Source: Persicimonas caeni
GTDB taxonomy: Bacteria > Myxococcota_A > Bradymonadia > Bradymonadales > Bradymonadaceae
Direction: 5' to 3'
Length of the DNA stretch: 64,000 nucleotides
Assembly (NCBI RefSeq): GCF_006517175.1
Contig: NZ_CP041186.1
Coordinates: forward strand, 2,011,001 to 2,075,000
Shown: positions 1 to 64,000 of the stretch, in pieces
How the letters are laid out: the number at the start of each line of letters is the position of its first letter
Numbering within the stretch: the first letter of the stretch is position 1
Position numbers and translations under genes: made by a program
Notes under the pieces: generated by a model
The model's database searches: none
What the model was told of the DNA's origin: nothing
Seen by the model: only the letters and a program-made list of their open reading frames with translations

Positions 1-137
1 GCCGCCAGAAGCGTCGCAGACACGACGAGGGCGACGAGCAGGCGGCGCCGGCCGCGTCGGCGCTCGGCCAACTCGCCCTCGCGACGCGCCGCGGCGAGCG
101 CTTCGTTCGAGGGGGTTTGTTCGGGGTGTAGCGACAT
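1..137 (-). CDS. N-terminus of a membrane-anchored protein (partial)
   Basis: Reading leftwards from an ATG at 137, the frame is open to the window edge (about 45 codons). The first 32 residues are charged and Arg-rich (an ERRRGRRR stretch) and are followed by a hydrophobic run beginning LLVALVVSATLLA, which looks like a single N-terminal membrane anchor with positive-inside topology. The rest of the protein lies outside the window, so no function can be given. No strong ribosome binding site precedes the ATG. It could be any bitopic or secreted protein. Confidence 0.55.
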   Translation of the reverse strand, partial: MSLHPEQTPSNEALAAARREGELAERRRGRRRLLVALVVSATLLA

Positions 138-249
138 GGGTATTTGGCGAAATGGGTGTTCTTGGCTTGTGGCTTGGAGCTAGAACACGTGGCCGGGTGG
201 ATTCATTCGATGGTTTTGTCGGGTTGGGCAGGGGGCTGGTGTCCAACAG

Positions 250-470
250 TGGTGGCCTTGCAGGTGCGTGGCCTCAACCCCTCCGCCTCGCTTCGCTTCG
301 GCACCTCCCCTTCGGGCTGAAAGGCGCCCGAGGGGAGGGAATGGTTGCCTCACTAGACATTTGTGGGTGTCAAGGCAGCCATTTGCCCCCCGCGGCCGCT
401 AGTTCAGGCCGAAGGGGGGCAGGCGCGATGCGCCGGAGGGGATTGAGGGTGCAAATCGGCAAGGCAACCA
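250..470. repeat. Dispersed palindromic repeat, copy A
   Basis: The stretch shares with copies at 9.6, 12.1, 15.0 and 21.4 kb the block CAACCCCTCCGCCTCGCTTC, a CCTCCCCTTCGG...GGGGAGGGAATGGTTG stem-loop, a TTGTGG(T/G)TGT block, and a CGCCCCCC...GAAGGGGGGCAG stem-loop. This copy is the most diverged of the five. Its right end runs into a degenerate tRNA-Pro 3' half at 523-566. Confidence 0.8.
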
Positions 471-522
471 GACTTGCACATGCAAAAACTACCGATACTT
501 TCGTCTGAGCGGGTTTCTTTCG

Positions 523-566
523 GTGGGGACGAGAGGATTGACCCTCCGACCTCCTCCCGATGCATA
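523..566 (-). pseudogene. Degenerate tRNA-Pro 3' half
   Basis: The segment aligns, with several substitutions and small gaps, to the 3' half (anticodon arm to acceptor) of the intact tRNA-Pro at 21866-21939. It keeps the GACGAGAGGATTG and CCTCCGACCTC blocks in the same orientation. It is preceded by the half-terminator GTCTGAGCGGGTTTCTTT, which also sits next to the intact tRNA. The 5' half is missing, so it cannot be a functional tRNA. It looks like an old attachment-site or duplication scar. Confidence 0.7.
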
Positions 567-586
567 AGGCGAATGATTTGACTTCG

Positions 587-1552
587 TCACCACTCATCGC
601 TCGTTCCGGATCTCGAGTTGAGAGCCTTTCGAATAAGCGTCGGCCAGTCCTCGGAATCTTGAATGCCCACCCGCTCGAGTATCGAAAGGGCCTCAATTTG
701 AACGTTTCGGTCGGCCCGAAAAAGAACCTGCCATGCCGCTTCGTGCTGGACCTGCGGCTCCCCGTCGTACAAAAGTGCTAGGAGGAGCACTTTCTCGAGC
801 AACCTTAGGTAGAAGCACGATGCCCCCGAACGCTTGGGTATAGTGCTGTTCTCCGGGAGACGCGCAACCTCGAGCAGCCGCTCGGCAGCGGAACGCCGAA
901 CCGGCGTCTCGTCGCTCCGATCCCACCTGTCGGCGGATGCGTCAAACAATGCCGCGCGCAGAACAGCGGCAAGGCTGTGGAGTTTGGGACGCCTGGCGGA
1001 GGTTGCCTTGGCGATCAAGCTCTGGCGTTCCTCATAGTCCAGCGAAGCATCGTACAGCCGCACGGCAAACTCGGTCTGCCGGTCGTCCTCCACGTCGGCG
1101 AGTACCGCCTCGAACGACGTTGTCCCCGAGTCATTCGATGTGCGTCGCACCGTTTCGATCCATAAGGCCAAGCCTGTCCTCCCCAAGATTTCAAGCGCAT
1201 CCACCGCCTGATGCATGACGACCTCGTCGTCGACTTCCACGATACGGGACCTAGCAAACTCACTGACCTCGTCGCTCGGGTCGTGGATCTGTGCGAGGAG
1301 CAAGACCTTCTCGAACAGGTCGAAGGAGCGTCCCGCTGCCGGAAAACGAGCGTCGAACTCGCCCCTGCGCGCCTGGTCGGCGAGGCCGGAGAATAACTCT
1401 GCAGCCGCCAGTCGCACTTCGCTCGAATCGTCCGTCAGCGACGCTTTCGTGAGCGCGGCGAGCGAGTGCAGACGCGGCGCCGCCTTCCTGGCCAGACACG
1501 CTACGGCGTCCAAGCGCGAGCTGTCGGAAAGAAACCGTTCAAGGCGTCTCAA
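587..1552 (-). CDS. HEAT-repeat-like protein
   Basis: This protein of 321 aa is built from helical repeats of about 35-45 residues, for example PRLHSLAALTKASLTDDSSE and a near copy PKLHSLAAVLRAALFDASAD, consistent with a HEAT or armadillo-like solenoid. There is no signal peptide or membrane segment. The only available start is a TTG at 1552, since the frame is closed by a TGA shortly upstream; a GAAGAAG precedes it. It lies 72 bp downstream of the VRR-NUC gene on the same strand and probably shares its transcript. The protein may be a binding partner of that nuclease, but that is inference. The left end abuts the tRNA-Pro scar. Confidence 0.6.
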   Translation of the reverse strand: MRRLERFLSDSSRLDAVACLARKAAPRLHSLAALTKASLTDDSSEVRLAAAELFSGLADQARRGEFDARFPAAGRSFDLFEKVLLLAQIHDPSDEVSEFARSRIVEVDDEVVMHQAVDALEILGRTGLALWIETVRRTSNDSGTTSFEAVLADVEDDRQTEFAVRLYDASLDYEERQSLIAKATSARRPKLHSLAAVLRAALFDASADRWDRSDETPVRRSAAERLLEVARLPENSTIPKRSGASCFYLRLLEKVLLLALLYDGEPQVQHEAAWQVLFRADRNVQIEALSILERVGIQDSEDWPTLIRKALNSRSGTSDEW

Positions 1553-1624
1553 CCGGAACTTCTTCCAAACGGTGCTCCCTTGTCCTCTTGCATCTCATAC
1601 AGGTGGCACTAATTGAACGCATTT

Positions 1625-2884
1625 TCACTCAGGCTTGGCGCGATGCAGCTTCAGCATTTCGAATGGTAGCTGCATGAATTTCGCGTTTCCCGCTATCCAG
1701 TCTTTCTGGTCTAGGCTCAAGCTATCATTTGAAGATTTTACTTCAACGAACTTGTAATTGTGATCGGAGAAGACGAAGAGATCGGGCCAACCGCAATATC
1801 GGCCCCAATAGTCCTCGACAAGATACTTGAGGATAGAGATGAGCTGGGCGTTGGGCAGGACCGCTACCAGTTGACGAGCCGCCTCAACGTCATGGTCCGC
1901 GTACGCCCAAAGATACATCCTAAGTCTCGCGCTTACCTCCAACCAGTAATCGAAGAGCCAGAGGATGTCTTGGGCACTCTCGCGAATCTCATCAAAATGT
2001 CTATCCAGCCGCTCGCGTCGATTTTCCGCGAACTCCCGCGCGCCGAAATCTTGTGGCAGATACATCTCGATGTAGTGCCGTTCTTCGTCAGGAGCGTCCA
2101 TCCGAACAGGACGGCTAAAGCCCGCCAGTTGCGCGAGCGGATCGGCCGCTGAGTCGATCTCTAGGCACATAAATGTGCCAAACAGCACATGTATCGGCCG
2201 ACTTTCGCACAATATGACCTCGAATCCCTGCTCGCGATAGCAACGTGCTGCATACTGCTCGACACTCACTGGGCCATTCGGTGACTGAATCTTGGCACGG
2301 CCCCCGCTCTCAACGTACTCGACCTCGCGGTCTACGATCGTTACGTCATGCGCGTCGATGACCTCTTGCTGGGACGGTTCGTCAGAGTAGTCGTACTTCG
2401 GAAAGTGTTTGTGTGCGGCTCGATAGAAAGCTTTAACGTCCTCGTGAATCCACTTGTAGGCCGCCGACGTCACCGGATCATGCCGTGCAGCGATCCAGTC
2501 ATCATAGCCATGCTGTTTGCACCAATATCCAAATCGCAGGACGGTTTGCTTGTATATCTCGCGCCAGTAGTACCGCTGATACTTGGAGGTGCTTCCGGGG
2601 AGTTCGGCTTTAGGGTGACCGACGGATTGTAATCCCCGACAGGTTCGACAGACTTCTGCCTGGAAACCGTGTGTGACCGGGACTTCCCGCTTCGTCGCAT
2701 ACTCCTGCCCTTGCGAAAGCTGATGAGGGAGATACTCCTCGCCGAACTCACGGTCGCACGCGCACATCATCACACCATCACAATCCCTGCAGCGGAATTT
2801 CCGTACGGGTTCGTACGGGTTCAGGCACTCAACATCGTCATGCGCGCAGCCATCATGCTCAGATTTCGAATTGCATACATTCAT
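1625..2884 (-). CDS. VRR-NUC domain nuclease with N-terminal zinc-binding cysteines
   Basis: This 419-aa protein has a C-terminal segment (about residues 350-400) with the VRR-NUC/PD-(D/E)XK pattern GWPDLFVF, then FVEVKSSNDSLSLDQKDWI, giving the expected D...E-x-K catalytic triad plus a downstream Q. The N-terminal 90 residues contain two CxxC pairs (CRDCDG and CRTCRG) and other Cys that probably bind zinc. VRR-NUC domains are found in restriction, phage and repair nucleases. Base composition is visibly lower in GC than the flanking genes, suggesting transfer. It is followed by a HEAT-repeat gene in an apparent two-gene operon. A defence role is plausible but unproven. Confidence 0.7.
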   Translation of the reverse strand: MNVCNSKSEHDGCAHDDVECLNPYEPVRKFRCRDCDGVMMCACDREFGEEYLPHQLSQGQEYATKREVPVTHGFQAEVCRTCRGLQSVGHPKAELPGSTSKYQRYYWREIYKQTVLRFGYWCKQHGYDDWIAARHDPVTSAAYKWIHEDVKAFYRAAHKHFPKYDYSDEPSQQEVIDAHDVTIVDREVEYVESGGRAKIQSPNGPVSVEQYAARCYREQGFEVILCESRPIHVLFGTFMCLEIDSAADPLAQLAGFSRPVRMDAPDEERHYIEMYLPQDFGAREFAENRRERLDRHFDEIRESAQDILWLFDYWLEVSARLRMYLWAYADHDVEAARQLVAVLPNAQLISILKYLVEDYWGRYCGWPDLFVFSDHNYKFVEVKSSNDSLSLDQKDWIAGNAKFMQLPFEMLKLHRAKPE

Positions 2885-2899
2885 CGTAATTCAAGGTAA

Positions 2900-3185
2900 C
2901 TGCTTTGGTGAACGCCGCTCCTAGTACAGCCGGCTCTAGTGACTCGCACCTTTAGGCCGCGGACGTCGTGGATACGCAACTCCGCCGCCGCCCGCTTGGA
3001 GAGCAATTCGGCGATGAGCCGCACCTGCATGATGCACGTGTTGACGCCACTGCCCAGAGCTAGTCGTGACGGTGCGTGGCAAAGCCCGGCCTCGAAGTGG
3101 TCGAGTTCGACCACATCCTCGCCCGCAAACGTACGGGCAATCCGCAACCCGTGGTCGCGGGTAGGGATACTGTCGAGATTATCAG
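2900..3185. other. Intergenic stretch, possible coding remnant
   Basis: No confident gene is present. On the minus strand one frame stays open across this interval and reads protein-like (for example IPTRDHGLRIARTFAGEDV and LIAELLSKRAAAELRIHDV), but it lacks a convincing start and continues into the GNAT gene in a shadow frame. It may be a fragment of a lost gene. Confidence 0.3.
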
Positions 3186-3593
3186 TCAATTCCCTGTTTG
3201 ACTCGCGTAGTTGCGCTTCGCCATTCCCGTCAGCGCGCGAAAGCCGAGCGGCTCGTAGAACGCCTCGAGTTCCGCGTCGCAGACGAGGTCGACCATGTAG
3301 AGGTCGTCGAGTTGCTCGCACAGCACCTCGATGAGGCGCGTGCCGATGCCCTGCCCTTGCCACTCGGGCAGCACCTCGAGCAGCGGGATGTAGGCGCTCA
3401 AGACCCCGTCGGAGATAGCGTTGGCGAAGCCGACGACGCGGCCGGTGTCGGCGTCGACGGCCACCGCCACCGCGTAGGCGTTCTCGAGCATGCGCAGGTG
3501 CGTGGCGCAGTCAGGGTGCGTCGGCCAGCCGACGAAGAAGCCATCGAGGTCGTCGGCGCTGACGCCGTCGAGGTCGGTGCGGTAGTCGATCAT
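3186..3593 (-). CDS. GNAT family N-acetyltransferase
   Basis: This protein of 135 aa has a typical GNAT core. Strand/helix region GRVVGFANAISDGVLSAYIPLLEVLPEWQGQGIGTRL contains the acetyl-CoA pyrophosphate-binding motif A (Q-x-x-G-x-G/A, here QGQGIGT). The closing FYEPLGFRAL motif is also usual for the family. The ATG at 3593 is preceded by AGGAGAGACCGAG. The acceptor substrate cannot be told from sequence. It lies between a lipoprotein gene and the foreign-looking nuclease region and reads in the same direction as both. Confidence 0.85.
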   Translation of the reverse strand: MIDYRTDLDGVSADDLDGFFVGWPTHPDCATHLRMLENAYAVAVAVDADTGRVVGFANAISDGVLSAYIPLLEVLPEWQGQGIGTRLIEVLCEQLDDLYMVDLVCDAELEAFYEPLGFRALTGMAKRNYASQTGN

Positions 3594-3654
3594 CTCGGTC
3601 TCTCCTGGGAGCTTCGACGTTGGGGAGTTCTGAGGGGGCGTCCATGACCCGAAC

Positions 3655-4527
3655 CTACTGTTCGGGCTTCGCGTGCAAGTCAACCACCACCGGGGCGGCC
3701 ACGAAACGCAGTTCTTGCTTCTCGTCGTTCTGGCAGGCCACCAGTGCGAAGCTGTTGGGTGGAACGTCGCGGCGCCGCTTGCGGGCGACTGACTCGCGCA
3801 AAGTCTCGGGGATCCAATCGTCGGGGACAAGTGGCCACTCGAGGAGATGCGCGCCTTCATCGCCGCGTTCCACCGTCACCTCGGCGCGGTGGTGGTCGGT
3901 CTCACCCGGTGCCCACAACCGCACCAGGTCGACGGTGCACGCGGTGATGGAGGGCGTTTGCACCGCGACGCTGCAGGTAGCCGACGCCACGTCCTCGCCG
4001 CGGCACCGAACCGTGGGCACACCTTCGGATTCGAGCGTGTCTTCTCGTAGGCGCACCGTGGCCCGAGCACTCTTATGCCAGTGTCCGCCGGTCAATATGC
4101 TGCCGGATTCGAAGCGTGAAACCGAATCGGTGCACGCCTGGGGGACTTGTGGATCCGTCGTCGGGTCGTAGTGCTCGTTGCGACTGGCGATCTGGGGGCA
4201 GATCAGTTGCCACTCGTATCCGGGTCGAAAGACCGCCACCGGATGTTGTGGAGCCTGGTTGAGCCCGGCGATGGTGCCGACGCGATAGAGCGCCTCGTCG
4301 TCGGGCTCGACTCGGTCGGACCAGGCGGGTATCCAGCGCGCCTCGTTTCCGTCGTAGTAGTTGAGTCGAGCGGGATACGGCGGCATCGGAACAGCCCACA
4401 GCCCTTTGTCCGATTCGACTACATAATCGTAGGACGTGGGGCCGTCGCATGCGGTCGAAAGAGAGAGGAGCGCGCACCCTAGGAGCAGGTACGGGCCGAT
4501 TCGGCTGATGCGGTTCATCTCGAGCAT
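3655..4527 (-). CDS. Secreted lipoprotein of unknown function
   Basis: This protein of 290 aa has a lipoprotein signal peptide: basic start, hydrophobic core YLLLGCALLSLS and lipobox LSTAC, so the mature protein should begin at that Cys. The body contains several cysteines (CPQIAS, QACTDS, VRCRGED, ATCSV, ITACTV, ALVACQN), compatible with disulfides in the periplasm or on the surface. The start at 4527 has a GGAG seven bases upstream; an in-frame ATG at 4518 is the alternative. No known domain is recognised. It is divergent from the fadR-like gene. Confidence 0.7.
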   Translation of the reverse strand: MLEMNRISRIGPYLLLGCALLSLSTACDGPTSYDYVVESDKGLWAVPMPPYPARLNYYDGNEARWIPAWSDRVEPDDEALYRVGTIAGLNQAPQHPVAVFRPGYEWQLICPQIASRNEHYDPTTDPQVPQACTDSVSRFESGSILTGGHWHKSARATVRLREDTLESEGVPTVRCRGEDVASATCSVAVQTPSITACTVDLVRLWAPGETDHHRAEVTVERGDEGAHLLEWPLVPDDWIPETLRESVARKRRRDVPPNSFALVACQNDEKQELRFVAAPVVVDLHAKPEQ

Positions 4528-4711
4528 TCGCGACTCCGCCAACAAGAAAGTATGCGAGCGATGTATCATAACGCACAAAGTCGGCAAGGGATCTAAGACT
4601 GCTCCGGAAGGGCACGAGATTCTCCGGCGCGCCCCTCCTAAATTGGTCATACCAGTTGACCTCCAGACGATTGTCGCCATAATGACTGGTGAATCAGTAC
4701 AGGAGGAATGG

Positions 4712-5452
4712 ATGTTCGAACCGGTTACAAAGAAGTCGTTGGCGGACGCTGTCTTCGAGCAACTCCGCGACCAGATTGTGCGCGGCAAGCTCGATCCGGG
4801 GAGCGCTCTGCCGGCCGAGCGGGTGCTCAGCGAGAAGCTCGAGGTCAATCGCGGTGCGGTGCGCGAGGCGCTCAAGCGCCTGGAGCAGGCGAGGCTCGTG
4901 TCGCGGCGGCACGGCGGGGCGACGCGGGTGCTCGACTATCGCGAGACGGCCGGCACCGACCTGCTCGCCGCGCTTCTGGTGCGCGCAGACGGCACCATCA
5001 ACACCAAAGTGGCGCGCAGCGTCATGGAGATGCGCTCGGCGATCGCGGCCGATATGGCGAGGCTGTGCGCCAGGCGCGGCGACGGGCAGACGGTCGACGC
5101 CCTCGAAGAGGTGCTCGGCGAGATGGAGGCCGCGGGCGATGATGTGCAGGCGCTGAGCGAGCTCGACCTCGAGTTCTGGGCGACGCTCTTGGAAGGCGCC
5201 GACAATATCGCCTACCGACTCGCGTTCAACTCGCTGCGCGAGACCTACGACAAATTTCGCACCATCCTCGCCGGTTATCTGGCCGAGGAATTGAGCGACT
5301 TGAACGCGCGTCGAGCGATCGTCGAAGCCGTGCGACAGGGCCGTGAAGAAGAGGCCGAGGCTCGCACCAGAGAGCTGTTGACGATGGGCGAGAAGCTCAT
5401 CGCAGACTTGATGAACTCGTTGAACGTCGAGGAGACAGGTGATGGCGAGTAG
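4712..5452 (+). CDS. GntR/FadR-family transcriptional regulator
   Basis: This 246-aa protein has an N-terminal GntR winged helix (about residues 8-70, with LPAERVLSEKLEVNRGAVREALKRLE as the recognition helix region) and an all-helical FCD ligand domain (about 95-235). AGGAGG ends five bases before the ATG at 4712. It overlaps the start of the fatty acid hydroxylase gene by 11 bp, so the two are translationally coupled. This, and the FadR subfamily, suggest it senses an acyl or related metabolite and controls the hydroxylase, which is inference. Confidence 0.85.
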   Translation: MFEPVTKKSLADAVFEQLRDQIVRGKLDPGSALPAERVLSEKLEVNRGAVREALKRLEQARLVSRRHGGATRVLDYRETAGTDLLAALLVRADGTINTKVARSVMEMRSAIAADMARLCARRGDGQTVDALEEVLGEMEAAGDDVQALSELDLEFWATLLEGADNIAYRLAFNSLRETYDKFRTILAGYLAEELSDLNARRAIVEAVRQGREEEAEARTRELLTMGEKLIADLMNSLNVEETGDGE

Positions 5453-6152
5453 AACCGCAGCAAATCAATCGGCCGAAGACGACGCCCCACGGGGCACCGA
5501 TGGGCGCCGACTGTTGGAGACCGGCACTCTTCGTGAAGCAGTCGCCAAGTTCTTCAGCTACCCGACGCCCTGGATCATCGGCCTGACCGCACTCGCCGCT
5601 TGGGTCGCCAGGCCATTCGTGGGCGGCTTCGGGTGGTGGGATCTGATCTTGCCGGCGGCCATCGTGGCGTTCTGGCCACTGCAGGAGTGGCTCATCCACG
5701 TGTTCATCCTGCACCTCAAGCCCGTCAAGATCTTCGGCAAACGCTTCGACCTGCACCTGGCCAAAAAACACCGCGATCACCACGGAGATCCGTGGCGCCT
5801 CGAGGACGTCTTCATCCCGCTGCGCTCCCTTCTGCTCGGCTTGCCCGTCGGCGTCGGCATCTGGCTTGTGGTCGCCCCCAACTGGGGCATCGCGCTCACC
5901 GGCGTGGGCTTCTACGCCTCGCTGGGGCTCGTCTACGAGTGGACCCACTACCTGGTGCACACGAATTACCGACCCAAGACGAAGCTGTATCGCAGGTTGT
6001 GGAAGAATCACCGCCTGCACCACTTCAAGAGCGAGCAACACTGGTACGGCGTGACCATGCTCGGCGGCGATCGGCTGCTCGGCACCGCGCCCGACGTCGG
6101 TGAGGTCGAGACCTCCGAGACCTGCAGGACGCTCGGGGTCGGCCAGGAGTAG
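5442..6152 (+). CDS. Fatty acid hydroxylase/sterol desaturase superfamily membrane protein
   Basis: This protein of 236 aa has about four membrane segments and the histidine clusters of the di-iron hydroxylase superfamily: HLAKKHRDHH, HYLVH and NHRLHH, plus a C-terminal EQHWYGV. The superfamily uses oxygen to hydroxylate acyl chains or sterols in the membrane. The gene is translationally coupled to the FadR-like regulator. A nearly identical copy missing the first 35 or so residues lies at 8914-9546. Start chosen is the ATG at 5442 with GGAG upstream; GTG at 5439 is also possible. Confidence 0.85.
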   Translation: MASRTAANQSAEDDAPRGTDGRRLLETGTLREAVAKFFSYPTPWIIGLTALAAWVARPFVGGFGWWDLILPAAIVAFWPLQEWLIHVFILHLKPVKIFGKRFDLHLAKKHRDHHGDPWRLEDVFIPLRSLLLGLPVGVGIWLVVAPNWGIALTGVGFYASLGLVYEWTHYLVHTNYRPKTKLYRRLWKNHRLHHFKSEQHWYGVTMLGGDRLLGTAPDVGEVETSETCRTLGVGQE

Positions 6153-6342
6153 TGCCATCGAAACTCGTGAAGAAAACCCAGGCTTTCTTTCGCGGTGTGA
6201 CCAATGCTAAGTTGGCCGGCAACTAACCCCTTTGAAACGCTCTAGGGAGGGGAAAGAGGCTACGAAGCCTCCTTCGTCATGGGGCGTCCTTTGTTGTCAG
6301 CTTGCCCGCTGCCATCAAACCAATTTCGCGCGAGAGTGGCCG

Positions 6343-8766
6343 ATGACGCGCTGGATCGAGCACCTGTACTGCATCCTCCTGATTGGTTGCGTTGTTGCGC
6401 TTTCGAGCAGTTGCTTTGAGGCGGACGCCCCGGAAGTCGCGCACTCGTCAACCGGAGATCAGCCCGCCGTACAACAACGGGGTCTCTCTGGCTGGACGGA
6501 GTCTGAGATACTCGCCGCTTCGGATGCGCGAGCTTATCAGCATTTTGGTCATTCCGTCGCGGCCGATAGAAACCTCGCGATCGTGGGGGCGTATTACGAT
6601 GACACGAACGGTACTAAGGCCGGTGCCGCCTATATCTTTGAACAAGTAAGAGGGAGCCCCGACCACTGGGCCGAGGTCAAAAAGCTGCTCCCTTCCGATG
6701 GTGCGCCGAAAGATGCTTTTGGATTATCAGTCGCGATCGATGGTGATGTCGCGGTGGTCGGCGCCTATTACGTCAACTATGAAGGTGGCGACGACCGTGG
6801 GGCAGCGTATGTTTTCGAGCGAAACCATGGCGGCCCAGACAACTGGGGGGAGGTCAAGAAGCTTTTGCCTTCGGATGGCGCGCCTGACGATTATTTCGGC
6901 ACGGCTCTTGCCGTGAGTGGTGACACCATCGCTGTCGGGGCCAGACGCCGTGATGGGAGCGACTACGACGTGGGCGCCGTCTATATGTTCCAGCGCGATC
7001 ATGGCGGAGTCAACAACTGGGGAGAGTCCGCCAAACTGTTGGTCTCCGAACCTCAGGGAAGCGATGGGTTCGGTACGGCGGTATCCATCGACGAAGATGT
7101 GCTGGTAGTTGGTGCGTCATCGGTTTGGGCCGACTCGAGCGCGGCCTACATCTTCGAGAGAGACGGTGGTTCCAATCAATGGGTGGAGACGAAGAAGCTG
7201 ACGTATTCGGGAACCAACTCCTATAGGTCGTTCGGCGGTTCAGTTTCGGTCAGCGACGATGTGGTGGTCGTGGGAGCCAACCGGGCATATTCAGGAGGTG
7301 CGGGCGCCGCAGTGATATATGAGCGCAATCATGGCGGAGTGGATAACTGGGGCGAGAGCCGCGAGCTCATTCCGTCCGACACCACCGCCGGCCAAAGCTT
7401 TGGTTACTCCGTATCAGTCAGCGGAGATGTCGTCGCCGTCGGGGCGGTCGGAGATGAAACTTACGGAAACGAAGCTGGCGCGGCCTATATATTCGAGCGG
7501 CATCAAGGAGGGGCCGATCAGTGGGGCGAGGTCATTAAGCTTCTGGCCGCCGGCGGTAAAGAGCGCGACTGGTATGGGGCCAACGTGGCCGCCAACGGCA
7601 ACGTGGTGATGGTCGGGGCTTCTCGCGGTCGCCCCGAAAGTTGGGGCGCAGTCTATGTGCACACCGCACCGAACGTGGGTCCGGAGGCCCTCGACGATAG
7701 CGCCACGCTCGCCGAAGATGACCAGGTAACCGTCGATATCCTCTCCAATGATATCGACGGCGATGGCCATGGCCTCGACGCTCGAGTTTTGACGCAGCCC
7801 GAGCATGGCACCGCTTCGGTCAACCCCGATCAGACAATCACGTATCTGCCGAATGCCGATTTCTACGGCCGCGACCAATTGATCTACGAAGTTTGGGGAG
7901 GTTTTGGAGGGCTCGACACGGCGACAGTCTCCATCACCGTCGAGCCGGTCAACGACGCTCCGTTCTTCATCGAGCCCACGCCGGATGACGGCGAGCGGCT
8001 CTCGGCGGTCGAAGGCGAAGAGATACGTTTGCGACTCGCCGCAGAGGATTTCGATGATGACTCGCTAGCCTTCGATGTCTCCCCACTTCCGCAGGGGGCG
8101 AGCCGCGATGTGACGAGCGGAGAATTTACGTGGCCGCTCACTTTCCAAGATATCGGGTCTCACCAGCTTGCGCTCACAGTCAGTGATGGCACTGTCGAAG
8201 CGCGTCGCCGTTTGTCTGTCGTCGTAGACTTCCTCGACGAAGACGAAGACGGATTGCCCGACACCTGGGAGCACGAGAACGGTCTAGATCGCTCCACCGC
8301 AGATAGCGATGGCGACTTCATCTCCGACTCTGTCGAAGTTGGTGATCGGCTAGATCAACCGCGAGACACCGACGGTGACGGGTTGCTCGACGCACTCGAC
8401 GAGGACAGCGATGAAGATGGTATGCCGGATGCCGAGGAAGCTGGCGATCAGCGCTTGGAAACACCGCCGATCGACACCAACGGCGACGGCGTGCCGAACT
8501 ACCGTGACCGTGACAGCGACGGCGATGGAATCGATGACGCCAACGACAACTGCCCTCGCGTCGAGAATCCCGACCAGGCTGATTCGGATGAAGATGGGCA
8601 GGGAGACGCGTGTGATGAAGCTACGGTACAGAAGGACACGGGCGCATCTGCCGCCGAGGGCGGATGTACCATTCCGCGAGCCACCACGCCATTGAGCGCA
8701 ACTCCCTTACTGATGGCAGTGCTGATGCTGTTCTCACTTCGAGTTACAAGCCGCGAACACCGCTGA
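6343..8766 (+). CDS. FG-GAP repeat / thrombospondin-3 surface lipoprotein
   Basis: This protein of 807 aa begins with a lipoprotein signal (LLIGCVVALSSSC, lipobox SSSC). Residues about 50-450 are six to seven FG-GAP/integrin-type repeats of about 60 residues with recurring FG.SVA.....VVGA and GAAYIFER. A cadherin-like segment (DDQVTVDILSNDIDGDG, then FIEPTPDDGE) follows, then Ca-binding thrombospondin type 3 repeats rich in D (DTDGDGLLDALDEDSDEDG). It ends with GCTIP, a hydrophobic stretch and basic residues, resembling a MYXO-CTERM-like anchor. It is probably an outer-surface structural or adhesive protein. Confidence 0.85.
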   Translation: MTRWIEHLYCILLIGCVVALSSSCFEADAPEVAHSSTGDQPAVQQRGLSGWTESEILAASDARAYQHFGHSVAADRNLAIVGAYYDDTNGTKAGAAYIFEQVRGSPDHWAEVKKLLPSDGAPKDAFGLSVAIDGDVAVVGAYYVNYEGGDDRGAAYVFERNHGGPDNWGEVKKLLPSDGAPDDYFGTALAVSGDTIAVGARRRDGSDYDVGAVYMFQRDHGGVNNWGESAKLLVSEPQGSDGFGTAVSIDEDVLVVGASSVWADSSAAYIFERDGGSNQWVETKKLTYSGTNSYRSFGGSVSVSDDVVVVGANRAYSGGAGAAVIYERNHGGVDNWGESRELIPSDTTAGQSFGYSVSVSGDVVAVGAVGDETYGNEAGAAYIFERHQGGADQWGEVIKLLAAGGKERDWYGANVAANGNVVMVGASRGRPESWGAVYVHTAPNVGPEALDDSATLAEDDQVTVDILSNDIDGDGHGLDARVLTQPEHGTASVNPDQTITYLPNADFYGRDQLIYEVWGGFGGLDTATVSITVEPVNDAPFFIEPTPDDGERLSAVEGEEIRLRLAAEDFDDDSLAFDVSPLPQGASRDVTSGEFTWPLTFQDIGSHQLALTVSDGTVEARRRLSVVVDFLDEDEDGLPDTWEHENGLDRSTADSDGDFISDSVEVGDRLDQPRDTDGDGLLDALDEDSDEDGMPDAEEAGDQRLETPPIDTNGDGVPNYRDRDSDGDGIDDANDNCPRVENPDQADSDEDGQGDACDEATVQKDTGASAAEGGCTIPRATTPLSATPLLMAVLMLFSLRVTSREHR

Positions 8767-8770
8767 AAAA

Positions 8771-8791
8771 GCCGCCGAAGTCCTCGGCGGC
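8771..8791 (-). terminator. GC hairpin with T-tract on the minus strand
   Basis: GCCGCCGA and TCGGCGGC pair across a 5-base loop. The A-run lies on the left, so the U-tract is on minus-strand RNA, although no minus-strand gene is evident to the right. It sits immediately after the stop of the surface lipoprotein. Confidence 0.45.
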
Positions 8792-8913
8792 GAATCCGTT
8801 CGGGGCCACCTAGGCACCGCCAACTGCGCGGCAGGCGCTCGCTTGGAACACGCTACGGCGGAACCTCGCGGCAAGGCCAACAAACGCGAACCAAGCACAA
8901 AAAACCGACGTGG

Positions 8914-9546
8914 ATGGGCATGGGGTTTCCAGACGACGCCAAATTCTTCAGCTACCCGACGCCCTGGATCATCGCCCTAACCGCACTCGCCGCCTGGGTG
9001 GCCAGGCCATTCGTAGGCGGCTTCGGATGGTGGGACTTGATCTTGCCGGTGGCCATCGTGGCGTTCTGGCCGCTGCAGGAGTGGCTCATCCACGTGTTCA
9101 TCCTGCACCTCAAGCCCGTCGAGCTCTTCGGCAAACGCTTCGACCTGCACCTTGCCAAAAAACACCGCGATCACCACGGAGATCCGTGGCGCCTCGAAGA
9201 CGTCTTCATCCCGTTGCGCTCCCTTCTGCTCGGCTTGCCCGTCGGCGTCGGCCTCTGGCTTCTGGTCGCCCCCGACTGGGGCATCGCGCTCACCGGCGTG
9301 GGCTTCTACGCCACGCTGGGGCTCGTCTACGAGTGGACCCACTATCTGGTGCACACGAACTACCGCCCCAAGACGAAGCTGTATCGCCGGCTGTGGAAGA
9401 ACCACCGGCTGCACCACTTCAAGAGCGAGCAGCACTGGTACGGCGTGACCATGCTCGGCGGCGATCGCCTACTCGGCACCGCGCCCGATGTCGGCGAGGT
9501 CGAGACCTCTGAGACCTGCAGGACGCTTGGGGTCGGCCAAGACTAG
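8914..9546 (+). CDS. Truncated second copy of the fatty acid hydroxylase
   Basis: This protein of 210 aa is nearly identical to residues 36-236 of the hydroxylase at 5442-6152, with only scattered conservative changes (VAPN to VAPD, ASLG to ATLG, GQE to GQD). All three His clusters are kept. The first 35 or so residues of the parent are replaced by MGMGFPDD, which is encoded by the recurrent boundary motif GGGCATGGGG. No regulator is attached and no strong ribosome binding site is seen. It may be non-expressed, or use ATG 8914 or 8920. It is a recent duplication. Confidence 0.6.
   Translation: MGMGFPDDAKFFSYPTPWIIALTALAAWVARPFVGGFGWWDLILPVAIVAFWPLQEWLIHVFILHLKPVELFGKRFDLHLAKKHRDHHGDPWRLEDVFIPLRSLLLGLPVGVGLWLLVAPDWGIALTGVGFYATLGLVYEWTHYLVHTNYRPKTKLYRRLWKNHRLHHFKSEQHWYGVTMLGGDRLLGTAPDVGEVETSETCRTLGVGQD
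8915..8940 (+). repeat. Boundary motif copy 1
   Basis: This is a variant of GGGCATGGGGTTCCCCGACG (here with TTTCCAG) lying exactly where homology to the full hydroxylase starts. Confidence 0.65.
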
Positions 9547-9582
9547 CGGCGTCGAAGTTCGAAGAGGCTGTGTGCGGTGGCC

Positions 9583-9815
9583 GTGCAGGTCAGTCACCTC
9601 AACCCCTCCGCCTCGCTTCGCTTCGGCACCTCCCCTTCGGCGAACTGCGCCGTGGGGAGGGAATGGTTGCTCTTGTGGGAGTAGTCGGTGGTTGATCCCC
9701 CCTTCGGCTCGCCTCAACAAGCACTTGTGGTTGTCGAGGCAGCCATTCGCCCCCCACGGCCGCTGTCTCAGGCCGAAGGGGGCAGCCGCCGAGAGGGCTG
9801 GAGGCGTTAGCAGGC
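9583..9815. repeat. Dispersed palindromic repeat, copy B
   Basis: The segment carries the GCAGGTCAGTCACCTCAACC block, the CCTCCCCTTCGG...GTGGGGAGG hairpin, CACTTGTGGTTGT, and the CGCCCCCCACGGCCGC...CCGAAGGGGGCAG hairpin. It directly follows the truncated hydroxylase, so that gene copy lies between boundary motif and repeat body. It has no tRNA segment. Confidence 0.85.
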
Positions 9816-9848
9816 TATACGGGCGATACGACTTATAACACGCAGCTT

Positions 9849-10634
9849 TCAGCCGTCGTCGTCACTCGCGCCCTTGGCCTGAGCGACGTGGCTGAAGGTG
9901 ACGAGGCCGACGCCGCCTACAAGATTGCCCGCGGTAACGAGCCCCATGATCCTAAAGAGGTCGCCGAAGTCGACTGCCGCGTCGAAGAGAATGCCAAAGA
10001 AGACGTGCAACACGGTGACGATGACATGATCGAAGGGACCAAACGCCAGAAGAAATCCGACGAGATACGCCATCAAGATGCGGCCAACGACGCTGTTGAC
10101 CCCCTTCAACATGAAGGAAAGGAGCGACACGAGCGCGCCTCCCACAAAAGCCGACGCCAACACGGTCCACACGCCCCGACCTGCGATCTCCTCGGCCAAC
10201 GTGGCCAATGCGCTCGCGGCTCCCTTTGGCAGAACGCCGGCCACCCCGAAGACGAGCGCAAAGAGACCGCCGCCGACCAGGTTGAGAAGAAAGGTCAGCC
10301 CCCAGAGACGCAAGATCGCGCCTGCCTTTAACTCCCCTTGTTCAAAAGCAGTTGCCACCGGGTCAAAGAAGTTCTCGTTGAACAGCTCGGCACGCCCCAC
10401 AATCAGAAAAACGAGTCCCACTGCGAAAGCGAGCGCGCCGGCCAGTTGGGAGACCTGCCCCCACTGCGGTTTGACTAGGCTGTGGGCGATACCCAGGGCG
10501 ACGAGGCCAAAGACGATGGTAAACCCGGCAATGAAGCTGGTCGACACAAGCTCGAGCATCGATTGCCCCAGCCGTCTGTCCCCCTCGTCGGCAGCGCGAT
10601 GAAAGATCTCGGACGGCTTGGGAGCAACGGACAT
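9849..10634 (-). CDS. Formate/nitrite transporter (FNT) family protein
   Basis: This protein of 261 aa has about six membrane segments and the N-terminal PSEIFHRAADEG element seen in FNT proteins, with the loop region GRAELFNENFFDPVATAFE matching the family. FNT pentamers pass formate, nitrite or hydrosulfide. The ATG at 10634 has AGGAGGACCG upstream. The substrate cannot be assigned. Its right neighbour region carries gene debris, and its left end is 30 bp from repeat copy B. Confidence 0.8.
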   Translation of the reverse strand: MSVAPKPSEIFHRAADEGDRRLGQSMLELVSTSFIAGFTIVFGLVALGIAHSLVKPQWGQVSQLAGALAFAVGLVFLIVGRAELFNENFFDPVATAFEQGELKAGAILRLWGLTFLLNLVGGGLFALVFGVAGVLPKGAASALATLAEEIAGRGVWTVLASAFVGGALVSLLSFMLKGVNSVVGRILMAYLVGFLLAFGPFDHVIVTVLHVFFGILFDAAVDFGDLFRIMGLVTAGNLVGGVGLVTFSHVAQAKGASDDDG

Positions 10635-10871
10635 CGGTCCTCCTTAACTTACGTAGCGTCTTACTTTCGACCTGAGTGAGAAAATCTAGGAGCGAAGTTC
10701 GCCTTAGCAAAGGCTCCGCACTCTTCGAGAGATGGGGGCAAGACGTCGTGATCCTCAGATTTTGCGGGTGACGTACACTCCGAGGCCAAGTCCCGGCGCA
10801 GCAACCGCAGGCCGTCGCGTTTGGTGTGCGCGCACACAAACCGTCTCTCGGTATCCGTGAGACGTGCGCCG

Positions 10872-11019
10872 AGTATGCCTTGCCGACGCCGCGCCAATCC
10901 GCACGTTCAATGAGAGTCGGACAACTGAGGAGGGCTTCAACGAAGCGGCGCGACAGCGGGGAGACTGATGAACCATAAGATGGCATGCACGTAGGGGCAT
11001 GGCATTCCCCCACGAAGCC
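10872..11019 (+). repeat. Gene-junction remnant joined to boundary motif copy 2
   Basis: Bases 10872-10990 match 13918-14037: the end of an unknown reading frame (IRTFNESRTTEEGFNEAA, then stop) followed by a decayed copy of the DehI-like gene start (MNHKMA against MDQKMA). Here homology stops at a degenerate boundary motif (GGGGCATGGCATTCCCCCAC, 10993-11019). It looks like a truncated duplicate of the DehI locus. The rest of 10640-11157 shows no gene I can support. Confidence 0.6.
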
Positions 11020-11157
11020 CAGCCCACACGGTTCATCTTGCAGAAGAACCACCCTGCCCGTTAGAGTCGACATCTCGCGTTTCTAAATCGTATGTCGGCG
11101 ACGAGCTGTCAGGGCAACTCCTGCCCGTAGGCCACGCTGCTCATTGGTGGAGTTGGA

Positions 11158-12051
11158 ATGGAAGAGAGCGTACTGACCTCGGTGGTCTTACCCGCCGCCC
11201 TGTTTTTGATCATGCTGGGGATGGGCCTTTCGCTGGTCGTCGACGACTTTAAGCGGGTCGTGGCGTATCCCAAAGCCGCCATCACCGGCCTGTTTTGCCA
11301 GTTGATCTTGCTGCCTGCGTGCGGCTTCTTGCTGGCGAAAGCCTTCGGGCTGCGACCCGAGATGGCCGTAGGCCTGATGATCATCGCCGCGTGTCCCGGC
11401 GGAGTCACCTCCAACCTGATCACCCACGTCGCCCGCGCCGACACGGCGCTGTCAGTGACCCTGACCGCCATCAACAGCGTGGTCGCGATCTTTACCATCC
11501 CGCTCGTCGTGGGCTTCGGCCTCGAGTACTTCTTGGACGCATCGCGGGGTATCGAATTGCCGGTGCTCAAGACCATCGGCCAAGTCTTCGGAATCACGGC
11601 GGTGCCGGTGTCCATCGGCATGTTTATCCGGGCGCGCCGTCCTGACTTCGCCGACCGCATGGACCGACCGGCGCGCATCGGCTCGGCCGTGGTCTTCGTA
11701 CTCATCGTCGCCGGCATCATCGCCGCCAACCTCGACATTCTGCGCGAGCACTTCGCCGCCCTGAGCGGCGTGACCTTCGCGCTGAACCTGCTCACGATGG
11801 CCCTGGGAGCGGTCGCCGGCAAGCTCGTGCGCCTGCCGGCGCGCCAGACCCTGACGGTCGCCATCGAAGCAGGCATCCAAAACGGCACGCTCGCCATCGT
11901 CATCGCCACATCGATCCTCAAGCAAGGCGACATGGCGCTGCCCGGCGGCTTCTATAGCCTGGTGATGTTCGTCTCCGGCGCGGCCGTGATGTTCTACGGC
12001 TCGCGAACGCACGAGGCCGGCGAGGACGAAGCTGCGCCCGCGGGGGCGTGA
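11158..12051 (+). CDS. Bile acid:sodium symporter (BASS) family transporter
   Basis: This protein of 297 aa has nine to ten hydrophobic segments and the BASS hallmark ACPGGVTSNLITHVARADTALSVTLTAINS in the crossover region. BASS proteins move organic anions (bile acids, pyruvate, pantoate and others) with sodium. No pathway context indicates the substrate. The upstream element is weak (TGGTGGAGTTGG before the ATG). Repeat copy C starts within 10 bp of the stop codon. Confidence 0.85.
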   Translation: MEESVLTSVVLPAALFLIMLGMGLSLVVDDFKRVVAYPKAAITGLFCQLILLPACGFLLAKAFGLRPEMAVGLMIIAACPGGVTSNLITHVARADTALSVTLTAINSVVAIFTIPLVVGFGLEYFLDASRGIELPVLKTIGQVFGITAVPVSIGMFIRARRPDFADRMDRPARIGSAVVFVLIVAGIIAANLDILREHFAALSGVTFALNLLTMALGAVAGKLVRLPARQTLTVAIEAGIQNGTLAIVIATSILKQGDMALPGGFYSLVMFVSGAAVMFYGSRTHEAGEDEAAPAGA

Positions 12052-12055
12052 TCGG

Positions 12056-12372
12056 GGATGGCGGCCTTGCAGGTGCGTGGCCTCACCCCCTCCGCCTCGC
12101 TTCGCTTCGGCACCTCCCCTTCGGCGGACTGCGCCGTGGGGAGGGAATGGTTGCTCTGGCATGCGTGGTCGATAGTTGGTGCCCCCTCCGACTCGCCCCA
12201 AAAATCACTTGTGGTTGTTAGACCGACCATTCGCCCCCCACGGCCGCAGTTTCAGGCTGAAGGGGGGCAGCTGCCGCAAGCAGCGGGGGGGTTGGGGTTG
12301 CTCGCCTGCAAGGCCTACAAAACCAAACTCAAACCAGCCCAAGATGGTCTGGCACCGAAAACAACCACGCAA
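12056..12372. repeat. Dispersed palindromic repeat, copy C
   Basis: It carries all core blocks: CCTTGCAGGTGCGTGGCCTC, the CCTCCCCTTCGG hairpin, ATCACTTGTGGTTGTT, the CGCCCCCCACGG...GAAGGGGGGCAG hairpin, and a right part (CAAGATGGTCTGGC) matching the sequence beside the tRNA-Pro terminator in copies D and E. The tRNA portion is absent. From 12373 to 12600 nothing else is recognised. Confidence 0.85.
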
Positions 12373-12603
12373 ACGCACCGGCGACGCGTTGCGCGTCCAC
12401 CCTCGTGGGCCAATGGTGTGTGTCTCGCATCCACTTGTTTCCAGACTCCGACGAAGTCAGCAGGCCTCGGCCGCCCTGCAAATTTGCATGGCAACCATGC
12501 CGTCACAACCAATTCCCCAGTCACAGACGCATGGCTATCCTCGAATGGTGGGTGCGAGAGAGCATCACACCATCAATATTGATTTTCATTCGAGGAGAGA
12601 AAC

Positions 12604-13296
12604 ATGAAGGACATCACACCACGGGTTGCCGCGCTCACCGCCGGCCTTGGAATGCTGCTGATGGCAGTCATTGCCCCGCTCTGTATCTTCGGCGTCATCG
12701 AAAAGATGGCCGTCCCTGGCGATGCGTCGGCCACCGCGGCGAACCTCATCGAGTCGGCGAGTCTGGTCCGAAACGCCGGCGTCGGCTTGCTCGCGGTGGT
12801 GCTCTTGGACGTGATCGTCGCCTGGGGACTGTACGTGGTGCTGCGCCCGGTCAACGCGAGCCTCTCGTTGCTCGGCGCGTGGCTACGCGTGACCTACTCG
12901 GCCATCTTCGCCGTGGCGATCACCAACCTATTCGACGCCACGCGCGCCGCCACGGTGGACCCGGAGCAGGCCCTCTTTCTGTTGGGAGGCTTCGATCAAG
13001 CCTGGCAATTCGCCCTGGTGGTCTTCGGCGCGCATCTCGTCGTCGTGGGCTACCTCGCCTGGCGAGCCGACTACATCTCTCGGTGGCTCGGGGCGCTGCT
13101 GGTCATCGCGGGCGTCGGCTACGCCCTCGACGGCGTAGGCACCCTCATCGACCCGACCTATCTCCTCGACGTCGGCAGGTTCACGTTCGTCGGCGAGATT
13201 CTCTTCCTCTTTTGGCTGCTTATCCGGGGAGCGCGTAAGGGCATGGGGTTCTCGACGACGCCACACAGTAGCGAGGGTTGTTTTCGAGCAAATTGA
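12604..13296 (+). CDS. DUF4386 family membrane protein
   Basis: This protein of 230 aa has about six membrane segments and the general layout of DUF4386 proteins (LIRNAGVGLLAVVLLDVIVAWGLYVVLRPV and a GVGYALDGVGTLIDP loop). GAGGAGAGAA precedes the ATG. Function of the family is unknown. The last 18 or so residues after WLLIRGARKG are encoded by boundary motif copy 3 and are not family-like, so the original C-terminus has probably been replaced. Confidence 0.7.
   Translation: MKDITPRVAALTAGLGMLLMAVIAPLCIFGVIEKMAVPGDASATAANLIESASLVRNAGVGLLAVVLLDVIVAWGLYVVLRPVNASLSLLGAWLRVTYSAIFAVAITNLFDATRAATVDPEQALFLLGGFDQAWQFALVVFGAHLVVVGYLAWRADYISRWLGALLVIAGVGYALDGVGTLIDPTYLLDVGRFTFVGEILFLFWLLIRGARKGMGFSTTPHSSEGCFRAN
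13236..13262 (+). repeat. Boundary motif copy 3
   Basis: The TAAGGGCATGGGGTTCTCGA variant overlaps the 3' end of the DUF4386 gene and encodes its aberrant tail (KGMGFSTT). Confidence 0.65.
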
Positions 13297-13389
13297 ATCC
13301 GGCGCCAGGCCTTCCTTGTCTGTAAATAGGATGCCACCAGAGGTCGGTGGCCCCATCACCTCCGGGTCTCGACCGGCCCGGGAGGAGGT

Positions 13390-13440
13390 ATGGCAACGAC
13401 ATCCTTAAACCAAGAGGAGGTAAGGCGATGGCACTCTTAA
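13390..13440 (+). CDS. Possible 16-residue leader peptide upstream of DUF417 gene
   Basis: The reading frame MATTSLNQEEVRRWHS has an excellent ribosome binding site (GGAGGAGGT) and stops 10 bases inside the DUF417 gene in another frame. Such overlap is compatible with translational coupling. Nothing shows that it is translated. Confidence 0.25.
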   Translation: MATTSLNQEEVRRWHS

Positions 13441-13916
13441 ACTACCATACTCTGCGGAGACGATTGGTTGTCGCTAGCAAGGTGGTCATGCGGTTCGGGT
13501 TGGCACTCGTGCTCATCTGGATCGGCGCCATGAAATACACCGAGTACGAGGCCAGCGGCATTAAGCCGCTAGTCGAAAACAGTCCATTGATGAGCTGGCT
13601 CTACGACATTTTCAGTGTAAGCGGCTTTGCTGCCCTTCTCGGGGCGTTCGAAATCACAATCGGGGTGCTCATCGCACTGGGTTTCGCGGCGGGGCGGCTC
13701 CCGGTCCTGGGGAAGCTCTCCGCCCTGGGCAGTGCATTGGCGGGGTTGATGTTCTTGGGGACCCTGTCCTTCATCTTCTCCACGCCTGGATGGGAGCCAT
13801 CCCTGGGGGGATTTCCGGCACTATCGGTGGCGCCAGGCCAATTTCTCCTCAAAGACATCGTCCTGCTCGGAGCGTCGTTATGGACAGCGGCAGACTCGCT
13901 AGAGATGGCGCGCTGA
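13428..13916 (+). CDS. DUF417 (YkgB-like) membrane protein
   Basis: This protein of 162 aa has four membrane segments. The FGLALVLIWIGAMKYTEYEA segment, GIKPLVENSPLMSWLYDI and a C-terminal FLLKDIVLLGASLWTA are typical of the DUF417 family, whose role is unknown but often linked to stress or chlorine resistance. A strong GAGGAGGTAAGG precedes the ATG at 13428. A 16-codon reading frame at 13390-13440, with its own GGAGGAGGT, overlaps the start and could act as a leader peptide. Confidence 0.8.
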   Translation: MALLNYHTLRRRLVVASKVVMRFGLALVLIWIGAMKYTEYEASGIKPLVENSPLMSWLYDIFSVSGFAALLGAFEITIGVLIALGFAAGRLPVLGKLSALGSALAGLMFLGTLSFIFSTPGWEPSLGGFPALSVAPGQFLLKDIVLLGASLWTAADSLEMAR

Positions 13917-13917
13917 G

Positions 13918-14010
13918 TAGGCCTTGCCGAAGCCGCGCAAATCCGCACGTTCGAAGGGAGTCGGATCACTGTGAAGGATTTCAACGAAGCAGCGCGGCGG
14001 CGGGGGAGTG
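13918..14010 (+). pseudogene. 3' remnant of an unknown gene upstream of dehI-like
   Basis: One frame reads GLAEAAQIRTFEGSRITVKD, then FNEAARRRGSDG, homologous to the remnant at 10872-10969. No start or upstream coding part is present, because the preceding DUF417 gene ends at 13916. Confidence 0.45.
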
Positions 14011-14892
14011 ATGGACCAAAAGATGGCAAGAGGCATGGCTTTGCTCGGCGAGTTGCCCGAAGTCCAGGCCGAGGACGCCCCCGGGCGAGTCGCCGAGATT
14101 TACGACGATATTCGCGCGACCCTGCGGGTTCCCTTCGTCAACTTCATCTTTCGAGCGCTGGCGAATTTCCCTGATTAACTCGATGCGTTGTGGACCGCCT
14201 ATCGCCCCGTATTTCGAAGTATGGAGTTCGAGCGCGCGGCCGACGAGCTTCGCGACCGAGCAGCCCCCCAAGGAGATCTCGAGGCCGGCGGGCGCGATTG
14301 GAGCCAGCTCGGGGCTCTGGACCAGATTGGCCCCTACACCGATTCGATTCACTACGTTCTGCCCAAGCTGTTGCTCGTCGCGCAGGCGTTTGCGAGCCAA
14401 CCCGACAATTCGGCCTCGACCGAGAAAAATGACGCCCCAAATGGGCAAGAGTTAGCCTATGGCATCGCCCCGGGGACGAAGCGAGTGGCGATGGTCGACC
14501 CGCAAGAGGCGCCTTCGCCGGTCGAGGAGCTCTTCGAGGATATCAAGCAGCACCACCAGCATCCCGGCGTGGCGAGTTATTTTCGCTCGTTGGGCAACTG
14601 GCCGGCGTTCCTCGAGGCGATCTGGCACGAGATTCGCCCTCAGGTGGGGACCGACACCTACAACGCCCGCAAGAGTTCTCTGACTGGACAGGCCGAGCAA
14701 GCCATCTCGCCTCTGCTGAGACGCGCTGTGGCGAGGCCGACGATCCCCGACGACATCACAGCAATCCTCTGGGTGTTCGAGCGCCGACTCATTCCCGACC
14801 TCTTACTCGACGTGACGATGATCGAGGCGCTCCTGGGTAGGACAACGGTAACGGGCGGCTCTTCCTTCAGCGTTGCAAAAGGCGTTTTGTAA
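14011..14892 (+). pseudogene. DehI-like (halocarboxylic acid dehydrogenase/AhpD-fold) gene with in-frame stop
   Basis: The frame from ATG 14011 reads GELPEVQAEDAPGRVAEIYDDIRATLRVPFVNFIFRALANFPD, then TAA at 14176-14178, then continues without shift as LDALWTAYRPVFRSMEF through IPDLLLDVTMIEAL to 14892. The two parts together match the DehI family layout (about 290 residues, tandem helical repeats). The stop replaces what is a Tyr codon by context, so one base change inactivates it. A shorter product from TTG 14188 is conceivable. It ends 8 bp before boundary motif copy 4. Confidence 0.65.
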
Positions 14893-14900
14893 GGGAACGG

Positions 14901-15493
<593 letters not shown>

Positions 15494-15679
15494 GGAAAAC
15501 TCGCCTTGGCGAGGGCCTGCTTTGGGGGCTGGAGGGGGCTGTCGGTGGGTGGCGGTCGAGTTTAGGTTTCAGCACATTTCAGCGCGTTTGACCGATATTG
15601 CAGCGCGTTTCAGGGTGTTCACACCCAAAATCACACCCACGCATGAGCGGCGCAGCGTTGCTTTGGCGCATGGTACAGT

Positions 15680-15951
15680 TTGAGCGCGGGATTGACCCGA
15701 CACCAGCTTGGTTATCCCAGCAGCGATCTTAGGATCGTGGCCCTGGAGTGGTGTTTGGAGTGGTTTGGGTGTACTCCAGCCCATTGCAAGTTGATCTTGC
15801 TGACGGTTTACTTCGGCTCGTACGGGCTCATCCTCAGCGGTAGCTTGCCGCTGTCGGTGACGTAGGCTTTGTGCCCGGTGATGGGTGTCGGTATGGCCGG
15901 CATCGGTTTTTGGATTTCCCACGATGCGCTGCACGGAGCCTGCTCGTAGTA
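15680..15951 (+). pseudogene. Fatty acid desaturase remnant
   Basis: One frame reads ALEWCLEWFGCTPAHCKLIL, then LTVYFGSYGLILSG, a TAG at 15863-15865, then VMGVGMAGIGFWISHDALHG and another stop. This resembles the N-terminal membrane hairpin and first histidine box (HDALH; family HDAnHGA) of acyl lipid/acyl-CoA desaturases. No start or remaining histidine boxes are present. The rest of 15494-16042 shows no gene. Confidence 0.5.
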
Positions 15952-16042
15952 TGGCGGTCAACCGCATCCAGCGGTTGCCTTCGGCGCACAGACAGAGTAA
16001 GGCTTCATCTTCTACAACACTCCATTTGATGCGGCGTTTCCG

Positions 16043-17986
16043 ATGAAACAGCGCGACTTCAAAGTGCTCGTTCTGGGCTCACTCCCCGAGGCAGACGACC
16101 TCTTCGAACGTGGCGTGTTCAAAGACGAATACCCGTGCGAGCCCGTACGCGTCGAAAATCCAGAGGAGTTCGGGAGGGCCGTTCGTGAACCCACCTTCGA
16201 TCTGATCCTGATCGACGTCGAGCCGCACGGTATCAACGTGCTTCGAAGCGTCCTCGACGAGCGACCGATGCGCCCCATGATCATGGTCGCCGACGCCGCG
16301 CAGGGCGACGTCATCTTAGAGGCCAAACGCCTCGGGCTCGAGCGTTACGTGATGCGACTGAGCGACGATGTGCTCAACGCCGACCTGCTCGCCGAGGAGA
16401 TGGTGTTCATCTTACAGCGCTTGTCCGAGCCGCCGTCGATGGAACACCCCACCGTCGAGGAGTTGTTTCGCTTCGCGCAGTACCACAACGTGCGCCAGCC
16501 GTTCTTCGTCATCGATCGAAATCATCGCCTCTTGTACACAAATGCCTCGGGAAAGGCACTCGTGAAGGCCGTTCACGACCACGATCTTCGTGAAGGAGAC
16601 CAGTACGATCGCTTCCCGTTGACGGGCTCGACGCAGGAATCCACGTCGCATCTCAATGAAGCGCTGGGCGGTTCTGAAGTCGAAATCGAGCACACCTACG
16701 AGCGGCTTGTCAAAAACGATCGCCACCGCGAGGTGTTCTACCAACCGGTGCACGACACCACTGGCGCTGTGGTCGCGGTGTCGATCGCCTGCAAGAACAT
16801 CGGCCTGAGGCTCCAAGCCCAGCAGAAGGTCGAACGCCAGGAACAAGCGCTCTGGTCGTTTTTCGAGCTGGTCCCCCTCCCGCTCAAGGTCGTCGGCCCC
16901 GACCTTCGAATTCACCGCGCCAACGCCGCTCTCGCCGACTTTCTGGGCTACGACGATCCCGATGAACTCCAAAGGGTGACCCTCGACAGCCTGCTCCACC
17001 CGGACGATCTCGGAGAAGCCCATCTTGCGCTGAATGGTTTGTTCGAAGAGACCTCCTCCTACGCTCACTTCGAGTGCCGCTACCAGCACCTGAATGGTGA
17101 GACGGTGTGGGTCAACCAAATTGACTTTCCGTTGCGCGGACTCGGAGACGAGGAGTCGGAGGGCCTGGTGTTGGCCTTGAGCGTCGACATCACTCGGCAA
17201 AAGCAGGCCGAGCAGCGCGCGGCGCAGTCGGAGCGCTTGCGGGCAATCGGAGAGCTCGCAGCCGGAGTCGCTCACGACTTCAACAACGTGTTGAGTATCG
17301 TAAAGACGTATAGCCAGCTCATCCACGCCAAGCTGGAACAAGAGGGCGACCATGAGTATGTGGGGTTCACCAACAAGATTGTGGGAGCCGTCGACCGTGC
17401 CATGGCGCTGACCGGCCAGTTGCTGACCTTCGGCCAGGAAGACGAGGGCGACAAGGCGCGGCTCGACCTCAATACTCGCATCCACGAGATAAGCGCGTTG
17501 CTCGAGCGAAACCTGGGCGAAGGCGTCGACCTGAAGCTCGAGCTGGCCGCCGACTTGCCGGCCATCGAGATCGATCCGTCGCAGCTCGATCAGGTGCTCA
17601 CCAACCTCGTCATCAACGCCCGTGACGCCATGAACGCTGGAGGCTCGCTGGTGTTGAGGACACGGCAGGAGTCTAAGGGCGAAGACCTGCCACCGCATCC
17701 GGACCTGCCGACAGGCGACTACGCCCTGCTCGAGGTTGAGGATGAAGGTGAAGGCATGGATGAGCAGACCCAGCGCAAAATCTTCGAGCCGTTTTTCACC
17801 ACCAAAGGCCGCTCTCGGGGCACAGGCTTGGGTCTGGCGACGGTCTACCGAATTGTCGACCGCAATGGCGGATACATCTACGTCGATAGCGAGCTCGGCT
17901 GTGGCACTACATTCACCATCTATTTTCCTGCGTCAGAGACGGGGCCTGACACCGGCAGCGATGATTTGCCCTCCAAAAAGGCGTAG
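16043..17986 (+). CDS. PAS-domain sensor histidine kinase with pseudo-receiver N-terminus
   Basis: This protein of 647 aa has a receiver-like domain (1-130) with D58 (LILIDVEP) but without the acidic pair expected after strand 1, so its phosphorylation is doubtful. Two PAS domains follow (about 150-260 and 265-390, the second with a PAC-like NGETVWVNQIDFPL). HisKA contains the phospho-acceptor H411 (GVAHDFNN), and HATPase has the N box NLVINARDAMNAGG and G boxes EDEGEGM and GRSRGTGLGL. The HDFNN H-box is typical of NtrB-like soluble kinases. No cognate regulator is adjacent. No membrane segment is seen, so it should be cytosolic. Confidence 0.9.
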   Translation: MKQRDFKVLVLGSLPEADDLFERGVFKDEYPCEPVRVENPEEFGRAVREPTFDLILIDVEPHGINVLRSVLDERPMRPMIMVADAAQGDVILEAKRLGLERYVMRLSDDVLNADLLAEEMVFILQRLSEPPSMEHPTVEELFRFAQYHNVRQPFFVIDRNHRLLYTNASGKALVKAVHDHDLREGDQYDRFPLTGSTQESTSHLNEALGGSEVEIEHTYERLVKNDRHREVFYQPVHDTTGAVVAVSIACKNIGLRLQAQQKVERQEQALWSFFELVPLPLKVVGPDLRIHRANAALADFLGYDDPDELQRVTLDSLLHPDDLGEAHLALNGLFEETSSYAHFECRYQHLNGETVWVNQIDFPLRGLGDEESEGLVLALSVDITRQKQAEQRAAQSERLRAIGELAAGVAHDFNNVLSIVKTYSQLIHAKLEQEGDHEYVGFTNKIVGAVDRAMALTGQLLTFGQEDEGDKARLDLNTRIHEISALLERNLGEGVDLKLELAADLPAIEIDPSQLDQVLTNLVINARDAMNAGGSLVLRTRQESKGEDLPPHPDLPTGDYALLEVEDEGEGMDEQTQRKIFEPFFTTKGRSRGTGLGLATVYRIVDRNGGYIYVDSELGCGTTFTIYFPASETGPDTGSDDLPSKKA

Positions 17987-18196
17987 ATGCCGGCGCCCGT
18001 CATCAGCAACGAGCTCAGTCGTAGCGCAGCCCCCACCCGCTAGTGCACGAGGTGTCGACCGCAGACAGCCATGCCGACAAGCGATCTATAGCTGGTTGGT
18101 GCTGCGCTTCTGGAGTTGAGCGTAGGCTCCCCGAACCTACATTGTCACTGGTCGGTTGAGTGCCACGTGCCATGCACGCTTGCACAGGAGGAGACA

Positions 18197-18793
18197 ATGC
18201 CTACGACTTCGCACGACCTCAAAACCCAATGGGGATGGATGGCGCTTCGCGGCGCTATCACCATCCTCTTCGGAATTCTCGCATTCATCTGGCCGCAGCA
18301 GGCGCTGATGACGCTGGTGATCCTCTTCGGCGTCTTCGCACTGCTCGATGGAGCAGCCACCTTCGCGTTCATGACCCGCGGCGGTCGCGCCAGTGGTGGC
18401 CGCGGCTGGCCGCTGTTCATCACCGGCATCGCCGGGTTGACCGCAGGCCTGCTGACACTTTTCTGGCCGGGCGTCACGGCGGTCACGCTGCTCTACATCA
18501 TCGCCGCATGGGCCGTTGTTCGCGGTATCTTTGAAGTGGTCGCGGCCGTGCAGCTGCGAGAGGTCATGCGCTCCTCGGTGGTCCTGGGCATCGCCGGTGT
18601 CCTGTCGGTGGTTTTCGGCATCGCGCTATTCGCCTGGCCGGCCGAGGGACTGTTGGCCCTCGTCTGGCTGGTGGCGCTTTACGCCCTGGCTGCCGGAGCC
18701 GCCCTTCTGATCATGGCGTTCGGGCTGCGCGGGGTGACAGAGCAAGGGCGTCTGCGCCAGGAGCCGCCTCGCGACGGTGCCACGCCGGCTTGA
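18197..18793 (+). CDS. HdeD family membrane protein
   Basis: This protein of 198 aa has six hydrophobic segments arranged as three similar pairs (ITILFGILAFIWPQQALMTL, LTAGLLTLFWPGVTAVTLLY, LSVVFGIALFAWPAEGLLAL), the signature of HdeD/DUF308 acid-resistance membrane proteins. AGGAGGAG precedes the ATG at 18197; an in-frame upstream ATG at 18116 lacks one. It lies 54 bp before the diadenylate-cyclase-domain gene and may share its transcript. Confidence 0.85.
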   Translation: MPTTSHDLKTQWGWMALRGAITILFGILAFIWPQQALMTLVILFGVFALLDGAATFAFMTRGGRASGGRGWPLFITGIAGLTAGLLTLFWPGVTAVTLLYIIAAWAVVRGIFEVVAAVQLREVMRSSVVLGIAGVLSVVFGIALFAWPAEGLLALVWLVALYALAAGAALLIMAFGLRGVTEQGRLRQEPPRDGATPA

Positions 18794-18847
18794 CCCGGAC
18801 CGCTCGACAGACTTCGCTTCCGCCAGCCTGAGAGCCCAGGAGGCGTG

Positions 18848-20287
18848 ATGCACGACCCGAACACATCGGCCAAAGAAGCGATTCAATATCTTTTTCCTGC
18901 CTTGGCTGCGGGTCTTGCGGGCTACGTGGGTGTGCACGGGCGACTGGCGGCGCTTTACGCGCGCTCACCTTACGCGCCGTTTCGGGTCTATGATCCTCAC
19001 GGCCTGGTGGGTTCCCATCGCGATATTCTTCGTCAAAGCCGCGCGCCACTGCACAGACAAGCGCTTGCTCGGGAGGGTCTTCTGATCGGCCACGACAGCA
19101 AGCACGCGGCCGACTGCCCCTACATCGCCTGGCTTTACGAGCCTCCCGTCTGGCTGATCAGCGATCAGCCCATCAAAAAGTGGCTGGAGCTGGCCGCACA
19201 GGCTGCCATGCTGCGCCTCGAGCAGGGCCCCAAAGCCGGGCAGGCCCAGTGGACCCACCTCGACTGGGCGGGCTCACAAATCATCGCTCAATGCATCCGC
19301 GAGCACTTCGGGCCGGCCCGCGCGTCGGTCGTCTCGAACAACGCCTTCGAAGTGACCGCCCAGACGGTCGAGCAACTGGGACGCGTGGCCATGCGCGAAG
19401 AAGAAGGCCAACTGCCTCGGGCGAAACTGGTCGTGTCTGATTGCGCGCTCCTCGAGCCACACCTGCTCGTCTCGTTTGCCGACCGCCCCGACTTCTCCGA
19501 TGTAACGCATGTGCGCAAGCTCTTGTCGACGGCTTCCATCGGCCCAAACGCGTTGGCCGCCGACGGCGAGCGCGTCCTGGGCATCGTCGGTCAGTGCCCG
19601 ACGCCGGCGCTGGAGGTCGGATTTCACGGCGAACGCGGAGCTGAGATGCACGTCGTCGACACGAACGCGCAGCGCCACCCGTTGTGCACGCTTCGCCTGG
19701 GCAGCGTCAGCGGCGCGCCGATTCGACCCGACCGGCAAGTCATCGAGAGCGTGGCCTCGAGGCTGCTCGGCGACGCCGGACATCAGCAGCCCGTCGCGCA
19801 CGCCTCCTGGCTGGCCGAGGTCATCTCCGAAGCCGCGGCTCACGGCTCCGGCTGCACCTTGGTCGTCGAAGATACGCCGTCACGTCTCATCGAAGTCGGC
19901 CATCGTCTCGAAGCCCCTTTACCCATTCGCGACAACCGCCAACTCGCTGCCGCCCTGAGCACCGTCGACGGAGCGCTGGTGATCGACTGGCAAGGCCACG
20001 TTCACGCATTCGGCGTCCTCCTCGACGGTCTGGCGCTCGAGCAGGCCGAAGATCGCTCCCGCGGCGCCCGGTACAATTCGGCCCTTCGCTACACCGCCAT
20101 GAATCCGAAGGCCGTGGTCTTCATCGTCTCTGAGGACGGACCCATCGACGCCTTCCGCGACGGCGTCTGCTGGACGACGCCGCGTCGACTCGAGCATCCG
20201 ACCGAGAAGCCGGTCGCGGACCTTGCGTTTCCCACGCTGCACGGCTACCTGGGCGCGGACCACCCGCAGGATTCAGCTCGTTGGTAA
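18848..20287 (+). CDS. DisA_N/diadenylate cyclase (DAC) domain protein
   Basis: This 479-aa protein has a C-terminal DAC/DisA_N domain (about 355-460), in which D374-G-A (STVDGALVIDWQGHVHAFG) matches the ATP-binding DGA motif. The second motif is R405-G-A-R-YNSA instead of the RHR of DisA and CdaA. IVSEDGPI completes the fold. The first 300 or so residues form an uncharacterised region, probably a sensor domain of the kind that precedes many DAC domains; no helix-hairpin-helix DNA-binding part of true DisA is present. It may make cyclic di-AMP. AGGAGG precedes ATG 18848 (GTG 18845 also possible). Confidence 0.7.
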   Translation: MHDPNTSAKEAIQYLFPALAAGLAGYVGVHGRLAALYARSPYAPFRVYDPHGLVGSHRDILRQSRAPLHRQALAREGLLIGHDSKHAADCPYIAWLYEPPVWLISDQPIKKWLELAAQAAMLRLEQGPKAGQAQWTHLDWAGSQIIAQCIREHFGPARASVVSNNAFEVTAQTVEQLGRVAMREEEGQLPRAKLVVSDCALLEPHLLVSFADRPDFSDVTHVRKLLSTASIGPNALAADGERVLGIVGQCPTPALEVGFHGERGAEMHVVDTNAQRHPLCTLRLGSVSGAPIRPDRQVIESVASRLLGDAGHQQPVAHASWLAEVISEAAAHGSGCTLVVEDTPSRLIEVGHRLEAPLPIRDNRQLAAALSTVDGALVIDWQGHVHAFGVLLDGLALEQAEDRSRGARYNSALRYTAMNPKAVVFIVSEDGPIDAFRDGVCWTTPRRLEHPTEKPVADLAFPTLHGYLGADHPQDSARW

Positions 20288-20360
20288 CCTGCCTTAAGGA
20301 CTCCGACGCAACCAGCACGTTGGACGCCTCCCGCCAGCGCTTTCGTGCTTCCACAATGTC

Positions 20361-21424
20361 TCACAGCTGAGCGCCGATCGCTCGGATTCGCTTGTGAACA
20401 GCAGGCGAGACATGGTGAGTGGCATGAGACTTACCAACTTGTTCTCGCAACTGCTCTGCAGCTCGTTCGAAGGCGGCCTCGGCACCGTCGAGCAACTTGT
20501 CCAACTGACGCAGCACCAGTCGCGGCTTGACACCGATGTCTGCTGCGAATTTCTCCCAGTTGTCGCGCCCTAAGCGGTCGGGGTTTCGCTCGCCGCCGAC
20601 CGAGAATGCGAGTTTGTGGTCGAGTCTCGGATATGCGCGGGTGCAAACCAAATCGTAGGCCGGGGCAAGACGTGGCCCGTCGTCGGCATACAGCATGGCG
20701 AGGTTCTTGGCGTGTCCGTCGGCATTTCCTCCGATCGCGCAGAAGATGACCCCACGGATCAACTCCCACAGATCAGCAGCAGGTCTTGCCGACAACGCTC
20801 TTAACCTCTGTGCGACTTGAGACAGCGTCGGGCCTCCATCGGCCTCGTACTTGCGCGAGGGCAAGACGCCGAGAATCTGGCAAAAGTCCTCCTGGTGAAG
20901 CCGCCGTACCGACTCGCCGTCGACCTTTCGGTCGTAACGCTCGACGTCGACGAAGACGGCGAGGTGCGCGCATCGAGCCGAGACCTAACGACAGTCAGAC
21001 CCAACTCGGCTGCGAAGCACGTGGTGAGGTATTCGTTTGCTGCAAGGTGAGCGAATCGCGGCGAGTCGAACGTGAGAATATGGGTAATCGCCTCGCTCCA
21101 AGCAGACAACGCGAGACCTGACGAAGTCACCACGACCGAAGCTTTGTGCTGTGCCCCTGCCAGTAACAGGCGTGGCGGGCGCTCTGAGTCGGCTAGAAAC
21201 GCTGGAGCTTCGCTGGCCCATTCTTCTAATGGTTCCAACTCGATGGGCTGCCGCTGGCGTTCTTCACGCGCTGGCTGATGTGTCTGCGAGACAAATCGCA
21301 GCGCGCCGGCCGTATCGTCGCCGAGGGCGCGAAGCAGCGCCACGTCATTGTCGACGCTTACGCCCAAACGACTGCAGATCGCGCCTCGCGGGCCACGTCC
21401 TCCGGTAATAAATTGGAGCGCTGT
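20361..21424 (-). pseudogene. hipA-like kinase pseudogene
   Basis: Three frames are needed to read the HipA family. The C-terminal frame (20361 to about 20970) contains FVDVERYDRKVDGESVRRLH, EADGGP, GNADGHAKNLAML and PAYDLVCTRAY. The middle frame (about 20970-21367) contains ALLRALGDDTAGALRF and LLLAGAQHKASV. A short third frame reads RSNLLPEDVARE up to 21420. So there are two frameshifts, and the N-terminal part (about 80-100 residues) is cut off exactly at boundary motif copy 5. No hipB antitoxin is present. HipA enzymes phosphorylate aminoacyl-tRNA synthetases; this one should be dead. Confidence 0.75.
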
Positions 21425-21939
<515 letters not shown>

Positions 21940-22142
21940 AACTGTTGCAATCCCTGCGGGCATTTCGCCCAAGGGACGCGTTTTATATGTTGCCTCAACG
22001 TGGCTGTCAAGGCTTCTATTCCAAAAGTTTTGGGGCCTGGCAGGCGCCTCTTGTCAGCGCCGTCGAGGCCCCCACTTTTTTAGCAGGCTGAATGAAGGCC
22101 GTATACCCGCACGATGCACAGAACGTGAACCACAGGGGCACG

Positions 22143-23198
22143 ATGACAGCCGAGACCACCGAAGAGTACGCCGGCGCCGACCGCGCGTTGCGCGACCTGG
22201 CGGTCGGGTTGCGTCGCGAGTTGCGGGGCGCGGATCTGCGCTCAGGCCGGTGGTTCTATCGGGTGCTGGCCAGCTACGTAAAGTGGCACGAGGAGCGCCG
22301 GCAGTCGATGGCGACGCGTGAGTCGAGCGAGTTGATCCGCCAGCGCCTGGCGCGGCGCACCATCACGCAAACCTGCGTGCAGGTCGCGCTGAGCGGGGCG
22401 GCCGCCGGGGCGTTGGTCACCGAGGCGACCATCGTGACCACCGAGAGCCAGGGAATGCTCGGGATCGTGGCCATCCCGGTGGCCGGGCTGACGGTGGCCG
22501 CCGACATGATCATGCGCACGCTCCTGCAGCTTCGGCTGACCTGCGATCTGGCCAACCTGTACGGGGTCGACGTGACCACCGCCGAGTTGACCGAGTTGAT
22601 GCAGCTTTGCGCGTTGTCCTACCGCACCTACGAAGACGACGGCGACGCATCGACCCAGACCGCCATGATCGAGCGCATCGCCCATGTGGAGGCTGACACG
22701 ACCTCCCGGGCCATCGGCACCCGGCTGACGAGCGAGAGCGTGGTGCGAAACGTCGTGCCTTTCTTCAGCGTGGTCACCTCGGCGACGTCGAGTTGGCGGC
22801 TGACCCGGCAGATGGGCGAGTTTTTGGTGCGTTATCTGTACTGGCGAGAGGCGCTCGACGAGGCGTGTGCGCAGGTGGAGGCCGAAGATCGCGCGGCCGT
22901 CGACCTGCTCATCGAGGGGTTCTGGCATATCTTCTCGGCCGACGGTGTGCTCGATCGCGCCGAGGTGGCCATTTTGGCGCGACTCCTCGGCACCCACGCG
23001 GTCGACCCGACGACGCTCTCCAAGGGGTTCAGCAGCGACGAGGCTGGCTGGCTCGAGCAGCTCGCCAGGCTCGACGACGCGCAGGTTGCGCTCCGGATTT
23101 TAGAGGGGCTGCAAAGGAGCAGGTGCGTCGACAGGCAGCCGACGGCGGCCGAGCAGCGTGTCGTCGAGCACGCCGCCGAGGCGCTCGGGTTGAACTGA
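22143..23198 (+). CDS. EcsC-like protein with TerB-like C-terminus
   Basis: This 351-aa protein (368 aa if the in-frame ATG at 22092 is used) has central hydrophobic segments ([60 protein letters not shown]) arranged as in EcsC-family proteins. The final 100 residues ([24 protein letters not shown], then LEGLQRSR and VVEHAAEAL) resemble a TerB-like helical domain. Neither assignment is firm and function is unknown. It stands alone after the tRNA gene. Confidence 0.5.
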
Positions 23199-23223
23199 AT
23201 TTGACTAATGAGGCGGACGCGGC

Positions 23224-23493
23224 CTACTCGCCCGAGGAGCCTCGGGACTTGCGGAATTGCTCCAGGAGTTGCTGCTTGGTGGATTCGTCGGCCGTGGAGG
23301 ACTCTTCGGTAGGGGTCTTGTCGCCAAGAGGCACGTCGTGCAGCAGGTCGACGACCTCCTTCATCTGCCTGAGGTAGCGGCGGCAGTGGTGGCATAGCAT
23401 CAGGTGCAGCCACATCCCGATACGCTCTCCGCGGGGCACACTTCCCTCGAGATAAGCCGTCACCCGGTTTGTGAATTCTTCGCAGGTAATCAC
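23224..23493 (-). CDS. Zinc-finger anti-sigma factor
   Basis: This protein of 89 aa has the zf-HC2 pattern CEEF...H-x3-C-x2-C (HLMLCHHCRRYLRQM) of soluble ZAS anti-sigma domains, with no membrane segment. The GTG start at 23493 has AGGAG five bases upstream and overlaps the sigma-factor stop codon (GTGA), so the pair is translationally coupled. It should hold the ECF sigma factor inactive, possibly in a redox- or zinc-responsive way. Confidence 0.85.
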   Translation of the reverse strand: MITCEEFTNRVTAYLEGSVPRGERIGMWLHLMLCHHCRRYLRQMKEVVDLLHDVPLGDKTPTEESSTADESTKQQLLEQFRKSRGSSGE

Positions 23494-24182
23494 TGCTTCT
23501 CCTGATACGCTTCGACCGCCTTTCGCACGGCCACGCGGCCGCGGTGCAACAACACGCGTTGATTGGCCGCGCTGATGTCGAGCACGCGACAGACCTCGTC
23601 GGAGCTCAGCCCCTCGACGTCGCGCAGCCAAACGACGGTGCGCTGGCTGGTGGGCAACGCCTCGAGCGCCCCTTGGACGACCTCGAGCAGCTTCTGCTTG
23701 ATGACCCGCTCTTCGGGGTCCAGCTTCCAGCGCGTCGGCGGCCGTTTCCAGTGGCCCGACCCATCAAAGCGTTCGGGCTCGGTGGACAATTCCTCGCCCA
23801 TGTCGACCTCGAATATCGACGACCAGGCGCGGGTGCGTGCGTCTTGCTTGGCGCGGCGTCTGGCCTGGTTGGTCAGAATGCTGAAGATCCACGTCTTCAG
23901 CGACGAGCGCTCCTCGAAGCGATCGATGCCGTCGATGACCGCCAGCCACGTCTCCTGGACGATCTCCTCGGCGCTCGCCTCGCTATCGACGAATATCCTC
24001 GCCAGGCGAATCATCGACGCGTGGTACCGGTCGATGAGCTCGCCAAAGGCCTCTTCATCCCCGCCGCGAAGCCTCGCGACGAGGTCGCGCTCTGTAGGAG
24101 GCATCTCCGAAGACATCGGTGTCTTGTGTCTCTCACCGGGGGACGTCTCCTCACAGGCTTGTAACGCAGAGACGTCCGTCAT
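23490..24182 (-). CDS. ECF sigma factor (sigma-70 family)
   Basis: This protein of 230 aa contains region 2 (ERDLVARLRGGDEEAFGELIDRYHASMIRLARIFV, then AEEIVQETWLAVIDGIDRFE and SSLKTWIFSILTNQARRRAK) and region 4 (ALEALPTSQRTVVWLRDVEGLSSDEVCRVLDISAANQRVLLHRGR). Between them lies an unusually long linker of about 50 residues (VDMGEELSTEPERFDGSGHW). Region 3 is absent, as usual for ECF factors. An internal ATG at 24116 is an alternative start. It is coupled to its anti-sigma gene; the two are likely autoregulated. Confidence 0.9.
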   Translation of the reverse strand: MTDVSALQACEETSPGERHKTPMSSEMPPTERDLVARLRGGDEEAFGELIDRYHASMIRLARIFVDSEASAEEIVQETWLAVIDGIDRFEERSSLKTWIFSILTNQARRRAKQDARTRAWSSIFEVDMGEELSTEPERFDGSGHWKRPPTRWKLDPEERVIKQKLLEVVQGALEALPTSQRTVVWLRDVEGLSSDEVCRVLDISAANQRVLLHRGRVAVRKAVEAYQEKQ

Positions 24183-24416
24183 CCGACCAAGGTTTCAATT
24201 TACGAACGCATGGATGCCATAAACCAGCCATATCTTGAAGCGCGCCGTTGACTCACTGGGCGCAAGCTTTGCCGACGCGCACTGCCCTTCCGCATATTCT
24301 GCAGCGCGCCGCCCCTCGCCGGGCAGGTCGCCGGGCAGGTCGCCGGCTCCACCTAACGTGGCATAAATGCTGCAGTCTTCGAGCGAGTTGACAGGCCCTC
24401 TGAATCGGAGACCCCA

Positions 24417-25124
24417 GTGAGCTCGAATTCTCCCGTACGTATCCAGTACTTCTCGGACGTGTTGTGTGTGTGGGCCTACGCCGCCCAGATTCGCCTCGAC
24501 CACCTCATCGAACACTTCGGCGACCAGATCGAGGTGAGCTATCACTTCTTGCCCATCTTTGCGTACGCCGAGCAGAAGGTCAGCCGCTCGTGGAGTGAAC
24601 GCGGCGGCTTCGAGGCCTACGGCGACCACGTGCGCGGGGTGTGCGAGCGCTTCGACCACGTCGAGCTGCATCCCGGCACGTGGGGCGAGGTCGCCCCTCG
24701 CTCGTCGTCGAGCGTCCATCACTTCCTCAAGGCGGTCCAGCTGCTCGAAGAGTGCGGCGAGGTCGACCCGACCCGCCACGCCGAGCTCGGCGGACGCACC
24801 GTGTTCGAGGAGACGATGTGGCGCACGCGCACGGCGTTCTTCGCCGAGGCGCGCGACATCTCCACGCTCGCCTGCCAGATGAACCTGGCCGCCGAGCTCG
24901 ACCTTCCCGTCGACTCGCTGCGCAAGCTGATGAGCAACGGCGAGGCGATGGCCGCGCTCTTCTTGGACATCGAACTGCGCGACGAGTTCTACGTGCGCGG
25001 CAGCCCCACCTACGTGCTCAACGAGGGCCGACAGGTCTTGTACGGCAACCTCGGCTACCGGGTCATCGAGGCGAATATCGAGGAGATCTTGCACCGACCC
25101 GAGCACGGCGCAACGTGGTGCTGA
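24417..25124 (+). CDS. DsbA family (FrnE/HCCA isomerase-like) protein
   Basis: This protein of 235 aa has a thioredoxin fold interrupted by an all-helical insertion. The N-terminal strand RIQYFSDVLCVWAY matches the DsbA-like sD-x-xCPWC motif, but the second Cys is replaced (CVWA). The cis-Pro region is RGSPTYVLNEGRQVLYGNLGYRVIEANIEEI. With one Cys it cannot act as an ordinary dithiol oxidase, so a glutathione-dependent or isomerase role is more likely. It starts with GTG at 24417 behind CGGAG. No signal peptide, hence cytosolic. Confidence 0.8.
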   Translation: MSSNSPVRIQYFSDVLCVWAYAAQIRLDHLIEHFGDQIEVSYHFLPIFAYAEQKVSRSWSERGGFEAYGDHVRGVCERFDHVELHPGTWGEVAPRSSSSVHHFLKAVQLLEECGEVDPTRHAELGGRTVFEETMWRTRTAFFAEARDISTLACQMNLAAELDLPVDSLRKLMSNGEAMAALFLDIELRDEFYVRGSPTYVLNEGRQVLYGNLGYRVIEANIEEILHRPEHGATWC

Positions 25125-25209
25125 TTCGGAGCGACAATTAACTTGAGCCGCCCTCTTCCGGACTGTACCGTCACGACATCGATTCAGTGTGTCGTCACGG
25201 AGCAGTAAA

Positions 25210-27999
25210 GTGTCTGGAAAGTTCAAGTGGTCGAGTAGTTTAGTCGCCTTGATGTTGACGTTCCTCGTGTCGGCGTCGGCGAGCGCCCAGACGTGGTTCG
25301 ACCCCGCGTGGGGGACCCGCGTGCAGGTCGATCTGACCGAGCCGGGCATCGCCGACCGCCCCGACGAGTACGTCGACGTGACCGTCGACTTCTCGTCGGC
25401 GCCGTTCACCGACCTGAGCACCGAGGTGCGCGTGGCCGACGCCGCGGGCACCGAGCTCCCCTCGCTGGTGCACTCCATCCAGGGGAGCACCGCCCACGTC
25501 GTCTTTCCCAAGACGATCGCCCAGGGCGCGACCGAAACCGTCTACATCTACTGGAACAACCCGCAGGCGACCGCGCCCAGCTACACCTTCCCGGCCGTCG
25601 AGGGCGCCTTCTACGGCAACCCGGGCTACAACTACGCCTCCGACGTCACCGCCGTCGCCGGGCTCAACGCGCTGCAGGCGTGGGGCAAAATCCCGCTGAA
25701 CATGCCCGAGATCGACGCCACGGCGAGCTACGACCGCGCCGCCACCCTGCAGCGACGCCTCGCCGGGATCTCCGCGCTGTGCGTGGTCCACGACTTCCTC
25801 AAGACCACCACCATCTACGACGACATCGCCATGTGGGGCTTTACGCGAGCCAACTGCCTCGAGCAGCGCATGTTCGGGCTGACCAACGGCGGCGACGAGA
25901 GCGTGATGGTCAACGCGGTGGGCGGGACCTACATCACCCAGGACTTCAGCACGGACGAGCAGCTCAGCTTCGATTGCGACGAGGGCGTCATCCCCGACAC
26001 CGGCTCGCATATCGAGGGCTACCCGTCGTCGAACGCCGCCCACGCCTGTCACCTTCGCTGGGAGCCGGGCCACACGCTGCCTAACGGCAAGACGCTGCGG
26101 TACCGGTCGTTCTTCTCGGGCGAAGAGGAGACCTGGAACGCCGACAATATCACCATCTACACGCGCACCTTCGAGCATATCCTGCAGGACAACCGCGTCA
26201 CTTTGACCACCGGCCCGGTCGAGCAGAACCTGACGGCCGACGCCAAGAGCGTAACCACCGACGAGGACGTGGTCGTCAACGTGGCGCTGAGCGGCTCGAC
26301 GTCGAACGGCCCGCTGAGCTACCGCGTGGTCGGCCTGCCCGCCAACGGCACGCTGGGCAACGTCGATTCGGCCACCGGCGACGTGCAGTCCAATCCCGTC
26401 ACCTACACCCCCGACGCCGATTTCAACGGCACTGACACCTTCGAGTACGTCGCCATCGACGCGAACGGCGGCGTGTCGGACCCGGCCACCGTCACGGTGA
26501 CGGTCACGCCGATCAACGACGCCCCCGTGGCGGCCGATGATACGCTCACGACCGACGAGGACACCGACGGCACGATCACCATCAACGGCCTGCTCGCCAA
26601 CGACGACGACGTCGACGGCGACGCGCTGACCGTCAGCGGGGTGACGATGGGCACAAACGGCCAGGTCGCGCTCGACACGAATACGGGCCTCGTCACCTAC
26701 ACGCCCGACGCCGACTTCCACGGCGCCGACGCGTTCACCTACACCGTCCAGGACGGCAACGGCGAGAGCGCCACGGCCACCGTCGACGTGACCGTCGAGC
26801 CCATAAACGACGCGCCGGTCGCCCAGGACCTGACAGTGACCACCGACGAAGACACCTCGGTGGTGATCGCGCTGGCGGCGACCGACGTCGACGGCGACGC
26901 GCTCACCTACACGTACACGCTGCCCCAAAACGGCACGCTCACCGGCACGGGCTCGTCGCTGACCTACACCCCCGAGGCCGACTTTCACGGCGCGGACACC
27001 TTCGAGTACACCGTCGTCGACGGCAACGGCGGGGCGGACACCGCCTCGGTGACGATCACCGTCAACCCGGTCAACGACGCCCCCCTCTTTGTCGACCCGA
27101 CGCCCGCCGACGCCACCGTCATCACGGTCACCGACGGCGCTCTGGTCACCTTCACCGTGGCCGCCGAGGACGCCGACGGCGACGCGGTCACCCTGTCGGT
27201 CACGCCCACGCCCGAAGGGGCGAGCTTCGACGCGTCGAGCGGTGCGTTCGACTGGACGCCGAGCTGGGAGCAGGCCGGGTCACACACGCTGACGCTCGAG
27301 GCCACCGACGGTCAGGCGACCGCCGCGCGCTCGCTGACCGTCGAGATTTCCATCGGTGATGCCGACGAAGACGGACTTCCGGACTCGTGGGAGGAATCGG
27401 TGGGCCTCGACCCGACGACGAAAGACTCCGACGGCGACACGATCGCCGACGCCGACGAGGTCGGCGACGACCTGAACGCGCCCGTCGACACTGACTCGGA
27501 CGGCACCCTCGACGCGCTCGATGACGACTCGGACGACGACGGCGTCACCGACGCCGACGAAGCGGGCGACGACGACCTGGCCACCGAGCCGGTCGACACG
27601 AACGACGACGGCACGCCCGACTACCGCGACTCGGACAGCGACGACGACACCGTCGACGACGGCCAGGATAACTGCCGCCTGGTCAACAACCCCGAGCAGA
27701 CCGACACCGACGAGGACGGCGTGGGCGACGCCTGCGTGGACGATATCGACGGCGACACGGTCGTCGACGCCGACGACAACTGCCCGTCGGTGGCCAACAT
27801 GGAGCAACTCGACGTCGACGAAGACGGCGTGGGCGACGCCTGCGACGACACCGACGACCGCCCCAGCACGAGCTCGGGCGCGGCCGAAGACGGCTGCGGA
27901 TGCCGCTCGGTGCACACGCACCAGCCGCTGGGCGCGCACCTGGCGATCGTGCTCGCCGGGCTGCTCGGCCTCGTCGCCGTACGCCGGCGGTGGAGCTGA
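25210..27999 (+). CDS. Giant cadherin-like/thrombospondin-3 surface protein with MYXO-CTERM-like anchor
   Basis: This protein of about 929 aa has a Sec signal peptide (SSLVALMLTFLVSASASAQT), an N-terminal beta-rich domain of about 330 residues (FDPAWGTRVQVDL...VYIYWNNP), then four bacterial cadherin-like/VCBS repeats each with DEDT.....L..ND.DVDGD and Y.P.ADF.G.D.F.Y. A further Ig-like segment (FVDPTPADATV) and several D-rich thrombospondin-3 repeats binding calcium follow. The C-terminus GCGCRSV, hydrophobic stretch, RRRWS resembles MYXO-CTERM-type sorting signals. GTG 25210 has GGAG seven bases upstream. Confidence 0.85.
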   Translation: MSGKFKWSSSLVALMLTFLVSASASAQTWFDPAWGTRVQVDLTEPGIADRPDEYVDVTVDFSSAPFTDLSTEVRVADAAGTELPSLVHSIQGSTAHVVFPKTIAQGATETVYIYWNNPQATAPSYTFPAVEGAFYGNPGYNYASDVTAVAGLNALQAWGKIPLNMPEIDATASYDRAATLQRRLAGISALCVVHDFLKTTTIYDDIAMWGFTRANCLEQRMFGLTNGGDESVMVNAVGGTYITQDFSTDEQLSFDCDEGVIPDTGSHIEGYPSSNAAHACHLRWEPGHTLPNGKTLRYRSFFSGEEETWNADNITIYTRTFEHILQDNRVTLTTGPVEQNLTADAKSVTTDEDVVVNVALSGSTSNGPLSYRVVGLPANGTLGNVDSATGDVQSNPVTYTPDADFNGTDTFEYVAIDANGGVSDPATVTVTVTPINDAPVAADDTLTTDEDTDGTITINGLLANDDDVDGDALTVSGVTMGTNGQVALDTNTGLVTYTPDADFHGADAFTYTVQDGNGESATATVDVTVEPINDAPVAQDLTVTTDEDTSVVIALAATDVDGDALTYTYTLPQNGTLTGTGSSLTYTPEADFHGADTFEYTVVDGNGGADTASVTITVNPVNDAPLFVDPTPADATVITVTDGALVTFTVAAEDADGDAVTLSVTPTPEGASFDASSGAFDWTPSWEQAGSHTLTLEATDGQATAARSLTVEISIGDADEDGLPDSWEESVGLDPTTKDSDGDTIADADEVGDDLNAPVDTDSDGTLDALDDDSDDDGVTDADEAGDDDLATEPVDTNDDGTPDYRDSDSDDDTVDDGQDNCRLVNNPEQTDTDEDGVGDACVDDIDGDTVVDADDNCPSVANMEQLDVDEDGVGDACDDTDDRPSTSSGAAEDGCGCRSVHTHQPLGAHLAIVLAGLLGLVAVRRRWS

Positions 28000-28005
28000 A
28001 TCAGC

Positions 28006-28155
28006 GCGCGGCTATCTTGCCCTCGTACTCTCGATGCGGGGGTATCTTGCCCTCGTACTCTCGGTGCGGGGGCATCTTGCCCTCGCCAACTCGGTGCGGG
28101 GGCATCTTGCCCTCGTTCACTCGGTGCGGGGGCATCTTGCCCTCGTTCGTATCAA
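28006..28155. repeat. Five tandem 30-bp repeats
   Basis: The unit GCGGGGGCATCTTGCCCTCG plus a variable 10-base tail ending in TCGGT is repeated with a strict 30-bp period. The first unit is diverged. A single unit-like copy (GGTGCGGGGGCCTCTTGCCC) recurs at 34382-34401. With no spacers of distinct sequence, this is not a CRISPR array. Confidence 0.85.
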
Positions 28156-28191
28156 GTTGACACGCACGCTCCGGCGCGGACCATCAAATGC

Positions 28192-29211
28192 ATGAGGGTC
28201 CGCGCATCGACATGGCGCCGTATCGGCCTCGGGGTGGCCGTCGTCGGGTTGATCCTCGCGCTCACTGTCTCCGCACTGACGATCGCAATCATGTGGATGC
28301 CCGGGACATCCTACGACGGCCCGCTGCCCGAGCTCGACGAGCCGCAGCAACAACTCTCCACCAACCTGCGCACACACGTGACCGCCCTCGCCGCGAGCAT
28401 CGGCCCGCGCTATGCCGGCCGCCCCGAAAGTTACGCCCGCGCCGCCGACTACCTGCGCCAGCAACTCACCTTCATGGGATACACCTCCCGGGTGCAGACC
28501 TACGAGCACCGCGGCCAAACGTTCGAGAATATCGAGGTCGAGCTAGCGGGGCGCACCGCCCCCGACGAGATCGTGGTCGTCGGCGCGCACTACGACACCG
28601 CCGGGCGCACACCGGGCGCCGACGACAACGCCAGCGGCGTGGCCGGCGTGCTCGAGCTCGCGCGCCTGATGGCCGACAGCCGGCCCGGACGCACCGTCAG
28701 GTTCGTGCTGTTCGCCAACGAAGAAGCGCCCTACTTCCACACCGAGGCGATGGGAAGCTGGGTCTATGCGCGCCGAGCCCGCGAGCGCGGCGAGGAGATC
28801 GTGGTGATGTTGTCGTTGGAGATGCTCGGCTACTACTCCACCGAGCCGGACAGCCAGGAGTACCCGCCGATGCTGAGCATGTTCTATCCCGACCGCGGCG
28901 ACTTCATCGCCTTCGTGTCGTGCCTGCCGTACCGCGAGGCGGTGACCGACAGCATCGGGGCGTTTCGCGAACACGCCCAATTCCCCTCCGAGGGACTGGC
29001 CGCCCCGGCGTTCGTGCCCGGCGTGAGCCTGTCGGATCACTGGGCGTTTTGGCAGGAAGATTACCCGGCGGTCATGGTCACTGACACCGCGTTTTACCGC
29101 AATCCGCACTACCACATGGACACCGACACCCCCGACACCCTCGACTACACGCGCTTCGCGCTGGTCGTCGACGGCCTGCAGGCGGTGGTGGCGCGTTGGG
29201 CGGACGAATAG
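28192..29211 (+). CDS. M28 family metallopeptidase, membrane-anchored
   Basis: This protein of 339 aa has an N-terminal membrane segment (GLGVAVVGLILALTVSALTI) and a periplasm-facing M28 domain with ligands and catalytic residues in order: H of GAHYDT, D of PGADDNASG, the EE of FANEEAPYF, E of SLEMLGYYS, D of VTDTAFYRNPHYH, and a final H. It is probably a zinc aminopeptidase acting on exported peptides. The gene begins 37 bp after the tandem repeats. Confidence 0.9.
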   Translation: MRVRASTWRRIGLGVAVVGLILALTVSALTIAIMWMPGTSYDGPLPELDEPQQQLSTNLRTHVTALAASIGPRYAGRPESYARAADYLRQQLTFMGYTSRVQTYEHRGQTFENIEVELAGRTAPDEIVVVGAHYDTAGRTPGADDNASGVAGVLELARLMADSRPGRTVRFVLFANEEAPYFHTEAMGSWVYARRARERGEEIVVMLSLEMLGYYSTEPDSQEYPPMLSMFYPDRGDFIAFVSCLPYREAVTDSIGAFREHAQFPSEGLAAPAFVPGVSLSDHWAFWQEDYPAVMVTDTAFYRNPHYHMDTDTPDTLDYTRFALVVDGLQAVVARWADE

Positions 29212-29890
29212 CCTGGGGCCTGCGGCCGGGTCTTGGGGTCTTGGGGTCTTGGGGTCTCGGGTCGTGCGTCTTGGGTTGTCGGGCGATACGGGAAACCAGA
29301 AAAATTCGCCCCGTACGGCCCGCCACGACCCGATCTTGGCAAAAAGTACGCAACGATTTTCGATTTTTGCCGAAAACCGTAATGAGGGGTGGATGTATCG
29401 TGGCCACGAATTTCCCCACAAATTTGAAACGGGCGGGTGGGTCGTAGTCAGCGTTAACCCACCGCCAGGTGGCTGAGCCGGTGGGCTTGGTCTGCGGCGG
29501 AACGGTTTCCCGATCCGCAAAACAGAGCTTTCGTAACGAGCGTATCTTCGAGGAGATGTCGGCCTGTACCTCTTCGACGCGCTCGGCGGAGGCCGAGCCG
29601 GCAGCTTCGTCTTCGTGCAGTGGCGGGGTTGTCGGATTTGCCCGGTGCGGGTTCGTAGGAGCGTCGAAGTTAGCGGTGGCGTGAAGATGGGCCTGTGCCA
29701 TGGGAGTGCCGCAGCGACGTCGTTGTAGCTTGTAAGTCGTGGCGTCGGGTCAGGCATGCGTTCTGCGTGTGACCTGGCCGAGGTGGCTTCAAAACGGGGC
29801 GGGCTTTGCCCGTTAGCCGATCACAATCACAAGAAAATCCGCAGCGCCCATGCCGGCGAATTTCGTCGGTAGACGCATCGTTATGCCGTC
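29212..29890. other. Intergenic region without a supported gene
   Basis: The stretch starts with three direct GTCTTGGG units (about 29233-29258). A minus-strand frame (29701 leftward, MAQAHLHATANFDAPT...) and several plus frames are open, but none has family-like features or a convincing ribosome binding site. I see no RNA gene. Confidence 0.4.
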
Positions 29891-30032
29891 ATGGCGGGCG
29901 TGGGGAGGTCTAGTGGTGTCACCCCACTAGCTTCACAGGCTCATTCACCGGGCGGGATAAACCCGCCGGGGTCTTTCGGGCCGCCTGACCGACGCCGGGC
30001 GCCCCACTCGCAATGCCTGCGTTCGCGCCGTC

Positions 30033-30496
30033 CCGCTCGATCGACCCTCTCTCCAATTTCGCGACGCCGTTGCCCCGCTCGATCGATTGCCTTGCGAGGT
30101 CAGCAAGGCCATTGCCCCATTCGATCGACACCCTCGCAACTTTCGCGACACCGTTGCCCCGCCCGATCGACTGCCCTGCGAAGTCTGCAGGACCGTTGCC
30201 CCGCCCGATCGACTGCCCTGCGAAGTCTGCAGGACCGTTGCCCCGCCCGATCGACTGCCCTGCGAAGTCTGCAGGACCGTTGCCCCGCCCGATCGACTGC
30301 CCTGCGAAGTCTGCAGGACCGTTGCCCCGCTCGATCAACCCGCTCACAATTCTCGCGGTCGCCTCGCCCCGCTCGATCGACACCCTCGCAAAAACTGCAA
30401 GTGCATTGCCCCACTCGATCGACTGCCCTGCGAAGTCTGCAGGACCGTTGCCCCGTTCGATCGACCCGCTCACAATTTTCGCGAGCACGTTGCTCT
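30033..30496. repeat. About eleven tandem 42-bp repeats, open in several frames
   Basis: The unit is TTGCCCCGCTCGATCGACTG plus 22 variable bases; four consecutive units (about 30159-30326) are identical and the others vary. Each carries a TCGATCGA palindrome. The period is a multiple of three, so both strands read as 14-residue repeats (PLPRPIDCPAKSAG on plus, GQSIGRGNGPADFA on minus). Whether either is translated is unclear; a minus-strand frame spans 29919-30488. From 30497 to 30639 there are further CATCCGCG-type short repeats. Confidence 0.8.
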
Positions 30497-30639
30497 AGCC
30501 CGAACCCAATGAATGACTGGACAGAGATGAGCACGAATGGGGGTGATGACGGGCGGATGCGGTCGGCATGGCAATGGAGGCATCCGCGATTAGCGCCATC
30601 CGCGCCATCACCTCATCAGCACATCCGCGCCATCCACCA

Positions 30640-32124
30640 CTAGCCCAAGATCATCCGCGTAACGCGCTTGCGCACGTTATCGACCTCGTCGAGCACGTCG
30701 AGCACGCGGTCGCCGTAGCGGCCGACGAGCTGCAGCATCCAGTCGGAGTCCTCGTCGCCGGTGATGGAGCCCAGGTCAGGCTCGGCGGCGTTCTTGCCGT
30801 ACATCTCTTCCATGACCTTGCGCACGCTCATCTTGACCGCCGAGCGCACCGGGATCTTGGCCATCATGCCGTACATCGCCGCGTCGCCCTCGCTGGAGAG
30901 TTCGGGGTGGGCGCGCACGTGCTCGACGGCCTCTTCGAGGTCGGCCAGAAACTCGCCGATGACCGAGGCGTTGTGGGCGTTGACCGTGCAGTGCAGACTG
31001 GCCGGCTTTTGTTGGCGGTCGAACGCCCAGCCGCGCTCCTGGAGTTGGTCGGCCAAGGCGTAGGTGTCGACGCCCGGGTCCTTGGAGCGAAAGCAGACCA
31101 CCGTGGCGTGCTTGCTGCCCAAGATCTCGAGGGCGTCGAGCGCCTCGATCCCTTCGACGAGCTCGCCTTTGGCGTCCATCGCGCCCTTGGCGAGTTCCAT
31201 ATAGCCGTCTTCGCCGAGCGAGCGCATCGCCGCCCAGGCCGCTGCGATGGCGCCGCCGGGGCGCGTGCCCGCCATTGTCGGCGAGGCGTAGATGCCGCCG
31301 GGGAACTCGGTTTCGACGAAGAATTGGTGCTTCAGGTAGCTCATGTCGCGGTACAACACGACCGAGGCGCCCTTGGCGGCGTAGCCGTATTTATGCACGT
31401 CGGCCGACATCGAGGTGACGCCGTCGATGCGAAAGTCGAAGACGGGCACGTCGTAGCCGAGCTTTTCGACCCACGGCAGCATGAACCCGCCGAAGCAGGC
31501 GTCGACGTGAAAGGGCACGCCTTTTTTGCGGGTGATCTGGGCGATCTCCTCGATGGGATCGACCATGCCGTGCGGGTATTGCGGGGCGCTGGCGGCCACG
31601 AGCATCGTGCGCGGGCCGATCGCCTTTTCGAGCGCGTCGACGTCGACGCGGTAGTCCTCGTCGAGCTCGACGTAGCGCATCTTGGCGCCAAAGTAGTGCG
31701 CCGCCTTGGAGAACGCCGGGTGGATCGTGCGCGGGGCGACGATCTCGGGGCGCATCGGCCACTTTTGCAAAAAGCCCGCGCGCTCGCGCGCCGCCTTGAC
31801 GGCCATCAGGATCGACTCGGTGCCCCCCGAGGTCATCGTGCCCACGACCTCCTCGTCGCCGTGGAGCATGCCCGCGGTCATGCGTACGACCTCGGCCTCC
31901 ATGCGCTTGAGGCTCTTGAACGCCATCGGGTTGAGCCCATTGGCGCTCATGAACATCGTGTACGCCTCTTTGAGCAGGTCGTAATGCTCCTCGCCGGCGT
32001 AATAGACCAGGCTCCAGGTCCGCCCCGCCTTCCAGTCGGCGTCGCCTTCACGGTATCCGCGCATCGCCTCGAGAATGTCGTCCTTGGCGATGCCCTCTTC
32101 TGGGATGTTCACCGAGTCGCTCAT
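30640..32124 (-). CDS. PLP-dependent decarboxylase/sphingosine-1-phosphate lyase-like
   Basis: This protein of 494 aa belongs to the group II decarboxylase fold type I family. It has TSGGTESILMAVKAARE (phosphate-binding), a HVDACFGGFMLPW segment (the Asp that binds the pyridine nitrogen), and SADVHKYGYAAKGASV carrying the Schiff-base Lys. These motifs and FVETEFPGGIYASPTMAGTRPGG are closest to sphingosine-1-phosphate lyases rather than glutamate decarboxylases. It may cleave phosphorylated sphingoid bases to an aldehyde and phosphoethanolamine. GAGGAG precedes the ATG at 32124. Confidence 0.85.
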   Translation of the reverse strand: MSDSVNIPEEGIAKDDILEAMRGYREGDADWKAGRTWSLVYYAGEEHYDLLKEAYTMFMSANGLNPMAFKSLKRMEAEVVRMTAGMLHGDEEVVGTMTSGGTESILMAVKAARERAGFLQKWPMRPEIVAPRTIHPAFSKAAHYFGAKMRYVELDEDYRVDVDALEKAIGPRTMLVAASAPQYPHGMVDPIEEIAQITRKKGVPFHVDACFGGFMLPWVEKLGYDVPVFDFRIDGVTSMSADVHKYGYAAKGASVVLYRDMSYLKHQFFVETEFPGGIYASPTMAGTRPGGAIAAAWAAMRSLGEDGYMELAKGAMDAKGELVEGIEALDALEILGSKHATVVCFRSKDPGVDTYALADQLQERGWAFDRQQKPASLHCTVNAHNASVIGEFLADLEEAVEHVRAHPELSSEGDAAMYGMMAKIPVRSAVKMSVRKVMEEMYGKNAAEPDLGSITGDEDSDWMLQLVGRYGDRVLDVLDEVDNVRKRVTRMILG

Positions 32125-32310
32125 GAGTTCTCCTCGTAAGTTGTAGTCTCTGTACGCCCCCAATCTCGTACGTCTCCCTTCGCTTTGCAACCATCGTTTG
32201 ACCGAGCGGTTAAACACGTGCGTTGTAGCGTCATTCGAAGCTGGCGTGTAAAGCTTGCGTGCAGTAAGCTGGCCGCATCGCCAGACTCCAACGATCAATC
32301 GAGGTGCCCC

Positions 32311-33228
32311 ATGCGCTCTTTTTCCCCGGCAGCACGCACCGTGCTCCTGACCGCTTCGCTACTGCTCGCCAGTCTATCGTTCGCCGCCACGGCCGCCGCT
32401 CAAGAGAAGGTGCCCGAAAAGGCGCCCACCCCCGAGGTGGTCGAGGAGAAGCCGGACAAAGAGGGCAATCACCTGCACGTCCATTCGGCGTTCGCGCTGC
32501 GCGCCATCCCCATCGGCACCCAGCTCGCGCTCGACGCCGGCTACCACATCAAGCTGTTCGACTCCGAGTCGCTGCTGCTCAAGAACACCTACGTCGAGCT
32601 GGGCGCGGCCACCAACTCGAGCCCGTCGAACTTCTGGGGCGGCGCGTATGTCGAGGCGGTGCCGCTGGCGGTGCTCAAGCTTCGGCTGCAGGCGCAGTCG
32701 CTGCACTATTTCGGCACCTTCGGCTACCTGCACTACCCCGACGATCCGACCAACCCCGATTGGTCGACCGACGTCATCGGCGGCGACCCCGGCGAGGGCA
32801 ACCCCGCCTCGGGCCTGCTATTGGACGCGACCGCACAGCTGCAGGCCAAGGTGGGCAACGTCGTGGCGATGGTGCCGTTCAAGTACCGCTACATCGACAT
32901 GGACGTCGAGCAGGACTATTACGAGTCGACCTTCGACTTTCTGCTCGCCCCCACCGATCAGATGTGGATGATCCAGCCGATGCTCGCCTACGTCTTCACC
33001 TTCGACGACTCCTGGCTGCTGACCGGCCTTCGCTGGGAGCACGCCGAGACGATCGAGACCGACCTGTCGCGCGATATGCCCACCCTGCTGGGCATGTGGA
33101 AGCTTCCGGGCATGCTCGCCGGCGGCGAGATGAAGCTCGTGGGACTGGGCGGCTACTGGTTCAGCCATCCCAACCGCGAGGGCACGATCTACCTGGCCAG
33201 CCAATTCGCCGTCGACTGGAAGTACTGA
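32311..33228 (+). CDS. Predicted outer-membrane beta-barrel protein
   Basis: This protein of 305 aa has a clear signal peptide (TVLLTASLLLASLSFAATAAAQ) followed by a charged linker. The body is rich in alternating aromatic strands (LKNTYVELGAATNSS, WGGAYVEAVPLAVLKLRLQA, VAMVPFKYRYIDMD, FTFDDSWLLTGLRWEH) and ends in ...YLASQFAVDWKY, a terminal aromatic of the kind used for barrel assembly. No family is recognised. It is divergent from the PLP lyase gene and precedes the DUF819 gene by 6 bp, so those two are one operon. Confidence 0.65.
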   Translation: MRSFSPAARTVLLTASLLLASLSFAATAAAQEKVPEKAPTPEVVEEKPDKEGNHLHVHSAFALRAIPIGTQLALDAGYHIKLFDSESLLLKNTYVELGAATNSSPSNFWGGAYVEAVPLAVLKLRLQAQSLHYFGTFGYLHYPDDPTNPDWSTDVIGGDPGEGNPASGLLLDATAQLQAKVGNVVAMVPFKYRYIDMDVEQDYYESTFDFLLAPTDQMWMIQPMLAYVFTFDDSWLLTGLRWEHAETIETDLSRDMPTLLGMWKLPGMLAGGEMKLVGLGGYWFSHPNREGTIYLASQFAVDWKY

Positions 33229-33234
33229 GTCCCC

Positions 33235-34371
33235 ATGCTCTCGATTGCCCTACAGATCCTCTACTTCGTGGCCATCCCGTTGGTGGCCATCGAATTGGCC
33301 AAGCGCTACCGGCTCTTCGAGGTCTTGAATCCGGTGGTGTTCTGCTACCTCGCCGGCATCGCGCTGGTGAATAGCCCGGTCTTCGAGGTGCACGCCGAGA
33401 CGGCCAAGATCGCCACCGAGGCGTCCATCCCGCTGGCCATCCCCCTGGTGCTCTTCTCGAGTGACTTCCGTGCTTGGCTCTCCCAGAGCCGCCCGGCGGT
33501 GATCTCGTTTGTCTGCACGGTCGTCGCGGTGCTCGCCTCGTCGTTTCTGACGGCGCAGTTTTTCAGTGATTTGGTCGCAGAGTCTTGGAAGGTTTCGGGT
33601 ATGCTCATGGGCGTCTACTCCGGCGGCACACCCAACCTGATGAGCATCGGCATGGCGCTCGACGCCAAGCCGGAGACCTTCGCGCTGCTGAACGCGGCCG
33701 ACCTGGTCGTGGGCGGCGTCTATCTGCTCTTCTTGCTCACCGTCGCCAAGCCGATCCTCAAGCACGTCTTTCCGGCCTACAAGCCGACCGACGAGCAACA
33801 GCAGGCCGAGCCGATTGCTCCCGAAGACGACGCGCCGCTGGACCTGAAGGCAGCCTGGCCGCAGATGCTCGCCGGATTGGGTCTGAGCGTTTTGGCGCTA
33901 GCAATCAGCGCCGGCGCCACGTTGCTCGTCGCCGGCGAGCTCGCCGTCGCCGGCATCTTCCTTGGCATCACCACCGCGGGCATCCTGGGCTCGATGTGGC
34001 CGAAGGTGCGCAACCTCGAGGGGAGCTACGAGCTCGGCAACTACCTCATCCTGGTCTTCTGCGTAGCCATGGGCGCGCGAACCGACATCGGCGCGCTGAT
34101 GTCCTCGGGCTCGTCGATGCTCGTCTACACGGTGGTCGTCATCTCCGGCGCCATTGCCCTGCACTTCGTGCTCGCCCGCCTCTTCCGCGTCGACGTCGAC
34201 ACCCTGCTCATCACCTCGACCGCCGCGGTCTACGGCCCGGCGTTCGTCGGCCCTATCGCCGAGGCGATCGACAACCGGCAAGTCATCTTGTCGGGGCTCA
34301 CGGCCGGCATCGTCGGCTACGCGGTGGGGAATTATCTGGGGTTGGCGTTGGCGTATATGTTGGCGCCGTAG
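33235..34371 (+). CDS. DUF819 (YjcL-like) membrane protein
   Basis: This protein of 378 aa has about ten membrane segments and DUF819 signatures: PLVLFSSDFRAWL, GVYSGGTPNLMSIGMAL, LVFCVAMGARTDIGAL and TSTAAVYGPAFVGPIAEAIDN. The family is related to transporter folds, but no substrate is established. It is co-directional with the preceding outer-membrane gene and overlaps no other gene. Downstream is a single copy of the 30-bp repeat unit from 28 kb. Confidence 0.85.
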   Translation: MLSIALQILYFVAIPLVAIELAKRYRLFEVLNPVVFCYLAGIALVNSPVFEVHAETAKIATEASIPLAIPLVLFSSDFRAWLSQSRPAVISFVCTVVAVLASSFLTAQFFSDLVAESWKVSGMLMGVYSGGTPNLMSIGMALDAKPETFALLNAADLVVGGVYLLFLLTVAKPILKHVFPAYKPTDEQQQAEPIAPEDDAPLDLKAAWPQMLAGLGLSVLALAISAGATLLVAGELAVAGIFLGITTAGILGSMWPKVRNLEGSYELGNYLILVFCVAMGARTDIGALMSSGSSMLVYTVVVISGAIALHFVLARLFRVDVDTLLITSTAAVYGPAFVGPIAEAIDNRQVILSGLTAGIVGYAVGNYLGLALAYMLAP

Positions 34372-34412
34372 CTTCATTTTCGGTGCGGGGGCCTCTTGCC
34401 CTCGATTCGACC

Positions 34413-37106
<2,694 letters not shown>

Positions 37107-37173
37107 TCTGGCGGTGCTTTGCTACGTTATGCACGTCAATCGCAGAACGGACAACCAACGCTGGAGGTTTTCG

Positions 37174-37887
37174 ATGAGTTCGACCCTCAATAACGCCCAC
37201 AGTTTTCTCGTCTCGGTCGCCCGCGGAGGCCGCGGCTTGATGGTCACCCCGCACGCGCTGGCCAACCCGCCGCGGCCCGAAGAGCCGATCGAGCTGTACC
37301 ACTTCGAGGCGTGCCCGTTTTGCCGCAAGGTGCGCGAGGTCTTGAGCGAGCTCGACCTGGAGTACGTCTCGCGCCCCTGTACCAAGGGTGAGGGCGAAAA
37401 CCGCGCCTTCGTGCGCTCGAAGGGCGGCAAAGAGCAGTTCCCGTTTCTGGTCGACCCGAATACCGGCGCCGAGATGTTCGAGTCGGAGGACATCATCGAC
37501 TACCTCGCCCAGACCTACGGCGGCGGGCGCAGCACGCTGGGCAAGCTCGCCTCGCCCATCAACACGGCCACGGCGGTCGCCGCCGGGCTGTTGCGCCACC
37601 GCGGCGCGCGCCTTCGCCGCGGGGCCAACGATCAGCCCAAGCCCGACGAGATGCTCGTCCTCTACAACTTCGAGGCCTCCCCGTATTGCCGCAAGGTGCG
37701 CGAGACGCTCGACGAGCTCGGCCTGGACGCGCTGGTCAAGAACGTCGCCAAGAAAAGCAAGCGCCGCCCCGAACTCGTCGAACGGGGCGGCAAAATGCTT
37801 GTTCCTTACCTGGCCGATCCTAACACCGGCCAAGAGATGTACGAGTCAGACGACATCGTCGCCTACCTCGAAGAGACGTACGGCTGA
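37174..37887 (+). CDS. Tandem glutaredoxin/GST N-terminal domain protein
   Basis: This protein of 237 aa contains two consecutive thioredoxin-fold GST_N/glutaredoxin modules. The first begins IELYHFEACPFCRKVREVLSELDL with a CPFC active site; the second, LVLYNFEASPYCRKVRETLDELGL, keeps only the second Cys (SPYC). Each ends with a P(F/Y)L.DPNTG.EM(F/Y)ES(E/D)DI cis-Pro and glutathione-binding segment. No all-alpha GST C-domain is present. GGAGG lies just before ATG 37174. It is probably a glutathione-dependent reductase, fitting the gshB gene at 61.8 kb. Confidence 0.85.
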   Translation: MSSTLNNAHSFLVSVARGGRGLMVTPHALANPPRPEEPIELYHFEACPFCRKVREVLSELDLEYVSRPCTKGEGENRAFVRSKGGKEQFPFLVDPNTGAEMFESEDIIDYLAQTYGGGRSTLGKLASPINTATAVAAGLLRHRGARLRRGANDQPKPDEMLVLYNFEASPYCRKVRETLDELGLDALVKNVAKKSKRRPELVERGGKMLVPYLADPNTGQEMYESDDIVAYLEETYG

Positions 37888-37890
37888 GCG

Positions 37891-37923
37891 ATCGGAGGCA
37901 GGGTTGGAAGCCCTGCCTCCGAT
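37891..37923. terminator. Bidirectional terminator between convergent genes
   Basis: A perfect 13-bp stem (ATCGGAGGCAGGG/CCCTGCCTCCGAT) with a 7-base loop lies between the convergent GST-like and MBL genes. No strong T-run. Confidence 0.65.
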
Positions 37924-37933
37924 GGGCTGCAGT

Positions 37934-38833
37934 TTAGACCTCCTCGAGCTCCGTCTCGCCTTCGTCGCGCTGGGGCTTGAAGACGTTGATGGGGATGCGC
38001 AGGTAGCGCACCTCGTTGGCGTGCGGCTCGGGGAGCTTACCGGCGTCGACGTTGACCTGCACGCTCTGGAAGAGAAGCTTGGGCGCGTCGAGCGTGGCGT
38101 CACGCTCGGTGCGGAACTTGACGAACTCCTCTTTGGAGCGGCCTTCGGGCAGTTGGACGTTGTTGGCCTTCTGCTCGGCGATGGTCGACTCCCACTTCAC
38201 CTCGCGACCGCCGGGCTGGTAGTCGTGGCCCACGAACACGCGGGTGTCGTCGGGAAGCTCGTACAGCTTCTGGATCGAGTCGTACAGATCTTCGGCGCTG
38301 CCGCCCGGGAAGTCGCAGCGACCGGTGCCCATGTCGGGCATAAACATCGCGTCGCCGGTGAAGACGGCGTCGTCGATCTTGTAGGTCGCGCACGCCGGGG
38401 TGTGGCCCGGGGTGTAGATCGTGTCGATCTCGATGGTACCGGCCTTCAGCGTCTCGCCCTCTTCGAGGAGCAGGTCGAACTGACGGCCGTCGGTGGCGAA
38501 GTCTTCGGGCAGGTCGAACACGCCCTTGAAGACTTCTTGGACGTCGGTGATGCGCTTGCCGATGCCGATCTTGGCCTCGGGGAAGGCATCCTTGATGATC
38601 TGGGAGCCGGAGAGGTGATCGGCGTGAGCGTGGGTCTCCAGGATATAGTGGAGGTTGAGCTCTTTGCCTTTGACAAAGTCAATCACTTCTTCAGCGGACT
38701 CGGTCCAGGTCTTGGATGCCTGCGGCTCGTAGTCGAGCACGGGGTCGATGACCACGGCGTCGCGCGTCTCGGCGTCCCAAACAACGTAGGTGAAGGTCCA
38801 GGTGCGATCGTCAAAGAAAGATTTGATTTCCAT
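37934..38833 (-). CDS. Persulfide dioxygenase-like metallo-beta-lactamase fold protein (Blh/ETHE1 type)
   Basis: This protein of 299 aa has the MBL ligand set: [16 protein letters not shown], and [21 protein letters not shown] with the bridging Asp, then [13 protein letters not shown]. The GTGRCDF stretch marks the ETHE1/Blh persulfide dioxygenase group, which oxidises glutathione persulfide to sulfite with one iron. It is first in a minus-strand direction ahead of nothing, but lies 106 bp from the rhodanese gene upstream. The pair matches known sulfide detoxification loci. An ATTCC-N6-GGAAT inverted repeat lies just before the start. Confidence 0.85.
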
Positions 38834-38939
38834 GGTTGGTTCTCCGATTCCTTAAGTTGGAATGAGTGCTTTCAGTTCAAAGACAGCACGATGTTAACGT
38901 TATTGGCTGTTCCTTTTCGACTCTTCGTCGAGCGGTCGA

Positions 38940-39311
38940 CTACAGGTTCCGGACGACCGGACGCCCCTCGTCGTTCCACTTGAGCATGCCGCCGGCCATC
39001 GAGGCCACGCGGGTAAATCCATTGGTCTCGAGCGAGCGCGCTGCGCGGCCCGAGCGACCACCACTTCGGCAAAGTACGACAATCTTATCGCCCAAGTTCC
39101 ATTTTTTCGAGGCCTCCCACACGTCGCCCAGGGGCACGTGCTCGATGCCTGCGATATGTCCCAAGGAGCCTTCGAGCTCGTCGCGCTCACGCACGTCGAT
39201 GACGCGCACCTCGTCGAAATGATCGGCGACCCAATCGGTCTCGACTTCGGGGATGCCGGCGCGGTTGGTGATGTCGGCCCACTGGGCCTCTTTGGTATTG
39301 CTTTGTGCCAT
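38940..39311 (-). CDS. Single-domain rhodanese
   Basis: This protein of 123 aa has a rhodanese fold with the active-site loop CRSGGRSGRAA (catalytic Cys followed by the persulfide-binding loop), plus the family elements VIDVRERDEL and HIAGIEHVPLG. It probably transfers sulfane sulfur, for example from thiosulfate or glutathione persulfide, and works with the adjacent dioxygenase and YeeE/YedE genes. ATG 39311 has AGGAG upstream. An upstream in-frame ATG at 39353 is less likely. Confidence 0.9.
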   Translation of the reverse strand: MAQSNTKEAQWADITNRAGIPEVETDWVADHFDEVRVIDVRERDELEGSLGHIAGIEHVPLGDVWEASKKWNLGDKIVVLCRSGGRSGRAARSLETNGFTRVASMAGGMLKWNDEGRPVVRNL

Positions 39312-39524
39312 CGTCTTTCTCCTGGTCACCGAGTTCTTAGTAACGTCCTTCAACTGTTAATGTTTTAGTCTTCGGGGACGCGCCTCACTCGGAGGAGTCA
39401 TCCGTGTTCGTTTATGAGTACTGCATGGGGCGTGCCAACTTTTCGACCCCGTCCAGAAGGCCTTCTGGAGGCCTTGTTACGCGGGTTGTGGCAGCGGCGT
39501 CACACTTTGTTTCGACACGTTGCA

Positions 39525-39573
39525 CTGTCTCGAAACAGGGAAATAACGGGGTGCACGGTCGCCCGTGCACCCC
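39525..39573. terminator. GC hairpin after the yeeE/yedE pair
   Basis: GGGGTGCACGG and CCGTGCACCCC (39548-39573) form an 11-bp stem with a 4-base loop; in minus-strand RNA it follows the YedE-like stop and is trailed by GTTATTT, so it may terminate that operon. A CTGTCTCGAAACAG imperfect palindrome lies at its left. The remaining 39354-39620 holds a CCAGAAGGCCTTCTGG palindrome and no gene. Confidence 0.5.
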
Positions 39574-39621
39574 GCCGGGCCAGGCCCCACCCGACCATCG
39601 GGCAGGGCACACTCGGTAACC

Positions 39622-40116
39622 TTAGTTCTCCGAAGGCACCTGCACGCGGGCGCCGACCAAATCAGGGTTCTGCTCGGGCTCCTGAGGCTTGGAGCGCTTG
39701 TTGAGCACCACCTTATCGAAGGCGCCGAACAGGAACATCCCACCGATCATGGCGATGACGAAGACCACCGCCGGGGTGCTCAGGGTCGCCGCGGCCGTCA
39801 GGCCCGGACCCGGGCAGTAGCCGGCCAGACCCCAGCCGACGCCGAAGGTGGCGCCGCCGGCGATCAACCTCCAGTCGAGGTCGGTACGCGTGGGCAGGTG
39901 AAACTTCGCCTCCATGAGCGGGCGCTTCTTCTTGACGATCAGGCGGTACAGCACCGAGTAGGCGACGACCGCCCCGCCCATCACGAAGGCCAGGCTCGGG
40001 TCCCAGTCGCCGGCGAAGTCGAGGAAGCCCACGACTTTGCCAGGTTGAGTCATGCCCCCGACGACAAGGCCGAGCGCGAAGAGCAGTCCAGATCCAAAAG
40101 ACACGAGGTATTTCAT
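39622..40116 (-). CDS. YeeE/YedE family (DUF6691) membrane protein
   Basis: This protein of 164 aa has four membrane segments. [19 protein letters not shown] contains the conserved Cys-containing half-motif of YeeE/YedE transporters. In split systems this half pairs with the protein encoded just upstream (40113-40544), and together they correspond to one full-length YeeE-type sulfur (thiosulfate) transporter. GGAGGTGCGGT precedes ATG 40116, which overlaps the upstream stop (ATGA), so the two are translationally coupled. Confidence 0.85.
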
Positions 40117-40544
40117 ACCGCACCTCCAAGCAGGTGATTCACAATGAAGACGGTGATAGCGCCAGCGGTCATGAACGAAGCAGTGGCGACAAACGAGCGG
40201 GCCGACAGGCGGCTCATACCGCACACGCCGTGGCCGCTGGTGCAGCCGTTACCCAGCCGGGTACCGAAGCCGACCAACAAGCCGGCGGCGGCCACGGCGA
40301 CAAGCGAGCGGTCGATGCTGACCGCGAACAATTCAGGCGTCATGAACACCAGGGCGGCGCCGCCGGCGAGCAGTCCGCCGATGAAGGCGGCGCGCCAGGC
40401 GAATTCGCCCTTTTTGGGCTGCAGCACCCCGCGAAAGATGCCGCTGATGCCGGCGATGCGGCCGTGAAAGAGCAGCATCAGGGCTGCCGACAGGCCGATA
40501 AGCAAGCCTCCGATAGTCGAGGCGATGGGTGTGAAGTTTTCCAT
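40113..40544 (-). CDS. YeeE/YedE family membrane protein
   Basis: This protein of 143 aa has four membrane segments and the YeeE signature [26 protein letters not shown] with two conserved cysteines used to pass thiosulfate-type sulfur. It is coupled to the DUF6691 partner downstream. Location between rhodanese/persulfide dioxygenase genes and SulP supports a sulfur import role. The start at 40544 has AGGAAGATAG upstream. Confidence 0.9.
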
Positions 40545-40601
40545 TTCTATCTTCCTCCTATGCCGAAATCGGGCACAAACAGTGAAGTGTCTTATGTCGA
40601 G

Positions 40602-40952
40602 TTAGAGTTGAGCGTATTGCTGCCGGGCCACGTGAATCAACCGTTCGAAGGCCTCGAGGCTGCATTCGTATTCCAGGGCCAGCAAAGCGCCGTCGCATAC
40701 CGCGCCCATGGCGGGCATATCTTTGATGCCGAACCAGCGCGTGGTCTCCGAGGCGGCCTCGGGGTCGACCAGCGCGAAGCTCCACTGCTCCGGAACGTCG
40801 AGCTCTGCGGAGAGCTCGCGAGCCTTTTTGACAACCGGGGCGTCGGCACCGCAGAAGATGACCAGGGTCATCGGGCTTTGCTGGCCGGGCATCAGAAACG
40901 AGGCGTCCTCGTCACTGGAGATGCGTTTGAATTGAAGTTGTCTCGTACTCAT
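40602..40952 (-). CDS. Thioredoxin-fold-like protein without CxxC
   Basis: This protein of 116 aa reads LVIFCGADAPVVKKARELSAELDV, then FALVDPEAASETTRWFGIKDMPAMGAVCDGALLALEYECS. The alternation and the MPAMG cis-Pro-like segment suggest a thioredoxin fold, but only a single Cys (CGAD) lies at the active-site position. It sits 57 bp upstream of the yeeE gene in the same direction and probably belongs to the sulfur operon, perhaps as a sulfur carrier; that role is inference. Confidence 0.55.
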   Translation of the reverse strand: MSTRQLQFKRISSDEDASFLMPGQQSPMTLVIFCGADAPVVKKARELSAELDVPEQWSFALVDPEAASETTRWFGIKDMPAMGAVCDGALLALEYECSLEAFERLIHVARQQYAQL

Positions 40953-41025
40953 CGTTCTCTCCTCGTGTGCATCGCTCGGGATGCGAACCTGCGCGCGTGG
41001 CGCTTTTCAAGTCTTCTTCGAGCCT

Positions 41026-42816
41026 TCAGGCCGGCGATTTGACCGGCTCGGCGAAGGGAGAGGACTCGAGGTCCTCATCTTTGGCCGCGCGCTGGACCCG
41101 CTCGGCGCCGGTGCGCCGGACGGGCTCGCCGTCGATATAGTCCTCGACGGCGTTCTCGACCGCCTCGTGGACCGTGTAGGTGATATGATCTTCGCCTAGA
41201 GCCTTCCACAGCGAGGCGCGCTTCATGATGTCACGCACCGGGCCTTTGGGGGCGGCGAAGTAGAAGCCGATGCCGCGCTCCTGGTACTCCTCGACGATGT
41301 GGTGCAGGGCCGTCTCGGCCGACGAGTCGAGCTGGTTGATGCCCGCGCCGTCCAGAATCACCGCGCGAAGCGGCTTGTTCATCTGCTTTTCCAGGTTACG
41401 CAGCGTGTCTTTGAGGAACGTGACGTTGCCGTAGTAGAACTGCGAGTCGATGCGCACCGTCAGCAGCCCGTCGACCGTCTCGACCTCGGGGTAGCGCTCC
41501 ACGTTGCGGTACACGGTCGTGTCGGGAAGGCGTCCCATCACGGCCACGTGCGGCTTGGTGGTGCGGTAGAGGAACCACAGCATCGAGGCGCCCACGCCGA
41601 CCAAGATACCCTCTTCGATGCCCACGCTCAGGGTAGCCACGAACGTGATGCCCATCAGGGCGAGCTCGCTGCGGTTGACCTTCCACAGGTGCTTGGCCTC
41701 TTTGACATCGATGAGCCCGAAGACGGCGGTCATGATGATGGCGGCGAGCACGGACTTGGGAAGATAGTAGAACATGCCGGTCAAAAACATCAGCGTCAGG
41801 CCGATGACCACTGCGGTGATGATGGCGGCCATGCCCGTCTTGGCGCCCGCCTGGTCGTTGACCGCGGTACGCGAGAACCCACCGGTGACCGTGTACGAGC
41901 CGAACATCGAGCCGAAGATATTGGCCGCGCCCAGGCCGATGAGCTCCTGGTTGGAGTCAATCTCGTAGCCGTGACGCTGGGCCACCTTCTTGGCGACTGC
42001 GATCGATTCCATGAAGCTGACCAGGGCGATCGTCAGGGCGATGGGGAACAACTCGCCCATGGCGTCCCAAGAGATCTCGGGCATGGCGAAGCTGGGCAGC
42101 CCGGCGGGCACGTCGCCCACGATGGCCACGCCCTGCTCGTGCAGGCCAAAGCCCCACACCGTCAGGGTACCGAGCACGACCACGGCCAGCGCACGCGGCC
42201 ACATCGGCTTGTACTTTTTGAGCACCACCAACAGCGCCACGCTGATCACACCGATGATGAGGGCGTAGATCTGGGTGTCGCCGATCTGGGCGAACGCCTG
42301 CATCAAGATCTGGTGGATGTGGTTGCTGCGCTCGAGATCGAGGCCCAAGATGTGCTTGAGCTGGCTAAAGCCGATGATCAACGCCGCTGCCGAGGTAAAG
42401 CCGGCCAGCACCGGGTGCGACAGCAGGTTGGTGAGCATGCCCATGCGGGCCAAGCCCATTCCGAATTGCATCACGCCGACCATCAGGGCCAGCAAAATGG
42501 CGTACATGATATACGCCTCGGTGCCGCCCTGGGCGATCGCGCCCACGCCGGCCGCGGTCAGCAGCGAGACCATCGCCACCGGACCCACCGCCAACTGGCG
42601 AGACGTACCGAAGAGCGCGTACACGATCAGGGGTACGGTCGAAGCATAAAGGCCAATGATCGGCGGAAGACCCGCCAACATGGCGTAGGCCATGCCCTGA
42701 GGGATGAGCATTACGGCCGTGGTCAGACCTGCGACCAGGTCACCACGGAAGTCCTTTTGGTTATAGGAACTCAGCCACTGCAGGGCGGGAATGTATTTCG
42801 CGAGTTTTTTATTCAC
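41026..42816 (-). CDS. SulP family anion transporter with STAS domain
   Basis: This protein of 596 aa has the SulP core with 12-14 membrane segments (DLVAGLTTAVMLIPQGMAYAMLAGLPPIIGLYAS signature at the N-terminus) and a C-terminal cytosolic STAS domain (about 440-560, ILDGAGINQLDSSAE). SulP proteins import sulfate or, in the BicA group, bicarbonate. Position between sulfur genes and bicarbonate-related genes fits either. GTG 42816 with GGGAG upstream is chosen because it aligns with usual SulP starts. It is divergent from the carbonic-anhydrase-like gene. Confidence 0.9.
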   Translation of the reverse strand: MNKKLAKYIPALQWLSSYNQKDFRGDLVAGLTTAVMLIPQGMAYAMLAGLPPIIGLYASTVPLIVYALFGTSRQLAVGPVAMVSLLTAAGVGAIAQGGTEAYIMYAILLALMVGVMQFGMGLARMGMLTNLLSHPVLAGFTSAAALIIGFSQLKHILGLDLERSNHIHQILMQAFAQIGDTQIYALIIGVISVALLVVLKKYKPMWPRALAVVVLGTLTVWGFGLHEQGVAIVGDVPAGLPSFAMPEISWDAMGELFPIALTIALVSFMESIAVAKKVAQRHGYEIDSNQELIGLGAANIFGSMFGSYTVTGGFSRTAVNDQAGAKTGMAAIITAVVIGLTLMFLTGMFYYLPKSVLAAIIMTAVFGLIDVKEAKHLWKVNRSELALMGITFVATLSVGIEEGILVGVGASMLWFLYRTTKPHVAVMGRLPDTTVYRNVERYPEVETVDGLLTVRIDSQFYYGNVTFLKDTLRNLEKQMNKPLRAVILDGAGINQLDSSAETALHHIVEEYQERGIGFYFAAPKGPVRDIMKRASLWKALGEDHITYTVHEAVENAVEDYIDGEPVRRTGAERVQRAAKDEDLESSPFAEPVKSPA

Positions 42817-43098
42817 GGCGAACTCCCGACAAAGGTTTCGATCAACGCGTTCTAATAAATCGGTTTGTGTTATGGGCGACGCGGCTTGTCGCAATCGGCG
42901 AGTCCGTCGCGGCGCTCACCGGGTACAACTGCACACCGCGTGCCAACTTGAAAATCAGGGCCCCGAACAGGCTTTCGCAGGGTTGCCCCGGGCCGTGCAG
43001 CAGGCCGTGTAGCAGGCGGTTTCGCTGCGTTTGAACAAATTGAAACGAGGCGTCGAAGCACCCGAGAAACACGCACGGATTCGAGCGGTGGGAGGGCT

Positions 43099-43113
43099 TG
43101 GCACGACCTTTGA
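43099..43113 (+). promoter_or_regulatory. Sigma54-type promoter candidate
   Basis: TGGCACG-ACCT-TTGA matches the -24/-12 consensus (TGGCACG-N4-TTGC) with correct spacing and one mismatch at the -12 C. It lies 71 bp upstream of the carbonic-anhydrase-like gene in the 367-bp divergent region; no other element was recognised there. Confidence 0.5.
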
Positions 43114-43183
43114 AAACACGATACTAAAGAAGGGGGCGGATGCCGCCTTCGAGTAGCCCCGACCCATCGCGAAGAGGACCACT

Positions 43184-44089
43184 ATGTCAAATAAACGCAC
43201 CAAACCGTCGTTCGACGATTTCAACCTGACCCTGCATTGGGTGTCTGTGGCGGAGTTGACCGCCAATGCCGAGCTGTCGTGCATCGACGGGCGTCATAAC
43301 GGCTGCGTGCTGGGAGCCCCTGGCGGCGACGCCGGCGAGTTCATCCTGATGCTGGGTGGCCTCGAAAAGGTGTGTGACGCGCGCTTCGACGCCGAACGCG
43401 TCGAGGCCATCCTCAGCCACTATATGGACCGCTACGGCCGGTTTTACTTGCACACCGACCGCCACGCGCTCGACGCGCTCACCGAGACGGTGGGCGAACA
43501 TGACGCCCTTCGCGAAGCGCTCGACGCCGCCGAGAGCATCGACGCGTTGCTCCTCGAGCCGCCCGAGGGGGTGCGCGAGGTCCTCGCCGACCTGCTCGTC
43601 GACCCCAAGCACGTCGGCTGCGGCCACCTCAAGACGATGCTGTCGCATATCGACGAGTATGACGTGCGCAAAGAACTCGTCGAAGACACCATCCGCGCCT
43701 TCCATCACATGTTGTGGCGTGGACGCCCGGAGGCCGACCTGACGATCTTGGAGGGAGATCACCAAGAATCGGCGATCATCAACTTCGAGACGCCCGACGA
43801 GCTCGAGGCCGACGCGGAGGTCCCCGCGGTGTGCTCCAGCCCCGACGGGCCGCATATCTTCGCCAACCACGAGGCCGCCCGACGCTACAAGCGCATGCGC
43901 GACCTCGAGATGCTCGCCGATATGCCCGGCGTGGTCCCCGAGGATCCGGAGACGCGCAAGGAGCTCTTGGCCGAAATCAACACGCTGGCCAAGAAGCAAG
44001 CCGCCGCCACCGTGTCGTATCTGGCGCCCGACCTGCCCAACTACGCGGTCACCTTCAAGGGAAGCGACATCGACACCGAGATGATGTAG
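43184..44089 (+). CDS. Beta-carbonic-anhydrase-like protein (divergent)
   Basis: This protein of 301 aa contains C33-I-D35-G-R37, followed by GAPGGDAGEF, and H143-VG-C146-GHLK. This mirrors the C-x-D-x-R ... H-x-x-C zinc-site arrangement of beta-class carbonic anhydrases and DabA, but with an insertion of about 50 residues between the halves and a C-terminal extension of about 130 residues. The family is not one I recognise. Neighbours (SulP, MpsC, SbtA/SbtB) support a CO2/bicarbonate role. No signal peptide or membrane segment. AGAGG precedes the ATG; a sigma54-like promoter lies upstream. Confidence 0.5.
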   Translation: MSNKRTKPSFDDFNLTLHWVSVAELTANAELSCIDGRHNGCVLGAPGGDAGEFILMLGGLEKVCDARFDAERVEAILSHYMDRYGRFYLHTDRHALDALTETVGEHDALREALDAAESIDALLLEPPEGVREVLADLLVDPKHVGCGHLKTMLSHIDEYDVRKELVEDTIRAFHHMLWRGRPEADLTILEGDHQESAIINFETPDELEADAEVPAVCSSPDGPHIFANHEAARRYKRMRDLEMLADMPGVVPEDPETRKELLAEINTLAKKQAAATVSYLAPDLPNYAVTFKGSDIDTEMM

Positions 44090-44162
44090 ATTGAGTCGAC
44101 CAAGCGCCCGGCAGATAAAGTGCCGGGCGTCGACAGCTATCTGCAGCATCGAGGACTTGACG

Positions 44163-44534
44163 ATGGCGAAGACCAAAGGCCAACTCGAAGCGGCGATCAC
44201 CGCCGCTTTGAGCCAATTCGAGCGTGATCACCTGGGTCGCGGACCCAAGCAGGCCCGCACCTTCATCCTCCAAGACGTGATCTTGGTGCGACTGACCGGC
44301 ATCCTCAGCCCCGCCGAGCACCAACTGAGCCAAGAGACCGGCGGCGTCGGCCTCATCAAGCAGATGCGCTCGCGGTTGATCGAAAACGCCAGCCACACCC
44401 TGGCCGGGCTCGTCGAAGAGAACGTCGACGCCGAAGTCGTCAGCATCCACACCGATATCAGCACGCGCACCGGCGAGCGGATCTTTGTGTTCAGCCTCGA
44501 CCGCGACCTGGAGGCGACGTTGCCGACGTCTTGA
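44163..44534 (+). CDS. MpsC/DUF2294 family protein
   Basis: This protein of 123 aa matches the DUF2294 (PF10057, now MpsC) pattern: KGQLEAAITAALSQFERDHLGRGPKQARTFILQDVILVRLTGILSPAEHQL, then HTDISTRTGERIFVFSLDRDLE. In Staphylococcus the mpsABC genes encode a bicarbonate/membrane-potential system in which MpsA and MpsB correspond to DabB and DabA. Here no dabA/dabB is seen, only this subunit 73 bp after the carbonic-anhydrase-like gene, likely co-transcribed. Its biochemical role is not established. Confidence 0.8.
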   Translation: MAKTKGQLEAAITAALSQFERDHLGRGPKQARTFILQDVILVRLTGILSPAEHQLSQETGGVGLIKQMRSRLIENASHTLAGLVEENVDAEVVSIHTDISTRTGERIFVFSLDRDLEATLPTS

Positions 44535-44613
44535 TCGACCTCGGCGATCAATTTTGTCGTGATTAGGTTTGTTTTTAAGACGGCTATTGCGCCGACGAAC
44601 CGATTGCGCTAAG

Positions 44614-44803
44614 GCTTGGAGGAGCCTCGGGGAGAATGCACCGCAAAAATTGCGGGGCCGATTCACGAGCACATAGACAAGGCAGACGAGCCAAGCACAC
44701 GCTCCCGTAGGGGGAGTGGGTGTAGCGAAAGTAAGCCGATTTGGGACGCATCATTGCGTCGCAGATCGGCTTTTTTTATTTCACATGACGATATGAGGTT
44801 CTT
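44614..44803 (+). ncRNA. icd leader with attenuator-like structure
   Basis: The region holds CCGCAA/TTGCGG (44641-44654) and ACACGCTCC-N7-GGAGTGGGTG (44697-44722) hairpins, then a terminator at 44733-44777: AAGCCGAT/ATCGGCTT outer stem, GACGCA/TGCGTC inner stem, and seven Ts. The terminator ends only 26 bp before the icd start, so readthrough must be regulated or it ends the mpsC transcript 200 bp away. The last 85 nt match the sbtA leader (47664-47745) in sequence and order. No known riboswitch class was recognised. Confidence 0.6.
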
Positions 44804-46321
<1,518 letters not shown>

Positions 46322-46326
46322 GGCTT

Positions 46327-46360
46327 GGCGCCTGCGGCGCGGTCGTACGCCGCAGGCGCC
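46327..46360. terminator. Bidirectional terminator between icd and sbtB
   Basis: A perfect 13-bp stem (GGCGCCTGCGGCG/CGCCGCAGGCGCC) with an 8-base loop separates the convergent icd and sbtB stops. No long T-run follows. Confidence 0.7.
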
Positions 46361-46364
46361 CCTC

Positions 46365-46658
46365 TCAAGCCTCCATCAACTCCGCGTCGGAGACGACGCA
46401 CATCCCACCAAAACGATCGAGCAGCGGGCGGATCGCGGCGAGCACGGTGTCGAGGTTGTCGCTCTCGCAGATGGTCATCACGTAGATATTCTCGAGGGCG
46501 CCGGTGATCTCGTCGCCCGAGCGTACCCCGCGCCGTCCGCGCCCTCGCGCGTTGGGCAGCACCGTGTAGCCGGAGACGCCTGCGTCGTCGAGCAGCTCGA
46601 CCATCCGGTCGATTTGTAGGGAGTCGATGACGATTTCGATTCGTTTGACCGCGCGCAT
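46365..46658 (-). CDS. PII-like protein of the SbtB type
   Basis: This protein of 97 aa has the ferredoxin-like PII fold: KRIEIVIDSLQIDRMVELLDDAGVSGYTVLPNARGRG, a T-loop region ending in GDEITGALENIYVMTICE, and a C-terminal strand. GGAGG lies five bases before ATG 46658, two bases after the sbtA stop, so the pair forms an operon. In cyanobacteria SbtB binds adenyl nucleotides and cyclic nucleotides (including c-di-AMP) and controls SbtA. The diadenylate-cyclase-domain protein at 18.8 kb might supply such a signal, which is speculation. Confidence 0.8.
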   Translation of the reverse strand: MRAVKRIEIVIDSLQIDRMVELLDDAGVSGYTVLPNARGRGRRGVRSGDEITGALENIYVMTICESDNLDTVLAAIRPLLDRFGGMCVVSDAELMEA

Positions 46659-46660
46659 GC

Positions 46661-47632
46661 TCACCTCCAGAAGAAGTCGATGACCTGATAGTACAGCGGA
46701 ATCCCGACGATGATATTAAAGGGAAAGGTCACCGCCAGCGAAGCGGCGATATAGAAGCTCGGGTTGGCCTCGGGCACGCTCAGGCGCATGGCCGCCGGAA
46801 CCGCGATGTACGAGGCGCTGGCGGTGAGCAGCGTGAACAGCAGCGCATCGCCCGCGCCGAAGCCCAACAGGCGCGCCAGGCCGATGCCGATGGCGGCGTT
46901 GAGCAGGGCCATGCCGATGGCGAAGCCGACGAGGAAGAGACCTGCCTTCTTGAGGTCGCCCATATGACGCGCGGCCACCAGGCCCATGTCGAGCAGGAAG
47001 AAGGCGAGCACGCCTTTGAACAGGTCGCCGGTCAGCGGCTCCATCGCCTTCCAGCCCGGCTCCCCGGTGATGAAGCCGATGACCAAGCTGCCCACCAACA
47101 GGAAGACCGAGCCGTTGAGGAACGCCTCGCGGAGCAACTCGGACCAATCGAGGGGCTCGTCGCTGTCTTTGCCGGCGCCCATGCGCACCAGCAGCACGCC
47201 GATGATGATCGCCGGAGACTCCATGAGCGCCATCGCCGCGACCATATGCCCGCCGAAGGCGACGTCGAGTTGGTTCAAAAAGGAGACGCCCGTAATGAAG
47301 GTGACCGCGCTGATCGACCCGTAGGCCGCCGCCAGCGCCGCGGCGTTATACAGGTCGAACCGAATACGCAGAATCCAAAACGAGTAGATGGGCACCACGA
47401 TGGCCATGAGCATCGCCGCGCCCAACGCCAGGGCGATATCGGCGGTGATGCCGCTCTTGCTCAGCTCGTAGCCGCCGTGCATGCCGATGGACAGCAGCAA
47501 GTAGAGCGCCAGCGACTTGGAGAGTTGCTGCGGGATGGTCAGGTCGGAGCGGCTAAACGCCGCCAGACAGCCCAGCAGAAAGAACAAAATGGGCGGATTG
47601 AGCAGATTGTCTGCGATCAGTCCAAAGTCCAT
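46661..47632 (-). CDS. sbtA: SbtA-type sodium-dependent bicarbonate transporter
   Basis: This protein of 323 aa has ten membrane segments in two inverted halves, with family motifs NPPILFFLLGCLAAFSRSDLTIPQQLSKSLALYLLLSIGMHGG, AAYGSISAVTFITG, and ASASYIAVPAAMRLSVPEANPSFYIAASLAVTFPFNIIVGIPLYY. It should import bicarbonate with sodium under control of the adjacent SbtB. The start MDFGLIADNLLNPP at 47632 is usual for SbtA. The gene is led by a terminator-bearing leader shared with icd and is divergent from mutH. Confidence 0.85.
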   Translation of the reverse strand: MDFGLIADNLLNPPILFFLLGCLAAFSRSDLTIPQQLSKSLALYLLLSIGMHGGYELSKSGITADIALALGAAMLMAIVVPIYSFWILRIRFDLYNAAALAAAYGSISAVTFITGVSFLNQLDVAFGGHMVAAMALMESPAIIIGVLLVRMGAGKDSDEPLDWSELLREAFLNGSVFLLVGSLVIGFITGEPGWKAMEPLTGDLFKGVLAFFLLDMGLVAARHMGDLKKAGLFLVGFAIGMALLNAAIGIGLARLLGFGAGDALLFTLLTASASYIAVPAAMRLSVPEANPSFYIAASLAVTFPFNIIVGIPLYYQVIDFFWR

Positions 47633-47663
47633 GGTCGTCGTCTCCACGTACAGGTCAGCAAAC

Positions 47664-47745
47664 AAAAAAGGCCGGCATACCACGCAATCTATGCGCGGGA
47701 TGCCGGCCTCCATTCATTTCACCCGCTCCCAGAACAGGAGCGTGT
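47664..47745 (-). ncRNA. sbtA leader element homologous to the icd leader
   Basis: In sense orientation: ACACGCTCC-N6-GGGAGCGGGTG, then a terminator with outer stem GGCCGGCAT/ATGCCGGCC, inner CGCATAGATTGCG and six Ts, ending 32 bp before the sbtA start. No minus-strand gene lies upstream (mutH is divergent), so a terminator here can only act on the sbtA transcript itself, which argues for attenuation. The icd leader has the same block order and CGCATCATTGCG at the inner hairpin. Confidence 0.65.
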
Positions 47746-47912
47746 AATCAGCTTGTGTGGCCGCTCGATTTTTAGGGGCGCTCTGTAGCTCGGAACCGCG
47801 TGCGGCGCCGATCTCCAGATGCCGCGGGCCGTTTAGCATTGGACGTGTGACCGTGCAAGCGGCAAACTGCCCCAAGCTTCGCCGAGACGCTACCGGTCGA
47901 GACACGAGCGAC

Positions 47913-48584
47913 ATGGATCTATCCCCACCGACCACAGAACAAGAACTCCTCGAGCGGGCCGACCGCATCGCCGGGCGCACACTCGGTGAGCTCGCCGCGA
48001 TGCACGATATCGAGGTGCCCGATGATTTTCGCCGCGCCAAGGGCTGGGTCGGACGGCTCATCGAGACGTGCCTGGGGGCGAGCGCGGGCAACCGCCCTGC
48101 CCCCGACTTCGAGAAGGTGGGCGTCGAGCTCAAGACCCTGCCCATCGGCGCCGACGGCCTGCCGCGCGAGACCACCTACGTGTGTCGGGTGCCGCTGGCC
48201 GACATCGAAGAGCTCACCTGGGAGACCTCCCGGGTGCTCAAGAAGCTTCGGCGGGTGTTGTGGGTGCCTGTGGCGCTCGTCGAGGAGATGCCCATCCCCC
48301 AGCGTCCGGTGGGTCAGGCGATCCTGTGGTCCCCCGAAGGACATCTTGGCGAGGCGTTGCGGCAGGACTGGGAGGCTCATACCGAGACGATTCGCCTCGG
48401 GTTTATCGAAGATCTGACCGCTGCGGACGGCCAGTACCTACAGATTCGCCCCAAAGCAGCCCACTCGGGTAAGTTGACGTGGGCGCCGGGGCGCGATGGT
48501 GGGTCGATCCTGACGCTTCCGCGCGGCTATTACCTGCGCCGCGACTTCACGTCGGCAATTCTTGAAGCGAATTACGCATGGTGA
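47913..48584 (+). CDS. mutH: MutH-like DNA mismatch repair endonuclease
   Basis: This protein of 223 aa aligns along its whole length with E. coli MutH (229 aa): LSPPTTEQELLERADRIAGRTLGELA, KGWVGRLIETCLGASAG, DFEKVGVELKTLPI, TWETSRVLKKLRRVLWVPV, GQYLQIRPKAAHS, LTLPRGYYLRRDFTSAIL. All catalytic residues are present (E51, D65, E72, K74, K111, matching E56, D70, E77, K79, K116). MutH nicks the unmethylated strand at hemimethylated GATC. No dam, mutS or mutL lies in the window. The ATG at 47913 gives the family N-terminus. Confidence 0.92.
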   Translation: MDLSPPTTEQELLERADRIAGRTLGELAAMHDIEVPDDFRRAKGWVGRLIETCLGASAGNRPAPDFEKVGVELKTLPIGADGLPRETTYVCRVPLADIEELTWETSRVLKKLRRVLWVPVALVEEMPIPQRPVGQAILWSPEGHLGEALRQDWEAHTETIRLGFIEDLTAADGQYLQIRPKAAHSGKLTWAPGRDGGSILTLPRGYYLRRDFTSAILEANYAW

Positions 48585-48613
48585 GCGGGTCGTGGAAGGC
48601 CCACGACCCGCTC
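48583..48613 (+). terminator. mutH terminator
   Basis: A 13-bp stem (GAGCGGGTCGTGG/CCACGACCCGCTC) with a 5-base loop begins inside the mutH stop codon and lies before the convergent membrane protein gene. No T-run. Confidence 0.6.
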
Positions 48614-48656
48614 TACGCATGTGTTGAACCTACATGTGTGCAATCTACTGGTTGCA

Positions 48657-49478
48657 CTACTCGGCCGAACGATACTCCGGCTCGTGGCGATACGTGCGAT
48701 ACTCGCCGCCGCGGTGCTCGCCGCGCTTTCGATCACCGTAGAGCGCGGTGATCATCTTGGCCCCGATGGCCAGCCCGCTGATCAGCAGACCGCCACCCAG
48801 GGCGATGACTGCGACCAGGTTGAGCGTGACCTGCTCACCGATGCCCACCAGGGTCAAAATACCGAGGGCGACTGCGCCCAGGCCAGCCACGGTCTGCATG
48901 GCAGCGGCGCCTTTGACCGACTCGCTGGCCACGCGTTGCTTGTGCATCGCCGCACCCGAGGTCTCGATGACCAAGTGCGACAGCCGTCTGGTGGCTCCGG
49001 CGCCGAACATCATCGCCCCACCGAGCACGATGATGGCGACCGAAGTCAAGATTGCGGGCTCCACGCCCACCAGGGCGAGAATGCCCAGCGCGACGCCGGC
49101 GGCGCCGCCGATGGTCTCGGCGGAGATGCCTCCGCCCGTCTCGGCGAGGTTGGCCGACGAGTGACGGTCGCCGGTCGAGTGAAGGATGTCGCGGTATTTC
49201 GCGCCAATGCTCGCCCCGGCGAACATCAAGCCGCCACCAATGGCGATGATGGCGATGGTCACAAAGAGGATTGGCAGCACGTCAGCCAAGCCCAGAATAC
49301 CCAGGGTAATGGCGCCGGCGCCGGCGATCACCTCCAGGGTCGAGCCTCCGGCGACAACCTCGGCGGTCTCCTTCTCGACGCCTTCGTCGCGGTGTCGATA
49401 CGTGCGTTCGTATGCTTCCTCGCGATGCTCCCCCCTCTCGGAAGGAACCATTCCTTCTCCCATTCCTGCGGTACTCAT
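48657..49478 (-). CDS. Membrane protein with three internal repeats
   Basis: This protein of 273 aa has three copies of a two-helix unit of about 65 residues: GAITLGILGLADVLPILFVTIAIIAIGGGLMFAGASIGA, GVALGILALVGVEPAILTSVAIIVLGGAMMFGAGA and GAVALGILTLVGIGEQVTLNLVAVIALGGGLLISGLAIG. Termini are highly charged (His/Arg/Glu-rich). It resembles HdeD-like arrangements only superficially and belongs to no family I recognise. AGGAGG precedes ATG 49478. Two palindromic operators sit immediately upstream. Confidence 0.7.
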   Translation of the reverse strand: MSTAGMGEGMVPSERGEHREEAYERTYRHRDEGVEKETAEVVAGGSTLEVIAGAGAITLGILGLADVLPILFVTIAIIAIGGGLMFAGASIGAKYRDILHSTGDRHSSANLAETGGGISAETIGGAAGVALGILALVGVEPAILTSVAIIVLGGAMMFGAGATRRLSHLVIETSGAAMHKQRVASESVKGAAAMQTVAGLGAVALGILTLVGIGEQVTLNLVAVIALGGGLLISGLAIGAKMITALYGDRKRGEHRGGEYRTYRHEPEYRSAE

Positions 49479-49495
49479 GGCTTCCTCCTGCGCGT

Positions 49496-49543
49496 GAGAT
49501 TGTATATTCAATCTCGCACTGTCGAGATTGTACGCTCAATCTC
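49496..49543 (-). promoter_or_regulatory. Paired palindromic operator sites
   Basis: Two 20-bp palindromes, GAGATTG-TATATT-CAATCTC (49496-49515) and GAGATTG-TACGCT-CAATCTC (49524-49543), are spaced 28 bp apart and begin 18 bp upstream of the membrane protein start. The conserved 7-bp arms and variable spacers look like a dimeric repressor's binding sites. The regulator is not evident nearby. The remaining 49544-49800 shows no gene. Confidence 0.65.
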
Positions 49544-49801
49544 GGTGCGTCGTGGTCGTGCGATCACAAAGTTCGCATTTCCGGAAAGATCTCAAGACCT
49601 TCCGCCACTCCTACGTTGAGCATAGACGCACGGAAGAAGTGGGCAAACCGAGGCGACGGCACCGCCTCCGGGCGCTCAATTCTCACTATTGGCAGCTCCC
49701 AAAGGGAGCCAAGGCAGGCGAGGCCGAGGTGAAAGTCTTTACCTGACCGGCTCAGTCACGTAGGCTCACAGTTCGAAACTCGAACCTGTAGTTGGCAGCA
49801 C

Positions 49802-51826
49802 ATGGCAAACGACATCGATCGCATTCTCGAGCACGAGTGGACCAAGGAGGGGGTCGAACACTTCATCGCACATTGCTGGGACCGGCAGGCATTGATGGCC
49901 GCCCTGATCGGTTTTGCGCGTGAATACATGACCCACCGCATCTTGATGCGGCTTCGCAAAGGCGCGTTTCACCCGTTCGTGCTGCAAGGCTGGCCCGCCC
50001 ACGTCGACGAGGAAGCCAAGACCCCGCGACTTCGCAAGCTGCAGCTTCCGGCGGCGACCACCCCGCGCGTCAAAAAGGCGCTGGCCGAGGGTCACCCGCT
50101 GGCGGCGCCCCCCGCAGAGTTCGGCCTGCAGCGTGTGCTGCAGTTTTTGGGCGAGGAGATCGACGAGGAGATCCTGTGCGAGCCGGTGACCGTCGGCCCG
50201 GGCACCGAATGGGTGCTCATCGGCAAGCCCATTCGCATCGACCCGAACTCGCAGTCCTTCTCCAGCGATGCGATCACGCTGAAGTTCTGGGAGCTCGAGG
50301 AAGTCTGCGACCAGGTCGGCGCCCAGTACCAGCGCATCCGACGCCTCGGCAAGCGCGACAAACTTCCGCCGGTCGACGAGCGCATCCCCCCGCTGACAAA
50401 GCCGCCCAGCGACGACGACGTCCCTGACAACGTCGACAACGACGACGAGCTCGCCTTCGGCATGAGCGCGGGCTTCGAGCCCGTCGAGGTCAACAAACGC
50501 ACCCAGCAGCGAATCAACGCCGACGCCGGCGGGTTCTCGGCCGAGCGCTTTTTGGCCGGCGAGGATGCGTTCTCGGGCAAGGCTCGCCCGTCGACGGGCG
50601 ATTTCCCGGCCGTCGAGCAAGACCACTCGAACGTCAGCGAAGAGACCGAGATCAGCGACCTGTACGACGCCCCTGAAGAGGAGGACGTCGGGGTGACCAC
50701 CGGTGTCTTCAAGCTCAGCGTCGATCCGCGCTCGATGGCCGAGGTCAACTACGGCCAGAGCTCGCACTCCGACGAGGCCCCTGCCCTGGCCGACATCGAG
50801 CACACCAACGCCCTGCAGCTCGACACCTCGGTGCTCAGCGAGGCCAAAAAGGCCTACCATCGCACCCTCGAGCGTGAAGAGAAGCAGCGCCAGGCGCGCG
50901 TCGAGCGCGAGCGTCAGGCCGAGGCCCAGCCGCCGCGTCGCCCCGCCGACCGACCGATCACGGCCGAAGAGAAGGCGCGCGTGCGCAAAGCGATCGCGCT
51001 GATGGACTCGTCGAACCGCGACCAGGCCTTCAAAGCGGCGCGCTACGTGGCCAGCTTCGGCGAACGTGCGGTCAAGACGCTGGGACGCCTCTTTCCGGGG
51101 CGGCTCTTCGTGGACCGCTACCAGTTCCAGACACGCAATCTGCCGCCGGTCGAGCAGCACAGCCCGGTGTTGTACGCCTTGGCCGCCCTGGGCGAGCCGG
51201 GGCTCAAGGTGACCCGTCACTATATCGACGACGCCAGCATCGACCTGCGCTTTTACGCGACTTATCTGTACACGCGCTTGCCGGCTGAAGACGACGTCGA
51301 GCGCATCTTCGAGCGCCTCTTCGACCGCGATCGACAGACTCGCCAGATCGCCCAGCGCGTGATCGCCGGGCTACGCGACGTGCGCGCCTTCGAGTACATG
51401 GTGCTCGAGCCGCTGCGCCGCGAGCTCGCCGACCCCAAAGACGAGTTTCGCCAGTCCATCGCCATCGAGACGCTGGGCCACTGCCGCGACATCCCGTCCA
51501 TCGAGCCGCTCATCGACGTGCTCAAGTTCAAGTCCGGACGCACCGCGCAACTGGCGCACAAAGCGCTGCGCCGCATCACCCTGCAAGACTTCTCGGCCTC
51601 CGCGTCGAGTTGGGACCAGTGGTGGAAGAACCAGCGTCCCGACTACAGCGACCAGTGGCTCGTCGCCGCGCTCGACTCGAGCTCCGACGAGATCCGCCGC
51701 ATCGCCTGGCAAGAGGTCAATCAGCTCGACGACGTCGACATCGACTATAACCCCAACTACCCGAGCCACCTGCGCCAACAGGCCCAACAGGACCTCGCGG
51801 TATGGCTCGGCGTCAAGCAATTCTGA
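49802..51826 (+). CDS. HEAT-repeat protein of unknown function
   Basis: This protein of 674 aa has an N-terminal 190-residue region (IDRILEHEWTKEGVEHFIAHCWDRQALMAALIGFA onward), a long acidic low-complexity linker (about 195-390) with a coiled-coil-like Glu/Arg/Gln stretch (AYHRTLEREEKQRQARVERE), and C-terminal HEAT-like repeats (about 395-640; ALMDSSNRDQAFKAARYVASFGERAVKTLGRLF, ALAALGEPGLKVTRHYIDD, SIAIETLGHCRDIPSIEPLIDVL). No signal peptide. It is probably a cytosolic scaffold of a kind common in this group. The gene is followed by a small hypothetical protein in the same direction. Confidence 0.75.
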   Translation: MANDIDRILEHEWTKEGVEHFIAHCWDRQALMAALIGFAREYMTHRILMRLRKGAFHPFVLQGWPAHVDEEAKTPRLRKLQLPAATTPRVKKALAEGHPLAAPPAEFGLQRVLQFLGEEIDEEILCEPVTVGPGTEWVLIGKPIRIDPNSQSFSSDAITLKFWELEEVCDQVGAQYQRIRRLGKRDKLPPVDERIPPLTKPPSDDDVPDNVDNDDELAFGMSAGFEPVEVNKRTQQRINADAGGFSAERFLAGEDAFSGKARPSTGDFPAVEQDHSNVSEETEISDLYDAPEEEDVGVTTGVFKLSVDPRSMAEVNYGQSSHSDEAPALADIEHTNALQLDTSVLSEAKKAYHRTLEREEKQRQARVERERQAEAQPPRRPADRPITAEEKARVRKAIALMDSSNRDQAFKAARYVASFGERAVKTLGRLFPGRLFVDRYQFQTRNLPPVEQHSPVLYALAALGEPGLKVTRHYIDDASIDLRFYATYLYTRLPAEDDVERIFERLFDRDRQTRQIAQRVIAGLRDVRAFEYMVLEPLRRELADPKDEFRQSIAIETLGHCRDIPSIEPLIDVLKFKSGRTAQLAHKALRRITLQDFSASASSWDQWWKNQRPDYSDQWLVAALDSSSDEIRRIAWQEVNQLDDVDIDYNPNYPSHLRQQAQQDLAVWLGVKQF

Positions 51827-51945
51827 AAGGTAGAAAACAAGCCGAGCCCGTAGGGCGGATCCCGCCCTTTTGATAGCCCCCGGCGTAGCGCAGCGAAGCC
51901 GGGTCACTGAGTAAGCGAACCACCACAGCATAAGCTGGAGAATCC

Positions 51946-52653
51946 ATGCTCGAATTGAACGGCTACGGAACGCGCATCGTCCTTCACCACCCCGTGCAGC
52001 TCGGCCGGCTGGCGCCCCAGCAGGCCCCGGCGCCCGACACCATCATCGTCGCTCGCCCCGGCGGCGAGGGTCAGAAGGTCTTGGTCGCCCCCGGCGACGA
52101 ATCGGGCTCGGGCGACTTCCAGAAGGTCAAGCTCGAAGAAGACGGCATGGAAGGCTGGGTGCTCCAGCAGGCGGACAACGCCACCCGCGTGGTGCTCGGT
52201 GAGTCGGAAGATCTAGGCGAGATGGCCGACATTTCGGCCGGCTCGAGCACGCGCCACTGGGAGCTGAAGAGCTCGAAGGGCTATCGAGCGCGCTGGGTCA
52301 CCGGCTACAACCTGCTGACCACCGACAAAGAGACGACCTGGCCGTTCGAGCTCATCGGCCACGACGGCTCGATGATCTACGTGCGCGGGCCGATGCCCTC
52401 GGAAAACGTGCCCGACGCCGAGGCGCTGGCCGTGGGCGACCAAACCCTGCTACGCGACGAGACCGGCTCGAGCTCCCCGTGGGTCGAACTCTCCTACGAG
52501 CTCGACGGCGAAGAGTGGCGGCTGAGCTACCACTTCAAGAAGCTCAGCCAGCAGGCCACCGTCGCCGTGTGCTGCCAGGTACGCGCCTCGGGCGCCGAGC
52601 AGGCGCAGAAGAAGGCGCAGGAGTTTGCTGATTCGATGAAGTTGGCGCAATAA
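51946..52653 (+). CDS. Hypothetical cytosolic protein
   Basis: This protein of 235 aa begins MLELNGYGTRIVLHHPVQLG and shows no signal peptide or membrane segment. The middle is rich in beta-type alternation (RHWELKSSKGYRARWVTGYNLLTTDKETTWPFELIGHDG) and the end is an Ala/Gln-rich helix. No family is recognised. It follows the HEAT protein by about 120 bp and may be co-expressed. The gap carries a CCCGTAGGGCGGATCCCGCCC palindromic stretch. Confidence 0.6.
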   Translation: MLELNGYGTRIVLHHPVQLGRLAPQQAPAPDTIIVARPGGEGQKVLVAPGDESGSGDFQKVKLEEDGMEGWVLQQADNATRVVLGESEDLGEMADISAGSSTRHWELKSSKGYRARWVTGYNLLTTDKETTWPFELIGHDGSMIYVRGPMPSENVPDAEALAVGDQTLLRDETGSSSPWVELSYELDGEEWRLSYHFKKLSQQATVAVCCQVRASGAEQAQKKAQEFADSMKLAQ

Positions 52654-52679
52654 GAAGTCTGCGCAATAGTAAGTCGGCG

Positions 52680-52915
52680 CAATAAACCGACATCTTCCTC
52701 TCCGCCCGAAGGGAAGGAGAGGACCGAGGAGAGGCCTCCCTTTCCACGAAACGAAGTGAAGTGGAGAGGGACCGAGGGAGAGGCCTCACCGACGCGCGTT
52801 TTTCCTCCTCCTCGGTCCTCCTCCACTTCGCCTTCGGCTACGTGGAAGAGGAGGCCTCTCCTTAATCCTCTCCTTCCCTTCGCTGCGCGAAGGGTGGAGA
52901 GGAGACCTTGCCCTG
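52680..52915. repeat. Palindromic GA/CT-rich intergenic element
   Basis: The stretch is built from nested inverted repeats such as CTCTCC.../...GGAGAG, GAGGCCTC palindromes, and opposite-strand copies of GAAGTGGAG/CTCCACTTC. It may be a folded intergenic repeat like those at 61.6 and 62.8 kb. No gene is supported. Confidence 0.6.
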
Positions 52916-52941
52916 CTACACGTCTTCAATCCCCGCCCGTT

Positions 52942-53565
52942 TCAATCCCCCACGTTCCGCGCCCCACAGATCTCCGCCCCCGCCTCGACCATCTCGACGA
53001 CCGCCTCTTCGATGTCGCCGGGGTACATCGCCACGCCGCGGCACGCGTCGAGCACCACGTAGGTGGTGAAGTCGTCGCGACACCCGTCGAGCACGGTGTA
53101 CTTGACGCAATAATCGGTCGCCACGCCGGCCACGTACACCCGCTCGACGCCCTGCTCGCGCAGAAAAGTCCCCAGCCCGGTCGCCCGTTTGTGGCCGTTG
53201 TCGTAGAAGCCGCTGTAGCTGTCGTAGTGCGTGTCGACGCCCTTCTGGAAGACCTGGTCGATGCGCTCGATGTCGAGCTTGTCGACGAACTCGGCGCCGC
53301 GGGTGCCCTGCACGCAGTGGTCGGGCCACAGGAGCTGGTCGAGCCCCTCGAGCTCGACGACGTCGCCGACCTCTTGGTCCTCGTGATTCGACGCGAAGCT
53401 TCGATGCTCGGCGGGGTGCCAGTCCTGGGTGGCGACCACCAGGTCGAAATGGGTCATCAATTCATTGATCGTCGAGACGAGCTCGTAGCCGCCTTCGACC
53501 GGCAGCGCGCCGTCGGGCATGAAATCGTATTGCATGTCGACGACGATGAGTGCGCGGTTGGGCAT
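52942..53565 (-). CDS. pncA: Nicotinamidase (isochorismatase-like hydrolase)
   Basis: This protein of 207 aa has the catalytic triad D10 (VVDMQYDFM), K108 (VFQKGVD) and C153 (VATDYCVKYT) with the preceding cis-peptide GVAT. Metal ligands D49 and H51 (TQDWHP) and a further H (WPDHCVQGT) are present, typical of PncA rather than other isochorismatases. It converts nicotinamide to nicotinate in NAD salvage. The ATG at 53565 has AAAGGAGTTCC upstream. Confidence 0.92.
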   Translation of the reverse strand: MPNRALIVVDMQYDFMPDGALPVEGGYELVSTINELMTHFDLVVATQDWHPAEHRSFASNHEDQEVGDVVELEGLDQLLWPDHCVQGTRGAEFVDKLDIERIDQVFQKGVDTHYDSYSGFYDNGHKRATGLGTFLREQGVERVYVAGVATDYCVKYTVLDGCRDDFTTYVVLDACRGVAMYPGDIEEAVVEMVEAGAEICGARNVGD

Positions 53566-53724
53566 TTTGGAACTCCTTTATAAATAGCGTCAGCTGTCGA
53601 ACCGGAGCGCTCCCCAAGCTAAACTCGTGGGGCAAAAAACAAGCAAAGTCGCTCTTGTCCACGCTTCAAATCCCCGGCAGTATAACGGGGTTTGATTTCC
53701 AGTCACACCCTGGGGGCGACACCC

Positions 53725-56196
53725 ATGAAGTACACCGATTTGCTGGCTCTTCTCGCGCTCGCGGCGCTCTGCGCCGGATGTCCCGAAGACGACCCGACTC
53801 CTCCGCTCGCCGACGCCGACATCGATGCCACCGGCGAGGACGCCGGCGTCGACGCAGCCGATACCGACACTGAGGCCGACGCGGAGGACCCCGTCGAGCT
53901 TCGCATTCGCCCCGACACGATCAGACTGGCCGAGGGGAACGACCTGTCGATTCGGGTCTACGACGGCTTCGACAAGCTCGAGCTCGCCGAGGTCGAACTG
54001 ACGACCTCCGATGCGGCGATCGCCGAGGTCGACGCCGAGGGCCTCGTACACGCCGTGTCGGCCGGCACTTTCGAGGTCATCGCCCGCTACGAGGGCGCCG
54101 AAGCCCGAGTCGACGGCGAGGTCGTGGCGCCTCGGTGGGTCGACGTCGACGTGAGCACTCGGCATACCTGCGCACTCGACGCGACCGGACAGCTCTTTTG
54201 CGCCGGCGGCTTCCAGGCCGACGGCGAATTCGAGATGAGCCCGCGACGCACGGAGGGCAAGCTCGTCGCCCTCGACCACGAGGAGGCCTTCACCGACATC
54301 GCGCTCGCCTTTCGCACCGTCTGCGCGCTCGACACCTCGGGGCGTCCCTGGTGTCGCGGGCGACGCCTGCGCACCGCCGACGACGACGGCCCCACCGTCT
54401 ACTCGAATAGCTTCGCGCTCGTCGGCACTCCCAGCGAGGTCGCGTTCACCCAATTGGTCGCCGGCGAAGGCCATTTTTGCGCCCTGAGCGACGCCGGCGC
54501 GGTGTGGTGTTGGGGCGCCAACTTCTACAACCAGCTCGGCGATTCGCGCCTGAGTGAGCTGCCCAGCCCCGTGGCTCTTCCCGGAACCATGGCCTCGGTG
54601 ACCGCCGGGGGCTGGCATACTTGCGCGCTGGCGACCACCGGACGCACCTTTTGCTGGGGCGCCAACCGCGGCGCCCAACTCGGCCGCGGGCACCAATACG
54701 GCCCCAAAAGCCCCGGCCTGATCGCCTTCGACTACCGCTTCGACAAACTCGCCGCCGGGCGCATGCACACCTGCGGGCTGCAGGGCACGGACGTGTACTG
54801 TTGGGGCTATAACGGCAGCTATCAGGTCGGCACCGACCGCGGGACCATCTGGTGGGAGCCGACCCACGCGGGCACGACCAACGTGACTTCTGTCTTCGCC
54901 GCCCACCAGTCGACGTGTGCGCTGCGCGCGGACGGCCAGGCGATTTGCTGGGGCCAGAACGACCAGGGCCAACTCGGCGACGACGAGTTCCTCGACAGGC
55001 AGACGGCTCGCCCCATCGAGGGCGCCGCCTTTAGCCACCTAGCCATGTCGGCGACCCACTCGTGTGGGCTCACCCTCGACGGCGAGCTTCGCTGCTGGGG
55101 CTTCGACGCGGCCGGCTCGCTGGCGGTGGGGCGTCAGACGATCTTCGAGGAGCCGCAGCGCGTCGACGCTCGCGGCGGCTCGGTCGACGCCGGCAGTCTG
55201 CACACCTGTCGGGTCGTCGACGAGACCGTGGAGTGCTGGGGGAGCAACCTGCAGGCCCAATTCGGCAACGGCCGCTACAACTCGAGCAGCCGCCCCACCG
55301 CAATGACCAGCGGCTGGCGAGACGTCGCCGCCGGCTCGAGCACCTCCTGCGGCGTCAAAGACGACGAGTTGTTCTGCTGGGGCGTCGAGTACGACCGCGA
55401 GCTGGGCATGGACGATGACTTCAACGTGGTGATCGCCCCGACGCGCAACAACTTCACGCAGGTGCCCGACCGGCTCGAGATGACCTACAGCAGTGTCATG
55501 GTCCAGAGCGGTGACGAGACCTACTGGTGGGGCGCCGGCCATACGATCAACGACGTGCAGGCCGTCGTCGAGGGCGCGTCCGCCTCCGAGCACCAGTACT
55601 TCGGCCTCGACGCCCCCACCGTGGGCGGCGAGCACGGCTGCGGCCTGCGCCGCGGCTCCGACGGCGTGGTCCATTGCTGGGGCGAGCAGACCCTGCGCGG
55701 CGACCCGCAACAAGACTCGAGCTACTCACACGTCGCCTATCCCGTCGACTCCCAGGCGCGCTTCGACGCGCTCGCCGCGGGACGCAATCACACCTGCGGG
55801 CTGACGACCGACGACAAGCTGATGTGCTGGGGCCGAGTCATCCCGGGCGCGGGACTGGTGGAGACGCCCACCGAGGTGAGCTCGGCGGTCACCCTCGAGA
55901 CGTTGTACGGCGGCGGAACCTACTTTGGTTGCGGGCTGGACGCGGCCGGCAAGGCGTATTGCTGGGGCAAGAACTTCTCCGGGGCGCTCGGCGACGGGAC
56001 CTCCCAAGATCGCGCCGAGCCCACCCCGGTCGCCGGCGACCTCACCTTCCGCGAGCTGACGCTGGGCGGCAACCACGCCTGCGGGGTGACGACCGACGAC
56101 GAGGTCTACTGCTGGGGTGACAACGGCTACGGCCAGTTGGGCATCGGCGGAAGGCTCTTTTACGCCGAGCCGCAGCCGGTCGTCACCGCGCCGTAA
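53725..56196 (+). CDS. RCC1-repeat surface lipoprotein
   Basis: This protein of 823 aa has a lipoprotein signal (LLALLALAALCAGC), an acidic low-complexity linker, a BIG2-like domain (about 60-140, LRIRPDTIRLAEGNDLSIRV...), and about 12 RCC1-type repeats with recurring HTC.L...G.(V/L)(W/Y)CWG.N..GQLG. These form one or two beta-propellers. Such proteins are abundant in myxobacteria-like genomes and lie on the outer surface; their partners are unknown. Its 3' end overlaps the convergent TPR gene by 14 bp. Confidence 0.9.
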   Translation: MKYTDLLALLALAALCAGCPEDDPTPPLADADIDATGEDAGVDAADTDTEADAEDPVELRIRPDTIRLAEGNDLSIRVYDGFDKLELAEVELTTSDAAIAEVDAEGLVHAVSAGTFEVIARYEGAEARVDGEVVAPRWVDVDVSTRHTCALDATGQLFCAGGFQADGEFEMSPRRTEGKLVALDHEEAFTDIALAFRTVCALDTSGRPWCRGRRLRTADDDGPTVYSNSFALVGTPSEVAFTQLVAGEGHFCALSDAGAVWCWGANFYNQLGDSRLSELPSPVALPGTMASVTAGGWHTCALATTGRTFCWGANRGAQLGRGHQYGPKSPGLIAFDYRFDKLAAGRMHTCGLQGTDVYCWGYNGSYQVGTDRGTIWWEPTHAGTTNVTSVFAAHQSTCALRADGQAICWGQNDQGQLGDDEFLDRQTARPIEGAAFSHLAMSATHSCGLTLDGELRCWGFDAAGSLAVGRQTIFEEPQRVDARGGSVDAGSLHTCRVVDETVECWGSNLQAQFGNGRYNSSSRPTAMTSGWRDVAAGSSTSCGVKDDELFCWGVEYDRELGMDDDFNVVIAPTRNNFTQVPDRLEMTYSSVMVQSGDETYWWGAGHTINDVQAVVEGASASEHQYFGLDAPTVGGEHGCGLRRGSDGVVHCWGEQTLRGDPQQDSSYSHVAYPVDSQARFDALAAGRNHTCGLTTDDKLMCWGRVIPGAGLVETPTEVSSAVTLETLYGGGTYFGCGLDAAGKAYCWGKNFSGALGDGTSQDRAEPTPVAGDLTFRELTLGGNHACGVTTDDEVYCWGDNGYGQLGIGGRLFYAEPQPVVTAP

Positions 56197-56746
56197 ACCC
56201 ATCGACGAGCGCGACCAAGCGCTCGGTCTGCTCGATCTGGCGGGCGTTGCCGCGCTCGCGGCGAAGGGCGAGGGCCTCGTCGAGGTCGGCGCGGGCGTCG
56301 TCGACGCGCGCGCAGCGTGCCAGACACCGTGCGCGCAGCTCGAGGACGAAGTCGCGATACACCCCGAACGGCTCGTCCTCGGACGCCTCGACCAGCCGCT
56401 CGAGCTCGGCGAGCGCCTCGTCGTGGCGGCCCAGCTCGAAGACGATCTCGGCGGCGTCGAGCTCGGCCAAAAAGCGCGCCTTGGGGCGGTCGAGCTTGCG
56501 CCACACCCCGATGGCCTCCTCTTTGAGGCGCAACGCCTCGTCGAATTCGTCTGCCAAAAGCAAGTGGTCGGCCAGCCGGCTCGCCTCGCGGCCCAGGTGA
56601 CTCACGTTGAGCTCGCTGGGGTCGTCGAGGGCGAGTTCGCGCATCGTCTCGACCGTCTTTCGCTCCTTGGGGAGCGCGGCGGCGAGCTTTTTGGGCGAGG
56701 TGGCCCGGCGGCGAAGGTCGTCTGCGATGTGGGATTTGATCTGCAT
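56183..56746 (-). CDS. Tetratricopeptide-like protein
   Basis: This protein of 187 aa is all-helical, with repeats of about 40 residues: ADHLLLADEFDEALRLKEEAIGVWRKLDRPKARFLAELDAAEIVFELGRHDEALAELERLV and ARCLARCARVDDARADLDEALALRRERGNARQIE. These fit TPR units. The start MQIKSHIADDLRRRA at 56746 lacks a strong ribosome binding site but a longer frame reads unlike protein. Role unknown; probably a protein-interaction module. Confidence 0.7.
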   Translation of the reverse strand: MQIKSHIADDLRRRATSPKKLAAALPKERKTVETMRELALDDPSELNVSHLGREASRLADHLLLADEFDEALRLKEEAIGVWRKLDRPKARFLAELDAAEIVFELGRHDEALAELERLVEASEDEPFGVYRDFVLELRARCLARCARVDDARADLDEALALRRERGNARQIEQTERLVALVDGFTAR

Positions 56747-56894
56747 AGGCGGCTCGTGGGTCGAAATCGCTCGAATGGTGTTTTTAGCCCCACAGTGCGT
56801 CCCAAACAAGCGCTCCCTTCCAGAAGGGCTTCTGAGGGTTGTGAGCTGGGTTCCGGCGCGACTCACGTCATTTTTTGTGGGGTCTCTGTCAGGT

Positions 56895-57112
56895 CGGGCC
56901 GCGACTCGGGTCGCGTCGCGAGGGTTCTCGGTAGGGGGGGAGACGCAGGTCGAGTCGCGTGTGGGGGGTTCTCGGTAGGGGGGGAGACGCAGGTCGAGTC
57001 GCGTCGTGAGGGTTCTCGGTAGGGGGGTGATTCGAGGTGGAGTCGCGTTTGGAAGGTTCTCGGTTGGGGGGTGGTTCGAGGTGGAGTCTCGTTTGGAGGG
57101 TTCTCGGTTGCC
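56895..57112. repeat. Tandem 44-bp repeats upstream of the ABC operon
   Basis: About four and a half imperfect units of AGGTCGAGTCGCGT plus GGTTCTCGGTAGGGGGG, period 44 bp. The units drift towards GAGGTGGAGTC in the right half. No gene is supported from 56747 to 57322. Confidence 0.7.
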
Positions 57113-57322
57113 TCCAAAAATGACTTAAGTCGCGCCCGAACCCTACGTCGAACCCTTTCGGCGCGACGCGTGTCGCGCCACAAACTTGACTTCCCCTCGC
57201 GATATGCCACAAAAATCCCACCGCGACGCGAAGCTCGAGCCGATCGGACGAGGTCGGAATAAATCGGCGAGGCGTCGAAATAGAAGAACCAAGAACAGAC
57301 ACCCCAGCTCGTGGAGGTATCG

Positions 57323-58102
57323 ATGAGCACGGATCAGTCGGCCATTCCAGCCGAGTACAGTATCGTGGTCGACGGGCTGACAAAGACCTACGGCGACTTC
57401 AAGGCCCTCGACCGAGTGAGCTTCGAGGTCCAGCCCGGTGAGATCGTCGGCTTCCTGGGCCCCAACGGGGCGGGCAAGTCGACGACGATGAAGATTCTGA
57501 CCTGCTTTATGGCGGCCACCGAGGGCACCGCCAAGGTCGCAGGCTACGACGTGCACGCCGAGTCGGCCGAGGTGCGAAAGCGCGTGGGCTATCTGCCCGA
57601 GAACGTGCCGCTATACGACGAGATGCTCGTCTGGGATTATCTGAAGTTCATCGCGGAGGTGCGCGGGGTGGCCAAGCCGGCGCGCGAAGAGCGCATCGAG
57701 GAGGTCATCGAGCGCACGGGCCTGCACAACGTCGTCCACAAAGAGATCTCGGAGCTCTCCAAGGGCTACCGCCAGCGCGTCGGCCTGGCCCAGGCGATCA
57801 TCCACAAGCCCGAGGTGCTCATCCTCGACGAGCCCACCACCGGGCTCGACCCCAATCAGATCATCGAAATCCGCGACGTGATCTCCGAGATCGGCGAGGA
57901 GAAGACGGTCATCTTCTCGACCCATATCCTCCAGGAGATCGCGGCGGTGTGCGACCGCATCGTCATCATCAACCGCGGCCAGCTCGTCGCCGACGGCACG
58001 CTCGACGCACTGCAAGACGCCGTGGGCGCCGACGGCCTCGAGGACGTCTTCCGCCACTACACCGCCGGCGAGACCGAGGAGGGCCGATCGGCCATCTCGT
58101 GA
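57323..58102 (+). CDS. ABC transporter ATP-binding protein of a GldA/NosF-like system
   Basis: This protein of 259 aa has Walker A GPNGAGKST, a Q-loop region GYLPENVPLYDEML, signature LSKGYRQRVGLAQAI, Walker B VLILDEPTTGLD and the switch His (STHIL). It closely fits the GldA-type ATPases that work with a single permease and a GldG protein, encoded next. GGAGG precedes ATG 57323. Its stop codon lies inside the left arm of a 21-bp inverted repeat. Confidence 0.9.
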   Translation: MSTDQSAIPAEYSIVVDGLTKTYGDFKALDRVSFEVQPGEIVGFLGPNGAGKSTTMKILTCFMAATEGTAKVAGYDVHAESAEVRKRVGYLPENVPLYDEMLVWDYLKFIAEVRGVAKPAREERIEEVIERTGLHNVVHKEISELSKGYRQRVGLAQAIIHKPEVLILDEPTTGLDPNQIIEIRDVISEIGEEKTVIFSTHILQEIAAVCDRIVIINRGQLVADGTLDALQDAVGADGLEDVFRHYTAGETEEGRSAIS

Positions 58103-58157
58103 TCGTGATCGTGATCGATCGACGCCCTCCCAAAACCGATCACGATCACGATCACGA
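58097..58157. repeat. GATC-rich perfect inverted repeat in the operon
   Basis: Perfect 21-bp arms (58097-58117 and 58137-58157, made of TCGTGATCG units) are separated by 19 bases; more GATCACG units follow to about 58177. The stem covers the ATPase stop codon and lies 80 bp before the permease start, so it could protect or attenuate the mRNA. There are about nine GATC sites in 80 bp. Confidence 0.85.
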
Positions 58158-58238
58158 CTACGATCACGGCTATGATCACGGCTCGGGTTGGACGGACATG
58201 ATGGCTGGAAGTGGACGACTTTTGAGAGTGAACGACTT

Positions 58239-58949
58239 ATGAAAAACATCGGATTCATCCTCAAACGCGAACTAGGCACCTACTTCAACTCGGTGGTCGC
58301 CTATATCGTCGTCATCTTGTTTCTGATCATCACAGGCGCCCTGTTCTGGCTGAACTTCTTCCAGGACATCAACATCCTGTCGATGCGAAGCTTCTTCGGC
58401 CAGGCGCCGCTCTTTTTGGCGTTCTTCGCCCCGGCGATCACCATGGGGCTCTTCGCCGAGGAGAAGCGCTCGGGCACGCTCGAGCTGTTGATGACGATGC
58501 CGGTGAGCGACTTCGAGATCGTCATGGGCAAATTCTTGGCGGCGGTGGGCCTACTCACCGTCGTCTTCGCGATGACGCTGGTCTACCCGTTCAGCCTGTC
58601 GCGGCTGGGCGACATCGACTGGGGCGCGGTGTGGGCGGGCTACGCCGGGCTGATGCTCCTGGGCGCGTCGTACTCGGCCATCGGGCTGATGGCGTCGAGC
58701 TGGACCAAGGACCAGGTCGTCGCCATCCTGGTCGCCTTTTCGATCTGCTTTTTCCTCTATCTCATCGACCAACTCGTCGGTCAGCCCACGGGCACGACCG
58801 CTCAGGTCGTCGAGTACCTGTCGACGAGCTATCACTTCGAGAATATGGCCCGCGGGGTCATCGATAGCAGGGACGTGGTCTATTACCTGTCGCTCATCGG
58901 GGTGTGCTTGGTGGTCGCGCAGACGTCGATTGCGGCGAGGAGGTGGTAA
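58239..58949 (+). CDS. ABC permease, GldF-like
   Basis: This protein of 236 aa has six membrane segments. ILKRELGTYFNSVVAYIVVILFLIITGALFW, APAITMGLFAEEKRSGTLELLMTMPVSDFEIVMGKFLAAV and the later SFWTKDQVVAIL-like SSWTKDQVVAILVAFSICFF match the GldF/ABC-2 permease family. It acts with the ATPase upstream and the GldG protein downstream, whose start is one codon after this stop. The substrate is unknown. Confidence 0.9.
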   Translation: MKNIGFILKRELGTYFNSVVAYIVVILFLIITGALFWLNFFQDINILSMRSFFGQAPLFLAFFAPAITMGLFAEEKRSGTLELLMTMPVSDFEIVMGKFLAAVGLLTVVFAMTLVYPFSLSRLGDIDWGAVWAGYAGLMLLGASYSAIGLMASSWTKDQVVAILVAFSICFFLYLIDQLVGQPTGTTAQVVEYLSTSYHFENMARGVIDSRDVVYYLSLIGVCLVVAQTSIAARRW

Positions 58950-58950
58950 T

Positions 58951-60678
58951 ATGTCGAACGAAACCGACACACAGAAAGTCAGCAAGACGCGAAAGCTCGT
59001 CAGCGGCGCCAACGCCATCGTGATCATCGTGGCGACGGTGGGGATTGCGATCGCGCTCAACGCCATCTCGAGCCAGGTCTTCTCGCGCGTCGACCTGACC
59101 GAGAACAAGATCTACACGCTCAGCGAGGCGAGCGAGCGGGCCGTCGACGGGCTCGACGAGCCGGTGCACGTCAAGGCGTTCATCTCGCCGGACCTGCCCC
59201 CGCCGATGCACAACCTGTCGCAGACGGTGGCCGACACCCTCGACGAGTACGCCGCCGCCAGCGGGGACAAGCTCACCTTTGAAATCATCTCGCCGGAGGA
59301 CGGCGAAGAGATCGAGGAGGACGCCAAGGGCTTTGGTTGCGAGAAGGTCGCCATCGGCCAGCAGTCCGAAGACGAAGTGTCGCTGCGCGCGGTCTACAAG
59401 TGCGTGGCGTTCACCCAGGGCGAAAATCTGGAGGTCGTCGATGACCTGCAGGCCGCCCCCGGAGCGTCCCTGGCCAACTACGAGTACGAGTTCACCAAGG
59501 CGCTGCTCAACCTGCAGGAGACCGAGCCGCGCAAGCTCGCCTTCGTGTCGGGCTTCGGCGGCCCGGCCCAGAGCCCGCAGTTCTTGCAGTCGGTCCAGCC
59601 GGTCTTCGAGCAGCTGTACGGCGACCTCGTCGAGGTCACCACCGTCGACCTGGCGGGCGAGGCGCCCGAGGTGGGCGAGGATGTCTCCGCCCTGCTCATC
59701 CTCAACGCCGAGCAGCCCTTCTCGGACGCGGCGATCTTCGCGCTCGACCAGTACGTCCAGCGCGGCGGAAGCGTGGGCTGGTTCCAGTCGGCAACCGGCC
59801 CGGACGCCCAGGCCCAGCAACAACTCATGCGCCAGATGCAAGCCGGCCAGCTTCGCGGCCGCAACCTGCCCGACGTGCGCGCGCCGCTCGAGCCGGGCCT
59901 GAGCGAGGTCTTCAAGGAGTACGGCCTCGAGCTTCGCGCCGACCTGGTCGTCGACCCCGAAAACGGCGTCACCGCCCTGGCCGCCACCCGCCAGGGCCTG
60001 GCCCAGATCACCCAGCCGGGCGCGTTCATGACCCCGGAGCTCGACCGTACGCTACCGTTCATGCGCGACTTCAGCGCCCTGGCGATGCCCGTCCCCTCGA
60101 CGATCGTGGTGCAACCGTGGGTCGAAGAAGACGACGACGTCGAAGCCCACCGCGTCATCCAGACCGCCGACACGGCCCTGCGCCGCCCCACCCCGCCGCG
60201 CACGTTCAGCTACGAGACGCTGAGCGAACAAGCCGCCGACGAAGAACAGGGCCAATGGACCCTCGCCGCCACGCTGCAGGGCGAGATGCGAAGCTACTAC
60301 GACAGCAACCCGCTCCCCGAAGGCCGCACCGAAGCCGACCTCGCCGCGGACAAGAAACCCGCACGCCTGCTCGTCGTCGGCAGCGGCGACTTCTTCCGCC
60401 CGGTCCCCTCGGTCGGCTACGACCAGCAACTGGCCAGCCTGGGCGGCCAATTCTTCGTCAACAGCGTCGAGTGGCTCATCCAGGACACCGCCCTGACCCA
60501 GATCCGCACCAAGGCGATGCCGCGGCTTCTGGGAGAGGTCCCCGAAGAGACCAAACACTCGCTGCAATTCGTCAACATCGCAGCCGTCCCGGCGGTCTTC
60601 GCCCTCATCGGCGTGTTCATGATGTCGAGGAGGCGACGCCGGCGTGAGTCGCTCGATCGAACCCAAGGGAGGGATTAA
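58951..60678 (+). CDS. GldG family ABC-associated protein
   Basis: This protein of 575 aa has an N-terminal membrane segment (ANAIVIIVATVGIAIALNAI), an extracytoplasmic domain starting RVDLTENKIYTLSEASERAVDGLDEPVHVKAFIS (the GldG signature), a long periplasmic region, and a C-terminal membrane segment (VNIAAVPAVFALIGVFMMSRRRRRRES). GldG/DUF4350-like proteins partner GldA/GldF in gliding bacteria and in many non-gliders. It directly follows the permease gene in one operon. Confidence 0.9.
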   Translation: MSNETDTQKVSKTRKLVSGANAIVIIVATVGIAIALNAISSQVFSRVDLTENKIYTLSEASERAVDGLDEPVHVKAFISPDLPPPMHNLSQTVADTLDEYAAASGDKLTFEIISPEDGEEIEEDAKGFGCEKVAIGQQSEDEVSLRAVYKCVAFTQGENLEVVDDLQAAPGASLANYEYEFTKALLNLQETEPRKLAFVSGFGGPAQSPQFLQSVQPVFEQLYGDLVEVTTVDLAGEAPEVGEDVSALLILNAEQPFSDAAIFALDQYVQRGGSVGWFQSATGPDAQAQQQLMRQMQAGQLRGRNLPDVRAPLEPGLSEVFKEYGLELRADLVVDPENGVTALAATRQGLAQITQPGAFMTPELDRTLPFMRDFSALAMPVPSTIVVQPWVEEDDDVEAHRVIQTADTALRRPTPPRTFSYETLSEQAADEEQGQWTLAATLQGEMRSYYDSNPLPEGRTEADLAADKKPARLLVVGSGDFFRPVPSVGYDQQLASLGGQFFVNSVEWLIQDTALTQIRTKAMPRLLGEVPEETKHSLQFVNIAAVPAVFALIGVFMMSRRRRRRESLDRTQGRD

Positions 60679-61045
60679 CCACGGGGCACACAGGGGGCAC
60701 GGAGAACTGCTTTTCTTTTTCCTCTCCCCGTGTCTCCGTGCTCTCCGTGGTGAAAACCAACGTTCAATTCACCACGGGGCACACAGGGCGCACGGAGAAC
60801 TGCTTTTCTTTTTCCTCTCCCCGTGTCCCCGTGCTCTCCGTGGTGAAAACCAACGTTCAATTCACCACGGGGCACACAGGGGGCACGGAGAACTGCTTTT
60901 CTTTTTCCTCTCCCCGTGTCCCCGTGCTCTCCGTGGTGAAAACCAACGTTCAATTCACCACGGGGCACACAGGGGGCACGGAGAACTGCTTTTCTTTTTC
61001 CTCTCCCCGTGTCCCCGTGCTCTCCGTGGTGAAAACCAAGAGAAG
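60679..61045. repeat. Four tandem 93-bp repeats inside the operon
   Basis: Units start at 60679, 60772, 60865 and 60958 with an exact 93-bp period. Each begins CCACGGGGCACACAGGGGGC and ends CTCTCCGTGGTGAAAACCAA, and its ends are complementary (CACCACGG/CCGTGGTG), so each can fold. As 93 is a multiple of 3, spurious frames (NHGAHRGHGE) stay open. They separate GldG from the DUF4340 gene. Confidence 0.95.
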
Positions 61046-61055
61046 GAGACCAACC

Positions 61056-61622
61056 ATGCAAAAGAGCACATGGATCGCCGTCATCGCTCTTGCCGTACTC
61101 GCCGGCGTCTTCTTTGTGATACGCGACGAGCCGAGCAAGACCGTCGAGACGCCCACGAGGATCGAGGCGGTCGAGAAGATGAGTCGGGTCGAGATCATCC
61201 AGCCGAAGGCCGCCGGCGGCGAGTTGATCGTGTTCGAGCGAGGAGAGGCGGGCTGGCGGATGACGCGGCCGGTCGAGGGCGCATTGACCAGCTCGGCGCA
61301 GAACAAGCTCGAGGGTCTGTTCGCCAAAGAAATTCGAACCGATGACTTGCGCTTGAGCGTCAAAAAAGCCAAAGAATATGGCCTCGACGAGGCGTCGGCG
61401 GTCAAGGTGGCCGCTTACTCGGCGGGCTCGGATACGGCGGCCCTGGAACTCGAGGTCGGCCGCGAAATCCGCGTCGAGCAGACCGGCGTCAGGCGCACCT
61501 ATATTCGCAAACCGGGCAAAGACCGCATCTACCGCGCCCAAGTCGCCCTCGGCGACTTCGTGCGCAACGCCCCCGACAAGTTTCGCCCAAAGGCCAAAGA
61601 GGCGGAACAGGACGTAGAGTAA
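61056..61622 (+). CDS. DUF4340 domain membrane protein
   Basis: This protein of 188 aa has one N-terminal membrane segment (WIAVIALAVLAGVFFVI) and a DUF4340-type extracytoplasmic domain (VEIIQPKAAGGELIVFERGEAGWRMTRPVEGALTSSAQNKLEGLF, then YGLDEASAVKVA...). DUF4340 proteins usually follow gldG, as here, although 377 bp of tandem repeats intervene. AGAAGGAGACC precedes ATG 61056. It is shorter than many family members, which have two or more DUF4340 units. Confidence 0.85.
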   Translation: MQKSTWIAVIALAVLAGVFFVIRDEPSKTVETPTRIEAVEKMSRVEIIQPKAAGGELIVFERGEAGWRMTRPVEGALTSSAQNKLEGLFAKEIRTDDLRLSVKKAKEYGLDEASAVKVAAYSAGSDTAALELEVGREIRVEQTGVRRTYIRKPGKDRIYRAQVALGDFVRNAPDKFRPKAKEAEQDVE

Positions 61623-61637
61623 GGCAAAGCTTCTTGG

Positions 61638-61791
61638 CGCCCCCCATCCGTCTCGCGCTAAACTGCGCGCGAGCCACCTTCCCCGAGGGGAAGGGATGCC
61701 GTTGCGAAAAGCTACGTGGTTCAGGCGCGCGAAGGCAGCCCTTACCCCGGGGGAAGGTGCCCGGAGCGGAGCGGAGGGCGGATGGGGGGCG
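61638..61791. repeat. Palindromic intergenic element with 13-bp ends
   Basis: Perfect 13-bp inverted ends (CGCCCCCCATCCG at 61638-61650 and CGGATGGGGGGCG at 61779-61791) flank a GC-rich core with further hairpins (CTTCCCCGAGGGGAAGG and TACCCCGGGGGAAGG). It resembles the intergenic element at 62.8-63.0 kb. No coding content. Confidence 0.75.
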
Positions 61792-61842
61792 TCGAGAAGC
61801 AACCACGCTGCTAAGAGAAATCCAAAGACACGAGAACGTGCA

Positions 61843-62784
61843 ATGCAAATCGGCTTCGTCATGGACCCCATCGCGTCGGTGAACATCAACGCCGACACCA
61901 CCTTCGCCTTCATGCTCGCCGCCCAAGAGCGCGGCCACGAGGTGTACTTCTTGAAGATGGAGGACCTCGCCGCCGAGGGTGACGAAGCCTGGGGCATCAT
62001 GCAGCACTGCCAGGTGCGCCGGGTGGCCGGAGACCACTACGAGCTCGACTCGCCGCAGTACGAGCCGCTGCACGCCCTCGACGCGATCTTCATGCGCAAG
62101 GACCCGCCCTTCGACGTGCCCTACCTGCACGCCGCGCACATGCTCGAGTTGGCCGAGGAGAAGGGCTGCTTCGTCATCAACAAGCCCAACGGCCTGCGCG
62201 CGGCCAACGAGAAGCTGTACGCGCTGCACTTCGCCGAGCTCATCCCCGACACCGTCGTCACCCGCAGCGCCGAGCGCATCCACGGCTTCCTCGACGACCA
62301 CGAGGGCCGCTGCATCATCAAGCCCATCGACGGCCACGGCGGCGAGGGCATCTTCGTGCTCGAGCGCGACGACAAAAACCTCAACGCCCTCATCGAGGTC
62401 GCGACCGACCACGAGCGCAAAAAGATCATCTGCCAGAGCTATATCCCCGAGATCCGCGAGGGCGACAAACGCATCCTCATGCTCGACGGCGAACCCCTGG
62501 GCGGCATCCTGCGCGTGCCCGCCGAGACCGAGCACCGCGGCAACATCCACGTGGGCGGCACGGTCAAGAAGGTCGAGCTGACCGAGCGCGACCGTGAGAT
62601 CTGCGAGAAGGTCGGCGAGCGCCTGCGCCAGGACGGCATCTGGTTCGCCGGCATCGACGTCATCGGGGAGTTTTTGACCGAGGTCAATGTGACGAGCCCG
62701 ACTGGCATTCAAGAGATGAGCCGGCTGAACGGGGTCGACGGGGCTGGGGATGTGATTGGGTTTATCGAGGGGCGGGTGGCGTAG
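61843..62784 (+). CDS. gshB: Glutathione synthetase
   Basis: This protein of 313 aa is an ATP-grasp enzyme aligned with bacterial GshB: MQIGFVMDPIASVNINADTTFAFMLAAQERGHEVY, FMRKDPPFDVPYLHAAHMLE, NKPNGLRAANEKLYALHF, IIKPIDGHGGEGIFVLERDD, ICQSYIPEIREGDKRILMLDGEPLGGILRVP, and FAGIDVIGEFLTEVNVTSPTGIQEM. It joins glycine to gamma-glutamylcysteine. The N-terminus fits ATG 61843. The product glutathione suits the GST-like and persulfide dioxygenase-like genes near 37-38 kb. Confidence 0.95.
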   Translation: MQIGFVMDPIASVNINADTTFAFMLAAQERGHEVYFLKMEDLAAEGDEAWGIMQHCQVRRVAGDHYELDSPQYEPLHALDAIFMRKDPPFDVPYLHAAHMLELAEEKGCFVINKPNGLRAANEKLYALHFAELIPDTVVTRSAERIHGFLDDHEGRCIIKPIDGHGGEGIFVLERDDKNLNALIEVATDHERKKIICQSYIPEIREGDKRILMLDGEPLGGILRVPAETEHRGNIHVGGTVKKVELTERDREICEKVGERLRQDGIWFAGIDVIGEFLTEVNVTSPTGIQEMSRLNGVDGAGDVIGFIEGRVA

Positions 62785-63026
62785 GTTTTGGGTTGTTGGG
62801 GCTGCCCCTCCGGCGGCTCTCGCTTCGCTCCGCCGCCACCTCCCCCGCGCTGAACACGCCGGGGAGGAGCGCCTCGCCCTTTTGTTATGCAATAGCCTCG
62901 CGTCGGAAATCCACCACTACTCGATCACGAAGGGGCTTCTCCCCGCGGCCTTCGCCGGGGGGAGGTGCCGAGCACCAGCCGCCAAAGGCGGCGGCGTGTG
63001 AGGCGGAGGGGCCCCCGAAAACCCAA
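62785..63026. repeat. Large imperfect palindromic intergenic element
   Basis: The ends GGGTTGTTGGGGCTGCCCCT and AGGGGCCCCCGAAAACCC are imperfect inverted repeats. Inside are CCTCCCCCGC...GGGGAGG and CCCCGCGGCC...GGGGGGAGG hairpins and the CGCTTCGCTCCG tract also seen in the 0-22 kb repeats. No gene is supported. Confidence 0.65.
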
Positions 63027-63029
63027 ACA

Positions 63030-64000
63030 CTACGAAAAGAGTCCCTTCTTAGGCTGCACCGACTCGCGCATCTTCCGATCCGCCCGCAACACCTCGATAT
63101 AATCCACCGGACCCTCCCACTCTCGCGTGACGTTCTGCACGCGCGGGCTCAGCGCCCTCACACGAGTAATCAGACGCTCTAAGAAGCCGGGCGGCAAGGC
63201 CTTTTGGTGCTCGGCGTGCTCCCACTCGTCGGCGAGGCGGTCGAGGACGCTCATGTCGACGTGGCGGCGGCGGGCGAGGTCTTGGAGGCTGTTGGCGAGT
63301 TCGACCAGGCCGTAGTCGTCGCGCTCGATCATCTCGGAGGCGACGCGGATGAGGCCGTCGGCGGCGATGACCTCGTCGGCATACAAAACAAGCGCGGCCT
63401 GGAAGTAGTTGATGATCGGGATGAGGCGGGGGCCGAAGACCCAGAAGCGCCCCGGCGCCGAGCGGCGGTCGAGGTGGATGAAGATGCGCTGGACGTTGTC
63501 GTGAACGCGCGTGTTGGCGAAGTGGCTCAGGATCGACTCGGCGGTGACGTCGTAGACCTCGGCCTCGTCCAAGATGGCGACGAGTTGCTCCTCGTCGACG
63601 GTGCCGGCGGCCAGGTCGGCGTACAGCGAGTAGATGAAGGCGTCCTGCTCGGCGTCGTCGCCGAACAGCGTCTCCGGGGCGATCTGGCTCATCGCGCGCA
63701 GCCGGAGCAGCGAGTCGAGCTTGTAGCCGACCTGCCCGCGCACGGCGCGGAAGCGTCCGGTCAGGATATTCTTGAGGGTGGGCTTGAGGATGAACGCATC
63801 GGGGCGGATGCCGTCGAGTTCGAATTTGCGCTCGAGGGTGTTGCGCATCTGCGAGGGGCTGCCCGAGATGAAGGTGACCAGCGCGCGGGTCTGCTCCTTC
63901 TCGCGGGTCAGCTCGCGCAACAGCGCCACCGCCCCAGGCACGTTAACCTTCTCCTCGGGCTTTTGCAGCGCGGTGCGAATCAGGTCGCGCACCGTGTCGA
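63030..64000 (-). CDS. App1-like/HAD phosphatase domain protein (partial)
   Basis: The frame is open from the stop at 63030 to the window edge, so the N-terminus is missing. The first visible residues DTVRDLIRTAL fit the end of a DxDDT/V HAD nucleophile motif. LVTFISGSPSQMRNTLERKFELDGIRPDAFILKPTLKNILTGRFRAVRGQVGYKLDSLLRL follows with the motif II Ser and motif III Lys expected of phosphatidate phosphatase App1-type domains. The remaining 200 residues are helical and unrecognised. GTG 63992 is not a likely true start. Confidence 0.65.
   Translation of the reverse strand, partial: DTVRDLIRTALQKPEEKVNVPGAVALLRELTREKEQTRALVTFISGSPSQMRNTLERKFELDGIRPDAFILKPTLKNILTGRFRAVRGQVGYKLDSLLRLRAMSQIAPETLFGDDAEQDAFIYSLYADLAAGTVDEEQLVAILDEAEVYDVTAESILSHFANTRVHDNVQRIFIHLDRRSAPGRFWVFGPRLIPIINYFQAALVLYADEVIAADGLIRVASEMIERDDYGLVELANSLQDLARRRHVDMSVLDRLADEWEHAEHQKALPPGFLERLITRVRALSPRVQNVTREWEGPVDYIEVLRADRKMRESVQPKKGLFS

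Follow-up and report, generated by a model that had tools for sequence, protein, structure and literature searches.

Introduction

The mutH gene of Persicimonas caeni, a predatory bacterium of the Bradymonadales, raises the question of what this nuclease does in such a genome and which strand signal, if any, it reads. The gene lies in a stretch of 64,000 nucleotides (here called the window; positions 2,011,001 to 2,075,000 of NZ_CP041186.1). The Bradymonadales are now classed in the Myxococcota (PMC11509652), and MutH and Dam are said to occur only in a subset of the Gammaproteobacteria (PMC8034640). Furthermore, organisms with MutH are said to have a MutL that lacks the nuclease domain, MutH being missing from organisms with a nuclease MutL (PMC8744996).

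Results

The window encodes a full-length MutH

The open reading frame begins with an ATG at position 47913 and its stop codon ends at 48584 on the plus strand (223 codons). Its product exceeded the cut-offs of both curated equivalog models titled 'DNA mismatch repair endonuclease MutH', NF003458 (284.9 bits, cut-off 243, profile positions 4-221 of 223) and TIGR02248 (244.3 bits, cut-off 229.9, profile positions 1-215 of 217), and also matched the Pfam MutH domain. The protein aligned end to end with the MutH proteins of known crystal structure (1azo, 2azo, 2aoq), those of E. coli (phmmer E 2e-69, 52% identity) and H. influenzae (phmmer E 9e-57, 46% identity). By these scores, the match at 47913-48584 is far beyond chance.

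The functional residues were checked in an alignment of 34 MutH sequences (A1). In the end-to-end alignment with E. coli MutH, the position in the window MutH plus 5 gives the E. coli position. The residues E51, D65, E72, K74, K111, R179-P180-K181 and Y207, equivalent to E56, D70, E77, K79, K116, R184-P185-K186 and Y212 of E. coli MutH, were invariant in 34/34 sequences. From the established work on MutH-DNA structures we take the R-P-K loop to read GATC, and the tyrosine at the Y212 position presumably senses the adenine N6 and hence its methylation. The features are the following:

47913..48584, plus strand: mutH, DNA mismatch-repair endonuclease MutH, 223 aa (NF003458, TIGR02248 and Pfam MutH)
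48063..48065, plus strand: codon E51 (E. coli E56), active-site residue, invariant in 34 sequences
48105..48107, plus strand: codon D65 (E. coli D70), metal-binding catalytic residue, invariant in 34 sequences
48126..48134, plus strand: codons E72-L73-K74 (E. coli E77...K79), catalytic ExK motif, E72 and K74 invariant
48243..48245, plus strand: codon K111 (E. coli K116), fifth catalytic residue, invariant in 34 sequences
48447..48455, plus strand: codons R179-P180-K181 (E. coli R184-P185-K186), presumed GATC-reading loop, invariant in 34 sequences
48531..48533, plus strand: codon Y207 (E. coli Y212), presumed adenine N6 sensor, invariant in 34 sequences

This is the only mutH copy in the P. 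caeni genome, a complete single chromosome of 8,047,206 bases (8.05 Mb). Among close relatives within the family of P. caeni the dN/dS of MutH was 0.13-0.18, which indicates purifying selection. By homology, the window protein is a true MutH orthologue, the predicted nicking enzyme of mismatch repair.

MutS1 and a MutL with nuclease motifs are present, Dam is absent

The partners of MutH were then searched in the whole genome. MutS1 was found with 1004 bits (cut-off 641.7). A single MutL of 676 aa carries the endonuclease motifs DQHAAHERIGFE (of the DQHA(X)2E(X)4E type) and CPHGRP; E. coli MutL is devoid of such motifs. Concerning the methylase, a six-frame search of the whole chromosome gave no match to the Dam-type family (D12, PF02086), while the controls, including E. 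coli, were positive. This rules out that a Dam was simply overlooked by the annotation.

These data bear on several points of an earlier note on the window. It had recognised an intact, full-length MutH with all five catalytic residues in a Bradymonadales-type genome, and this reading stands: both equivalog cut-offs were passed and the five residues are invariant. Its suggestion that MutH had been transferred together with dam does not, since the complete chromosome contains no D12/Dam methylase and the MutH tree places the protein among those of other Myxococcota families. It had also named the absence of dam together with a MutL bearing its own DQHA(X)2E(X)4E motif as speaking against canonical methyl-directed repair, and this is the combination that was found. 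Because Dam is lacking and MutL keeps its nuclease motifs, we did not assign the canonical Dam/MutHLS type. As to the broader proposal that MutH-type repair exists in this lineage, the canonical Dam form has to be given up, while a methyl-directed role in a changed form is plausible, given a DpnA-type candidate methylase and the wide occurrence of MutH in the phylum.

A solitary DpnA-type methylase is a candidate for the GATC mark

The P. caeni genome contains exactly one PF01555 methylase (C1:5482318-5482962, minus strand). Over the catalytic region it shares 56% identity with the second methylase of the LlaDCHI trio of pSRQ700, which is flanked by a Dam-type methylase and a DpnII-type nuclease; LlaDCHI is a GATC-recognising system (PMC4190342). 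The identity was 52-55% to two other methylases of DpnII-type operons, as against 44% to a CcrM-like outgroup. The protein has the beta-class motif order and, as judged in an alignment with three DpnII-type operon methylases, the DpnA-group signatures DPPYFLSN, MVSVNKGxWD, PPNLSCRYFTHxTET and KQMK. Next to the gene, neither a Dam-type methylase nor a DpnII nuclease was recognised, and the gene is solitary. It occurs in 16 of the 21 genomes of the family of P. caeni, with 54-60% identity to the LlaDCHI second methylase across the family, and in all five genomes sampled from the other family of the order. It is an old, vertically inherited orphan methylase gene of the order.

The GATC specificity of the enzyme is putative and follows from its 56% identity to the LlaDCHI second methylase, which makes it a good candidate for the GATC methylase. 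Pneumococcal DpnA has single-stranded DNA as its substrate (PMC3573125), and its P. caeni relative may thus not maintain double-strand GATC methylation. The DpnA-like gene is about 3.4 Mb away from mutH. A C5 methylase of the Sau3AI type was also considered as partner of MutH and was discarded: the only C5 methylase of the genome is Dcm-like. In the plasmid collection, the closest DpnA-like relative (61%, tblastn) is an unannotated stretch at about position 10275 of Neisseria gonorrhoeae NZ_CP119142 (L139); this is a chromosome-sized record, and about half of the DpnA-like domain was recovered from one open frame.

MutH is widespread in the Myxococcota and is accompanied by methylase genes

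We surveyed an even sample of 379 Myxococcota genomes. TIGR02248 matched in 127 of them: 117 have a clear MutH and 10, all of family f4, a remote MutH-like protein. That MutH is restricted to a gammaproteobacterial subset with Dam, as the earlier note had assumed, is indeed what current papers state (PMC8034640, PMC8744996), but the 117/379 Myxococcota genomes with MutH do not agree with it; the distribution contradicts these papers. An alignment-based search of genome contigs, from which 80 loci were kept, gave among the matches listed only gammaproteobacterial or unplaced Pseudomonadota sequences and no further phyla, and a single-protein search of the contigs with the window MutH found nothing.

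A D12 methylase was present in 259/379 genomes and a DpnA-like gene, by our own count in this sample, in 43. One or the other was found in 113/117 genomes with MutH versus 157/252 without (Fisher 2.6e-14), a p-value that ignores the kinship of the genomes. Outside the family of P. caeni, D12 alone gave 100/104 versus 145/244 (p 3.7e-14, the genomes again being related), D12 being a broad family in which some genes need not be Dam. Four MutH-containing genomes, some of them incomplete, have neither methylase (G025, G082, G137, G152). Within the family of P. caeni, 13 of the 21 genomes have MutH, and the association with the DpnA-like gene is weak (12/13 with MutH versus 4/8 without, p 0.047); two relatives, G008 and G087, each assembled as a single contig, contain the DpnA-like gene and MutL without MutH.

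Two further observations came from this survey. The combination of MutH and a DpnA-like gene (72% identity) without D12 recurs in G336, a distant and very large genome of family f59 (L234:5722-6363, L384), whose MutL match runs into the end of a contig. The remote MutH-like protein of f4, a family of the same class, is about 200 aa long and reads RNKGWAGxVVERYLG...DFxDxELKV (L367, L375 and L376 in G058, G224 and G108); all ten genomes carrying it have a D12 methylase, and with it a further lineage of functional MutH may have gone unrecognised.

Loss of the MutL nuclease motifs follows MutH

The C-terminus of MutL was read as protein in 130 genomes (84 with MutH, 44 without, 2 of f4). A strict DNA motif search had been set aside in favour of this reading: with D in place of the last E in many intact MutLs, it counted too many losses. 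In the genomes with MutH, the nuclease motifs were kept in 43, lost in 38 and partial in 3; in those without, they were kept in 39, lost in 3 and partial in 2, a contrast that is perhaps somewhat inflated since the MutH-less sample is skewed to high-scoring MutLs. Low-scoring MutH-less genomes were added deliberately, and the three MutH-less losses (G002, G100, G218) are among them. Both f4 genomes read (G058, G108) had lost the motifs. The MutL tree shows at least 16 inferred state changes, and 19 of its 21 all-lost clades stand in MutH or MutH-like backgrounds. In the family of P. caeni, the MutL endonuclease motif was intact in every genome examined. As an observation apart, the three exceptions (L267, L268 and L270 in G100, G218 and G002) combine a MutL without nuclease motifs and no detected MutH with both D12 and DpnA-like genes.

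If MutH does the nicking, one would expect the MutL nuclease to be lost in genomes that have MutH. The repeated loss, almost only together with MutH, suggests a real function of MutH in the mismatch repair of this phylum.

A predicted methyl-directed repair with a mark other than that of Dam

We lean towards the reading that the window protein is a true MutH acting in methyl-directed repair of the E. coli kind, with a DpnA-type mark in the place of Dam and with MutL nicking alongside. MutS would find the mismatch and then load MutL, which, by orthology, would activate MutH. At a hemimethylated GATC, MutH would then nick the strand that carries no methyl group, leading to removal of the new strand. 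Hemimethylation would be the strand signal, and the methyl mark would most likely come from the solitary DpnA-type adenine methylase (beta-class, PF01555), as its homology suggests. According to its motifs, MutL would also nick by its own endonuclease, and two nicking routes would coexist. Since MutL keeps the whole motif in the MutH-containing family members examined, MutH would not be needed for nicking as such.

This last point is also where a different reading enters, according to which MutH serves mismatch repair without methyl direction: a clamp-held MutL would aim it as an accessory nickase at the new strand, or MutH would be a back-up to the MutL nuclease. Dam is absent from P. caeni, the MutL motif is intact in all family members examined, two relatives do without MutH, and the DpnA prototype methylates single strands, all of which would fit. 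However, in the absence of a mark an enzyme able to cut either strand at unmethylated GATC would be a hazard, the methyl-sensing tyrosine is invariant in the 34 MutH sequences, and a candidate GATC methylase is found in nearly all MutH-containing genomes of the phylum. We therefore regard a MutH without methyl direction as rather unlikely.

Origin and neighbourhood of mutH

The maximum-likelihood MutH tree is unrooted, is weak at its deep nodes and gives no direction of transfer. In it, all gammaproteobacterial MutHs fall into a single clade (bootstrap 86) that adjoins several Myxococcota clades, and the MutHs of the family of P. caeni form one clade (bootstrap 62), joined at 98 with those of the sister families f44, f48 and f37. 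As placed by this tree, the Myxococcota MutHs form lineages outside the single gammaproteobacterial clade. No gene neighbours of MutH are conserved in the family loci beyond close relatives, and the neighbours differ between genera. The third-position GC of mutH is 0.79, compared to 0.86-0.89 for its neighbours. Because of this slightly low value and of the differing neighbours, movement of mutH within the phylum is possible.

A MutH that was recently acquired or is decaying, with no important role in the family, could be read from the same values and from the patchy occurrence of the gene (13/21 genomes). It is a distinctly improbable explanation, as the family MutHs fall in one clade, are intact with all functional residues present, and are under purifying selection.

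Kinases shared with the G336 locus were considered as MutH-linked genes and rejected as generic histidine kinases. Upstream of mutH, positions 46500-47713 of the window (minus strand) look, when read by eye, like the gene of an SbtA-like sodium-dependent bicarbonate transporter and then a small PII-like (SbtB-like) gene, an odd pair for a heterotrophic predator. Directly after mutH, positions 48657-49511 (minus strand) encode a small membrane-type protein in which a unit of about 70 aa apparently occurs three times in similar form.

A restriction function is unlikely

Proteins of the Sau3AI type are about 480 aa long and have two MutH-like domains. The window MutH scored 50.7 bits with the Sau3AI model NF040973, far under its cut-off of 300, and none of the surrounding ORFs in the family loci is a methylase. 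GATC occurs 5.2 times per kb in the P. caeni genome and is mildly under-represented (observed/expected 0.84; 0.96 in MutH-containing relatives). The earlier note had offered a Sau3AI-like restriction use as an option. We consider it unlikely: the protein lacks a second domain, its gene has no methylase next to it, the depletion of GATC is not strong, and the methylase is kept in MutH-less relatives. That MutH would be the nuclease half of a Sau3AI/DpnII-like system, with the distant DpnA-like gene as its methylase half, is very improbable: the fold is common to MutH and Sau3AI, the Sau3AI model and one PADLOC model of a type II nuclease match weakly, and DpnA relatives occur in DpnII-type operons, but the protein has a single domain, the two genes lie megabases apart, the methylase is retained where MutH was lost, GATC is not strongly avoided, and MutL motif loss tracks MutH across the phylum.

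Discussion

P. caeni shares with the MutHLS-Dam systems of E. coli and H. influenzae a full-length MutH orthologue with the same catalytic, GATC-reading and methyl-sensing residues, as well as MutS1 and MutL. It differs from them by having no Dam, a candidate methylase of the DpnA type, and a MutL with endonuclease motifs not found in that of E. coli. These motifs, DQHA(X)2E(X)4E and CPHGRP, are those of the methyl-independent MutSL repair of B. subtilis, Caulobacter and Pseudomonas, whereas P. caeni also has MutH. The Sau3AI family has the MutH-type fold and the class of GATC target in common with the P. caeni protein, which is, in contrast, a single domain with no linked methylase. Likewise, the solitary methylase resembles the LlaDCHI second methylase of the DpnII/LlaDCHI systems but stands alone and is kept in most genomes of the family.

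The P. caeni MutH is a further member of a known family, and genes of this kind may already bear the name MutH in annotation of the RefSeq type. The apparent novelty lies in the pattern: MutH occurs together with a nuclease-competent MutL and an orphan methylase of the DpnA type, while Dam is missing. In the open-access literature we found nothing relevant on MutH in Myxococcota or on MutH together with DpnA, which does not prove that such work is absent.

More tentatively than for the repair pathway itself, we propose that methyl-directed repair may be both ancient and common among the Myxococcota, and no speciality of the Gammaproteobacteria. In the Bradymonadales, Dam would have been replaced by the unrelated DpnA-type enzyme, and MutH and a nuclease-active MutL would stand side by side, possibly as an intermediate before loss of the MutL nuclease.

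About a third of the sampled genomes of a phylum other than that of the known MutH carriers contain MutH, and MutL nuclease losses are repeated there. The genomes provide a natural series, from nuclease MutL alone, through MutH with nuclease MutL, to MutH with a dead MutL, so that the evolution of methyl-directed repair becomes testable by comparison. If the proposed reading is true, the Bradymonadales are a case in which an enzyme of another class than Dam supplies the methyl mark, and a lineage with both systems would be a good place to study how new and old strands are discriminated in organisms with a MutL nuclease.
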